NCBI GenBank assembly: GCA_900095095.1
Contig: FMBT01000324.1
Location: forward strand, 248,001-312,000
Direction: 5' to 3'
Length of the DNA stretch: 64,000 nt
From: Fragilariopsis cylindrus CCMP1102
Taxonomy: Eukaryota > Bacillariophyta > Bacillariophyceae > Bacillariales > Bacillariaceae
The translations under genes and the position numbers were made by a program. The stretch's first letter is position 1. Every line of letters begins with the position of its first letter. The notes under the pieces were generated by a model. That model did not search any database. It was not told where the DNA came from and saw nothing but the letters and a program-made list of their open reading frames with translations. Below are positions 1 through 64,000 of the stretch, one piece after another.

Positions 1-887
1 TAGGACGAGATACCTCTTGACGTTCGAGGTAACGATCGATTAGATTAATAGTAAGATACAAAGTTTCCGGTACCAGCTTGAACTTCAAATGAACCTCGAC
101 TAACCAGTCGACAAGAATGGATCTCATACGTTCGTTGATGTGGGTTTGGTTGTCCATGTATAGTGGACGGACAGAAGTGCTACCTTCCTTGAGTCGAAAA
201 TGTTCGTACATATCCTGGACGTATTCAGTTGCACAGAGTGGATCTTCTGCATCACGTTCATCGATGTTATCCGATGGTCCCATTTGATAACTAGATGGAT
301 TGGAAGCGATGACTGGATTTTCTGGTTGAGTGCTGATAGTTCTATGCATGACACGTTGACGAGACTGAAGTTCTCGTTGTTGATTAACCTCCTCTGCTGG
401 ATCGCGTTGCTCCAATACGATGGGCTGGTGGTTGTTGTGCTGATAGCTATTTGGTTGTTGTCGATTTACTGGAACGAACTCGGTACGGGCCTCACGCTTT
501 TCTGGTAAAACATTTTGACCAGGCTTGCCACTTTTTTCGACAGGGTTAGCGTTTGTTAAATCCTGTTAATAAAATAAAAACAGAGAGAGTAAAAGTATGT
601 GAGTTTACTTGACTGAGTGTCGATAATATATTGAAAGTCTCGCTACTCTAGTAAACCACTGAACCAATAAAGTCGAATGGAAATCGAAACGCTACCGACA
701 GACGACGGAACGTCCTCCCAAAAAGCATCGTCGTTATTCGTATCTAATTGTACTGATGTATGATCTCAACACCCGAATGAAATGAATTCATCTTCAACTT
801 AAAATAACTCACTCTGAATGCCCCACGCCGAGAATTATTCCCAGTGATTGATTGCGATCGCGTATTAACGGTATTAGAATGAAACAT
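1..887 (-). CDS. B-type cyclin, N-terminal part (runs off the window start)
   Basis: Two exons are visible on the minus strand. Exon 1 is 887-813 (25 codons from ATG) and exon 2 begins at 562 and leaves the window; the 250-bp intron has GTGAGT and ACAG borders and is phase 0. The spliced N-terminus reads RRGAFRDLTNANPVEK, which fits the destruction-box region of mitotic cyclins, although the RxxL core is RxxF here. About 140 residues later come YVQDMYEHFR and then MRSILVDWLVEVHLKFKL, the hallmark start of the cyclin box (MRAILVDWLVEVH in the family), followed by LTINLIDRYLE. The protein should activate a CDK at G2/M and be destroyed by APC/C. The C-terminal cyclin fold is outside the window. 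The 187 residues before the cyclin box are Q/N-rich and poorly conserved. Family assignment is firm; the B subtype rests on the DLTN and MRSILVDWL signatures. Confidence 0.93.
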
Positions 888-3314
888 GATATTGTATTAT
901 ATTAACAACTGAATAAGTAATGTAGTTTCGATAGGGAAAGCTTTATAATTGTATGATTGCCAGAAGAAGGAGTGGATGAATGATAATGATATGAAATCAA
1001 GATGATAGATCGAATTGAATTGAATTGATAGACTGATTTGATTGCTGGTTAAAGGCAAGCGAGTAGTAAATTGATTGGTACTGTTCTAGAAAAAGAAATT
1101 GTGAGTATTATCAATTCATGAAACTCCTTTGTTGTTGCTCCTATCTCACTGTATTCTCCTTTATTTTTGCGTCATCAGAGTGCTTCGAGCTATTTCCTAT
1201 TATTGCCAATAAAACCACTAGGTTGGGAGACTCGCAGAAAATTGGCGATTTCGCATCCGTTTCTCGCGATTAAAACGATTTTGAAACTGATTAGTTTTTG
1301 AAAGTGTACCTACTTAACGTTTATTCCGTTGTGCGATTTATTTAGCTTATGGAATTCCAGATCAAATTCAAGTTTGACGAACTCGTTATGTGTCTATTGA
1401 TAACGGCTCGAAAGTGATCAAAACAGGGTGTAAAATTTATTCGTCATGGATAATTTTATATTTAAAAAATAAAAACGTGCGTCCAGCCAGCCTCATTCGC
1501 CAAAACGTTGAGTGTGTGCTTTGAAACGGGCGGACTACAACAATATATTTGCACGTACTGTAATACGTACAACGAAAAATACAAACGCTTTAAAATTTAT
1601 TTCAAGTCGCACACGCGTGTAACTTTGATACTGTTAAAGATAAAAGTAGATTCAGTGTGACATTCAGTACGGTTATGGAAGAGAGGAGGGGCAATGTTAC
1701 AAAAAATAAATTCATACTAATAAAAATAAATAAAGCAAACTGTAATTCTAAGATATAACAGTCAAAAATATGCGATTACAGTAGCTTAAGGAAACTACAC
1801 AGTCCTACAGCACATCATTCTTACCGGTATAGTAGGATCCTAGTGCTGAGAGGGGATATGTAACAGCACTACTAATACTAGAGAGTATTCATTGATACTG
1901 TCTTGAGTAATCTGATTTGTTTGTCCGTCACATTGCATACAACACTAACAGAATTGGGTTGTGTTCCAAGTGTGTACATGCTATGATGTATCTACCTGCT
2001 CATCTGGTGAAAAGTCTCCTGACAGAGAAAGTGCGCATTTTACATTGGGGAGGAATCAATCTGAATGAATGATCGGTAAAGTAAAAGTGTAACAGTGTTA
2101 GTAGTATCTAAGTAGGGATTTTGAGAGTGATGATATGTTGTTAATAGTTAGCTATTTAGGAATATATATATGTCCTTTATGTATATACGTATGTATGTAT
2201 ACCTTGTACAACACATAATCAGAATGATTCATCACATTCCACCACAATGACCATAATGGAATAAGTTAAGGGCTGCATTTCCAGTGAACATTCTTGACAT
2301 CAGAAAATTAAATACAGTAATAATATCAACAGAAATCATATGACGCAAGTTCTAGGAGAAAACTGGGTCTGATATTTCAAGTGACACCTCCTCAGACAGG
2401 CGAGGCATCTCTGTTGTGCACATCTTGTGCTGCACAATGTTTGGTCATCAAATGCCTTCTGATTTTGCAAACAATAAAAATCACAATAAAAATTGTGTGA
2501 TGTTATTATTTAAGTTTTGTCCAAATTCCGGTGTGGGAGGATGTAAGACGCTGTGGTAGTAGTAACGGATTTACAAGCTCACCTTACAAATTAAATTCTA
2601 CCTAAGTAAAATTACGCATCATTTGTCAATTGATTGAAACATACACTACCACACAGTACAGAAAATAACACACATTTACAATGTGTGCAATGTGTGCAAG
2701 ATGGGCAAGATGGGCAAGGTGTGTGCAAGGTGTGCAAGGTGTGTAAGATGTGCAAGGTGAGGCCCATCAATCAAACGTCTATCATACTTGTACATGTACC
2801 ATTTTCCAAAAACAACAACTAATGATGATTGATTGATCGATAAAACCCTTAGTAGTAGTATTTCTAGTATAGTAGTATAGTACTCTACTGTACAAAAATA
2901 AAGATGTGAGAGAGTTAGAGAAATTATACTTTTTCGCAATTTTTTATCCATGCTGTGAGAGATGACGTTTTTGCTGAGACGTGGATAAATGGATTACACC
3001 ATGCTGAACATCAAAACAACAATTACGTCGCAAACAAATGAGGATGTCGTCATCCGAGATACAGCGCACGACATAGAGAATCTCTCACCCCCAAACTTCA
3101 CGTTACGATCAGTGCGGTTACGTGGTACCTTTACGTCGTATCTTTAAAGTCCAACCTAATAGCTTTTCAGATTGAGCTTCGTTCATTCGATTGATTCTGT
3201 CGAGCATTGGATCTCATTTGCTTACTTCTACCATTATTTTTCGGAGAACGAGTCGTCATTATACTGCACAGTAGTATTTAATATTGACATAAAAGAAAGA
3301 AGTAGTGAAGTAAA
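888..3314. other. 2.4-kb non-coding region between cyclin and MBOAT genes
   Basis: This divergent intergenic stretch has no convincing reading frame on either strand. It holds a GAATT pentamer run at 1012-1026, a 9-bp minisatellite at 2682-2758, TATATA/TATGTATG runs near 2164-2200, and four copies of TACTGTA/TACAGTA (1556, 1777, 2313, 2886). Both flanking genes start at its edges, so it should contain two promoters. I see no clear RNA gene. Confidence 0.6.
2682..2758. repeat. 9-bp minisatellite (TGTGCAAGR)
   Basis: About eight degenerate head-to-tail copies of TGTGCAAGR, with some units lengthened by TG or changed to TGGGCAAGA. It lies in the cyclin-MBOAT intergenic region, about 0.6 kb upstream of the MBOAT start. 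Open frames crossing it in both directions are products of its 9-bp period, not genes. Confidence 0.85.
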
Positions 3315-4949
3315 ATGTTTAGCCTCCCTCCAGTTGCAACGGTTGTGATCGATGATGCACTTGAGTTTATCTATTCGTTTGGACCATTGGCCGAAAAAAC
3401 TTTGGTTTTGGGTAAGTAATAATAGTATAGTATTGGATTATTCGTGACGAGATTGATTCAAAAACAAACTTAATCAATGCATCTCAACGATTTTATGTTA
3501 TGTTATATTACGTGTTAATTTATCTTTTTTACTACAGTTCCAGATGCTTTGAGAGATCAAGTAGCTGTCGTCGCCGATATGGCGGGTATGGATACAGAAA
3601 CTATATCATACGTTCTTGGGTTATTTGTTTGCTACCCACTTGGTATGATCATGGCTCAAATTCCGTACGGAATGCCAAGACACATCTTTTCATTTATTCT
3701 TGGTGCCTTCCTTCTCCAGTTTACATTAGGCGTCCAATGGATCCATCAGCTTATTAGTTCCTTGATTGCATACGGTATGATTTTAGTTCTACCACGCAAG
3801 ACGCTTAAGATGGCATTACCTATTTTTGCTATGCTTTATATGACCCTAGGTCATCTCCATAGACAATATATTAATTATCTTGGTTGGGATTTAGACTTTA
3901 CAGGAACCCAAATGGTTTTGACCATGAAACTCTATATGATCGGATATAATTTGTATGATGGTGAACTTTTGGCTAAGGGTACCGACAATCGAGCTGCGAA
4001 GAAGTGTGCACCGTTCGCATTGGAAAAAGCACCGGGGTTACTAGAATTTCTTGGTTATACCTTTTGCTTCTCAAACATACTTGCCGGTCCTGCTGCAGAA
4101 TACTCAACATATTTAAAGGCAATTGATGGAAGTATTTTCAAGAGAGCCGATGGAACATCGAAGATACCAAGTTGTATTTGGAAGACTCTCGAACCACTTC
4201 TTACCAGTCTATTAAATTTAGCTATTTTCATGACACTTAGCGCTAAGTTCCCTCTACTTAATGAAACCGATCCGCAACATGCCACCCCATTCATCCTTGG
4301 GTCCGAATTTATGGCAAGACCTATCTATCTTCGTTTTTTACACGCATGGTTAGGATTATTTGCCCTTCGTGAGAAGTACTACTTTGGATGGAAGAACGCC
4401 GAGGGTGCACAAAATATTTGGTATGCAGGATTTGATGGATGGGATAAGGATGGAAATGAAAAGGGTTGGGAAACTTCGAATAATATTGACATTATCGCCT
4501 TTGAAACAGCCCCGGATGTTTCTAGATTGTCAAGAAGCTGGAACAAAAAGACATCCAATTGGTTGTCTCGTTATGTGTACATGCGTCACGGTGGTAACTT
4601 AATGGCTGTATATTCCATGAGTGCATTCTGGCACGGATTCTACCCAGGATATTATATCTTCTTCATGTCTGTTCCTTTGCCTACATTCTGTGATCGAATG
4701 GCCAAGAAGAAACTCTCACCGTACTTTTCAACATCGGATTATTCTTTGTACGGTATCATTGGTACACTGGCTACAACGATTACAATTAACTATATGATTT
4801 TACCATTTAATATGCTTGATCGAACATGGTCATTTGAAGCATACAAGAGCTTCTACTTCTTTGGTCACATCGGTTGCATTGTTTATTACGTCGCTCTATC
4901 TATGCTTCCGAATGCTGCGAAGAAGGACGACAAGAAAAAAATTGCATAG
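3315..4949 (+). CDS. MBOAT-family lysophospholipid acyltransferase (LPCAT/ALE1-like)
   Basis: Exons 3315-3411 and 3538-4949, joined across a 126-bp GTAAGT..CTACAG intron, give about 502 residues. The protein is polytopic and should acylate lysophospholipids with acyl-CoA in the ER (Lands cycle). Diagnostic motifs: SNILAGPAAEYSTYL near residue 210, comparable to the GPxxEY motif of MBOAT1/2/5; NWLSRYVYMRHGG near residue 372; and SAFWHGFYPGYY near 395, with His398 as the expected catalytic histidine. The C-terminus ends KKKIA, a canonical KKXX ER-retrieval signal. Length matches the family (450-520). ATG at 3315 is chosen because exon 1 supplies the usual N-terminal segment and splices in phase. 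Lipid specificity cannot be told from sequence. Frame is intact. Confidence 0.93.
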
Positions 4950-5575
4950 GAAGGAAATTATTATATAATATGTTCTAATAATAATACTATTAAGAACATA
5001 TTCAAAGGAAAAATGATATTTTCATACCAATATGAAGTATGGTTTGAGATTGTGCATGCTTGTGTGTGAGAGAAAGATTGACCATGCTAGAAAATTTAAT
5101 TAAAGTGTTTGCAAAATTGACGATATAGTTTTAGGAACGTATCTTTTTCGACAATTTAGATTAATTACGCATCATTACATGTAATTGAAGGAGAAGACTT
5201 TCTCTCTTGAATTGGGGGCATAAGGAATATCAGTTTGTGATGGAAACATGTTGCTTCTTTTTGCCAAGTATCATTGTCGATGGTAGCTAGTTAATGTTAG
5301 TGGTAAAGAGTTTCTTACACACATTCATGTAGCACTATCCAAACTTCAACAAAAACATAACCTTTAGGGCTGACTAATCTAAGATATATTATCAAATATA
5401 TATAAACAACTCATCTAACGTACATTACAGTATTGAGGAGAAGAGCAAAATCTCGTAAGGGGCCGATTTCGATTTGTACATTATTGTTGTATTATTACTC
5501 CTGTAATTATATAGAGCTAAAGTGACTAACTCAGTACTTCGGACGACAGCAGACGGAACCAATGTCAGCCATCTA
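4950..5575. other. 3' flank of the MBOAT gene
   Basis: AT-rich sequence with no credible gene on either strand. A TACAGTA copy lies at 5426. It presumably holds the MBOAT 3' UTR and polyadenylation region. Confidence 0.5.
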
Positions 5576-5908
5576 TTAATTTTTGTTCAGTTTACGTAAT
5601 AAGGTTAGATTATTACGACGTGAATGGCGAGCATCAAATCTTCTGTCTTTTTTGCTTTTTCGACTTGCGTTGTCAACCTCATAGTTCCTCAAAACTTTGT
5701 GGTGAAGACATAGCATAGACGAGCGCCCCGTAACAATGTTACCGAGGGCATGTTGCCATTCAATGGTCACAAGCTTGTTTGGGAAATTCCCCGAATGTAA
5801 TCGCAGAGATGCGACTTCGGAAACGAAAACCGGTAGATGGTTTGCCACTCCTGCAACGACGGCTTCTTTTTGAGAAGCAAGAGCTTTGGAGTAGGCCTGC
5901 TGCCGCCA
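5576..5908 (-). CDS. Unassigned open frame, possible gene remnant
   Basis: An open frame of about 110 codons runs on the minus strand up to the edge of the tRNA-Sec array. It has no ATG near its start; its 5' end looks like a possible splice acceptor (CTAAT, then GGCAGCAG). The product (SKALASQKEAVVAGVANHLP near the start) is ordinary in composition, then turns strongly basic at the C-terminus (RKSKKDRRFDARHSRRNN). I do not recognise it. The DNA just upstream is the 163-bp repeat, so any 5' exon may have been displaced. It could equally be a chance frame. Confidence 0.2.
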   Translation of the reverse strand, partial: WRQQAYSKALASQKEAVVAGVANHLPVFVSEVASLRLHSGNFPNKLVTIEWQHALGNIVTGRSSMLCLHHKVLRNYEVDNASRKSKKDRRFDARHSRRNNLTLLRKLNKN

Positions 5909-5983
5909 TTAGAGCAAAGTTATGCTATCAAACTCAACGGGGATTACTCTCACCACAAAATAATAGAGGAACTATCCAATTTT

Positions 5984-6070
5984 GTGCGCATGATCCAATT
6001 TGGTAATTGGTACAGGCTTCAAACCTGTAGACGGCTAACGCCGTAGTTGTTCGATTCAACCTTGCGCACG
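5984..6070 (+). tRNA. trnU: tRNA-Sec (TCA), copy 1
   Basis: The 87-nt sequence folds as a eukaryotic selenocysteine tRNA. Acceptor arm: 9 positions (5984-5992 with 6061-6069), including the U-U mismatch at pair 8 also present in the human gene. D-stem: 6 bp (CCAATT/AATTGG) with a 4-base loop TGGT. Anticodon stem: 6 bp (TACAGG/CCTGTA) with loop CTTCAAA, anticodon TCA, which reads UGA. Variable arm: ACGGC-TAAC-GCCGT. T-arm: GTTG-TTCGATT-CAAC. Discriminator: G6070. No CCA is encoded. The 9/4 acceptor/T architecture separates it from suppressor tRNAs. The stretch CAGGCTTCAAACCTGTAG is identical to the human gene as I remember it. Copy 1 has C at position 4, giving a Watson-Crick pair. Confidence 0.97.
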
Positions 6071-6146
6071 TACGTACATTGGAAATGCTATCAAACTCAA
6101 CGGGGATTACTCTCACCACAAAATAATAGAGGAACTATCTAACTTT

Positions 6147-6233
6147 GTGTGCATGATCCAATTTGGTAATTGGTACAGGCTTCAAACCTGTAGACGGCTA
6201 ACGCCGTAGTTGTTCGATTCAACCTTGCGCACG
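6147..6233 (+). tRNA. trnU: tRNA-Sec (TCA), copy 2
   Basis: Same fold and anticodon as copy 1, exactly 163 bp downstream. It differs inside the tRNA only at position 4 (T instead of C), which turns the fourth acceptor pair into a G-U wobble and should leave the structure functional. No run of four or more T follows before copy 3. Confidence 0.96.
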
Positions 6234-6309
6234 TACGTACATTGGAAATGCTATCAAACTCAACGGGGATTACTCTCACCACAAAATGATAGAGGAACTA
6301 TCTAACTTT

Positions 6310-6396
6310 GTGTGCATGATCCAATTTGGTAATTGGTACAGGCTTCAAACCTGTAGACGGCTAACGCCGTAGTTGTTCGATTCAACCTTGCGCACG
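6310..6396 (+). tRNA. trnU: tRNA-Sec (TCA), copy 3
   Basis: Identical to copy 2 across the 87 nt as far as I can compare by eye. The downstream flank leaves the repeat at about 6411. On the plus strand the first TTTT after it is near 6633, inside the convergent methyltransferase gene, so a conventional Pol III terminator is not evident. Confidence 0.96.
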
Positions 6397-6549
6397 TACG
6401 TACATTGGAAATTTGACTTTAGTCTTGATAATAACAATCTTTAATATAAAATAATTAGTATTATACGTAGCTATTTCTATATAAATGTTTCGATACTGTG
6501 CAACACGTCATAACAAATTACACTATTATTTGAAATGGTCTTTAACTAT

Positions 6550-9302
6550 CTAATTTACTCTCCACACCAAATTCTTGACAGGTTGTGACCCGATCGAAGG
6601 AAAATCTACTGACATTGGCTGTATCCGTTCAAGTTTTGATTGCACCCCTGCTCTTTCCAGGCCTGTTTGACATGAAGTTGTAAACTTAAGTGAAGATAGA
6701 CTGGCATTGTTGGTGCTTGTAATCATAATTCCTCCCTTTTTCACTAATGGAGCAGCCATCTGAACGAGTTCAGCCATATCACGCCCTACACTCCAACGCT
6801 TCTTCTTCTTTCCAACACTCGAGCTGGGGGGATCTAAAATCACAACATCGTATTTTTCACCTCTCTTGGATAATTTTTCTAACCATTCAAAACAATCACC
6901 ATAGATGCAATCGTGGCGCTCGTCAAAGTCGATTCCATTCGCCTCAAGTTGGGGCTCAATTCGGTCCAACCATTTCTTATTCAGATCAAGACTTACTGTT
7001 GATGCTCCCGCTTTGGCGGCGGCAATTGTAAAAGCACCACAATGTGCGAAACAGTTCAAAACGTGAGTATCTTCATTACAATACCGAGAGAGCCAAGCCC
7101 GATGCGGTCGCTGATCCAAAAATATTCCAGTAGACAAATCTCGATCTAATGATACGTGGTAGGTGATCCCGTTCTCAAGAATTGGGACAATCTCAGGAGC
7201 TTCTCGACCTTCAATCAATAGGGGTCGAATTTTGTCCTTAGAGCCCATGGCCGCACGATCTTGATTCGATGGTAGGAGGTAAACTCCGGCAGTATACCCA
7301 TCGTGTATCGATGGTAGAGGACCTCGAGGCTCCTTTTCATCGTGTTGCACAAAAAGCCAGTCACTATATCGATCAACGGTCCAGCCAGGAAAACCATCGG
7401 CAGCTCCATTCACCTCTCGGTATGAATTCGTTAGAGGGTTATCGCGAAGAGACTGACGACCTAGAAACGACCCTTCCTGAAATTTGTGATTATTAAGGCG
7501 GTCGGAGAGAATTGCAATGTCGTCCGGGATTTCAGCAGTCTCGGCCTCTGCAGTTTCATCAAACAATAAGCTCGACACTGACATCGAATTACAATGAATA
7601 AGTCGTCGAGGAGCTCTACGATCGAAAGGATTGGCTGCAGGATCTCCACGAATACCATCTTCAAATTGAGCCTGTGCATGGTTGATAACATTTGAGCAGG
7701 TAGAAAGATGTTCCGAAATTACAAATCGTACTGTCTGGGATACATCACCTTCTCTGCCTTTTCTGACTCTAGATATCATATCCACCTGAAAGGCATCATT
7801 TGGTAAGGGCTTTGCATCCTTCTTCGATTTAAAAGCAAGGAAATTGCCGTTCCCGACGACAGCTACATACTCGGCGTAGTCAATGAAGAGATTCGCGACG
7901 TTTTTCTTTGGGCAAATCAGTACCAGTCCAGAATCATCAACATCAGTTGCACCAGCTAAAGCAGTCCAAAATTTTCCACCCCGTATTGGATTCCCTTCAT
8001 CCTCTCTTTTCTTTTTAGCCACGAAACAATTGAAGGTCTCTGATAGGACGAGAAAGAAGCAGCATCGTCTTTATTTTTCACTAATCTTGCTTTTATTCTT
8101 TTAAGATTTTCAACCGTACTTTGATCAATACCTTCTTCATCCATTGACTCGTACCTTTGTTGGATACTATCATTGCTTTTATCGTTGTTCGGTTCTTCTT
8201 TATTCGCGTCGTATTCCTGACGTTCTTCGGGAGACAATAACGCAAGTATATCCGCCTCATCAAAATTTTCTGGTACATCGTTTGGATCGTAATCTTCATC
8301 CTCAATGCCAGCCTCCTCACGCTCTTTAGCTGTCATGCTTTTAACATCGGACCATCCAGGAATATCGATCTTGTTAGCTGTACCTGCTGATGAATCAAAC
8401 AAGGAATCAGAATCAGCCTGCTCTTCGAGCATAGCCTCCCTCTCTTCTGGCGACAACAAGGCCAGGACATCAGACTCATCAAATTCAATAAATTCATCCT
8501 TTCCATTTTCATTTTTGATTCTTATCGTTTTGATTGTGTTTTTTGGTTTGTTAGATGGACCCTTAGTATTTGGAACCTTTTTGGGTGCGGGCGACGATTG
8601 TGGCTGCTTGGGGGTCGTCTTTTGCTTTTTGGAGATACTGCCACCCAAGATGGACCAACCTGCAGGTTTATTGATCAAATAGGCATAGGAACCACTAGCA
8701 CCATTTCCAGTGTCATCATCTTCCACACGAATTTGACCTACAATTTCTGGTTCCACTGTGTCTACCAATGGATCACAATGTTGATTGGCAGGATTTGATA
8801 GTCCCGTCTTTTTCGCCTCAAGTATATGGATACTATCTTTATTTGTGCTCATATTCGTATTTGGACTCTTTCTTTCAACGTCGTCGCCGTTATCATTTTC
8901 TTGTGATCTGTCATCATTTTTGGACTCGCCACCACGTTGGGAAGCGTACACATATCTCTGTTTAGGATTATCGGTTCGCTGTCGTGTACGCTTATTTCTT
9001 CGACCATTCTTTTTTTGTTTCTCCATAGTTGATCCAGCATATTTTTCTTGATTCCTGAGTAGTTCCTTTTTTAAAGCACCAATTGTCGTCTGCTTCTTCT
9101 TGAAATTATTACTGTTTTCTGTATTATCGTACCGTTTCTCTTTTTCCACCGCATTTAAGCTAGTCGCTCTAGGCATTACTGAGGTCGTCGTAGGAAGAAT
9201 GAACGCAGTGACATAGTAAAATTGAAATATAGCACCTAGTAAAAGTAATGTCCTGCAACTAGTAGATATGTGCGCGCCCGTCGTGGCATGTCTTTTCGGC
9301 AT
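6550..9302 (-). CDS. Plastid-targeted RlmI-like SAM methyltransferase with acidic N-terminal extension
   Basis: Start ATG at 9302. Two overlapping frames (9302 to about 8010, then to 6550) join if one A is added to an A5 run at 8012-8016, giving about 917 aa with RPSIVSWLK reading straight into KKREDEGNPIRGGKFWTALAG. The N-terminus has a hydrophobic signal peptide ending VTAF-ILP, a diatom plastid-import signature. A lysine- and acid-rich region follows, with YLINKPAGWSILGG (reminiscent of RluA-type NKPxG, weak) and a repeated motif LALLSPEER (twice, near residues 285 and 370). The C-terminal 450 residues match the RlmI/RlmKL methyltransferase fold: STGIFLDQR, SAM loop VLNCFAHCGAFTIAAAKAG, LDLNKKWL, and DPPSSS motif IV. 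RlmI makes m5C in 23S rRNA, so a plastid rRNA substrate is inferred. The cysteine expected after the last strand (SCSG in RlmI) is replaced by STNN. Confidence 0.82.
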
Positions 9303-10303
9303 ATTGAAGGGTTTTACTTGTTGCAATCGACACTGTTTAATCAGGCTGCGAGCGGTTTTGATTGACGGTGATGATGATTTTCAGTTCGATCGAGATGTGA
9401 TCAAAATGATGATTGATGATGGATTACTACTTGTATGATGTCGGCAGATGTAAAGAAATGAAGATGAGCGATTTGCTATTTTCTCTTAACTTTTTTGGTT
9501 GGACGTCACATATCTGCCCACGTTTGGGATTCTTCATTCGTGGTCGTTGATTGATTTAATTCAGCTGAGTTTCTATTTTTCCTCTGTTTGAGATAAAAAT
9601 TATAGTACTCATCACATAACAATACATGCGGTTGAGAGTGGAGTCCTTACTACTTGGAATAAGCTTAGGGTGCAATGTATTGAATATTGTATCATGTAGC
9701 TACTAGAATTAATTGTCCTAAGTCATTTACTGTCTGCTGATGTGTACTGGTTGACAATATTACCTAGAACTTTAAAAACTGTTGACAGACTAAACTAGTG
9801 GGTGAGATGTTGAGAGTAATTTGGCTGGTAAAAATATTGTTCCAGGCAACTTATTATGATCTCGCTTCTATTTTTTATTGTGGCTAGTATATTGGGGGAG
9901 TATGCGTTGTGGTAAGAGTGCTGCTAGCTTGTTGTCAGGTTCTACTTGCTCGCAACTACTGTACCCAACATAATTATCTGAAGTTAATATTATTTCGATT
10001 GACGTTTTAGAGTAGTTACGCTTAATTGACACGAGGTATATTATAGTACAGCGATTATGTCGTCTTCGTTATCGCTTTAAAAAATTGACAAGAAAGCGGC
10101 TTCTTTTCCTTTTTCCCAAGGCGAAATACTAATCAAGCTAGAAATGATATATAATGTATCATCATCATCATCATTGTGGGTATTCACAACTGAAACACGA
10201 TAAATTTGTTGCTGTGCGTTTTATTATGCAATGCATACATCTACGCCAATTTTAGAAGCATCCAGATTTAAAAAGAACAGTTTCGGTAATACTTCACTAT
10301 CTC
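9303..10303. other. 1-kb non-coding region
   Basis: It lies upstream of the methyltransferase gene and downstream of DPH4, both on the minus strand. An ACGTCA core near 9506 could be a bZIP/CRE-type site in the methyltransferase promoter. It also contains a TACTGTA copy at 9957 and an (ATC)n run near 10157-10172. No coding frame or RNA gene is seen. Confidence 0.5.
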
Positions 10304-10554
10304 TCAATCTACTTGCCGATGATTGATTCGATAGACAAAGCAACACCCAGGACAGTCTACCAAAAGATCTTTGACGTCTTTATTACTCTTCTTGTTGGAA
10401 ACAGATTGTTCGTGACCATAGTCGTAGTCGTCGTCGTCGTCGTCGTCAGATCGAGATAAATTATTATTATTAACATTGATATCGTCGTCTTCCATAATTA
10501 TTTCTTCGTCATTGTCATTCCTTCTATCAGTCTTTTCTTCTTCTTCCCCAGGAA

Positions 10555-10585
<31 letters not shown>

Positions 10586-11032
10586 ATCAATGTGAATTTC
10601 CTCTCCACATCGACAGTCGTACACCATGAATTTTTCATTTGTTTCCTCATCAAAAGCCTCCTCTAAATCATCATCATAGTCTAATTCAATTGCACCATTA
10701 CGTTTATTTTCGATTTGTAATTCCTTCTGGAGTAAATCGGAATCGTATAATATCCTTTGATCAGAATCTCTTAATACTTGCCATGCTTGTTGAATCTTTC
10801 GAAATTCAGCAACAGCAACTTCTTCTTTATTGTCATTATCATTCTCATCATCCTCATCATCATCATCAACACTTTTTCTACTGCTGTTGTTGTTGTTGCT
10901 ACGCATGCGATGCTGCCTGTCGGGGTGCTTAGCTCTTGCTAATCGATGGAACGATTCTTTGATTTCTTCATACGTAGCATTTTTTGAAACATTCAAAACG
11001 TCGTAGTGGTTCGTGATTATCCCGTTCATCAT
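10304..11032 (-). CDS. DPH4: DPH4 / DNAJC24-like J-domain zinc protein of diphthamide synthesis
   Basis: About 242 residues, single exon. ATG at 11032 is preferred; the frame opens further upstream but only from a GTG. An N-terminal J-domain starts at HYDVLNVSKNATYEEI, with HPD in LARAKHPDRQHR and a final helix AEFRKIQQAWQVLRDSDQR. A C-terminal CSL zinc finger is split into CRCGEEIHI and LLVDCPGCCFVYRI (C-x-C and C-x2-C). This pair defines DPH4, the electron carrier and co-chaperone that supports the first step of diphthamide formation on eEF2. Two low-complexity insertions are unusual: an N/D-rich one inside the J-domain after HPD, and a long N/D/E one with nine consecutive Asn (TTA/ATT repeat at 10553-10584) between the two cysteine pairs. 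Divergent from prohibitin-2. Confidence 0.9.
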
Positions 11033-11447
11033 GACACAACTGACTCCCTCCACTCGATCACTCTCCACTCATCTCATCAATTCGTTTGACTTACAGTATT
11101 ATCGTTTGACTTATCGTTTGACGAAGAAATTATTACTGTATGTGCGTGTATGCATGTGAGATTGGCGTCCGTCCATCACCGATCAAAAATTAAATTGTGT
11201 GCTGTTTCGATCACAAAAAATCACGATTTTAATCAAAAAGAATGGTGCATGATTCATTCATCTTCATTCCCATTCCATACTGTACCATCGAAGATATTGA
11301 AACAGACATACATTCACTTGTAGTAAGAAAGCAGGTCCTTTCTTCAAATATACCTCGTACAGTACATATTCAACAACGTTGTCGCACTTTGCACTCCAAT
11401 ACCAATCCATTAAAAATTAACTTAAATTAAACACATCTTCCGCAAAT
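11033..11447. promoter_or_regulatory. Divergent promoter of DPH4 and PHB2
   Basis: A 415-bp gap between two opposed start codons. It contains three direct copies of CGTTTGAC (11083-11090, 11103-11110, 11115-11122) and a TACAGTA at 11092 between the first two. Close spacing of an 8-mer in a promoter suggests a factor-binding cluster, but no known diatom element is claimed. Confidence 0.45.
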
Positions 11448-12627
11448 ATGGCTCAAAGATTCAAAGATGCGTTTGCTACTATGGCCAAACAGGTCAACAA
11501 AGCTGCTGCCAGTGGTGGTGGTGGTGGTGGTGGTTCTGGTGGCGGTTCTGGTGGCGGTGGTGCTGGACGTGCCGCAGCTGCTGCAGCTCAAAGTGTCACG
11601 GCACTTGCGGTTGCCGGTGGTTTAGCCTACGGTACATACAATTCCATATACACCGTCCCGGGTGGTCATCGTGCCGTTATGTTTAATCGTGTAACTGGTA
11701 TGAAGGATTCAGTTTATGGTGAAGGTTTGAATTTTAACATTCCATGGTTTGAACGTCCTATAATTTATGATATCCGTACCCGTCCCGTGAATTTACAAAC
11801 GTTGACAGGATCAAAAGATTTGCAAATGGTTACCATTGCCGTCCGTGTTTTGCATAAACCCAATCCGAATAAACTTGTTTGGATTTATCAGACCTTAGGA
11901 ATGAACTACGACGAACGGATTTTACCTAGTGTGATGAATGAATCCGCGAAGGCTATTGTAGCACGGTATAATGCCAATGAACTATTAACTAAACGTGATC
12001 TCGTATCAAGAGCAATTTCTGAAGATTTGCAACGACGTGCTTCTCAGTTTAATATCGTATTGGATGATGTTGCTATCACACACTTGAGTTTCTCTCCTGA
12101 ATATGCTCGTGCTGTTGAGGCTAAACAAGTCGGTACGTTCCGGAGAATAGTTAAATGAATGGGGAGAAAATGCAACGTCCGTGATAACTTTTGCTTGCTT
12201 GCCTTTAGAAAGTACCTTTCTCTCTCCATTTGACAGAATTTATTTCTAACAGGTAGTTTTTTCTCTTTTTCTTTTGTTTCATATGACACACTTACAAACC
12301 ATTCTATCTTTTCTTTTTCCTAATACAGCTCAACAAGATGCAGAAAAAGCTAAATACGTCGTATTGGGTGCTCAACAGGAAAAGAAGACCATCATCACCA
12401 GAGCAAGAGGTGAAGCCGAATCCGCCGAACTTATCGGTCTTGCCGTTAAGAAGAATCCTGGGTTTATGAAATTACGAAGAATCGATGTGGCTCGTGATAT
12501 TGCTGATATTGTTGCCAAGTCAGGTAATAAGGTATACTTGAACGCAGATTCGTTATTGCTCAACCTAGTGGGCGATGCTGATGAAAAATTTGAGAAGAGT
12601 ATTAAGAAAAAAGGATGGTTTTGGTGA
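11448..12627 (+). CDS. PHB2: Prohibitin-2, mitochondrial inner membrane scaffold
   Basis: Exons 11448-12132 and 12329-12627 join across a 196-bp GTACGT..TACAG intron to give 327 aa. PHB2 assembles with PHB1 into a ring in the mitochondrial inner membrane that chaperones respiratory subunits and restrains m-AAA protease. Evidence: a hydrophobic segment SVTALAVAGGLAYGTYNS, then VPGGHRAVMFNRVTG, EGLNFNIPWFERPIIYDIRT, GSKDLQMVTIAVRVL, LDDVAITHLSFSPEYARAVE and the splice-spanning EAKQVAQQDAEKAKY, all typical of the SPFH domain and of PHB2 rather than PHB1, followed by a coiled coil and NPGFMKLRRID. The N-terminus carries an unusual glycine-rich run (residues about 23-40) and six alanines before the membrane segment. 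Confidence 0.96.
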
Positions 12628-13043
12628 AGTGAATGAATTTTGCAAATAATATACGCAAACGCGCACACATCACACACACCATCTACTTCTAATAATGTTG
12701 ACATATGCAACCTTCCTAATAATTGCATTTGGTTTCAACAAAAAATGAAAAGAGTTATTTCCCCGGGCAATATTTTTTCTTCAACTATATTTTATGAAAA
12801 TAGTTTATATAAAGTCAGTAATATATTATGCTTCTAATTGTGTAGCTTTTTTCTAGATAATATTATAAGTTGTCATGATACTATCTATAAGCACATTCCC
12901 TTGCAACTCAGGTAGTATATGAGTTTCTATGCAACTTAACTTTCCTAAATTCAAAATAATGTTTACAAAATAACAATTTGATAAACTAAATTAAAGTATA
13001 GCGCGTATCAAATTTCATTGCAAAGGAGCATCATAACAATCCA
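12628..13043. other. Convergent 3' flanks of PHB2 and PRP18
   Basis: AT-rich sequence with a short CACACA run just after PHB2. No gene is seen. It should contain both 3' UTRs. Confidence 0.5.
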
Positions 13044-14240
13044 TTATGTCACCTTTTTCGAGGGATTGACATCCGTTCGTCTCTTTTGATCAAAAGTTAA
13101 TAGTCGTTTGACGGACGTGAGATACTTTCTTTGGAATTCACTATTCATGACATGCGCAACATTCGACGATTCGATTTTAGCTCGTCCACTACGAGCATGA
13201 ATACCGACCATCGTAACCCCAATAGGCCATGCGGCTCTTCCGATCGCCATATCAATATAAGAATCATGAGCCTGAACAAATTCACCTTCTTTAGCAAAGT
13301 TGACAATTTTCAATAAATGAAATTGCAATCCATCCTCTAACTTTCGACTCTTCAAGAGTTTGAATAGGGGTCGGATGTAATCTTTACATTGTTTTAGTGT
13401 CTTCGATTCATGCCTACCAGCCACAGATCTCGTGATAGATTCTGGTCTATTTGTCAATTCACGTTCCCATTCCTTCAATAGAAATTTCAGATATTTATAT
13501 ATAACTTTTGGATGATCGGATGGGTCTTCTTCCTTTTCTACTTCTGTATTATCCTCGCTTTGATCTTTCTTATTCTTGGCTGCTTCGTTACGGGCCTTAT
13601 CGGCCGATATCTCCTCAATACCAAACTGCTGTTGATTTTGAGTGTTAGACTTGTCCCTATCTAAGAATGGGTTACGAATACGATGTTCTTGCCCTAGCCG
13701 AAATTCTTCGAGTTCTGATAGACCCTCTAAGGTTTTAGATTGCTGTTCGAGTGCCTTCTTCAATCGTTCTAGTCGCATCGTATTGCCTTCTCCAAAATAC
13801 CGAATGACAAGACCCATTTGCCGAAGTTTCCGCGTAATAGATATAGGAGAATTTTCCGAATTTTCGTCTAATGAAATAGAAGTTGAGGTAGAAGACGAAG
13901 TATCTTTCTGCGAGTCACTGTTCGATTCAATTTTGTTCTTCTTGTTAGAGTTCGTTTGTACTTCGTCAGATGTCTTATTTTGATCCAATTTCTTAGACGA
14001 CGATGATGACGACGATATGGACATAGTTGGATCGTTCTTTAGCTTATCCCGCTTTCTCTGTTTTTTCCATCGTTTTCTGTCTTTCTCTTCTTGTTCTTTC
14101 TCCTCAATCCGACGAAGATCACTCACCTTAAGGTACTTGCGTTTTGTATTTCCGTCACCGCTACTGCTTGCACCCGCCTCTTCCTTTGCTTTGGCGAGCG
14201 TCTGCTTTTTGCGTTCTAATTCTCTTCTAAGAAGGTCCAT
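13044..14240 (-). CDS. PRP18: Pre-mRNA splicing factor 18 (PRP18)
   Basis: Single exon, 398 aa from ATG at 14240. PRP18 acts in the second catalytic step of splicing with SLU7, stabilising the 3' splice site docking of U5 snRNP. An N-terminal coiled coil MDLLRRELERKKQTLAKAKE and a KR-rich segment are followed by a PRP4-like motif (ITRKLRQMGLVIRYFGE, near 135) and the C-terminal Prp18 domain: HDSYIDMAIGRAAWPIGVTM, VGIHARSGRAKI, and SNVAHVMNSEFQRKYLTSVK. The AWPIGVTMVGIH block is the family signature. Length is slightly above the human protein (342) because of S/K/N-rich linkers. Convergent with PHB2. Confidence 0.95.
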   Translation of the reverse strand: MDLLRRELERKKQTLAKAKEEAGASSSGDGNTKRKYLKVSDLRRIEEKEQEEKDRKRWKKQRKRDKLKNDPTMSISSSSSSSKKLDQNKTSDEVQTNSNKKNKIESNSDSQKDTSSSTSTSISLDENSENSPISITRKLRQMGLVIRYFGEGNTMRLERLKKALEQQSKTLEGLSELEEFRLGQEHRIRNPFLDRDKSNTQNQQQFGIEEISADKARNEAAKNKKDQSEDNTEVEKEEDPSDHPKVIYKYLKFLLKEWERELTNRPESITRSVAGRHESKTLKQCKDYIRPLFKLLKSRKLEDGLQFHLLKIVNFAKEGEFVQAHDSYIDMAIGRAAWPIGVTMVGIHARSGRAKIESSNVAHVMNSEFQRKYLTSVKRLLTFDQKRRTDVNPSKKVT

Positions 14241-15470
14241 GATATCAGGAACACTCTACTTGTATGTCTATTATTTAATCCGCAAGGAAAGACGGGTGTG
14301 TTATTGGTGTAGTTCAGTGCAAAAGTTGTTTTGTGTTCTCAATCATGTTGTCATAGAATCATCATTTTCATCGTGTTGTTTGATGAGAGAGGGAAGTTAG
14401 TTACTAAAAGAGCATGGTTGATTAAGAAGGGGAAAATGCTAAACGAGGAAAGTTGGGATCGTTATTGAACAAGCACTCCTCCCCGCCCGTATCCCCCAAA
14501 TCAATAAAATTGGCTACTACTAGTTCAAACTCTTTGTGTATCATTTGAGTGCTTTACTACTTAGGAAAGACTAAGCACACCATAATGAGCAACAATGCAC
14601 TCTTCAATTATCAGTGTGACACTATGTGAGAAACTATATTTTGCATCCTATACTGTACAGTAGTGATATAGTCTCCTATTCACTTTGTGAGAAGAAGTGT
14701 GTGTGTGTGTGTGTGTGCTATGATGTGTGCTATATGATGTAGGCTGTAGTAGTAATATAATTTATTCAACCAATGTGGTAAAATGTTAAGTTCTTTTTCC
14801 ATTGGTCAGTTCCAGTTTGTTAATGCTAGTGCACTGTACCAGTGGTTGACATGATGTCATCGGAAGAATGTGATTTCATACCAACAAACTGACCATTCTC
14901 CGCAATAAAGCATGGTGTTAGAGCTCTTAGTATGAGTGGTCCTAGTCTATCCTTTGCTTTGTATGTCAACACTGATAGTAAATTTCCTCTGTGCATGGCA
15001 TGGTGTGACTAATTCTACTTCATTCATCAGAGAAATACAGGTGAAATTAATATAGTATCGTATTTTAGAATATAAACTTCCGGAATTATTCCGTACTTTG
15101 ATTTAATTTTTAAGCTTGGAGCATGTTCGGAAGAAAACAATCGCGTCGTGTTGAACGTGAGTGGTAAAGAGTGTTAGAAATGTAATTACGACACGCTAAA
15201 AACGTTACACGATGGTACACAAGTTCTGTGCTCATATTGAGCACACATCTTTTGCTTAGGATATTTCGGAAGTACCAGTCGTCCACATTACTTCTTTTAT
15301 TTATCATTCAAACGCGATGAGAAACGAAACATACTGTTCTAGTACATCTCGTCTTGTATGGATTAAAGAAAGTAAGAGGTTTGACTAATAACAACATACA
15401 TTAGCAACTCTTGCTCTCCCCAATAAATGATCAGAGGACGGGACAACACTACTAGTACAGCGTATCGGGT
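14241..15470. other. 1.2-kb non-coding region
   Basis: It holds the PRP18 promoter side, a (GT)n microsatellite at 14697-14717, and the perfect 12-bp palindrome TACTGTACAGTA at 14651-14662. No gene is seen on either strand. Confidence 0.5.
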
Positions 15471-15785
15471 ATGTCACCTAATACAGCCAACCCAGATCTT
15501 GTTTTTGTAGAAAACAATATGATGCATTCCAAATCTGAACAACAATTTGTCCGCCATAGTTGTGCACCTAATCGTATAATTATCGATGAGGACGACTTTG
15601 ACCTCGACATCAATGATGACGTTGTCGACAACATTGACGCTGATTATAGTGACGGCGGAAGTAGTTATAAGATTAGAAGCCGCGCATAGATAACAGCAAT
15701 AACAACATCAACACATAACAGCAATAACAATAACAATAACGTTCACATCCACAATAACAATAGCTATAAAAAACCTCAACGGTGT
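15471..15785 (+). other. Upstream in-frame segment of the first GDNPSC-family gene
   Basis: An ATG-initiated frame of 72 codons (15471-15689) with an acid-rich end is in the same frame as the gene starting at 15786. It is separated from it by one TAG and an AAC/AAT-rich stretch that would encode Asn repeats. It may be the original N-terminus of that gene, cut off by a stop, or an upstream ORF in its leader. I cannot choose between these. Confidence 0.35.
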
Positions 15786-16708
15786 ATGTCGTTGCCAGCA
15801 GATTTACACAAAATAGCTACACGTACTGTGTCGATTATGATAACAAGGACAATCGATGAAAGCTTACATAGTACGTATGGTTCAGACGAAGAAGGGCCAA
15901 CAGGACGTAGGAGGAGGAGTAAAGATCGTCTTTCGTTACGATTTGACAAAATTAAAATACGAGAGTATTCAAGAACAGTAGGAGACAACCCATCGTGTAG
16001 TTCCGGACCACCAATAAGGTAAGATTAATAATAGTAATTGATTACTGTGCGTGCATTCGTTCGTTCGGTTATTTGCTTGGAATTCCTTCTATTTTCTTAA
16101 TCTTTTTTTCATACAATGTCAATCACTCCACTCTTGCTTTGAAAATTGAATCGAATTCCATTATTAATTTCCAGTATATCATGGGAATATAATATTTTGG
16201 CAGAAATGAACCTAGACGATTATGAAAATCATAGACCACCTAGAAGAGTAAGGAATGAAATGGTCTTACCCGAGCCGTTCGACATGAGATATTACGTCAG
16301 GAATGGGGTGCAAGCAACAAAGAGATTGCAGAAGCAGTTCGTATGAATGTTAAGGTTAAAAATCAAAGAAAGACAACTGTTAATAATCTAGATAATAAAG
16401 CAGCTCAATTGGAAGAAGTAATAATAAGTGCTAGCAGAAAGTTGAGAAGAATTGTTACATTTAAAAAGTCTATAAATCAACAAGTAAAAGACCTGGAAGA
16501 ACAACTCGATTTAACAAATCGTAGACGATCCAAGTTGCTATATTTGGAGCAGCATAACAAATCTCAACATACGAATAGAGAAAGCAGCGCTGACACGGCT
16601 CCAATAGAAAACGGATTTTCGGATGATTTCAACGATGCGACGAATGATCCCGCCGTACATGTACCACGACTACAAGAAGGTTCTAGTAGTAACGGGAACA
16701 GTTCATAA
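15786..16708 (+). CDS. GDNPSC-motif family protein, first tandem copy (possibly decaying)
   Basis: Exon 1 15786-16018 and exon 2 16175-16708 (GTAAGA..TTCCAG, 156-bp intron) give about 255 aa if one base is restored near 16303. Exon 1 ends with LSLRFDKIKIREYSRTVG followed by GDNPSCSSGPPI. Exon 2 opens SISWEYNILAEMNLDDYENH, then LPEPFDMRYYVR, shifts frame to EWGASNKEIAEAVRMNVKVK, and ends in a coiled coil (NQRKTTVNNLDNKAAQLEEV). The frame on both sides of the shift aligns with the neighbouring paralogue at 17927, which fixes where the shift lies; GGAATGGGG probably lost a G. The paralogue's second intron is absent here. I remember this motif block from uncharacterised diatom proteins; no function is known to me. 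An in-frame stop upstream and the shift together suggest either decay or assembly error. Confidence 0.65.
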
Positions 16709-17926
16709 CATAAAGGTTCTCTCTCTCTCTCTCTCTCTTCATTAGGTGGGATTTTCCAGGAATATGTATGTATATATAATACATACAAGCATTCCTACAT
16801 ATCCTGCAATGCATGCATACACGCATATTGCGTCAAACTGGAGAATATCTTAGAATGGATAGGCTGTTTTTGTTTCGATCCTCAAGCCAATTTTATATTT
16901 TTTCACCAAACTAAGATCATTCTAATAACTACATACATGAGTAAATATTCTGACAAAAATTTTAAAATTTACCAATTAAATACGACTATATTGTCTGAGA
17001 GTTTATTTCAATTAATTTATAAGGTAGAAGGATACAGTAGGCCTTGTTATTTTTATTTACTTTTAGATTATAAGTAGAACAGGAGAGGAAAGATGTCTAT
17101 TTAAAAATATATACATATAATTTGTTCTTCTAAACCTGGATCAGAAAATCAGTATTGCAGTATCCTATATTGATCAATACTTGTCTACTTCTTAATTGAG
17201 ATGCAATAATAATTTGAGGAGGAACTGGAGTATGATAAATATGTATACAAATAATCAAGGTGTAACAAAGAAGAAGCTGTTGTTGTTCACAGCTGAAGAA
17301 AATTGCAATAACAAGAATCATGCAAGAGAACATCTCACGCTGTAAAAACACTGTATAGAATAATGTTCATACCTGCTTCCCTAAAAAGCGGTCTACCCGC
17401 TTTTTGATACCCGCTTTGTAAAAAGCGGATAGGGATAACCGCTTTGCTTACCCACTTCGTAAAAAAGCAGGTATTGGGTAACCGCTTTTGCAAAAATTAA
17501 TATAATTATTTAGTTTCTACGAAACCCCCAAAATTTATTAGTGCCGCAAGGCCCAGTACATTACTTCGAAGTATTGTACGGAACGTGAACCCAGAGAAGG
17601 AGGGAGGCAAACAACTCCCAACTCCCCACTCCCCCAACGTCAACATACACAGTAGCAACAATAGAACATAGTCTTCAGAAGCCTACATAACGAATACGAC
17701 ATCTCAACGGAGTAATTATAATTAAAAAAGTGATACCTTGAAATGTCACATCAACAAGAGGGCTCTTATCCACCACACCTTACTTGTACAAGTCTTTGTT
17801 TTGTCATGAAGAAACGCTGAGTCAAACACTAAACATCAAATCGTTTATTATCAAGACTAGCAGCGTCTTCGGCAATCGACAACCGGCCTCTCTCGCTCTC
17901 TCTAATATACGTTACTATTTTTGACA
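16709..17926. other. Spacer between the two GDNPSC-family genes
   Basis: It contains a (CT)n run at about 16719-16738, a TACAGTA at 17033, the inverted-repeat cluster at 17383-17497, and an imperfect palindrome centred on ACTTCGAAGT near 17564. No coding frame is credible. Confidence 0.5.
17383..17497. repeat. Cluster of nested AAAAGCGG/CCGCTTTT inverted repeats
   Basis: At least two perfect hairpins sit side by side: AAAAAGCGG (17383-17391) with CCGCTTTTT (17397-17405), loop TCTAC; and CCGCTTT (17411-17417) with AAAGCGG (17422-17428), loop GTAA. Degenerate copies of the CCGCTTTG and GGGTAACCGCTTTT forms continue to about 17497. The stretch looks like a small foldback or MITE-like fragment, with no coding capacity. 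Confidence 0.7.
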
Positions 17927-20058
17927 ATGGTTTGGAAGATAAACAAACACAGAAAGTCAGGTGACAAGCGGGATATCAGCATTAAACAAGCGCAAAAAGC
18001 AGTATTTGAGAGTCAACCAAAAATAAAAAGTTGCCTGAAGAAAACGAAAGATTACTCCGAGCACAAACAACCGTCACAGGATTTTTCTCCGTTTCAGAAT
18101 GATGATTCCATCGGCAGCAGAGTACAACGAGACCAGAGCAGTAAGTCTGGTGGGAGTAGATCGCGGAGCGCTAAATCTGGTGGGTCTAAAAGATTTAGTG
18201 ATAGATCGGTAGAAAGTTTAGGATCTGGAAACTCTTCCTCGGTTCATAGTAAGCGAATAGCTCTGGTTGAGCAACATTCTGAAAGCTCTAGAAGTAGGGA
18301 CCAAGAGTCGCGAAAGTCAGAAAATGCCCAATCCATTCAAACGATAAGCAGTGAACATTCAACAGCGTCGAGAAGTCTATCAGAGGTGAAGAAGAAGAAG
18401 AATGTTCGTTTCAACGTGATTTATTTTCGTGATTATGAAAGGATGATAGGCGACAATCCGAGTTGTACAACAGGACCGCCTGTTGGGTAAGTACCATGAT
18501 GATTCGTTTTGCTTCGTAAATAGATAAATAATTTGGTGCTGAGTATGAAATGCAGAAAAAAAACATTATTCTACCGTATGTGCTCATTTAAATCCACACA
18601 TTGTTTGATAATGAATGATATAGCATCGGGTGGTCCTATGGAAAAACGCGTGTGATTGATGTCAACAGTTATGAGGCGGCAAGATCCTATAGAAAGTCTC
18701 CATCACATTTGATTCTTTCAAGAGAAGAAAGGGAGGCGCTGCTGTTAAACTGGGGGGCCTCGTTTCACGATATAATTGAGGCTGTTCGAAGCAATTTGAA
18801 AATTAAAGTGAGTACAGATACTACAATGTTTATTAATGGATTCTGGAATTAATGTGTTCGTTGACGCATGGTCTCGATGATACTGTACCCCTAATATCTT
18901 CACTCATTTTTAATTCAGAATCAAAGAAGACAGACGGTAACAAATCTTGGGAAGGTTGAACGTATAGAGGAAGCTTTTGAGAGTGCTACACGAAAACTAA
19001 AAAGCGCGTTGATGCTTCGACGCAGTACGGGGAATAAAGTGAAACGGCTACAGGAGCAGGCAAATCTAGCTCAAAGTGCGCTCACATCTTTGAAAATTGC
19101 AGAAGATAGGGCATTGAGTGAAATGCGAGGAGCACGTCGTGTTCCAATCCAAGAAGCGCCTAAAAATAATGAAGACTTTGGAATATCGTCGTCATCAACC
19201 GAAGATGCAGAAAGCCGTAGGTCGCATTTGATTCTGCCCGAAAAAGAAGACCAAGCATGTTCGTCTAAAGGGGGCAACAATAGCACAACACAATCAGAGC
19301 TTGAAATTGAAAGGTTCTATCGAGAATTGGAGCTTGAAATGTTTGGCGACGACGAAGAACTATACGAACTACCTTCTATGGTTGGACAAATGTTAGAAGT
19401 TCCCGCGATTAATATTCTCAATAATGATGTCAGCGTTCTGAGACTGGATAATGCTGCTGCTGATTCGAATGAGTCTTACCAAGATTACAAAGATGATTTT
19501 GATGATGCCCTCCTTGAACGGGAACGAAATCGATCGATGATAAGTCAGTCGTTACTACAAGATGCAGAAAGCGATAATTCCAAAAACAGAAACTATGTCT
19601 CGTCTAGATACCAACACTATGAAGGAAGGAGACCAAGTTACTCAGCGGACTCTCGAGGGCAAAACCCCAGAATGACACGAGTGAATGAATCATCGAAATA
19701 TCAGGAATCACATACTAACCATCAACAAACAATACCTTTGCACGCAGGAATGACTATGTTTGAAGACTGCGCGCTTCTTGGCGGTCAAAATGGTATGTCA
19801 GCATATCGCGAGAAGAAGAAGAAACGACTCTCTTCCCATGGTAGAGATCCGAATGCTGGACCAACAGTTCAATATATACCTCCACCGTCACATCTACCTC
19901 CATCACACTGGATGGAGGATTCAGATCAGTCTCTTGTTCCTTCTAGAGGTCACGACACAATAACAATTTGTGAGGACAATTTTGGAGGTAAGAATCAAAA
20001 TGGGAATCGAGATTATTACTCCTACAACAATGTAACATTTGCTTCGAATTATTATTGA
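17927..20058 (+). CDS. GDNPSC-motif family protein, second tandem copy (intact)
   Basis: Three exons, 17927-18486, 18624-18807 and 18919-20058, encode 627 aa with every intron GT-AG and frame preserved. ATG at 17927 is the first in frame. The N-terminal 150 residues are Ser/Arg/Lys-rich, ending KKKKNVRFNVIYFRDYERMI, then GDNPSCTTGPPVGIGWSY spanning intron 1, SYEAARSYRKSPSHLILSRE, LNWGASFHDIIEAVRSNLKI, and after intron 2 NQRRQTVTNLGKVERIEEAF, a predicted coiled coil. The last 300 residues are low-complexity and acidic or polar with a Pro-rich patch. No transmembrane segment or signal peptide is seen. The block from the VRF motif to the coiled coil is shared with the gene at 15786, so the two are head-to-tail duplicates. 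Function is unknown to me. Confidence 0.82.
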
Positions 20059-21734
20059 TCATTTCATCGCTTTGAAGAAGTCAATATGCTTTTGGAAAAA
20101 AACTACCTCAAAATAGTACTGTGTGAATGGGGTCATACAAAAGATGCTCTCAAAAGCTCTCCACTACAATATGCAATTTCATAATAGCTTTGCTGCAGGT
20201 GGAAAATTGTGCTACCATTGATGACTTCGTTTACATGTATGTACATGCCAATGGACTAATCACATACAACGTCAATCAGCTAGCTACCTTGACGAAGGTT
20301 ATTCGTACAGATGACATCATCAAACGTCAGAATTGAATCATTTCGTGCACTGGAATAAGCTAAGGTACATGATGCGATATTTTTGTAACATTTTTAATTT
20401 TTGAAGAAGTGTAAGAAACACATCCAATTATTCTGTCAAAAGAGTATCTATAGTCGTAGTGAAATATGATTCCTACTAGATGCAACAGTCAAGAAATAAT
20501 TTAATAGAGTTTGTTAAAAACTATATGTATACTCTTATATAAGTACCAAAAGTTGGATAGCTGTGATTGTGCTTGAATGAGGTAGAAATAAAATCATGTA
20601 GGATATTACAATAGGATCGAGAAGAGAAACGATGTTTCTTCTTTTCTTCATCCATCTTGAAGAATCTAGGATGGTGGAGCCCAAAATAGCAGCATATTGT
20701 AGAACAAAAGATCCTCAGATCTACCCCTAGTTGAGAATATGTATCCGCATTATATTCCTTGAGCGATGGAACATATTGGAGTACCAACACAGTATCATTG
20801 TCATCTATGTCAAGGCTGTGTATATTGTACTGGTTGGACACTTACTCTCATCATACTACATACACAAATGCATGTTATGTATCACAATAATTGTCAATAG
20901 TAGGAAAAGAGCCAAGCAGTGGCAGGAATGTCACAAACTGGCAGATAGAACTCTACCACAAGCCTTCAACCTTTGCTACTCAATTGTAATTCTAGTATCA
21001 TTTCTGCTCTAAAGATAATCAACTATGATAACACTTTGACTACTGAAAGAACTAACAACTAATAACAACATGGATTTGCATTTCTTTGCTATTCAAACAA
21101 TTCCAACCAAGTCTGCCACTAAGAGATTCAATCACATGCCGTGTTTTAATGATCTACATATTTGAAACAGCTATTGACCTATATCTTTAGAAATTGCATT
21201 CTACTTTAGACTCAGTTGTATGAAGTATAGCAACTATCTTCTACAGTAGTTAGTACCACAGTAGTCATTTATTTACTGTAGTGTTATTTAGCGTATGTCG
21301 TCGCGCGCATATTCTTGCTATTTCCATTTGTTTTCCCGCGCAACTGTACTACATTTTTGTAGTACAGTAGCATAAGCACGGTACGCCGTACAATCTCCAT
21401 GCGAGAAAAGACTAATAAATCGAGATTTCAATATTAACTCAATCAACAACGCATAACACTACCGCTTCGGTAATCTTCAGTCTCTGGGATTAATGTTATC
21501 CCTTGACAAACTCATAGTTTCAAATCTTACATCGCGATAGACTTAAATTACTACTTTTTCTATTCACTTATTCACTAAATAGCTCATACACATTCTTCAT
21601 TTTTGGGTGGATTGAAAACGACCATTCCTCATAGGCATAGCCTGGTTGGAAAGTAAGAACATTATCGCACAGGATTGCAAACAGGAATTGAACTTTTATC
21701 ACTTCAAAAAAAAAAAAAAAAAAAAAAATTGAAG
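20059..21734. other. 1.7-kb non-coding region upstream of the HECT ligase gene
   Basis: No gene is supported; several short frames occur on both strands without conserved content. It holds TACAGTA/TACTGTA copies at 21242, 21274 and 21363, the 11-bp hairpin at 21343-21368, and a 23-base poly(A) run at 21706-21728 that ends six bases before the next start codon. Confidence 0.5.
21343..21368. repeat. Perfect 11-bp inverted repeat
   Basis: ACTGTACTACA (21343-21353) and TGTAGTACAGT (21358-21368) are exact reverse complements around a TTTT loop. It lies about 370 bp upstream of the HECT ligase start and contains the recurrent TACTGTA-type motif. Confidence 0.8.
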
Positions 21735-24700
21735 ATGGCGCCAGTCTTTGCGGCGATTGGAATTACGCCACAGATTATCGACGATGAAAGACTCAAAACA
21801 ATAAGAAGCTCTCTGGAGGCAATATTTCTGAAAGGACCATTGGATTATGCGAATTGTGCTTCAATAGAGGAAATTACCATGCCGCTCGATATCGAACGCA
21901 TTGTGACGCTGTTAGAACCCTGCCAATCGTGGACGTTTGAGGAACAGGTAATTATTATTCTATTGTTTTCCCTTTTATATATATATTGAATACTTCAGAC
22001 AATCTAATCTAACCTTGTCAACACCATCTTCTTCTTTTCGCAGGTCGATCTTCAAGAATGGGTTGAGGTTTTGAACAGAATTGACGCTTCTTTGTCGTAT
22101 TACATTCAGAAATATCCTTCTCTATTACTGATTGGTCCCGTTGAACGGAGAAAGTCAAAGGATGCATCAAAGGCTCTGGAACAACCTGTATCCAAACCAG
22201 CAAGATCACTCGAGGACGTCAACAGTGTACCTGATACTGTTCGAAAGAATATTGTTATTATATTGAAATTCTTGTCGGGTTTACTTGCAAACTCATCCAA
22301 TAAAACAATCTTTAATTCTGTTGAAGAGCTGGTCGATCTTTTAGCGGCTGCAGATGACAATATTTCATCCGCATCTTTAGAAACATTATGTGCTTTAGCT
22401 ACTCCTCCATCTTTGCACAAACAACAGGTTCCGGAGATTCAGCAGCATTGTTCTGCCTTGCACCAATCAAAATCTGCCTCACATAAACGACTTACAGCGC
22501 TGGCTAGGGGATGGGGTACTCGTGGATCGGGTTTAGGGTTATATACGTGTGCCGTGGCCGACGACTCTTCATTCGGCCAAGGTACACTTCCACAGCAGGC
22601 AGGAGAACTAAATTTTAACTTTTTCAAAACTCAAACAACATCCGAAGAAAATAAGACCGGGGACGACGAGGAAATGGAAATTGACGATTCTTCTTTATTG
22701 GTTCGTATAAACCTATCAGCTAACAATTTTGTAGAAGATTCCTCCGAGGTGGCGGTCGACGCGATGACGGCAATGAAGACCAGTGACGAAAGTGATGATT
22801 CTACAGGGAGTAAACAGAAACGGAGAAAAGTTGCTTTGACTGGAAAAGGGGAGAAAAGAGTTCGATCTACTGCTGACCTATTCTTCGATTGTCTTCAACA
22901 GGTTGGTGGATCGGAAAAATCCCTGCAGATCGACTATTTCCATTGCTAGCGGATATTCGTCTCACAAGATCATTCTACTGTCAGGCAACAAGAGTTGGTG
23001 CAATTGAACGAAGACTTCAAGCTCTCATTACTATTCTTCACGCACATCCGTCTCAAGAGATTATGGCTGGATACTTTCAAGCACAACCAGAACTTTGTGT
23101 CGAGTTGGTAGATCTACTTCGTCCAACTGTTTCATCTGGAGCGGTATCAGCAGCTTCGTCATCACCGACATCTGTTAACCACCCTGCACTCAATCAAGAT
23201 AGTATTGCAGCTCTTGCAAATTCTCCGATTGTTCCGTACCAAGTTCGGGAATTAGCTCTTCAATCATTGACAGCATTGGCTGCTCGTCGAGATGGTAGTA
23301 ACGGGGCCCTAGCAGGATTCGCACGACATTCAAATATTCTATCAGAACTCGGAGTCGGTAAGGGACAGTATCTAGGTCTTCTTCCAACTTTAATTAGGTA
23401 CTCGCTTGCTTCTTTAGGATCTCTGGTTTCCACCTCTCCTAGCCCTGATGAAAATAAATCAAACGAGATCTTTGGTGGTTCCATACCATCAGACAAAGGA
23501 ACAGTAGAAGATGATATATGTACCGATATCGGTTTGGCATTCATAGAGGCAACTTCAGCCCCAGCTCTGCCAAGGTTTCAACAACTGGAAAAGGCACTTC
23601 TTTTTATTGACTCTGTACTTACACTAACATCAGCGATTGTGTCAACGCCTTCGGGGACATCATCTCTCACTGAATGTGGCTTAGTACCTGCATTGTTGAA
23701 TACTGTATCCATTCACTCCGATGAATCTATGGGGAATATCATGCCAGAGTCGTCTTCTACATTTGAAGTCTTGCGAATACAATCGCTTCTTAGATTTATA
23801 ATAGCTCAGGCGGTACAAATACTAGAGGGCGCCATTGTCACTCACAACAATGCATTATCTGCATTTCACAATCTGCAGGGAGTGGAGGTTCTTACCACTC
23901 GTCTCTCGAAGGAGATATTGAGTGTACGTGACAAGAGAATTAACGCTGAATCAAATCACGAGTGTTCACCTATGGATATAGACAATACAGATACAAATAG
24001 AATGGAGTTGGATTCTTCTTCGTCTATTTCTTCTGATGTTGGACCACGGGCATCGCAAAGAGTGCTGCTGTTTGGTATTGTGACATGTTTGACAGTGGTT
24101 TTCCATCAAGAATCCACATCTTCGTCTGTCTCAGTACCATCTGGTACGGCAGAAATACAGAAACCCGAGTTAACGGAGGCATTGATTGAGATCCTAGATA
24201 ATGTCGACTTGTATGGTGGGCACCTCGCCTCACTCATTTCGACACTTTTGTCAGATGTAATGAATAGCGACCCTCATGTGGTACGTTACGTCCACGAGAG
24301 TGGCCTAGCGCGTTCGTTCTTGAAGATGCTCGATTTTGGACCTTCAGTTGAACCCATTCCTCCACCAGTACCCGAATTGATTATGTCCATTCCTACCGTC
24401 CTGGCTGCACTAGCTTTGACGGAAGATGGCGCAAAGAAAATTAAAGGAAACAATCCCTTCCCTGGACTGCTCAAAATCTTTTATCATCCGAAATATGCTA
24501 TGCCTAGGAGTCGGTGCTTACTGAATGAAATGACCTCAATAGTTGGAACTGGTCTTGATGAAATTATGCGTCATGTTCCAGCTTTGAGTAAACTTATCTG
24601 TAAGGCAATTTCGGAGGCTATGATGGAAGTTGTGTCTTTTGGAGAAGTAGTATCAAAAAAGGAATTAGACCTCCCACCTGCAGTCGAAGGTGCTACACCA

Positions 24701-27700
24701 TTGGATGTAGACAATGATCGATCGTGTCTCATACAGTACACCCTCAACTTTGGACAAATTCTTGAGCAGATTCTTCATAATGAAGAACATTGTGAACCTT
24801 TCGTCGAATCTGGAGGTCTAGATGCAATACTGAAGATGTATCCCCATCTGATGCCAACAGGTGATAGGTTCCTCGCGCATGTCAGTTGTCTTAGCTGTCC
24901 ATCTTTGAGTACAATCAGCCATTCTACAACAGAAGAAGCTTTGACTTTGGCGTTCAAATGCATCTCTCTGAGATACGATCCATTGAAACTCATTCGGAAA
25001 ACAGTTGATGCAATGAAGCAAAACATCGATCTTCTCAAAGTAGCGCAGCTTGAAATGAGATCGGCTTTTCCATCGGATGATTATAACACCGAAGACGATT
25101 TCGACGCCATTTACGTCCTCGATGGTTTACCTCGTCTATCTATATGTGACATTAAAGATCCCTCATTTATTTCGAATAAAGTTGTACTGGCGAAGTATCT
25201 TAGAGCAACTGTTACTATCCAATGGCTAGCTGGGCTTCTTTCGGCGGTGATTCAGGCATCTTGTCAACGTAGCTCAGAGAGCGGTGCTGCCTGGAGTCGA
25301 ACAGAACGCGAATGGAAGAAAGAACTATCTTCTCCCGAATTTCAAGATGTATTCGCTTGCTTGTCGAGTTTTTTTCAGTCTGCCACATTTGAGGCATGTC
25401 GCATTCGTACCGAGGAAGGGTTTGAGGAAAGAGAGATGAAGAGACAACGAGGGAATGATTTAGATCATGTGCGATATAAACTGCGAATCGTTTGTCCAGA
25501 AGGTGCAGTTGTACGTGATGGGATCGAAATTGATAGTTGCGAGAGTGTCGGAAGCATGGAGATGGGTGAGATTGTTGAATCGTTTGATCGTTGTGTAAAT
25601 TCTTCAGGTGTTTTACGGTATCGGACGCAGAGAGGCTGGCTCTCAGAGCAAACTCGGGGTCATGGGAGAGAACCAATTGCTGAAGTTTTGGCTGTTTGGA
25701 AGTCTAAGACCAATGATAAAAGTGAGCAATCAGAGCGGGACACCAAGGGACGCATTGAAGATGGTATACCTGATCTTCGTAGTTCTAGTGCCAATGTCCT
25801 AGCCAGGATGCAAACAATCTATGTTGAATTATATTCATCTTTAATTCGATTAGCGCTTCAGAGCTTGCCTTCTCTGTCCGTCCGTCATATCTCGTTCCAG
25901 CCAGGGGCTGTCGGTTGGCATATATCTACTCTAATGAGAATGTTGAGCTCAGGAATTACCAAAGGCTTTGCAAGACCAGAAATTTTCAATACAATTCGAA
26001 CAACATCGGAATGTAAAATCAATAAATTGGGTGTTTCTCTCTATCTAGGATCTTTGCTCAGCCATCTCCAAGCATGCCTCTTCGAAGATAAAAGAGATAA
26101 ACAGACTGTACATTTGCCTTTGCTTATTTCCCTTGCAAGTACGCATATTGACATGGTCGACGAAGTTTCTGACAATGCAGAGACAACTAAGATAAGTTTT
26201 TTCGATGGAATTCAATTTATTTTTGAGCTATGTCTCGCCGATTTTGAATCGAGAGCTGCAAAATTGATTATTCAAGATACCGACAAAAATATCCCTAGAC
26301 AGAGGTTGAACAGAACAACAGCATCTTGTCTGCCTCCCGCAACTACTTTACTTCGTCGTCTGTTATCAGTTCCTTCAATTGTATCCTCTCAAACGGTCGC
26401 GCTTCTTGGAAAGATGAAAGAACAGGACATCTCTCTTCTTTTTGGCATGACGACGCAAGCTGAACAATCTACTCCGAACGGCGACGATGAACCGAAAAAC
26501 TTTGTAATTGAACAATTTTCGCGAAAGTTGTTATGCAAAGTGTCCGATATTATAATAAAACCTTGGACTGACCCTAGAATAGTTAATGCACCACCGCATG
26601 TCATACATCCACTATCGACTCTGGTATCGGAAACAATGATCGCTCTCGAAGACTCAAAAAAATCTTCATTGCCATCAGCAGCCCCTACACCACCAAGTAC
26701 TAATAGTGCAAGGGAGAATCCTGCTTCCAATATTCCATTTCGTAGTATGTTGGAAGGATTTAGAGCAGCAACAAATGGTGTAAATCCAAGTGATGACTTT
26801 GAGCCATCAGAAGAAGCAATATCGCGTTTAATGGAAATGGGCTTCAGTCGAGATCATTCTTGGGATGCTATAGACAGAACAAGATCCAATACACTAGAAA
26901 TTGCAATGGAATATGCATTATCCAATGCACCTTCGAGTACTGAAAGCATAGGAGAAAGAAGAAGTCTACGACAAATGAATCGACTTCAACGTCTACGTCG
27001 AGAACAAGTAATGTTAGAAGAAACGGCTGCTAATGCTGTAACAGGAGAAAGGAGTCAACCTGATTCTGGATCCAATGCCAATCCGTCTGATGCGAATGCG
27101 AGCGCTGGAGCCATGGATGTAGATCAAGCCACTTCGAATGAAGTTGCAGTTACAAAAACTGAAGCAGACCGTTCACGTGATGCGTTGATTGAAATGGTCT
27201 CATCACGTATCACTTCTTGGAAGCTGGAAAGCTCCAGAGTTGCTTGTACCATCTTATCATATGAAAAAAAGACTGGTCCCGTTGAAACTGCTAACTACGA
27301 GAGCAAGGGTGGTGGTGAAAGCGAAGCTCTGACAACTGTCATATCATCTTTTCTACTCAACCTATGTCAACGGCATCCTGACGACAGAGATGTAATTGCC
27401 GGGGATATTTTTAATCGTCTCAAGGATCAGATGTTAGAAAAGAAAGACGGCGAGACCAAATTCTGGAGTGTAATCCCTGGCAACGAATCAAGCTTTGCTT
27501 CACTTTGTCACTGTGCAGTGCTCTTTATCCGTGCGATACCAAAGATGCGGACGTTATTGCTAAAGGAAGGGCTTGTGGGCTCCATTATTTCTATTATTAC
27601 TAATTACTTGAAAGATTCAAACTTTAATAATGCCTCAAACCCGAAAGGAAAGAGATGGCCTATATGGTTTCCCTCTACTCTTCTGTTGCTGGATATTATG

Positions 27701-30700
27701 GCTCAACCTATTGTTGCTTTCTCAGCCAAAGATAACATAGACGATTCCGATAAGATCGACGGTAAAAATTCTTATCAAGAGTTCTACCAGGTAAAAGAAG
27801 AACATAAAAAACAGACATTGGAACTTTCTGCTTTGGCACATAAGCTATTCTCTGCGTTGAATAAAGTGGATAATAAAACTATCTCGAAATCCAAGAAAAG
27901 TGTTGAAGGGGACGATTTGCCGTCGAGTACAAGTACAGATAGCAAGAACGAAGAATCCGAGTCAAGTTCGACGAAGATCGAAATGATATTCCAGTCTGTC
28001 CCTGCCTACTTCCCGCTGATTCCTTCTCAGACTGTTGAGACCTGTGCAGATATTTGTCTCGCGATCCTTGGAGACGAATCACCCTCAACTCAACCGGGAG
28101 TTACCCATGGAGCACTCCTATTGCTAATGAGACTATTGCGAAATCCGAAGATGTCTACATACTGTATGAAAGCGTGTGCAGGGCAAAAAATCTTGAGTCT
28201 TCAGCGATCATGTCGTTTCAACGGACACTCGGGTTTAGTTGCACTTATCTTCCGACGTCTATTAGAAGATGAAACCACGCTTCAATCTTCTATGGAAACT
28301 GAAATTAGAAATGCCATCGTTAAGTTAGACGGAAAAAAAGTGAGCGCTGTCCCAGGTGAGAAAGAAACAATCAGTGTTCCTCGTAAATCCTTTCTGAAGG
28401 CAATCACACCCATTCTATGTCGTGATCCAGCTTGTTTCTTGAAGGCATTGGCGGGGACAACAGTTTTTGAAAAATCTAGTTCCGATTCTGATGGGCGTGT
28501 AACTCTTCTTACAACTGCTCAGCGGTCAAAACAAATGGAAATCATTTCAGAAACACTGAATCTAAAACAAGCACATTCGCAAACCGGAAAGGTATCAACC
28601 GACCGTAGGCGATCAAGTGCAAGTAAACAAAAGAGACTTTCAAATGGGGGTAGAGGAAGAAGTAAGACTCCCACTCGTTCAAACAAGCGGCGATCGATTA
28701 GTAAAAAAGATAAGGGAGAAACAAAAGAAAATAACGAGGAAGATCATTCCAAACATCATGGTCATCACACACCTTCAATATCACAACAAATCACTTGGCT
28801 TTTATTGAATCAAATTATCCAAACAGGTGTGCCGAAAGCACGTGGTGATAATACTGAATCATCCAAAGATGACTTTGATTTGTTTGGATACGAAACGTCA
28901 TTTCTCTGGACGGCTAATATGTTGGAGATTCTTGCCGACTTGGTTCTATCAATACCTGCGTGTGCCACTGCCATCCACAAGTTCAAACCTCGGAAGAATC
29001 GAGAATCATCTTTTTCTACTATTAATAATGCTCTTCAGGACAGTCCAAGCCCCCCTCGAACATTTGTTAGTTTTTTGCTTCATGTACTTCTTTCACAGGA
29101 TCGCTGGAATGTAAAAGCGAACAAGAGAGTTGATAATGAATCAAATTCTGATGGCAATGATTTATCAGCATCGGAAAAAAGAACGAAAAAGTATGCATCT
29201 CTTCGAACGAAAGTTGTTCGGTCAACAGCGCGACTTCTTGTGGCGTTAGTAGCACGACCTGGGGAGGGGAGACGAAGAGTAATTGTCGAGCTAATATTTG
29301 CTCTAAGTGGAGGTCAAGTGCAGAAACAATCTGCTTCATCAATTCTTCCAACTAAGACACCACTCCATCCACGTTCAAGTGAGCTTCATGCCCTTCAAAG
29401 TTGGGGTGAGCTTTGCATCGGGTTTGCTGCTCCGAAAAGCAACGGGAGTAATTACGATTCAAATAGTTCATTGAGTTTTGAGGTCATCAAGATTATGCTT
29501 GAAAACGGTATGGCTCATGCTCTCTTGGTAGCCATGCATCGGGTTCCATTGTATCATCCTATGGCGTCAGGTACGGTAGGTGCTTTGATCCTGCCATTTG
29601 AAATAATAACTCGATCGAGTGTAGCTGACTCTGTTAAGACGATTGTCGAAAAAGAGGCCAGGGCGCGGGAGGGTAAAGAAGGAAAAGCAACGAAGTCGGC
29701 CAGGCTAAGTATTTCAAAAGAGAAGAATTCAGATGTTGCCCAACGTCTTGACTCTTTTGTGGCCGATGATCATATGCTGGAGGATGCCTTCGCGGAAGAG
29801 ATTTCACCACGTGGACGAAGGTCTGAGGATGATGATGATGATGATGATGACATAATAATTGATGATGATGAGCACGATTTGGTTGACGTGGAGGATGCTA
29901 CCGGTATGGATATTGAAGATGACATCGACGGGGAAGCAAGTGATGATGACGACGATGATGATGAAATGTCCAGCGAAAGCGATTCGTCAAATAGTGATGA
30001 CGATGATTCCGACATCGATGATGACGATGATGGAGATGATGATGACGAAGATAGCGAAGATAGCGACGACGATGATGACGACGACGACGATGATGGTGGA
30101 GACGACGAGTCCATGCTGGACGATGGTGAAGAATCAGATGGTGTTCATAGTATGGCAGAATTTGAGGAAGACGCCTTCAACCTCGACTCACGATCAAATG
30201 GACTAGTTGCTGAAAATAATAGAAATGAATTCGAAGAAGCCCTCGAAAGAGAGCGTGCAGAAAATCACATTGAAGAAGGGTGGACTCGCGTCGAGCAAGG
30301 TGGTGGTCTTGGTGGAATGGTTCTTGGACGAAGGGGGGTCGGTCAACACTTGGCTGGTTTAGCTGGACCATCCGCGGGTAGATCTCCAAATAGAAATTTT
30401 CTTGATGCAGCAGAAGCTATGATTGGTACGCTCCTTCGGACCGGAGAAATTCGAAGTGATGCTCTTTCAGAGATTGAAAATACTCTTGGTATCCGGATTG
30501 TTGGTGGAAGGAATACCGGTGCTCCAGGAGGGGGAAACCCTCCGAACAATAGTGGTACTTTTGGAAGTTTGTTCTCGAGACAACAGGGTAGGACGGGAAG
30601 CAACACTAGATCGTCAAGAGGAATAGTTGGGGCACTTCCACAAATTATCCAAATGAGTCAACCTGATCTAGGATATTCAACAATGGGAGGAAGGGGAAAT

Positions 30701-33700
30701 CGATGGAATGAAACAAATCCGGCGGAGTACTTGTTTGGTGGACCGTGTATCACGGCTGGAAGCAGGCATTATGATTTGATCTCTCCCGTTGTTGAATCAG
30801 AGGATGATGATGAAAATAACACATCGTTACCAACTGGGTCAGGACCAGGTGATAGTACACAACTTTTCCCCGGAGGTGTAGCTGCTGCAACTCACGCACG
30901 AACGCAACATTCTGCGCATCCTCTTCTTGGCGATATCAATCTACCACCAATCAATGCTCTTGTTTCAGATATACAGCCACATGGTATCAGAGCGAGTAGA
31001 AGTAGACAGTCTAATGCCCGGAGATTTGGTGAATGGACGAGCCCTCACGGGGGATTTTTCGTTTCAAATTCAAATGGGACTGTTGTTCGATCGAATCGGA
31101 TGATGAACAATACCTCTCAAGGTGGATCAGCACCTGGTAGTTCTGGTCCGTTTGGATGGACCGATCATGATGGTCCTCCTTTTGACGCTGAGCAGTTCAG
31201 CTCAGCCTTTGAAAATGCACTTGGAGAGACTGAGACTCTGCTTGCTACTTCTTCAACGAACCAAGGAGAATTAGAACCGACTATTCCCGAAAACCCTGGG
31301 CTTAACGACGTCGATAGAAACGAAGAGCAACCATCAGCACTCACACAAATTACTCTAACTCAAGAAGAAGAAGTTGTTGACCCGAATAATGAAACATCGA
31401 ACGACAATGAAAATCTGGATAGTAATGGGGAAGAACAAGATGGGGATGGTGTGGCCTCTTCGCTGGCTGTTGGATTACGCCTTTCACCACCAGCAAATGA
31501 ACCGAATGGAAACAACGATCAAAATCCAGGTTCCAATGACGATCTAATAGCAAGTAATGATTTTGTTGCCAATCCACATCCAGGAGTTCAAGAGGATGCG
31601 AACACTACATCTCCTACCGAAACAGAGGGCCAGCAAGTGGAACCCGATGCACAAGATACGACAATGGACATTGGAGCTGATGCTGGTTCTGGTGCTGGTG
31701 GTGGAGTGCCAAATGGGAACGGACTTGTTTGTCCTTCAGGAATGGATCCTGAAGTATTCAACGTCCTTCCGCTTGAAATGCAGGAGGAAGTAGTTAGCCA
31801 AGCGAGAGAAGCATCAGAGTTGGCGGAACAACTTGATGCTACTTCGTCCCTAGACCCCGAAGCTCTTGCAGCTTTACCAGAGGATATGAGGCGTGAAGTT
31901 ATCCTACAGGAACAGCAAGAACGTCGTAATAGAGAACAAGCACCCGCAGATCCATCAAATGCTGAAGAGATGGACAATGTACGTACACATTACACATTAT
32001 ATATTAGTATTTACTGCTTTTGTTCCTTTTCTCGTGATCGATCGATTCTCTCTATCTTGACAGCACAATTAAACCCCACTCACGGCAATATTATTCTCTC
32101 TCTTTTTCTTATACACTTTCCATACTACTATTGAAACAACTACAGGCATCCTTCGTCGCTTCTTTAGCTCCCGATCTCCGAAATGAAATCCTCCTGACGG
32201 CGGATGATGCGTTTATTCAAAGTCTTCCTCCAAATATTGTTGCCGAAGCTCAGATTCTTAGGGAAAGAGCAAGAACTCGAATTACTCAACGTATGTATGC
32301 AGAGCAAGCTGCTACCGAAAATAGCCAACGTGAAGCAGCAGGTACGAATAGAAATGCAGCAGGAGCAGGAGTGGCAAGGGTTCGTCAACCACCCCAAGGT
32401 GGGAGTGGGCGAGAGCATGCTTCTTCTTCGCGACGAAAACAACGCAATGGTAAACTCCGTGTTGAGTTGGACAGGAAGGAAATTGCTTTTATACCTAGTA
32501 AAGGACCGTTGTCTTTGACAACTCCCATCTCCAAGTCTGATTTGAAATCCTTGATTCGCTTCATGTATCTACTTTACCCAGTTCGACCTCATCGAATTCT
32601 GCAGAAGGTATTCCAAAATATTTCAATGAACGGCTCTCTACGACTGATCTTATCATCAACTTTTTTGAATCTACTTAACGACGAAAAAGATGGAGCTTTA
32701 TATGCGTTAGATACAACTGATAATCTTTACAGCGGTCCTGACGACTGGAGGAAAAAAATTGATGTACTTTTCGAAGGTTCTCTCCAGGATTTTCCTCCCA
32801 ATTTATTGATTGGAGCCGCACCAGACGTTCTAGAAACTGATGGGTTGAATCCAAATATCCTAATGATTCGTCGAAGACAAACCTCGGACATGGCTGCATC
32901 AACTGCAGCAAATTTACCTATCACCTCTCGAGGCTCACAACATGAACAGTTCCTATCACCTGTCGTATCTACACGTATGATAGAAAATCTTTTACAGATG
33001 TGCAAGAACTCCCAGCGTTTTTGTCTTGATATGCTTGTGAAAAATCTTATCACCAATTCTAACTTAAGGGCTCCTACGGGATTTGAGAGTTTGCTCGATC
33101 TCCTAAAAAATTCGAGGTATTCGAAAAGTTCTGCGAATCTTGAGCAACTTTTGAACCTCCTGGAAGTTGTCGTATCTCCTTTATCTCATATTCCAAAGCT
33201 TGGAGAAGACAACGTTATTCTTTCTCAGAATGAAATTGACGAAGCTGCTTCTCAACGAAAAGAATGGGTAGATGTTCCTCGTGTAACAGTTTCACAAGAA
33301 AGACTTCAACTTCTTTGCTCTATTCTTCGAATGGAAACATGCAAGGATACCGCTTTTGCTAAGGTCAACACTATTGCACGTAGATTATGTCGTGTCGACG
33401 CAAATCGTGGGTATGTGCTGGCTGAACTTGCTTCGGTTGCTAGATCATTAGGCGTTGATGCAACCCGTGACCTCACAGCCCTTAATATACGGATTAGCGC
33501 TACTATTGATAAGAATCAAGATCAGAAGGTAAAAAGTGGTCCAGGTGACTTATCGAAAAATGACGGAAATTCAGTAGTGGTCGTTGATGGTAAAAGGAGT
33601 ACCTCAACCTCTGTTGCTGTGTCGACAAGCACAAGTGAATTGAAGCTACTTAGGGTCCTTCAAACTCTCCAGTCATTATGTGCAGAAACGCCTGAAGATG

Positions 33701-35358
33701 GATCGTCAAAAAGAAATGAAGGGCTTGTTTTTGTAACGGGCGAATTTGTGTCATTGTTGGATGCAATGAATTTCGATAATTTGTGGACCGAATTGACGTC
33801 ATGTTTGAAAGTGGTTCAAGTTCTAGAAGGTGTTAGCATTGAAAAAGATGCAGACAAGGACTCTGATGACAACAATACGGACGACGGTGCGGACGAGACT
33901 GAAACTGGTGAAAAGAAGAAGCTAGAGAATAGTATTGCAGGACTATTGACTCGGTTTTTGCCTTCAATCGAGTCTTTCTTCGTAGCTAATGGGAGCTTGA
34001 CTAGGAGCTTGAAAAATATCGATCAAAAAGAAAGTGATGAAGCTGAAGTTCAAGAGGACTCATTGGTCGGTGGAAAGAAACTGATTGATTTTGTTGACGC
34101 AAATAAGATACTGCTCAATGCACTTGTTAGGAATAATTCGGGTCTACTTGAGAAGGGCTTGAGGGCTCTGATTCAGCTTCCTCGTTGTCGGATGCTACTT
34201 GATTTTGACGTAAAAAGACACTGGTTCAAGGTCCAAGTTAGACGACTTCGTCAACACGCAAATCGTCGGTACGGTAGCATTCGTCTGCATATTCGACGCG
34301 ATCAGGTCTTTTTCGATGCTTATCATCAACTTTCTCTTAGAAGTGCAGAAGAAATGCGAGGAAGACTTCACATAACGTTTCGGAACGAGCAAGGTGTGGA
34401 TGCTGGTGGACTTTCACGTGAATTTTTTGGTATTTTGGCAAAAGAGATTTTCAATCCGAACTATGCTCTTTTCACAAGCACAGAAGATGGGTGTACCTTC
34501 CAACCAAATCCTAGCAGCAGCGTCAACCCTGATCATTTGAGTTACTTTCGATTTGTTGGACGCATTGTTGGGAAAGCTGTCGCCGATGGTTATTTACTTG
34601 ATTCACACTTTACAAGGAGCCTGTACAAACACATGCTCGGAATAGAGCCGACACATCACGATATGGAGGCGATCGATCCAGATTATTACAAGAATCTGAA
34701 AAGTATTTTAGAGTACGATGTTGCTGATCTTGGTTTAGACTTGACCTTCTCAATTGAAGACCACTCCTTCGGAAGGTGTCAAGTTGTTGATCTAATTCCT
34801 AATGGTCGGAATATTCCCGTTACAGAAGAGAATAAATCCAAATATGTCAGCCTTGTTTGTCAGAATCGAATGACCACAGCTATCTCATCTCAGATTAAAG
34901 CCTACTTGGATGGATTCTACGAACTTGTGAGCAAAGATCTCATTCAAATATTCACTCCAAGAGAACTTGAATTGCTGATATCGGGTCTTCCTGATATAGA
35001 TGTGACGGATTTGAAGAAAAACACCGACTACAACGGTTGGAAATCAACGGATAAGCAGATCGAATGGTTCTGGAATATTCTCTTCTCATTGACCAGGAAT
35101 GAAAAAGCCGCATTTATGCAGTTTGTTACCGGTAGCTCAAAGGTCCCACTAGCTGGATTTTCCTCTCTACCCGGTATGCGCGGTGTCCAAAAGTTTTCAA
35201 TTCATAAGACAGGAGGGGGAGTGGGAGGTAAGGCCCTTCCATCGGCTCACACCTGCTTCAATTCCCTTGATCTACCTCCATACGCCTCAGAAACTGAATT
35301 GAAAGAGAAGCTCATGTATGCTATCAACGAGGGCGCTGTTGGTTTCCTCATGGCATAA
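21735..35358 (+). CDS. HUWE1: Giant HECT E3 ubiquitin ligase (HUWE1/TOM1/UPL1 type)
   Basis: Exons 21735-21947, 22044-31978 and 32146-35358 encode about 4,453 aa. The middle exon needs one extra A in GGAAAAATC near 22916 to join LQQVGGSEK to IPADRLFPLLADIRL. Layout: armadillo-like N-terminal half (DUF908/DUF913 type); a UBA domain, AISRLMEMGFSRDHSWDAID, near residue 1660; a very acidic Asp tract near 2665-2770 (29827-30130); two or three ubiquitin-binding motifs near 3300-3365 and after intron 2 (MDPEVFNVLPLEMQEEVV, LDPEALAALPEDMRREVI, LAPDLRNEILLTADDAF); and a C-terminal HECT domain from about 4080, with GVDAGGLSREFFGILAKEIF and catalytic Cys4420 in HTCFNSLDLPPY. Family members extend or build ubiquitin chains on nuclear and cytosolic clients (histones, ribosomal proteins). 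The final residues EGAVGFLMA match the usual HECT end. Confidence 0.95.
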
Positions 35359-36865
35359 AAAGCAAGAAAAATCATCTAAACAATTGAACAAAATAGAGAA
35401 CGAAAAATTTCCATTTTTAAACCATTTCATCGCCACTAGTAGACTATAGTATTGAATAGTTACTACCTCATCATCGAACAGCAAATGTGTTATTTCCAAG
35501 TCAAACTTGTACTATATACAGTAGCAGGCCAGTGGTGCCTATACAGGGACAATATAATTATCGCCTTGAAAAAGAATTCAGGCAATAAGATGCCGATTGA
35601 ACACAAAAAACCTGTCAGGAAAGATAGTATGAAGTTACAGATAAATAGCAACGTTAATACACACGTACACATCCATAAATATACACAATTCTAGCAGTAT
35701 GACACGAGAATACTAGCTAGAGCTTGGGTTGGAATATCAATCCACAGATAGAGCATGAGTAGATTCCTTCTATTTCAATCATCATATTCCCCTGGTTGGT
35801 GATTGTGATTTTCCTCATCGTTCTCTATAAACTAGGAGAAAAGGCAACTGTTTCTTTTTAAACCCCTCTACTCTATCCATAATATTGTTTTGTGGTGTTA
35901 TTGACTGCAGAATAATAGTCCAGGAACTGGGACTGTTGTCGGCTATGCACTATTAATGGTCCTTTCTTTGTGTATATCCTATTATATCGAGAAATATGTA
36001 ATCTAGATACTACATATAATGTCAGTTTTATCATACAAAAATACATAAGCAGACATTCCTTCAGTTGACCAATGTTGGTTTATATTCCAAAAAATATGTG
36101 TGTGTGTGGAAGGGTGGAAGGGTGGAAGGGTGGGTACAATCTCCCACCACCCATTCTTTTTTATAAAACTATAGAGGCAAACATTGATGGAAGTCCTGAG
36201 TGAACAATAAGTAGACACATACACGTGCACACACACACACACACACACACACCAGTTGAAGACAATTGGAGATGTAGACCATACCAAGAGAATGTAATAT
36301 TAAAATATTGCATACTGTACTACCTAAATAGGTATCATGCAGTCCAAGAATCATCCTGCACATCTACTTCAGATTCATTTTCGCCCCTCTATACTATATA
36401 GTACAATCTAGCTAGGCGATTTAGTAGGTCTAAGGAGTGTTTTGCTGCTTCAAGCTTTTTTTCTTCAGTCGCGCGACCCTTTACTGGTGCCGCGACATCA
36501 TCTACTTAACGCTATTACAAGAACAACTTTTTTGGTTCCGGATTTTTCTTTGGATGGGAGGACGTGGCTGTTCGAGGCCGGAACTTTATTAATTCTCTTC
36601 TTCACAAAGAACTTCACCTTGCGTTCATTTGTTTGACTTCACAAAAGCCACCCTCCTTCACTTCAAAATTTCGTTTTTCTCAATCCACTCACACAACTCT
36701 TAAAATAAAAGCTTGACGAAGAAATCGTAGGACACATCATCGTCATTCAATATATTCTGTATCACATAAATACTCCTTCCGCCCTCTTTATTCTTCTTAA
36801 TAATATTATAATATTAAAGTTACAGGTATCGCTAAGTTACCGTTCTAGTAAATAATTTTTGCACA
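35359..36865. other. 1.5-kb region between the HECT ligase and nitrite reductase genes
   Basis: No gene is supported. It contains an 8-bp tandem repeat GGAAGGGT at 36108-36134 preceded by (TG)n, a (CA)n microsatellite at 36228-36252, and TACAGTA/TACTGTA copies at 35517 and 36313. The right end should hold the nitrite reductase promoter. Confidence 0.5.
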
Positions 36866-39152
36866 ATGAAATTCTCGGTTGTGACAGTTGCTACTGCTGC
36901 GATAGTTTGTTGTTCTTCGGTTTCAGCTTTTGTACCGATTAATCTCCAACAACAACCTTCTACCCATTATTTGACGACCAAACTTCACAGTACCACCGTC
37001 AACACGAAACAAACGGTCAACACGAAACCGACGGGTACATCATTTCTTCCTGAAGAAACTTTAGAACGATGTGAAAAAGGAAATCCAACTGAGAAGGTCA
37101 AATTAGCGGTCGATCCTGTCAATGCTTGGGTTGATATTTATGAATATGCTCGAAAAATTCGGGAAGGTGAAATGACATGGAAAGATATGGAAAAGGCTGA
37201 CATCGACACTGTAAGTTTTATCTTTATCTTATTTTATACAATGACTTTTTTACAGTAAATAGTGGAAAATGTTGTGGTGTGTGGTATGATTGGACGAAAG
37301 ATAACAGTATAATGACAATAATAAATGGCAAAAAGCTTGCTGGTTGGTTGGTTGGTTGGTGTGGTTGTATCTTGTGTATTTCGATGTTGATTTCGACGTC
37401 GAGGCCAGTGTGGTCTCAGTTATTTATTTGTTTTTGTCGAAATTACATATATCTAACCATAATTTGCTTTTTTACATTTTTATATTTTGTATCGCATCAC
37501 ATTATCGCAACCTATTTATTCAATAGCGAGTGAAATATGTCGGTATGCTTCATAGAAATAAGCGAACACCTGGTCAATTCTTAATGCGTCTGAAGGTACC
37601 AAATGGGATTGTTAATTCTGATCAAATGAGATTTTATGCGGATAGTGTAGAAAAATATGGCGCAGTTAATGGCGTCGTTGATATTACAACACGTGCCAAT
37701 ATCCAATTACGTGGTGTGAAGCTTGAAGATGCCGGTGATATAATTGATGGTTTACATGCTAGAAATCAAACATCCTTCCAATCTGCATTGGATAGTGTAC
37801 GTAATATGGTCGGTAGTCCATTGGCTGGAATTGATGATCATGAATTGGTCGATACTCGAGTACTATGTAACGCCGTAAATGATTTGATCAGTATGGACCC
37901 CGAAACAGAAACTCGTGGTAATCCACAGTGGGCTAATCTTCCACGAAAATTCAATATTGCAATTAGTGGTAGTCGTGATGACTTTGCTCACACGCACATC
38001 AATGATATTGGACTACAGTAAGTATGATGAAAAAATAAATACGAGATATCGTATCGTATCGTATCGTTTATCTCTTTCTCCATATTGTCGACGACATCGT
38101 TTGACCATCAACACTCTATCCTACTCTAACATGAATTTTTTCCTGTCTTCTTTCTCTATCTTCGTAATAGGCCTTGCGTTCATGCCGAAACCGGTGAAAT
38201 GGGATTCAATGTAGTATTGGGTGGCTTTATGTCGATTAAACGTGTTGCAGAATCTGTCGATTCTGGTATGTGGATCAAGGCAGATCGTGAATCCGTCGTT
38301 ACATTCTGTGAAGCAATTCTACGTATTTTCCGTGACGAGTCTGAGCGTAAGGACAGGCAGAAGGCTCGACTTATGTGGCTGGTAGAAAAGTATGGAGTTG
38401 AAGACTTTAAGAAGGCAGTAATCGCAGAGGTTAAAAGTTATGATAGAGGCGTTGAGATTTTCGATGAACAACCACGCCCAACTGAAAAGTTTGAACGACG
38501 TGAATTACTTGGTGTACACCCTCAGAAGCAAGTTGGCAAAGTTCGTGTTGGAATTATGGTCCCTGCTGGTCGGCTTAGTGCCACAGAGTGTCGTCAGATG
38601 GCGGACTTGGCAGAAAAGTATTCGGATAGTGAAATCCGTTTGACTGTAGAACAAAATGCAATCCTTCCTAATGTTGCGGAAGATGATGTTTATGAATTAC
38701 TGAAAGAACCAACTTTGAATGGCGACAGTCGTTTCAGAGTCAATCCTGGTTTTATTGAAGGCAATGTTGTTAGCTGCACGGGTGCAGAATTCTGCAGCCT
38801 TGCAATGATCGAAACAAAAAGCAATGCTGAGGCAATGGGAAAGAAATTAGAGACACTGGTGACTATCGATCGTCCTATTCGAATTCACTGGACAGGGTGT
38901 CCAAATTCATGTGGACAGGTTCAGGCCGCTGACATAGGAATCATGGGTGGTCCTGCTCGTAAGATGAATGAAGAAACTGGCAAGATGATGGCAGTTCCAG
39001 GATGTAAGATTTTTGTTGGTGGTAGAATCGGCGAGGATGCTCATTTATCGTTGGAACCTTATAAGACTGGCATTCCAATTGACGATGAATCTCTCCTTCC
39101 TGAGCTAGTAGAAATTTTGAAAGCAGAGTTTGGTGCGGTAGACAAAAAATAA
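36866..39152 (+). CDS. NiR: Ferredoxin-nitrite reductase, plastid
   Basis: Exons 36866-37210, 37527-38017 and 38171-39152 encode 605 aa. The enzyme reduces nitrite to ammonium with six electrons from ferredoxin, using sirohaem and a [4Fe-4S] cluster. Cluster ligands are visible: Cys481 and Cys487 in CTGAEFC and Cys522 and Cys526 in CPNSC. Ferrodoxin-like repeats are recognisable at LPRKFNIAISGSRDDFAH and RRELLGVHPQKQVGKVRVG. The N-terminus MKFSVVTVATAAIVCCSSVSAF-VP is a signal peptide ending in an ASAF-type site, then a Ser/Thr-rich transit region, as expected for import into a complex plastid. Length and order agree with algal NiR (about 560-600). Introns contain (TGGT)5 and (TATCG)4 runs. 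Frame is intact. Confidence 0.97.
37341..37360. repeat. (TGGT)5 microsatellite in NiR intron 1
   Basis: Five perfect copies of TGGT inside the first intron of the nitrite reductase gene. Confidence 0.9.
38047..38066. repeat. (TATCG)4 microsatellite in NiR intron 2
   Basis: Four perfect copies of the pentamer TATCG within the 153-bp second intron of nitrite reductase. Confidence 0.9.
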
Positions 39153-39879
39153 GCAAAAACAAAATTACAGCAATTTTGTCGAATGCGATGCTACATATGT
39201 ATAATATACAATAAACTAATGCTATAGGTTTAACGCTAAAGAAGTGGACTATTAACACATGTACTACTACATGGTTTTATTAGATCTATATCTTTTTTGA
39301 ATGACAATTTAGTCTATTATTTTTGCTAAATTACATGATCTCTTACTTTTATCTTCATATTATATAACGAATAGCATAATATTTTTATGTTATTACGCGC
39401 CTGTTTCTGATCAGCATAGCAGCAATTCCTAAGGAGAATGATATTAAGGAGTTGAATAAGTATAATGGTTCGGTATCCTTCCAATTAGACAGTAGAATAT
39501 AGTGATTGAAAACATAAGGTCCTCCGGCACGATGCATTTCCAAGATATAGTCAGGTCTTTACTTTCTACATCACTCTAGACATCAGTGTGCAATTCTTCC
39601 GAAGAACTTCGTTCTTCAAAATAACATGATTTTGGATGAGCGGTAGGTATACTAGTTATGAATATATTGAATATCTATAATATGACGAATGGACGGTTTA
39701 TAGAAAAACTACATTCAGGATAAAAAGATTAGCCATCATCACACACAGGCCGAATGGCGGCAAAACAAATGAAGTGATATTATTAATTCGGTTCCTTACA
39801 ATAGTAGTAGTAGTAGTACAGATTTTAAAAACGGCATGCTAATTAGAAATTGAATATGTATTTGAAAGTATTGTTATTT
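39153..39879. other. Convergent 3' flanks of NiR and the ANL-like gene
   Basis: AT-rich, no gene seen. A (TAG)n run lies at 39802-39817. Confidence 0.5.
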
Positions 39880-40912
39880 TTACCACACAACTCCCTCGCC
39901 TTCTACAACATGAAAATCTTTGCTAAGGATCTTTGAGAAGGTTTCAAGGACACCGCTTTTGGTAACATCATCATTCGTTTGAATCTTTCCAGTTCCAGTA
40001 GGAATACCTTTGTCGTCCAAGACCAATTCCCCGAGAAAGGGGGTGCTTCCGGTAACAGTAAATCCATCCAAATGTTCCTTCAAATTGCCCGCTGGAATGA
40101 CAAATTGTTTCAAAAGAAGCATACCCCATTTGTCATCTTGATCAAATCCAGTATGGATAGGAAGTCTCAAGTGAGGGAATCGAGGAGTGACAAAGGGTTT
40201 GCCTTCTGCAAAGTCAAAGAAACGGATTTCAGGAATCACTGTCTCGCACAAGCGAACATAATTTACATCAGATCCAGCCTCTTGAGAAATCAAAACATTT
40301 GCCTTCGTCAATGTCAATGCTTGTGATAACGCTTGTTTGGCAGCTTCCGGATCTGTGGTAGCAAGTGAAGGATCTAAATTATACAAAATCAAACCAGACT
40401 TACTACATGCAAATTGGAGGGCCATCTATATAGTAGAACAAAGAAAATTAATGGAATGCGCTGTGATGAGATTTTTGTTTCCGTGTTTGGTTTTTACCTT
40501 TCCTATTTCGCATTTTATGATGGCAGATTTATTTCAGAACACAATATAATAACTCGCTCGCACTTTTCGAACTTACCGACTCAGAAAAGTGTGGTGATAA
40601 CCAACTTAATACGACATCGCCAGGTTGTAATCCATTTTCCAACAAACCGATAGCAAGGGCTTCAGAATAATAATCGACGTGTTGTAGATTCCATTTTCTA
40701 TTTTTATGTTCATATCTAACAACATCCTTGTATGGGTTATCCGTGGCAAGTTTTGTCAATAGTGATCCAGCACTCGTCGTAGTTGTGGACATCATACATT
40801 TAGCGCCGACAGAAGCAATTTTCGCCGTAATAGGCACAGTCCATCGGGATGCGGTTCGAAGATTACTACCCCGAGTTAGGGCTCCTCGAGCAACTCGACA
40901 TGGGAGAGACAT
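39880..40912 (-). CDS. Truncated acyl-CoA-synthetase-like (ANL fold N-terminal) mitochondrial protein
   Basis: Exons 40912-40577 and 40425-39880 (151-bp GTAAGT..TATAG intron) encode 293 aa. The first 45 residues (MSLPCRVARGALTRGSNLRT, then Ser/Thr-rich) look like a mitochondrial presequence. The body follows the first ANL subdomain of acyl-CoA synthetases: WNLQHVDYYSEALAIGLLEN, GLQPGDVVLSWLSPHFSES, FACSKSGLILYNLDPSL, and ALTLTKANVLISQEAGSD. The protein then ends with its own C-terminus (about 100 residues: FPHLRLPIHTGFDQDDKWGM to GEGVVW). The Ser/Thr/Gly-rich ATP-binding loop, the YRTGD motif and the C-terminal lid are all absent, against 500-650 aa for active enzymes. It is therefore probably non-catalytic. 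Frame is clean and codons look constrained, so it is a real short gene, not a fragment. Role unknown. Confidence 0.8.
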
Positions 40913-41417
40913 GTTTTAGGCCGATGCTTAGTTAGAACAAGAATAGAAGCAACAATATTAAAAGAGATAAGCGGACTTTCAATGTTACTGTCGTACTAGT
41001 AGGTCGTAAGTATGTTTTGTTTTGTGTCATCATCTTCGTGAAGCACCGTCAATAAATTTATATGCTTTACGCTTTTGATGTTCGATTCGATTCGATTCAT
41101 TCGATTAAAAGAGAAATTTATTAGCTCGTGACTGAAATGTATGAAAACACATTTCAAAAAAGACGACGCGGCATCAGATCAGACTGGCGAAGCTGAAAAG
41201 GAAAGGAAAGATTTGCCTGCTGCTTCTCGCAGTGTGTCTGTGTGCTGTACATTCTTGTATTATCTATTGCCCAATCCTCAAAGACATTCATTTCAACTCA
41301 ACTTCTTGTTCATCACTCCTGATATCAACTCTTGTACCCAAACAAATTAATAAATAGTATCGCCTAAGTTACTGTCACTAGATAGAGCGTAGATCTTGAA
41401 TATATACATATATAACC
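40913..41417. promoter_or_regulatory. Divergent promoter of the ANL-like gene and succinyl-CoA ligase alpha
   Basis: A 505-bp gap between two opposed start codons of mitochondrial-protein genes. It holds a TCGAT-type pentamer run near 41082-41105 and a TATATACATATATA stretch ending six bases before the succinyl-CoA ligase ATG. A shared promoter is inferred from the layout only. Confidence 0.45.
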
Positions 41418-42512
41418 ATGAATAAAAGTAGTGCATTCGCGTCCAAAATAGCGACTGCGGTCTCCCGACCCAGTGCTTCTCGATCCATGTCATCCACTGC
41501 GAAAGTATGGGTCGATAAGAATACGAGAGTTATCTGTCAAGGATTTACCGGAAAACAGGTATGTTGCAAGCAAGAAGCTGCGGATTGATGTTTTACTTTT
41601 TTCACCTACCAATTTGGAATTTTGTTCCCACACTCATTCCTCTCTTATTTTTGTTTTGGGCACCATCATTTTATAATATACTTTTAGGGAACGTTTCACT
41701 CTACTCAAGCTATCGAATATGGAACCAAAATGGTAGGAGGAGTAACACCAAATAAGGGTGGCCAGGAACATCTTGGTCTACCTGTTTTCAACACGGTCGC
41801 TGAAGCGGTTGATGAACTTAAACCTGATGCTAGTGTCATTTATGTTCCCCCTCCATTTTGTGCTGCGGCTATCATGGATGCTATTGAAGCTGAAATCCCA
41901 TTGGTAGTTGCTATCACTGAGGGTGTCCCGCAACAAGATATGGCTCGAGTTAAATACGCTCTCCGACAACAGTCCGCAACACGTTTAATTGGACCTAACT
42001 GTCCTGGTATTATCAAACCAGGTGAATGTAAGATTGGTATCATGCCTGGATATATTCACACAAAAGGAAAGATTGGTGTCGTATCTAGAAGTGGTACACT
42101 CACGTATGAGGCAGTCCATCAAACGACCATTGCAGGATTAGGTCAATCGACAGTTGTAGGAATTGGAGGAGATCCATTCAATGGTACTAACTTCATTGAT
42201 TGTTTGGAACGTTTTACCAATGATCCTGAAACAGAAGGAATCATTATGATTGGTGAAATTGGTGGTAACGCAGAAGAGGAAGCTGCTGAATGGCTTAAGG
42301 AGTATGGTGATCCAAACAAGCCAGTTGTTGGTTTCATTGCTGGAACAACTGCACCACCAGGTCGTCGTATGGGCCATGCTGGAGCTATCGTAGCGGGAGG
42401 TAAAGGTGGAGCCGCTGAAAAATTTGAAGCATTGGAATCTGCTGGAGTACACATTTCTCGATCTCCTGCGCAACTAGGAAATACCATGCTAAAGGCGATG
42501 GGTCTTGCTTGA
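41418..42512 (+). CDS. SUCLG1: Succinyl-CoA ligase alpha subunit, mitochondrial
   Basis: Exons 41418-41558 and 41688-42512 (129-bp GTATGT..TTTTAG intron) encode 321 aa. With the beta subunit it converts succinyl-CoA to succinate with substrate-level phosphorylation in the TCA cycle. The family is shown by [20 protein letters not shown] across the splice, [75 protein letters not shown], and [20 protein letters not shown], in which His277 is the expected phosphohistidine. About 30 N-terminal residues rich in Ser, Arg and Ala form a mitochondrial presequence. Length matches the family. Confidence 0.97.
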
Positions 42513-43306
42513 ATACTGTAATGAATGCTAGTTAAATGAAATAAATATATGCACACGGTCAATATCTATACCTAGTAGCACTGATAATAACATGATTTTC
42601 CTATAAAATAACAATAGAATATATCATACGAACGTTTGATGTGGTGTCAAAATTTGATTCTTCATTTGGTTTTATTGATCTACAGTATTCTCAAGACTGT
42701 TGAGGTACTATTATTCTATTGCTAAAACTACTAGACATTTGTTTTGAAATTCGCTGTAGTTATTATCAACAGGAAGCTTGAACCGGTAATTAAGTTTTTC
42801 AAAAAATTTAAGTTTGTGAGCAAGTTCATGTTAATATTATTGTTCTTGCGAATATCCATCACGAAGTACCTTTTTGAAATTCAATAATACAGTAGATCAA
42901 ATCTTTACTTTCTACTACAACTTGTATGGATTAGACTCAGAAAGATAAAAAGCTGATATTATGGAGAAGAGATGCCAACAAAGAATTCTGGATTGGTTAA
43001 GACGATACTAAGAAAAATTTAGACAGTTTTACAAAAATTATACCAACAAAAAAAATGGAGAAAGTAAAATGCTGAAAGATAAACTAGAAATATCTCAAAG
43101 TTTATAGTTATATATATGTATTTTTAAATAAACAAATCCCCCCAGAAAAAACAACGAAGCTTTATGTACAGATGCTTTGCCACAACTGCATTAATAGAAA
43201 CATACTCAATATTCACACCACTACTGGTACGCCAAAAAAAAGGAATCAATCAATCAACATTTCAATTCATTCATTCATCCGCATCATCATCCATTTTTTT
43301 GAACTA
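42513..43306. other. Convergent 3' flanks of SUCLG1 and UBC9
   Basis: AT-rich, no gene seen. TACAGTA copies lie at 42681 and 42888. Confidence 0.5.
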
Positions 43307-43976
43307 CTACTCGCTGACATTTTTCTTTGCTTCATTTTTTACTCGTCTTTTGTACTCGGGCTTGTTATTCATATAAAGCTGGTAGGCTTCAGATTGAGCA
43401 GGACTGTTGGGGTTTGGATCATCAAGTAAATCCTGAATTCCAATGAGTACCTGTTTGAGAGTAATCGCTGGACGCCATCCCTCTTCTTCGTTTAAAATGG
43501 ATAGACAAATTGTTCCGGACGGATATACATTGGGATGAAAAAGGGGAGGGACAAATTTACCTGTTGAAAAAGGGAAAACCGGTAATTAAAAAAACGAAAA
43601 TAGATTGTATGAGGGTGGTGAGAGAGCTGTTGGTAGCAGTAAAATAAATAGGCAAAAATCACAGGCATGCGATTTTTTCGGAATCAACGATTGTTAACTG
43701 TATTGTTGGAATTTAGAAGGAAATTAAGGAAATAAATAGATAAAACTTACATTTAGGTGGCTTGGATGGATAATCTTCAGTGAATTCCATTGACACCTTG
43801 TAGACACCGCGTTCCCAATCTGTACCCTCCTTTCCTGGAATTCCTGCCTCCCATTTCATAATATCTGAACTTCCATCACCTTTACTTGTTGGGCGTGCAT
43901 AAAATCCGTATGGGTGATCCCGTCTCCAAGCCTTACGCTCTTCTACCAGTCGACCACGTGCAATTCCACTCGACAT
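43307..43976 (-). CDS. UBC9: SUMO-conjugating enzyme UBC9
   Basis: Exons 43976-43751 and 43560-43307 join across a 190-bp GTAAGT..CAACAG intron to give 159 aa, the normal size (158 in human). The N-terminus [24 protein letters not shown] is the basic first helix that binds SUMO and is specific to UBC9. The core continues [40 protein letters not shown] and [11 protein letters not shown], with Cys94 the thioester residue (Cys93 in human), then [39 protein letters not shown]. It transfers SUMO from the SAE1/2 E1 to substrates. Confidence 0.97.
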
Positions 43977-45314
43977 ATTATTTTAATTTTAGATAAGTTT
44001 TGTTTGATTGTTATATCTAGAAATTATTTCCTTTCCGTTAGTATTCTATATTCTGTAATAAGCAATCCACTGTATTCTCTCGTTCATTGAAAGCTTTCAG
44101 TCAGATAAAGAAAGAGCTCTTACAAGTACAACAAACTAAGAACTATATCTAATAGCAAAAGGCCTGTTAGTGTGAATGGTGTACCGGCTTCAGTAAATTG
44201 CAACGTTGCTTATTGCCGTATCTGTTAATAGTAGGTAGTGATATCAGTAGGAATTTTATGCTCACTTCGACACTCAGCTGGCAGTAGTAATTAATGGCGC
44301 GCAACGGAGCGCGCCAACAATTTACAGCAATGATCATGATGTGTAAGAAGTAGAAGAAGTGCTACTTCTACTACAGACCCTTACAAGTGCTACAGTATAG
44401 CACCATATGGCTGATGTAAATCTAGCACCATGATGAAGGCTAGCAAAATATCTCCATCGGGTAAGCCTAGCAGAGCGGCTGGGGTTGAATCAGCAATGAT
44501 GAATGGTAGGGGAAAATTTAAATGATTTTATTGTTGTTGTCTAGATCAAATTGGGGGTAGATTATGATTCCTTAGTTCAATACATAGGTATTGCGTTGTT
44601 GAGGGATGATGGTCCTGAAATTATTACACACTGTAAATTACTGTATACTATAATGGCACAATAATGGATGAATTTATCTGGGTAGGGGCAAAAATGTATG
44701 TGAGCATCATTCAATGCTAGCACTACTACTTTGTAGCATCGCATATCAGCTGGTGGTTGCAGTGGTGTATACCATCTTGTTTGCATTGTGTTAAGGTATT
44801 TGATAGGAAATGATCCAGTTATATGTCTACTAAAAGATTACAAAAGCTTTGTCACTTGATACAGCAGCTATAAATTTGACCTACCATGAGAGATCATCTC
44901 TGAGTATGACAATTTTTAGCCAAGGCAATATACGATATGTAGCCTACTGTATGGATCTTTCTCCTGAGAAAATATTGTTACTTCATCATAAGAAATGCAT
45001 GGATTAGTGAGTACAGCTTCGAATATAGTATGAGAATAAGATGATACTAGTTATATGTGGAAATTCTATACAGCATATACACCACTACAATTTGTAATAT
45101 GATATCAGATATCCAAAAATGTAGCATGTTTTGATTAAACTTATAATGCTTCATACTAGTATAATATCGTAAAAACTAACAACAACAACAACAACAGCAG
45201 AAAGAACTGAAAAGAATTACCGCTATGGTTTGAATGTTCCACTATCTAATTTTTATTCGTTAAAATTAACGGAGTACTCTCCTAGCTACTATAGCACTCG
45301 TCTTGATTGAAGCC
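43977..45314. other. 1.3-kb region between UBC9 and Mn-SOD genes
   Basis: No gene is supported. It contains the GC-rich hairpin at 44296-44315, a longer imperfect foldback at 44342-44395, TACAGTA/TACTGTA copies at 44391, 44639 and 44945, and an (AAC)n run near 45178-45195. Confidence 0.5.
44296..44315. repeat. GC-rich hairpin
   Basis: GGCGCGC (44296-44302) and GCGCGCC (44309-44315) are exact reverse complements around AACGGA. It stands out because the surrounding intergenic DNA is AT-rich. Confidence 0.8.
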
Positions 45315-46349
45315 TTAGACAGAAACACCTTTATGATTCTTAATGACATATTCGCAATTTGCCGAAACTTTGTCCCAGTTAACAACGTTCCACCAATTGC
45401 TTACATACTCAGGTCGACGGTTCTGGTACTTCAAATAGTATGCGTGCTCCCAAACATCAAGTCCAAGAATTGGGAACTTGATTTCATCTGCGACACCCTT
45501 CATGAGAGGATTGTCTTGGTTGGGTGTTCCAACAATTTCTAACTTGGTACCAGCATTATTGGCGCATACCCAGACCCATCCAGAACCGAAAACAGCACCA
45601 GGAGCAGCGGCGGCTTCAAACTTGGACTTCATTTCATCCATAGATCCAAAGGATGAGTCAATAAGTTTTTCCAATTGAGCGGATGGCTTTGTTTTCTTAG
45701 CCTTATCTGGTGAGGTCATCTCCTCCCAGAAAAATGCGTGATTGTAATGACCACCACCCGAATTACGAACTGGACCAGCATCAAGGGCATTTTCCATAAG
45801 ATCTAAAATAGGAAGTTCATCCTTGCCTTCCGTGGCCTATAAAGATAAAATCAAAATAAAGAGAGTTTATAAGTGACCAACTAAACAAAATAACACATAA
45901 TAACACAACAAATACATGTCTACTTGAAATATCTAAATCTTTGTTTACTGTGCGTAACGTACCTTATTAATGTTTGCAACGTACGTAGCATGATGTTTAT
46001 CGTGATGAATCTTCATAGTTGGTGCATCAATAAATGGTTCTAATGCCTCGAAGGGGTAAGGAAGATCAGGAAGTTCATATGCATTGGCTAATGCTGGAAC
46101 TACTAGAGCAGTTCCAACCGCAAGAGTCTTACTCATGGCTTCACGTCGGTTAGTGGTAACATCTAAAAATTCCAAAGGAAAAAAGAGAAGATCGAAGAGA
46201 AGATAACGTGAGTTTATTGTAAGACGATCGATCGTTAATATTATTGAATGGCGTCGTTGCTGGAACGCATACGCTTACGTACCAGGCTTAGGTGTGGGAG
46301 ACCAAGCAGCAGCAGAGCCGATAACAAGGGAGGCGATGATAAGCTTCAT
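45315..46349 (-). CDS. SOD2: Mn superoxide dismutase with tripartite plastid/thylakoid presequence
   Basis: Exons 46349-46283, 46162-45963 and 45836-45315 encode 262 aa. The mature enzyme dismutates superoxide. Ligands predicted from motifs are His75 ([11 protein letters not shown]), His122 ([11 protein letters not shown]), Asp216 and His220 ([20 protein letters not shown]). The GGGHxNH context and NQD before the last block favour manganese over iron. The N-terminus is composite: [16 protein letters not shown] is an ER signal peptide with an aromatic residue after the cut; then [20 protein letters not shown], a twin-arginine-like hydrophobic signal ending ALANA-YELP. This arrangement is typical of thylakoid-lumen proteins in complex plastids, so a lumenal or thylakoid Mn-SOD is inferred. 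Divergent from RME-8. Confidence 0.94.
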
Positions 46350-46889
46350 GGTGGCAATATTACTTTCTTATTATTTGTAGGGGCAAGAGAAATCAAAGAC
46401 TACTATTGATAGAATAAAAATGTGAATGAAAGATTTGAAGGTAAATTGAGAAGACCATTCACTGTACAAGGTACAGTAACATTAGGCTCTGTCACTAACA
46501 GCTGCATGTTGCGTCATGAATCGGCGGATAGACAAGATCTTTTCTCGATTTCCTAACATCATGATCATTCAAACACAAATAAAACACGCGCTTTTCAGTC
46601 ATGAATTGATTCACATTTTTTGTCGAGTCCCGGAAAAACGGTTATGTATTTTTCCGCGCCGTGACTGAAACTACTATCTGCTTTTTGCTTTTCTTTGTTA
46701 GCAAAAAAGATTCACAATGAAGACTGAAGACCTCAACAGCCTTCACATAAAAAGTTACCTGACACGACCACTCCAATAATAAGAAAGCAGGCAACAAACA
46801 ACACACTTGTACTTGTACTTGTATCAATATATATATATCAGATTAGGGCACGCTGAGGGAATCATTAACTGCATGGGAAAGCGATTGAT
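46350..46889. promoter_or_regulatory. Divergent promoter of Mn-SOD and RME-8, with a uORF abutting the RME-8 start
   Basis: A 540-bp gap between two opposed starts. A TACAGTA lies at 46472. A six-codon upstream ORF (46873-46893) ends TGA, overlapping the RME-8 ATG as ATGA; this would couple termination to re-initiation if the leader includes it. Confidence 0.45.
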
Positions 46890-49800
46890 ATGAATAATCC
46901 GAACAACAACGTTAACTATGGAGGAGGACAACAGCCACCGCAGATGTCGCCGCAACCGCCGAATATAAATCAACAGAATCAAGCGGTAAAAGGTCAATAT
47001 CTTCCACATCAGCAGCAGCAACAACATCAACAACAGCATCAGCAACAGCAACAGCAACCACAACAGCAACAGCAACAACAATACCTTCAGCAACAGCAGC
47101 AACAGCAATACCTTCAGCAACAGCAACAACAGCCACCACACACAGTAGTACAAGAAAACTATCAGCAACCGCAACCGCATCAACAAAATTTGGAAGCTGT
47201 AGGACAGGTGGTATGTCCGATCCAGCAGGAACAAATTACACAGGGAATTGTGAATGAACAGCAAGAAGAGCAGACGGCGGTTGAAGGTGTTCAGGAAAAA
47301 TTTAAAGGATTGTTAAAGCAAGCCAAAGATAATCTACCAATTTCGACGAAGCAACCGACAGGACCAAATTTAGGTTTTAAACCGACCGCAGCAATGGCAC
47401 TCCGACACGAAGATACGTTGGTGAGTGGGAAAAGACCATTATATCAATTTCAGGTAACGAAACTACGATCGTGGCGAACCGGATATACACGATTATTATG
47501 TTTGTACAACGACCATTTTAGTACGTTTGATCCAGATAGTCATCAAGTTACCAATACATGGAATTATGGTAATCTGGATGATTTTATGGCTATCGAAAAG
47601 GATCAATTTTTATTACAAGTTCAATCGGACAAACTCAAATTCCAATGTCATAACGTTGATCGGTCCATGGCGTTATCGGCCTTACTGGAATGTAAGGATG
47701 AACACGAAATAATACTAGTGGAGTAGAATCATTACCCTCGGCGTCAACATCATCGCCCATCATATTATGCAATCGATGGACACGTCATGGACACGTCGTG
47801 CCATCGGCCCTACGATTGACTACGTATGCATTGGTCGAAGTTCATCCTGTATCCAAACTGAGAATACAAACATATCGATTCGTAGATATTGCAGCTATTT
47901 CATTCCTTTCGGATGACCCAACTGGGATTATTTTACATCTCAAAACTAGAAAAACTCGACTGTTTTGTGTTACTAATAAAGCACGATCAGATATCGTTAT
48001 GTGGATGAGACAAACTGAAGATCGGATTGGTTTGGAATTACATATGACCGATTCATGTACACTACAAGAATGGAAGGATCGTCGCCGACAAGATCAACGA
48101 CCACGTAAGTCAGCTCCCATAGCCACTGAATGGCAAGTAACCAAGCAGTCTAAGCGACACGATGCAAATGTGGTGGAACGGCGTCAGGTAATGGATGGCC
48201 CGGTGGTGTTGTCAATCGACGGTTATGTATACAGGAACAGGTCAAGTTTTAGAAATGGACGTATCGGGTGCGATAGTTTCCATACGTCAATTATCAGAAT
48301 TATATGCCATTGTTAGACCATCGACTGCTGGTGATACGCTCTGGTTGGAATATTCAGACGGACATTCGAAGAAGTACTCGAGTAAATCGAGAGATTCTCT
48401 TCTGGTCTCACTATTGGATGCAGCCGCAACTCTCGGAAAGAACCCTAAGGTATGTCACAATACTTACTTGTATAACTATTGTAGGGAGCACATGCTCATC
48501 GTACGATTATGATTCAATCATCGCATGTCCTTAGCTTATCTAACCCATCATTTTTCGATGTAATTGTAAGGTTCAAGTATCAGACGTTCCGACTGCAGGC
48601 TATTGCTTGGCGAGTTTTTCTACGATGACAACCCTAGAAAAGAGTGGAGGTATATTTCAACCAATTTCAATTCCACTTCATTGCTTGAAACGAGTACATA
48701 CAGTAGGTGTAGCGGCCTTCTCTTACATGAACACCAGTACAGAATCTTCTACTGAGGAAGGTGTTCCTATGAATCCAATTGAAGAATGTCGTAATGTTAT
48801 AGAAATATGTCGTGAATTCAATTCCAGTGTCTTACCAACAGCAGAGGGTCTACCCAAAAGTGAAAAAGATAAGCAAGTACTAGGATCAATAGGATCGTTG
48901 TGGGGTTTAGTTGCCTGGCTCTTGGAGTACAAAAAGGATCGACGTCTGGCTGAACAATCTGCTGGGCCGATTCTTCAAACCTTGCATCGTCTTTCCAAAA
49001 CCCCAGCCGGTTACAAGAACTCAATTGAACTAGCTACATTTCTCGATTGCATACCATATCTATTAACAATTGACGATGCGTTTTCTAAATTTTGGGCCTT
49101 TCGCACCCTAACGGTCTTGCTCTCTGGATTTCCTGGCAAACTTCGCGACAAGGAAATTGAGTACGTGAACAAGTCGGTTATTTTTGCAGCAGGTGGACCG
49201 CGTATAATCCATGACATGGTACAGTCGATCCTTGACCAAGATTGCTCTGATTTGATTCGGATGGTGATGAGTGATATATTACAATCTGTTTTATGTTCCT
49301 ATGCCGATACTACTACTCAGGATGTATTTGCTTGTTTCATTAAAGCATTGGGAGAGAATTATCAGGGTCTTCTAAACACTCTATACCAACAAACTCCATT
49401 CGTTCTCGAAAACTCAGCCTTATTATTACATCTATTGAATACGCACGCTCCAACGGTTTCAGGGACTATTCGGGAAGCTTCTCTTGCTTCTGGAATACTC
49501 CTTCATCATTTCCATGCAGCAATTTTCAGTCCTATGGCGGGTCAGCGCTTCCTTTCAAGGTTTCTTTGCAGTTTGTGGTTATCTGGACCGATGAATTGCG
49601 ACGAAAAGAAATTACTGAAACGGATGGTACCGAGAGGTTTCATTCCATACCTTAAGATGCCACCCCTTAGTCGGGTAGAAGAAGAACAGCTTGACGTCAT
49701 CGAACAAGATGCGATCGAAGAAAATATTCCAGAGGACGGTGCGCAGTCTGTCGACAACGATAACGTAACGGGAGCTGCGGGAACAAACACAGCTCGGTTG

Positions 49801-52800
49801 CGTTCGAGAATTACCCTTGCTAGAGCAAGTTCGAAACATGGAATACAAAACCAACAAGCTCAAGAAAATTTCAGAGTGTTTTTTCATACGTTGACTCAAG
49901 ATCTGAACTTACCGGATTTAATATGGAATCAACAGACACGACGTGAACTGCGAATAGGCTTAGAGAGTGAAATTCAGTACATTCATAGAGAGACAGAAGC
50001 TCGAGGGATGGATAAGATTGCCTGGAATCATCAGCAGTTCACAATTGATTACCCTTCACTAGATTCTGAGCTTCGCGTTGGAAGCGTTTACATGAGACTA
50101 TGGCTCCAAGCTGGTGATGGATTCATAAAGACATGGGATGAGCCCCTTCGATTGTTTGAATTGCTTTTTCGTAGGTTTCTTTGTGAGCTGGATCGTAACA
50201 CAAACGTGACCGTTATGTGCATTCGTTGTTTAGAAAGATTGTACGCCGTTCACGGAGTCGAGATTGGTGCATTCCCGGACGTAATGATTTTGATCCGATC
50301 AATGGCTTCCACGCGCAACATTGAGACGCAGCACAGGGTACTCGGTCTTCTTGCTACAATTTTGGGAGTTCGACAAGATAACGAAGAGGATGAAGATCGC
50401 GTTAATGTTCCGGAAAATGCTGAACAATTATTAAATATAGAAAGCATCGAACAGCTATGCCAATTTGTAGCATGGGGTCATACAAATGGTGTCCAGGTAG
50501 GAAACTTGATGACCAGCCTTCTGGATAGCACAAAACCCAAGCACTCACTATTAACAGATGGTGGTCAGACCCAACCGGGTGGTTATGTTAACGAGTCATC
50601 GAGCAAGTCTACAGCTTCTACCTTGAGTGCTGGGTGCCCACCTGTTTGGTTTGTAGCAACCACGCACCGGAAACCTCCTCCACCCGAAACTGTTCGAGGG
50701 CCCTTTCGAATATCGGAGTTACAAAATATGATTGAATCTGGAGAAATCTCTCCATTTACTCTTGTTACGTCCACTCACGTCGAAAATTATGAGGAAGAAG
50801 ATGGAACGGATACCGCGGAATTGATGCAGATTGACACGGGCAAGTGGAAGCGTTTAGATGAGATTTGGCAACTTCGATGGCAGTTATGCACAGACGGGAA
50901 TGAAAGTGGTATTTATTCGTCTTCCGAGATAGCGCTTCGTGCACTTCTCTCATTGACTCGGCTTGTTGATCTTCATCGTAGCTTGGACTCGCGTGGCCTC
51001 CCTTACTATCCGATTCCTATCGCAAAACGCATCATATGTGGCTTAAGTAAAGACCCTTTTTCTTCTTCAGGTGGAGAGACAATAAACAATAGGTTGTCTT
51101 TTTTGTCTATTTTAGCTCAGTCAATTTTGTGCAATGATCACGACGTCGTTGAACAGGCGGCAAACCTTCTTTTCAAACTGACTCAATACAACGCTGAAGC
51201 AACATCGAAGCTCTACTTGACAGGCGTTTATTTTTTCATCGCATGTTACACTGGGAGCAACTTTACAGCTCTAGCAAAATTAACCCATGCAACACACCTA
51301 GCCCAACATTTTCGATCGGGATATGCGGCTGCTGCTGACAATGATGAGCTATCAATTAAAGATCGAAGTGTCATGGGGGGACTTTTGCCCGAAGGTCTTC
51401 TCTACATTCTTGTCAACTATGGAATCGAACGATTCAACGATGTATTTGTTGGATATAGTGATAATCCGGAGGTCATTTGGGATTTAGATATGCGCAAACA
51501 CCTGATTGAAATGGTCCGGCAGCACCTCGGCGATTTTCCAAAGCGTCTTTGGCAAAATACAACTACTCAGTACGAATACTGCCCGATGCCTAGTGTGGCC
51601 TACAAACGTCTCGAGAAAGAGATATTTTGTCACAATTACTATTTGAAGAATCTCTGCGACGAGACCAGATTTCCTAATTGGCCAATATCGGAGCCGGTTG
51701 AAGTTTTCCGGTCGTGTCTCGAAGAATTCAAGAAGCAAATGAATCGTAATGAAAGTGACGAAGAGCAGGCGCTCCAAGAGTCAACAAAGATATTGAATCT
51801 CAAAGCTGGGGACACTAGCAAAGATTTGAGGAAAGCCTACAGAATGATGGCTCGGAAATATCACCCTGATAAGGTACGTATTCTGTTGATCATCAAAAGT
51901 ATTAGTTAGTAAAGCTTTTTTGGTGTGGTTCTTATCTTATGCATTTAATCGTCAATTTATTTTTATAGAATCCTGCTGGTCGAGATATGTTTGAAGCAAT
52001 CCAAAAAGCGTATGAACTACTTCTCCCTATTATCGATAACGAACAAGAAATGAGAATTTTTGATGTTTCGGGAATTGAAGATGACAAAGAAGGTAACACC
52101 ACCGGAGGATGTTCAAACAGCGCCGAGGGGTTTACAGGAGGCAGATCACAGATGGAGACACTACAACTTTTGGTCAAGACGCAGATTTTGATTTGCAAGC
52201 GATTTGAAACGGATATCGGCAAATATAAGTACCCAGCCTATCAACTTCTTCTTTCGTGTCTGAAATTGACCAGTCTTGCCGCGAATCTCGAGAGAAGGAT
52301 GATTGTGGCGATCGTATTTTTTCGTCATCTTTTTGTACGGAACGAAGAGCAGTATTCGTTAGGGATTCTGTTGAACTTATCTTCAGAACATGCCTTGTAT
52401 CACCGCTGAATGCCGAAGAGCTTGTCTCCGAGTCTGGGATCTCAATTCTATATTCCATCTTCGACTTTTACTTACATGCTGGAAGCTTGTTAGAAAATAG
52501 GACTGGAAACGATTCTGACAAGGTATCAGACGAGACAGTGCATGAAATTCTTTCCCTCGTCGTCCATACAATCGCGGGTGTGCATATACGAGAGTGGACG
52601 TTGTGCGATCGAGTCGCTGCCTAATCTTTCTGAATTCTGTTTAAACTGGAGGAGGTGTATTGACGGAAAATATCTATCAAATACAAAGCAAGCTACTGAT
52701 TTGCTGCTAAAGAAATTCGCTGTCGAAGGAGTGGCAAATATGGCAAGATCGGGAATTCTTCAAAATCACTAGTTGGTTCTGGAATCCTTTGGCCACTCGG

Positions 52801-55800
52801 AAGGTTCCTCCTTGGATTCGATCATACCCTAGACGAGTCGTCAGTCCCACGTGACAATACTGATGATGATATTGGTGTATCGCAAGCTTCGAGCAATACT
52901 TTAGCAAGACTTTCAGCAAGAGCCCTCGGTATGTTGTCTGGATTTCTACAACAAGATCCAAGTTGGCTACACCTCGAAACCTAGAAGTGCAAGCAGCCAT
53001 GAACACAATTTTGACCAGCCCAATTGCTCTATTATTGCGTAACAAGCGTACAGTGAGATTTTACGTACCCTAAATACAAACTTAGAATCACCTGCCAAAA
53101 TATGGAACATTGAAATGAGAGGCGAGTTGATGAATTTACTCTCTACTGTGGAAGCCAATAGACCTGAAGGTAAAGTTCAAACGCTGAGCGAAGAACTCGA
53201 TGGACTATCTGGGTTTGAGTACAGAACATTAAAGGATGAGTTACAGGTTGGAGGAATTTATGTTCGTGTGTTCAATAAGATTGGTTTAGAGAACGGAAGT
53301 CTCCGTGATGTCATTGACCCAGGTCTCTTCGCAAAAGAATTGATTAATTATATTGCAAGGTGCATCAATGCCTGTGATGATCTTCCTGAAGGCTGGATTG
53401 AACTAGGTGTGTCTGAAACAAACGCGGGGGAAGGTATTGTTTCTAATACTGCCCTTCATACTGTACCAATTACTGACCGTAGATTCATCATGGTCATATC
53501 CGCATTGAGGCTTCTGATAAGGGCCAATAGTCCCATCGACGACGTCCTCTATATTCCTTCTGTCCTTCTTTCGCTTCTCGAATTACCGCAAGACTCTGAG
53601 GTGAGATATTGTTATATTGTTAAATTGTTGTAAAGATGCTGCATTGTATGACTATAGCATAATGGATCGATTATGAACTTCCGTATAATATTTCTCTCAC
53701 ACGCGCGCTTACCCCTTACATACAGGCATTCGAGATTGGTTGCGATATATTGTCGATTCTTACTTCGAAACAAGGCTTTGTCAATGCTGTTGCTGAGCAA
53801 GGTGCATTATGGAGGCTACTTTGGATTCTTGAGAGACAGGGTGGATCTGATGATGCTTCTTTGGATTCGCAGGGCCAGAATGATATGCTGAAGAAGCAAA
53901 GAGGGTGGACTTTCCTTGAGTCCTTATCATCCTCACCAACGATTGCGCTGAAAGTTTTAGAGTCTTCAGCATGGCTAGAGCTACTTGGAATCTTAGTTGG
54001 TTATTCGGAATTCACAAAAGTCTGGATTGCCCGTAGCGGTGCTGCTAAAATTCTTTCTCGTCTTCTTTGGGATCCCAAAACTGGTCAAACTTTAGCACCA
54101 TTACTCGGTCGCTTTCTACCTACAAGTCTTATTGTTGTTCTGAAGGAAGAGGGTCCCGATACTATGTTGAATCTATTTGATGGTGAGAGCGATACTCCTG
54201 AATTAATCTGGGACAACGAGATGCGTGGAGAGTTACGAAAGGTGACAAGTATTGAGCTGAACTTGTGCATGAAATTTCGTCGTGAAAATGGAACCGGAAA
54301 CGAAAGTTTCAACTTGGAATCGAATATTCGAGTTAAATACACAAAACTTGAAAATGAGCTCTTTATAGGTGGCGTTTACGTTACTAGATTCTTGAAAGAA
54401 CCAACCTTCAATTTACGTGATCCTACATCGTTCCTCGAGATGCTGCTGCAGCGGTGGACCCACGAGCTCCAGATGTGCACCGAGAACGAATCCAATGGCG
54501 AGGAAAAGGATTCAACAGATGTTGTTCTTGGCGGTCAAGACAATCTTCAACCAGTTACAGATGCAATTGTTTACCTGTGCAAGATTCGTACAAATTTGTG
54601 CGACAAATTGACGCAGTGGGGTTATATGGCTAGGTGTTTGTCCTTTCTTGAAAACATACTGAGACGTGATTTAGTTGGATCACCTTTGTTGAGTGTTATG
54701 CGGATTCTCCATGTTGCTGTCAGCCGGCGCGTGAATGTTGAATCACTTATAGCTTCAGGGACAAATGATAGGCTGCACGGAATCATCGCTTTCACTATGA
54801 GAGCTGTAGGTGATACGACCTTACACGCTGATGCTGGCTTTATGCTGGAGATGCTAAAGAAGATCTTCGTGGATGCACTTGGCGACGTTCAAAAGGCTTC
54901 TCAACTTCAGTCTGGAACTGCGACCCGAACCTCTTATTCTAGTGCTGGTAACAACTACGCGATGGCTCCATCACCAGCTCCCGGGGAAAACCCGGTATCG
55001 CGAAATCGCGTCCGTGTGAATATGGGCGACGACCCCCTTGGTCTAGGGGGTGGGTTTCCCCCTGCACCAGCTCCTGTGACGAGACAGGGAGTAGTGCCAT
55101 CTTTGAATACATCTCAGAACTACGGTCAGGCACAACAGATGGGAGCCACAAATGCCTATAGTGGAATAGGAGGTCAATCCAACTTAAATCAGATGGGGAG
55201 TTCACAGAACTATAATGTCGGCCCACAGCAACTACAGCAAGCGTACAATGCTCAGAGTATGTATGGGTCTTCCACAGTTGGTAATACAGGAAATCAAATG
55301 TACGGAGGTATTCAAAATCAGCAACAATTTTATCCTATGCAACCAACGCAGCCTTCAAATTTGAGTCCGCAATATACCGTCAGTCAACAACAGCAGCAAC
55401 AACAACAGCAACAGCAGCGTTCTGTTGTTGGTTCGTTTTCTCAACGGAGTGTCATGGCACAACAGACATATCCATCTCAAGGAAATCATAACCAATTGAA
55501 TAGCCAGCAATATAGCGGACCGACTGTATCTTCCTCGATTAATGGACTGGCGAACCCTACGAGAATATCATCTTCAGGACAGGGCACGCATTCCAGCTAT
55601 AATGCAAATTCTCAGAATACTAGCAATTTCTCACAGTATAACGTAAATCAAACGAACCCCCAACAAACAGGCCAAAGTTTTGGTCAAAATCCATTATTGT
55701 CGCAGGGATCGCAAATTTCACAAGTCCATCAGACATCAAAGCCAATATTTCAAGCTAACCAAGCTCAAGCTCCGACTCGTATGGTGTCACAGGGTATACC

Positions 55801-56608
55801 AGCAGGAAGCATGGGATCTTATGCAACTCAAGTGCCCCCTCCTCAGACTCATGGAGTGAATATTCAACCAACTCCTTCTGCTATTTCTTACCAACAACCA
55901 AAAAATAATCAAACCACCACAAATAGTACAAGGCTACAAAGTGATCAGATTCCGATTCAGTCTCAACACCAAGATGACAATAGTGCAAACCAGTACAGTC
56001 ACCAGCCCGTAAATCCTTATCCTAATCAGCAACATCGAAGCTACCAGGGATCTCAACAGTCACTGGCACAATCAACGAATGCTCCTGTCGTTGAAACGGT
56101 GACCAATGATGGTCAGGAGATTAATGCTATGAGCCCATCAAATGATTCTCATCTCCCTCCTCCTCAACAACAAAATTCTACTGTCAACGAAGGAAATGGT
56201 ATCGACGCTCGAACCCAACCGGAAATGCCAAGCATTCAGGCAGCGAGAAACGTGGAAACAGTCCACGGCGCCCCTGACTCCGCAGATGGAAGAAGAGCTC
56301 TTCTTGAGTCTGCGTTACTATGTGATCTTCCATCCTATTTGATTGAATCCGTTCTTGAGAACCCTAATCTATCAAAAGTAAAGGATCCTGCCTCAGTTAA
56401 GGTCCACGTTGTCGAACTATTGAAACTTCTCACTCAGGATCCAGGATACGGTATGAAATTTCAATTAAAACTTGACAAGATCCCTAATTGGAAAAAGTAC
56501 GTTTCACAAGATCACTCTCTTTTCATCACAGGCATTGAGCAGAAGACAGATTATTTCTTAACGGATGGTAGCTCGTCGATGGATCCAAAGAAGCTTTTGC
56601 AAAACTAA
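46890..56608 (+). CDS. RME-8: RME-8 / DNAJC13 endosomal J-domain protein
   Basis: Exons 46890-48449, 48571-51873, 51969-53600 and 53726-56608 encode about 3,130 aa when several single-base frame breaks (near 47706, 48230, 52320, 52583, 52762, 52982, 53055) are read through. RME-8 is a peripheral endosome protein that recruits Hsc70 to disassemble clathrin and SNX assemblies. Features: Gln-rich N-terminus (47005-47150); PH-like start RSWRTGYTRLLCLYNDHF; a GYF-like segment PVWFVATTHRKPPPP to LDEIWQLRWQL; four IWN-type repeats (LPDLIWNQQTRREL, NPEVIWDLDMRKHL, PAKIWNIEMRGEL, TPELIWDNEMRGEL); a J-domain [27 protein letters not shown] split by an intron right after HPDK; and YESGRCAIESLPNLSEFC, NWRRCIDGKYLSN. 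The last 600 residues include a long Q/N/S-rich region and end in a conserved block (DHSLFITGIEQKTDYFLTDG). Confidence 0.95.
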
Positions 56609-56719
56609 GAAAAGGATGATCAAGCCCCCAACAATAAAAATACACGCTATAACAACAAAATAAATCTGATCGAATCGTATTAAGAATACTGGCGTACTAT
56701 AGTGAAGAACTGTATGATT

Positions 56720-58643
56720 TTATATGCCGGCGCTGGGACTTTCTCGTATATTTTCTTTTAAAAACGGAACGACAAAGGAAGCTATCGCAATGTCGTCCCT
56801 ATATTGTCCACTAAATTCATTTTCCCATCCCATGGCAGCTTTGTTGACGAGTTGCTCTGCTGCAGTATGAGGATGTAATCTACTATCTTCGTCGAAGAAT
56901 GATTCTGCTAACAAAATTCCAATATCTTCAGGACTCAAATAGTCCATCATACCATCTGAAATCGAGGTGGCAAAAATGTGAATATCGCTAGTATTCAAGG
57001 CGTCACAATACTGTTCTTTCGGGTCCAAATTTTCCTTGTCATCATTTCTACTGCTACAAGTTTCCGCATAGGAAACCAAAGCCGCTTGGGCAATATCTTT
57101 CAAATCCAGAACATCAACGATGGGCTCGGCACTATCATTGTTTAAGGAAAACAAATACAATGATTAGAGATGAAAGTTTAAACACGACAAAGCTCTATCG
57201 TATAGTTTTATGACACGAATAATAAAGATATAATAAACTGACAACCGAGCAGAAAATTTTCATTTTTTCATTTTTTAAGTTTCAACTTACGTTACCCCTT
57301 GTAGTCCCCAATCTCCTAGACTTCGACTCATAGCTAGCCCATAACGCGCAGATCCATCTTTATCGATGTGATAGACACGGGGAACGTCACCATTGTCACC
57401 TAAGGGGATATTAACATACCCTCCTGCTGCGACTATTCGAGCTTTTTCTTCAGGTATATCAGGTTTATCTTCGCGTGATTGGTAAGCAATTTGGATACGC
57501 TGTTCCAGTGGAATTATTGTCGATTTCCCTCCAAAGTAGACTCCTACAAAACTCACACTAATATTGGATAGTACATTCCATTGTATGAGAGAGAGTTGTG
57601 CAAACAATCAAAATCGAACCACAAATAGATGTTTTCTTATTAGACATAAATATACGTACCTATCTCCCGCATTGGCAACAAATAATTTATGACCTATTTG
57701 TAGCACCACAGTTGCGGTGGAGCCCCCATCCATTTTTTTGAAGGATCCTTCCTATCCACGTCAATAAATACTTCTTTGAGAGCCTCAACAATAGACAAAT
57801 CAGGATCAAAATCATTATGACTGTCATTGTCGTCGCTGTCTTTTATATAAATGGTAGCCAACTTGGCAGCCAATAAAGAAGGAAAATTTTCCATGGCATA
57901 ATTTGAGGTTAGCTCTCCTCCACCACCATGTCCATCAAATACTCCTAATAACTGTGCTGGAGGCAGTCGCGAATTATTCGAATCTGAATTGAATTTGAAT
58001 TTGAACCAGGAGCAAGTATATGAAAGGGTGAAACCATCAAGGCTCTGTCCTGATTAATTTGATCTTCTAATCTTCCACCCTTCATCCCACGTAGAGTCAA
58101 AAGAGTCCTTTTTTCATCGCCTGCCACTTTCAACGTAGCTAAGGCTTGATTTATAGCATCAACATCGGCATCGTCATTGTCAGATATTTTGTTGCATATC
58201 GACGCAAAAAGGACAGCGCTTCTTTGAAGGGACTGTCACCGTACCATATATCAACCGCAGTGAGTGGACAGCCGTATGTTCCGTCTGTTGAACATTCCGC
58301 TTTTACTCGTCGTATGTGAACGTTTTGGGTAATGAATAGTAGGGTAAGAAGTACCTGGAAAAATGGTATTTTCTAAAAGATAATGTCGATGTTTCCGAGA
58401 AGAGCAGTTGGGAGCTGACATGATACAAGGCAATGATATAATATGCAAGAAGACCAACTTCGTAAATAATGAGGATACTTGATTTAAAATCATGAGGCAA
58501 ATTGCGCGAAATCTACGGGGAGGGGGGGGGGGGGGACGCGTCCCCCCAGTTTCTTCCTGGAGTGTGATACCCAAATCATAACACTCCTCACATGATTCAT
58601 CATCGCCATCATCCACTTCTTCTTTTGTCTCACTTCTCGACAT
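56720..58643 (-). CDS. PP2C-type protein phosphatase, minus-strand copy
   Basis: Supported exons are 57131-56720, 57557-57291 and a 5' exon ending at 57660. Introns are GT-AG, with GDS spanning one. Metal and phosphate motifs are all present: LLGVFDGHGGGGELTS, MDGGSTATVVLQIG, LFVANAGDSVSF, YQSREDKPDIPEEKARIVAA, YGLAMSRSLGDWGLQ, DGMMDYLSPEDI and YRDDIAIASF. Upstream, LRGMKGGRLEDQINQDRALM matches the plus-strand neighbour. The 5' exon needs several single-base corrections (near 57725, 57990, 58180, 58300). The start is uncertain; ATG at 58643 opens an acidic segment, a proline run over a poly(C) tract, and a hydrophobic stretch that may be a membrane anchor. It should be a Mg/Mn-dependent Ser/Thr phosphatase. 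Head-to-head duplicate of the gene at 58741. Confidence 0.82.
58530..58547. repeat. Perfect 18-bp palindrome at the end of a poly(G) tract
   Basis: GGGGGGACGCGTCCCCCC is an exact palindrome, preceded by more G (58522-58535 is an unbroken run of 14). It lies within the N-terminal reading frame of the minus-strand PP2C gene, close to the divergent start sites. Homopolymer length here is likely unreliable. Confidence 0.85.
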
Positions 58644-58740
58644 AATCAATCGACGAAACAATGTATTGAGGGGGTATTCACAACGTTCCTACCACTCTTC
58701 AAAAACTAAAAAGAACGAACTTAACAATAATAAAACAAGT

Positions 58741-60120
58741 ATGATTTCGTCCATCTTCCGCTTTCGATCGTCGACGGCGACGACGTTGTTCAGTAGATCT
58801 AGTCGCGTCGCCGGTCTTCTTGCCTTTTGTGTTTCGGTTCGTACTACCGCGTTAGCCCCTACAACGATTACACTCGCAGAGGCTGCCCCTTATTCTAAAT
58901 CCTTTTCCACATCCGCATCCAAAGACAACGATAATGGCAATGGCAATGACAATGACAATGACAACGGCAAGAAGCATCCAAATGAGGGTGAGAATGGCTG
59001 CCTCTCTTATGGACGGCCACTGTATCCTCAGGATGTATATTACAATCGCAAGATCAAAGAATCCCTCGAGAAACTGCGGACTTTGAAGCGTGAGGATGCT
59101 GACACTGCTATAAATGCAGATTTATTGGGTCGGTCGGGTGAAAAATATATGGCAGCTCTCACATTGATCGGGTACAAGGGTGGATCACTTGAATCACAAA
59201 TCAATCAAGATCGAGCAGTTGTCGTTTCACCCTTTTGGGTAGGAAATAATGAGAAGGAAGAAAAACAACAACAAAACAACAAAAGAAATAAGGCTTCTCG
59301 ATTGGTGGGTATCTTCGATGGACATGCACGATTAGGTGAAGTAGTTAGTGAATATGTTGTTAAAGAATTACCAAAATTGCTTGCAACAAAACTAGACAAA
59401 CTAAAACCAAGAGATGATCCTGAACAAATAAAGACAGCGATTACAGATACATTTATTGAATTGGACAAGACGTGTCCGGGAGAAATATCTGGTGGTTGTA
59501 CAGCATCGATTATTTTACAACGTGATTCCAAAGTGTATGTTGCAAATGCTGGAGATAGTCGTAGTTTTTTGGTCGTGTACAGAGCTAATAGTCAAACTAC
59601 TGATGTTATTTATATATCAAGGGAAGACAAACCTTCATTGCCAGACGAAAAAAAACGAGTTGAACAAATGGGTGGTCAAGTTTTTTTACCACCATTCGGT
59701 ACATCAAGAGTATTGTATACAGATCCTGAATCAGGTTTAACAAGTGGCTTAGCCATGTCAAGATCGATCGGTGATTGGGAAGTTGGAAAACTTGGAGTGA
59801 TCCCCGATCCAATTGTAGATATCGTTGATATCGAACAAGTCGTACATGATCAATTGAAAAACGGTGGTATAAATGATGATGATGTATATATTTTTGCTGT
59901 TTCCGCAACTGACGGGCTTATGGACTACACGACACCGGAAGCCGTTGCTCAAACGGTGGCGACAAGCATGTATGATAAAGACGGACCTCATTTACTCACG
60001 GCACTGGAAACACAAATTTACGTGAGTGCTGCAGGTTGGGAAAAAGCTAAGCGGGGGGAATATCGCGATGATATTGCCATATCCGTTTCCGAAATACGGA
60101 TACCACCTTCTCTCGACTAG
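58741..60120 (+). CDS. PP2C-type protein phosphatase, plus-strand copy
   Basis: Single exon, 459 aa from ATG at 58741; the frame is open upstream but has no ATG. The N-terminus is Arg/Ser-rich with a hydrophobic segment VAGLLAFCVSVRTTALAPTT, possibly a signal peptide with plastid transit region. An N/D/G run follows, then the phosphatase core: YKGGSLESQINQDRAVVVSP, VGIFDGHARLGEVVSEY, GGCTASIILQRDSKVYVANA, GDSRSFL, YISREDKPSLPDEKKRVEQM, SGLAMSRSIGDWEVGKLGVI, DGLMDYTTPEAV and YRDDIAISVSE. The usual DGHGG is DGHAR here, which may alter the active-site loop but keeps the metal-binding Asp and the His. The gene is the intact paralogue of the minus-strand copy, with about 97 bp between starts. Confidence 0.9.
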   Translation: MISSIFRFRSSTATTLFSRSSRVAGLLAFCVSVRTTALAPTTITLAEAAPYSKSFSTSASKDNDNGNGNDNDNDNGKKHPNEGENGCLSYGRPLYPQDVYYNRKIKESLEKLRTLKREDADTAINADLLGRSGEKYMAALTLIGYKGGSLESQINQDRAVVVSPFWVGNNEKEEKQQQNNKRNKASRLVGIFDGHARLGEVVSEYVVKELPKLLATKLDKLKPRDDPEQIKTAITDTFIELDKTCPGEISGGCTASIILQRDSKVYVANAGDSRSFLVVYRANSQTTDVIYISREDKPSLPDEKKRVEQMGGQVFLPPFGTSRVLYTDPESGLTSGLAMSRSIGDWEVGKLGVIPDPIVDIVDIEQVVHDQLKNGGINDDDVYIFAVSATDGLMDYTTPEAVAQTVATSMYDKDGPHLLTALETQIYVSAAGWEKAKRGEYRDDIAISVSEIRIPPSLD

Positions 60121-60364
60121 ATCAGTACAATTGTAATACTATAGACTATATCCTATACGACCTAGTAGTACACTTTTTGCAGCTAATTTTGTTGACATCA
60201 GATGTGATTGTAGATTATTGCCGTTGATACAATTACTTGTAGAAAAGGCAAACAACAAAACTCCAACAAGCAAACTATGGAATAATGATCATCGCCATCT
60301 ACTAGCTAAAAAAAATAACGAAAAAATATGGAAAGAAGAAATAATATGCTCTAACTTAAGTTGA

Positions 60365-63300
60365 CTACCAAATCGACCCTTGTCCGCCACCGCTTGGTAA
60401 ATTGTCGCCGGGTATGCTCCATGTATTATTCTTTTCGTTATCCACATCATCGTTGTTTCCATCTCCAAAGAAAGAAGGCTGCAATGTACTTTCAAGCGAT
60501 GGAATATTCTGACTGCCTCCCCAAATCGAAGCGCTCCCAACAGAACTATTCTTAGACATGGTACCCAGAAGTCTAGAGCCACCAATATCGTTACTTTCCT
60601 CAGATTTGCCACGTGAAAATCCGAACGGAACGGACAACGGAGGCTCTTCTGCGTTTGGTCCATTGACAAAGGAAGTACTAAATGCTGCAGAATCTTCAGA
60701 AGCAGGAGTCATTGAAGGAGTATGTTCAAACGAACCTGTCAGACTAGACCCAAGTAATGAACTATTACCTGCAGGTGTCTCATGATGTTGCAACATATCA
60801 GGTGGAAATACAGTCTGTGGAGCACCTCTTCCATGTGAAGGAACGTATTCGTTTTGCAGAGATCCACCCTTTGGCATAGTATTCTGACCAAAATTTGACG
60901 GTACAAATGCCTTAGCCGTGGCTCGAATTTCTCCTTGCTGATTGTCTTCTGAATAAGCATCCGACGAAGTGTCCTCTGGTACTGTGGCTACTAGGGGCCT
61001 TAATGGAATAGCCATCGGCTGACCAGACATGAAGCCTGGAGGTGGGACTGAACCATGAGGAACGAGAGGAACAAATTCTTTTGACGAGATAGACATTCCC
61101 CTATTGCTTCCAAACGAAGATACTGTTTTGTCATCGTCATTGATAGAAGAAAAGTAGCTCGAAGCAGGTAAAACTTGTTGCTGATTTGTTGCTAGCGTCG
61201 GTGTGATATTCCTTTGTTGACTAGAACTCGCATATGATTGCGACTGCATAGTAACCGGAGCAGTTGCCCATTGACCACCAGATATCATTTCAGATGTGGT
61301 CAATACCATTTGCGGTTGTCGAGTAGAAGATTTCAATCCAGATATAGAATGTGCAGGTAAGGATGCTGACGGGTGCATTCCATTTGGCATACGCCGTTGT
61401 GCATTACTTTGCAATGGCACGCCCAAAGATGGGATTGGAACTGATGGTTGAGGGACGCTGAATACTTTCTGGGTGACTTTGGCTATTGCTTCCTGCTCCT
61501 GACGAGCCTGCTCCCGATTATTCCATTCCCGATTTCGACGCCGTTTTTCTTCTCGTTTCGCAGCCAGCCTGCGGGTCGTCTCTTCCTGTTGACGAGCTGC
61601 CTCCTCTCTCTGTGCTATTTCATCCGGTCCCGGCGAATCTTCTTTTGGTGCCGATCATTATTTTCACTCTCTTGTGACTGTTCTTCGATATCTGCCGAAC
61701 TTGCTTCAGCTGCACTTTCTTCGTCGCCGCCTTGTCCTAGATCCACATAACTAAATCGTCAGCTGTTGCACGATGCGTTCCACCGCATGCCTTGACAGCG
61801 GCCAAGATTTGGCTTTCGATGAAGCCCATCCCTAACAGTGCTGTGACGAGTGGGTCTTCTTTCTCTTTCACCTCAGTTGAATCGGAATGGGCTGAAGCTG
61901 AATGTTTTTGATCTGCTATGTTACTTGCTTCTATACTGCTTTCTGCATCTTTACCACTCTGTTTCTTTTTCTTCTTCTTCTTCTTTTTATTCTTAGAAGA
62001 AGAAATTTCGGATGTGTTTAAGGATGCATCTTCATTCGTTATCTCAGACTCTATAACACTATTAGTATTGTCCTTCGAAATCGGCGTATAACCATTCTTC
62101 TCAACATCGGATAGTCGCTGGTAAACACGCTCCAGCTTCCTTAAGAAAACCCTTCGTTCTTGATGATGATTAAAAAATGAATTTGTCATTTCTTGCAAAG
62201 CCAGACCATGTGTTTCGATATCCTTTTCGTAATTGCCAGATTGGACATATTGCACTAATTCACCAGGGGTTATACCTCGGCCATCACTTTCTCTCCATGT
62301 ATGTGTTACATCCGTTAGAGTTGATAAATTACTACCTTTTTCCAGTAATAATTCCATAACTTCGGACGAACCAGAAACTGCTGCATAATGTAGAGGCGAC
62401 CATCCAGATTCGTCACAAGTCAAATTTAAGAAAGATTCGGGGAGGGGATCTTTCCCTTCCTTTGGTTCATAAGAGTCTACTTTGTCGAAAAGGAGCTGTA
62501 AAAATCTTACGTCGCCGTGGAAGCATGCTGTATGAAGGGCTGTCCTGCCACTGCGTAAAGGTTTGAAGGCTAATAGAAGATCAGTGTGAAGGACGTACTC
62601 TGCGAGTCGCAATCTAGCTTCTATCCCTCTCTCGACGTGTGCTCTATTTTTTGCTACTGAATTTGGCAGGAGAAATTCCAGATGAGATATTATAGATGAA
62701 GTAGAAATCGTACCAGCTTCGTCGTCATTATTATCTTCTTCCATCAATTTTCGTAGAGGAGTCTCTTGCAGTAGACCGTCTAATTTGGTAATCTCATTAG
62801 ATTGACAAGCAGAAACCACACGACTTCTCCATGACACAATAGCCTTTTCTCGTTTCTTTTGTGCTGCCTCTGCTGCTTTCTGAGCCGCCTCTTCTTTTAA
62901 CTTTGCCTTTCTTCGTTGTTTCTTTTCTCTCTTCTTGACTGCCTTTCGTTCCCTATCATCTGACTCCAATAGGTGATCATTTATGGCCACTTGTTCAAGT
63001 GATTCCCAGTCTCCAGAAGCAAATTGAGATGCTAACTTTGCCGCTTCCTCCTTCTGTTTGCGATGATGGAGAAGAAACTCAACCTCTTCAAATGTCAGTT
63101 CACGGTTTTCAAAACTTTCATCGTCATCGTCATCATCATCGTCATCTTCTGCGGCAGCCATTTGCTCTGCTGCAGCATACGTACGTCGAAGAGCTTCCCA
63201 AGATGCACCGTCTGCGAAGAAACCGGCTGTTGCCGCTGCCATGTGATCCGGAATCATACCAGAAGATGAACCACTAGCCGCAGCTGCCACGGCAGCAAGC

Positions 63301-64000
63301 GAGGATGCATCCATAGGATTTGCTCCAAAACTAAAAACAGGACCACCATTCTTATTAGAGGATGATGTTGTAGAATTCGAATTAGCACTCTTTTTGGAGT
63401 CACCAGAATTATTAGTTCCATCGAATGTTGCAATCCCAGCCGAAACACCTGCATTGATTTTTCCTCCATTATTATTACTATTATTATTGTTCATGGACAT
63501 GCCCATAATTTCCACAAACATACTCATAAGCGCTTTCATTTCTGCTTCGGTACAGGGAAGTCCATGCTTATTACGAAAAGTATTTTGACCTGCTGCAGCT
63601 GCTGCGGCCTTTTCTTTCAATGCCTCCAAATCGAGATCCCCAAAGCTTATAGAAGAATTACCACTACCACTGCCGCCTGCACCCATCATAGCTGCCATTT
63701 GTGCCGCTGTAATAGCAGCGGATGTGTTGTTACTACTACTACTACTACTGTTGTTCTTTTTGTTATTACTGCTGCTATTGGGAGGCCGTGAGGGTCCAAA
63801 AGAAATTTTAACTTCTGTACCTCCTCCTTGACCTTGTCCTCCTCCTCTCCCCGCAGACGACCTATCCGATGATGAACTCATTCTTTTGACATGAGCCTTA
63901 TGAAGTTCAATATACTTGGCAGTATCTTCTGAGTTCATTCCCATAGTTGCAGCTTCTAATTGTTCTGGGGTTAATCCATCGTTTTGTTGATTATTTTTGT
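60365..64000 (-). CDS. Ankyrin-repeat and UBA-domain protein (5' end beyond the window)
   Basis: The frame enters from beyond 64000 (QQNDGLTPEQLEAATMGMNS) and runs to TAG at 60365 when single-base breaks near 61751 and 61640 are read through, giving at least 1,210 aa. Order: Ser/Asn/Gly-rich N-terminus; an acidic run over GTC repeats; a Lys/Arg/Ala coiled coil (RKAVKKREKKQRRKAKLKEE); ankyrin repeats RSGRTALHTACFHGDVRFLQ and ESGWSPLHYAAVSGSSEVME; a poly-Lys stretch; a UBA domain DPLVTALLGMGFIESQILAA; a second charged coiled coil (RLAAKREEKRRRNREWNNRE); and a long Ser/Pro/Gln-rich tail ending GQGSIW. The UBA suggests ubiquitin binding. I do not recognise a named orthologue. Confidence 0.85.

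What the first reader, a model, noticed from the sequence alone, without database searches (positions are those of the whole stretch)
5922..6411. Three tandem selenocysteine tRNA genes in an exact 163-bp repeat
Selenocysteine tRNA is, to my knowledge, usually single-copy or nearly so. Here three complete copies with a eukaryotic 9/4 fold and TCA anticodon sit head to tail, each with its own 62-bp upstream flank. Near identity of the spacers implies recent amplification, possibly raising Sec decoding capacity in a selenoprotein-rich alga.
Basis: partly seen in the sequence, partly recalled or inferred. Interest (0 to 1): 0.85.

Follow-up and report, generated by a model that had tools for sequence, protein, structure and literature searches.

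The report
Terminator-less tandem selenocysteine tRNA gene array
A polar diatom carries an unusually large family of genes for the tRNA that inserts selenocysteine; three sit head to tail here without the stop signals seen after its ordinary tRNA genes, so they may be copied as one RNA and cut up.

Summary
Three complete tRNA-Sec genes (5984-6070, 6147-6233, 6310-6396, +) lie in a 163-bp repeat, near-exact: units differ at 1 to 4 of 163 positions. The genome is almost certainly Fragilariopsis cylindrus: it encodes PDB chain 6a8k at 234/234 residues. It holds at least 13 tRNA-Sec genes in five places; two pairs of places look allelic, so I infer about 7 per haploid set. Two separate contigs carry the same array, 491/491 bases. 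High copy number in this species is in print: 11 predictions (PMC5330540). Tandem tRNA-Sec genes are in print for Trypanosoma cruzi (PMC12421993).

What I did not find described is the 3' side. All 57 ordinary nuclear tRNA genes sampled have TTTT within 40 nt downstream; only 2 of 13 tRNA-Sec genes do. After copies 1 and 2 there is none before the next gene; after copy 3, none until 6634. Most likely the array is read through as one multi-tRNA precursor and cut; the polymerase is undetermined. Raised Sec-decoding capacity is untested, and earlier authors saw no unusual selenoprotein number.

The parts
5922..6084 (+). repeat unit 1 (163 bp): 62-bp 5' flank, tRNA-Sec gene, 14-bp 3' flank
6085..6247 (+). 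repeat unit 2
   Evidence: 3 of 163 differences from unit 1
6248..6410 (+). repeat unit 3
   Evidence: 1 of 163 differences from unit 2
5984..6070 (+). tRNA-Sec(TCA) copy 1, with discriminator G73
   Evidence: RF01852 80.2 bits
6147..6233 (+). tRNA-Sec(TCA) copy 2
   Evidence: RF01852 78.0 bits
6310..6396 (+). tRNA-Sec(TCA) copy 3
   Evidence: RF01852 78.0 bits
6071..6146 (+). 76-nt spacer between tRNAs 1 and 2, no TTTT; contains the GGAA/ATGC unit junction
6234..6309 (+). 76-nt spacer between tRNAs 2 and 3, no TTTT
6397..6637 (+). 3' flank of copy 3; first TTTT on + starts at 6634, 238 nt after the gene
5980..5983 (+). only TTTT inside the array, directly before tRNA 1; CTTT at the same place in units 2 and 3
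3519..4949 (+). upstream neighbour: MBOAT-family open frame, ends about 970 bp before the array
   Evidence: PF03062, E 2.8e-27
6550..8070 (-). downstream neighbour: SAM-dependent methyltransferase-like open frame, convergent with the array
   Evidence: PF10672, E 1.3e-19

Best explanation
This is a head-to-tail array of three probably functional tRNA-Sec genes, part of a family of about seven per haploid set in the polar diatom Fragilariopsis cylindrus. A single gene with its flanks was duplicated in tandem as a 163-bp unit, probably before the two assembled haplotypes split, and a piece of the array was later copied into one allele of a second tRNA-Sec cluster. Because the units lack the T-run terminators that every ordinary nuclear tRNA gene sampled here has, the array is most likely transcribed through all three genes (and past the third) as one precursor, from which RNase P and RNase Z cut the mature tRNAs. 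SHOWN by sequence: genes, fold, G73, number of places, identity of the two arrays, the shared spacer in the second cluster, absence of TTTT. INFERRED: allelism, haploid number, direction of exchange, transcription as one precursor, processing, and function of each copy. I put about 0.9 on the gene-family part and about 0.45 on the read-through precursor; the number below is for the whole statement.
For: Genes and fold: (13 of 13 have G73; among 7 distinct tRNA sequences, 5 of 6 D-stem pairs and 1 of 6 anticodon-stem pairs show changes on both sides; covariation score reached by 0 of 500 shuffles, number of pairs with double changes by 5 of 500). Family size: 13 of 15 listed RF01852 matches over the cut-off, 53 of 3172 candidates scored, so a lower bound; the other two are tRNA-Ser(TGA); the 163-bp unit as query finds the same 13. 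Presumed alleles: C69 and C547 arrays identical at 491 of 491, flanks 98.2% and 99.9%. Exchange: C138 carries the array-type spacer with its GGAA/ATGC junction where its presumed sister allele C56 has a different spacer and a different copy 3. Terminators: TTTT within 40 nt in 57 of 57 ordinary nuclear tRNA genes (54 of 57 within 20) and in 2 of 13 tRNA-Sec genes; by distinct flank 48 of 48 against 1 of 6, Fisher p 1.9e-6 (the 6 were grouped by hand). Random window positions have TTTT within 40 nt in 23%, so tRNA-Sec flanks look like background. U6, taken as a Pol III gene, ends in a T-run. Read-through of terminators, typically 50-200 nt, is described in yeast (PMC5356446, passages).
Against: No RNA data were available, so no transcript is shown. 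Each unit keeps 62 bp of 5' flank and an ordinary B box, so each gene could be transcribed alone. Pol III can also stop at weaker sites (Orioli et al. 2011, seen only as a cited reference in PMC5356446). The single gene at C678 and the last genes of C56 and C138 have a T-run at +44 and +46, and C56 copy 1 and its allele at +12 and +11, so the lack is not total. The independent tRNA-Sec 3' flanks are few (5 or 6). Near-identity of the 3' half of the copies could reflect gene conversion rather than selection. One shuffle measure did not favour covariation: further pair types 11 observed against 12.6 shuffled mean.
Confidence: 0.5

Rival explanations
1. Each array gene is an independent Pol III unit that ends at a non-canonical site other than TTTT. 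The array simply multiplies ordinary single-gene transcription.
For: Every unit keeps its own 62-bp 5' flank, with an AT-rich stretch near -27 seen by eye. Its B box TGTTCGATTCA is shared by 3 of 36 distinct ordinary tRNAs, so it is not degenerate.
Against: 57 of 57 ordinary nuclear tRNA genes sampled have TTTT within 40 nt. After copies 1 and 2 there is not even a TTT until the last bases before the next tRNA (+74).
Confidence: 0.25
2. tRNA-Sec in this diatom is transcribed partly or wholly by RNA polymerase II, as reported for trypanosomatids, so Pol III terminators are not needed.
For: Lack of nearby T-runs at 11 of 13 tRNA-Sec genes. Precedent: PMC6463643 (passages) states that L. [quoted passage not shown] C678 lies about 200 bp after a ribosomal L7Ae-family open frame on the same strand.
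Against: The B box looks ordinary. No shared upstream motif beat shuffles and no U6-like element was found. Neighbouring genes are not consistently on the same strand. In trypanosomatids all 269 tRNA genes keep T-runs (PMC2695483, passages), so Pol II use there did not go with T-run loss.
Confidence: 0.2
3. Adaptive dosage: copies were amplified to raise tRNA-Sec supply for many selenoproteins.
For: About seven genes per haploid set (inferred) is many. Diatoms have 20-44 selenoprotein genes (PMC7539508, passages).
Against: PMC5330540 (passages) reports that the multi-copy genomes do not have particularly many selenoproteins for their taxa. Gene conversion and unequal crossing-over can amplify genes without selection. 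No expression data here. It is compatible with the best explanation.
Confidence: 0.25
4. The array is an assembly artefact or a row of dead copies; only one place (for example C678) works.
For: C56 copy 3 has a broken acceptor pair and a T-loop change, 64.8 bits, so at least one copy looks decayed.
Against: Two separate contigs carry the same three units with the same unit-specific differences. Array copies keep every pair except acceptor pair 8, which is unpaired in all 7 distinct sequences. An earlier study, whose assembly I did not check, found 11 predictions in F. cylindrus.
Confidence: 0.06

Closest known systems
Multi-copy tRNA-Sec of Fragilariopsis cylindrus (Santesmasses et al. 2017, PMC5330540; passages read)
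   Same: Almost certainly the same species. They report 11 non-identical predictions counting 100-nt flanks, 2 with disrupting changes, 3 of the other 9 with compensatory changes, 2 of these alike. Here: 13 genes, 10 distinct with 100-nt flanks; C56 copy 1, C138 copy 1 and C678 differ from the array by compensatory changes, the first two alike.
   Different: The fit is not exact: 10 against 11, and I see one clearly disrupted copy (C56 copy 3), not two. The words 'tandem' and 'terminator' do not occur in their main text; array anatomy, allelic state, exchange between clusters and missing T-runs were not seen there. The supplementary figure was not available.
Tandem tRNA-Sec genes of Trypanosoma cruzi Dm28c (PMC12421993; passages read)
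   Same: Many tRNA-Sec genes (eleven) in tandem on one contig.
   Different: Unrelated lineage. An earlier survey of the three trypanosomatids found T-runs after all 269 tRNA genes, eight T. [quoted passage not shown] passages read)
   Same: A tRNA-Sec gene with transcription unlike ordinary tRNA genes.
   Different: Polymerase use there is experimental; here it is only suggested by missing terminators, and the B box here is ordinary.
Dicistronic Pol III tRNA genes of yeast and plants (recalled)
   Same: Several RNAs cut from one precursor.
   Different: Those, as recalled, have a T-run after the last gene; here the first TTTT lies 238 nt away. Not compared by any search.

Membership tests
Eukaryotic tRNA-Sec | RF01852 score above the gathering cut-off of 47 bits | tested here: met
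   3 of 3 in the window; 13 of 15 listed in the genome, the other 2 are tRNA-Ser
Eukaryotic tRNA-Sec | UCA anticodon | tested here: met
   3 of 3 in the window; ARAGORN of the 13 genome genes and misses C56 copy 3, whose anticodon loop reads the same
Eukaryotic tRNA-Sec | 9-bp acceptor and 4-bp T stem (9/4) | tested here: met
   acceptor pair 8 is non-standard in all 7 distinct sequences (U.U in 6, U.C in C138 copy 2), so 8 standard pairs of 9; C56 copy 3 also has A.C at pair 5
Eukaryotic tRNA-Sec | 6-bp D stem with 4-nt loop and long variable arm | tested here: met
   D stem and variable arm 100% of cells paired in 7 distinct sequences
Eukaryotic tRNA-Sec | discriminator G73 | tested here: met
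   13 of 13
Eukaryotic tRNA-Sec | charged with serine and converted to selenocysteine | not testable with these tools
   only a SepSecS-family match was looked for: found on C651, 220 bits; the same family rings in Bacillus subtilis in the controls, so it is not proof of Sec synthesis
Canonical Pol III tRNA gene | T-run terminator shortly after the gene | tested here: not met
   array copies 1 and 2: no TTTT in 400 nt; copy 3: first at +238; ordinary nuclear tRNA genes 57 of 57 within 40 nt
Canonical Pol III tRNA gene | internal B box | tested here: met
   TGTTCGATTCA, also in 3 of 36 distinct ordinary tRNAs
Canonical Pol III tRNA gene | internal A box | not tested
   D arm is of tRNA-Sec type; no scoring was run
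Animal-type tRNA-Sec promoter (upstream PSE and TATA, shared with U6) | upstream element shared with U6 | tested here: inconclusive
   no motif beat shuffles; only 4 independent flanks and one U6 flank were used, so power is low

The most novel reading that the evidence does not exclude
In this diatom tRNA-Sec has left the ordinary tRNA transcription scheme. Its genes lack nearby Pol III T-run terminators in most copies, and clustered copies are made from multi-tRNA precursors, by Pol III read-through or by Pol II, with processing enzymes setting the tRNA-Sec level.
Probability: 0.4. Interest if true: 0.65.

Novelty: new variant of a known kind. Interest (0 to 1): 0.45.

Why it matters
tRNA-Sec is generally assumed to be a single-copy gene (PMC5330540, passages), with its own promoter rules in vertebrates and altered polymerase use in trypanosomatids; how it is made in diatoms was not found in the papers searched. 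A terminator-poor tRNA-Sec family beside ordinary T-run tRNA genes in the same genome gives a clean, testable case of a tRNA changing its transcription mode, and a natural setting for gene conversion between tRNA clusters.

Tried and rejected
Degenerate B box as support for Pol II: considered because PMC2695483 (passages) reports changes at B-box positions 1 and 11 in trypanosomatid tRNA-Sec. Rejected, since 3 of 36 distinct ordinary tRNAs here have the same B box as tRNA-Sec (one further tRNA-Lys, L096, did not match the B-box pattern used and was not counted).

Upstream promoter motif shared by tRNA-Sec flanks, or with U6: six settings, each matched by 164 to 295 of 300 shuffles; four U6 comparisons matched by 47 to 264 of 300. 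U2 flanks were read by eye only. Negative at low power.

Relatives elsewhere: patterns in viral contigs and genome contigs gave 0 matches. No other diatom genome could be examined.

SECIS (RF00031), U5 (RF00020) and SRP RNA (RF00017) gave no match in the genome. For SECIS and U5 nothing rang in the controls either; SRP rang in 5 of 14 controls, none over the cut-off. I take all three as uninformative.

A Pol II host gene common to all places: rejected. The array follows an MBOAT open frame by about 970 bp, C678 follows an L7Ae-family open frame by about 200 bp on the same strand, and the C56 cluster lies beyond the 5' side of a ClpS-family open frame on the other strand.

Rows dropped or grouped before counting: 7 of 63 RF00005 matches lie on contig C419, a tRNA-dense contig that I take for an organelle (inference), and were left out. 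Of these only L036 was read: its three tRNAs have TTTT at +9, +113 and +39. One extra tRNA-Gly found by ARAGORN in L038 was added, giving 57. The sample is the best-scored RF00005 matches (63 of 2708 candidates scored), not all tRNA genes. For the test by distinct flank, ordinary genes were grouped by identical tRNA type and first 40 nt (48), while the tRNA-Sec flanks were grouped by hand: 7 different 20-mers became 6 by merging C138 copy 1 with C56 copy 1, or 5 by also merging the array's last flank with its inner ones.

Full report
OBSERVATION. The window holds exactly three ARAGORN tRNA genes, all tRNA-Sec(TCA), head to tail on +. RF01852 gives 80.2, 78.0 and 78.0 bits over a cut-off of 47. 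The 163-bp period spans 5922-6412. Units differ at 1, 3 and 4 of 163 positions pairwise. An AT dinucleotide starts each unit and also follows the last one.

ORGANISM. The genome that holds the window (67.9 Mb, 818 contigs; window = C69:248001-312000) has 53 matches to the ice-binding family PF11999. Of 24 ice-binding loci compared (21 different places, three fetched twice), one, L063 on C307, encodes PDB chain 6a8k at 234 of 234 residues; the next best is 86%. That 6a8k is from Fragilariopsis cylindrus is recalled. The review PMC10992025 (passages) shows an F. cylindrus IBP structure and names fcIBP11, but does not print the code. The tRNA-Sec pattern below agrees with this species.

THE FAMILY. 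RF01852 lists 15 places, 13 over the cut-off, with 53 of 3172 candidates scored; the other two are tRNA-Ser(TGA). Searching with the 163-bp unit returns the same 13. They lie in five places: C69 (3, this window), C547 (3), C56 (3), C138 (3) and C678 (1). C69 and C547 look like alleles: flanks 98.2% and 99.9%, array identical at 491 of 491 bases. C56 and C138 look like alleles: flanks 99.3% and 99.9%. Allelism is inferred; a recent duplication of a whole segment would look similar. On that reading there are about 7 genes per haploid set; a second allele of C678 was not seen. The 13 genes give 7 distinct tRNA sequences and 10 distinct stretches when 100-nt flanks are added.

STRUCTURE. On the 7 distinct sequences, 96.2% of cells of the 9/4 cloverleaf form standard pairs; 6 of 30 pairs show changes on both sides, 5 of them in the D stem. 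The covariation score was reached by 0 of 500 shuffles and the number of double-changed pairs by 5 of 500; the count of further pair types was not raised (11 against 12.6); sliding the partners destroys pairing. Relatedness can inflate such counts. Three D-arm types exist: CCAATT/AATTGG (array, C56 copy 2, C138 copies 2 and 3), ATAGCC/GGTTAT (C56 copies 1 and 3, C138 copy 1) and CCTGCC/GGTAGG (C678). G73 is present in 13 of 13. C56 copy 3 has an A.C mismatch in the acceptor and a T-loop change, so it may be decaying.

HISTORY. The array spacer contains a junction (GGAA/ATGC) of the kind made when the unit is duplicated in tandem. The same spacer occurs in C138 between copies 2 and 3, where the presumed sister allele C56 has another spacer and another copy 3. 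The simplest reading is that the array arose first, at C69/C547, and that part of it was then copied into the C138 allele. This is inference from three sequences. The array is on both C69 and C547, so it probably predates their split; copying between haplotypes is not excluded, since the array has no difference while one flank is only 98.2% alike.

TERMINATORS. I compared the distance to the first TTTT downstream. Ordinary nuclear tRNA genes: 57 of 57 within 40 nt, 54 of 57 within 20 (20 type-and-anticodon classes). tRNA-Sec: 2 of 13 within 40 nt (C56 copy 1 and its allele, +12 and +11); C678 +44; C56 copy 3 and C138 copy 3 +46; C56 copy 2 +82; C138 copy 2 +209; array copy 3 +238 on both contigs; array copies 1 and 2 none in 400 nt on both contigs. 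By distinct flank, 48 of 48 against 1 of 6, Fisher p 1.9e-6, or 1 of 5, p 1.7e-5 (tRNA-Sec flanks grouped by hand). Random window positions have TTTT within 40 nt in 23% of cases, so tRNA-Sec flanks are like background. The one TTTT inside the array (5980-5983) lies before the first tRNA; the later units have CTTT there. U6, taken as a Pol III gene, ends in a T-run. The ordinary sample consists of the best-scored Rfam matches, and 7 matches on the presumed organelle contig C419 were left out.

MECHANISM. The missing stops make a precursor that covers all three tRNAs the most likely product, to be cut by RNase P and RNase Z. This step is inferred. Pol III is plausible because the B box is ordinary: 3 of 36 distinct ordinary tRNAs share it, and Pol III read-through is described in yeast and human cells (PMC5356446, passages). 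Pol II is possible: L. major tRNA-Sec uses both polymerases (PMC6463643, passages). However, trypanosomatid tRNA-Sec genes keep T-runs (269 of 269 tRNA genes, PMC2695483, passages), so that precedent is imperfect. No upstream motif was found. A SepSecS-family match exists, but that family also rings in Bacillus subtilis among the controls.

PRIOR WORK. PMC5330540 (passages) reports F. cylindrus with 11 non-identical tRNA-Sec predictions, 2 disrupted, 3 with compensatory changes, 36 selenoproteins, and calls the significance of such copies unclear. PMC12421993 (passages) reports 11 tandem tRNA-Sec genes in T. cruzi. PMC8329260 (passages) only notes tRNA-Sec in Nitzschia inconspicua. Searches of the open library (listings) showed no paper on tRNA-Sec terminators or transcription in diatoms; subscription papers and supplements were not covered.

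VERDICT. Copy number in this species is known, and tandem tRNA-Sec is known elsewhere. The terminator-poor array, its presence on both presumed haplotypes and its exchange with a second cluster are additions that make a clear experiment possible. Interest 0.45.

Noticed in passing
genome G000, 53 places such as C307:329421-330074: Large family of ice-binding proteins (PF11999), 53 matches, several in open frames of 700-1982 aa; a few matched stretches carry in-frame TGA.
   Followed up: partly
L012 (C138) 4257-4506 against L011 (C56) 4543-4830: One presumed allele of a second tRNA-Sec cluster carries the spacer of the window's array: exchange between tRNA clusters, different between the two contigs.
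   Followed up: yes
L013 (C678) 3397-4473: A lone tRNA-Sec gene of a third D-arm type lies about 200 bp after the stop of a ribosomal L7Ae-family open frame on the same strand.
   Followed up: partly
L011 (C56) 4744-4830: tRNA-Sec copy with an A.C acceptor mismatch and a T-loop T-to-C change, missed by ARAGORN but over the RF01852 cut-off (64.8 bits): looks like a decaying copy.
   Followed up: partly
window 22877-35358: Two long open frames (3085 and 1106 aa) on + that look like one giant HECT-type ubiquitin ligase gene split by an intron near 32.1 kb (by eye, no family search run).
   Followed up: no
L052 and L053 (U6 on C384 and C499): Two U6 genes share an upstream block (AATTTCGCAAGACTCGAGTGAATCGTG) and a TATA stretch at about -28, while the sequence between and around them differs in part. 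A candidate diatom U6 promoter element; the two may be alleles.
   Followed up: partly
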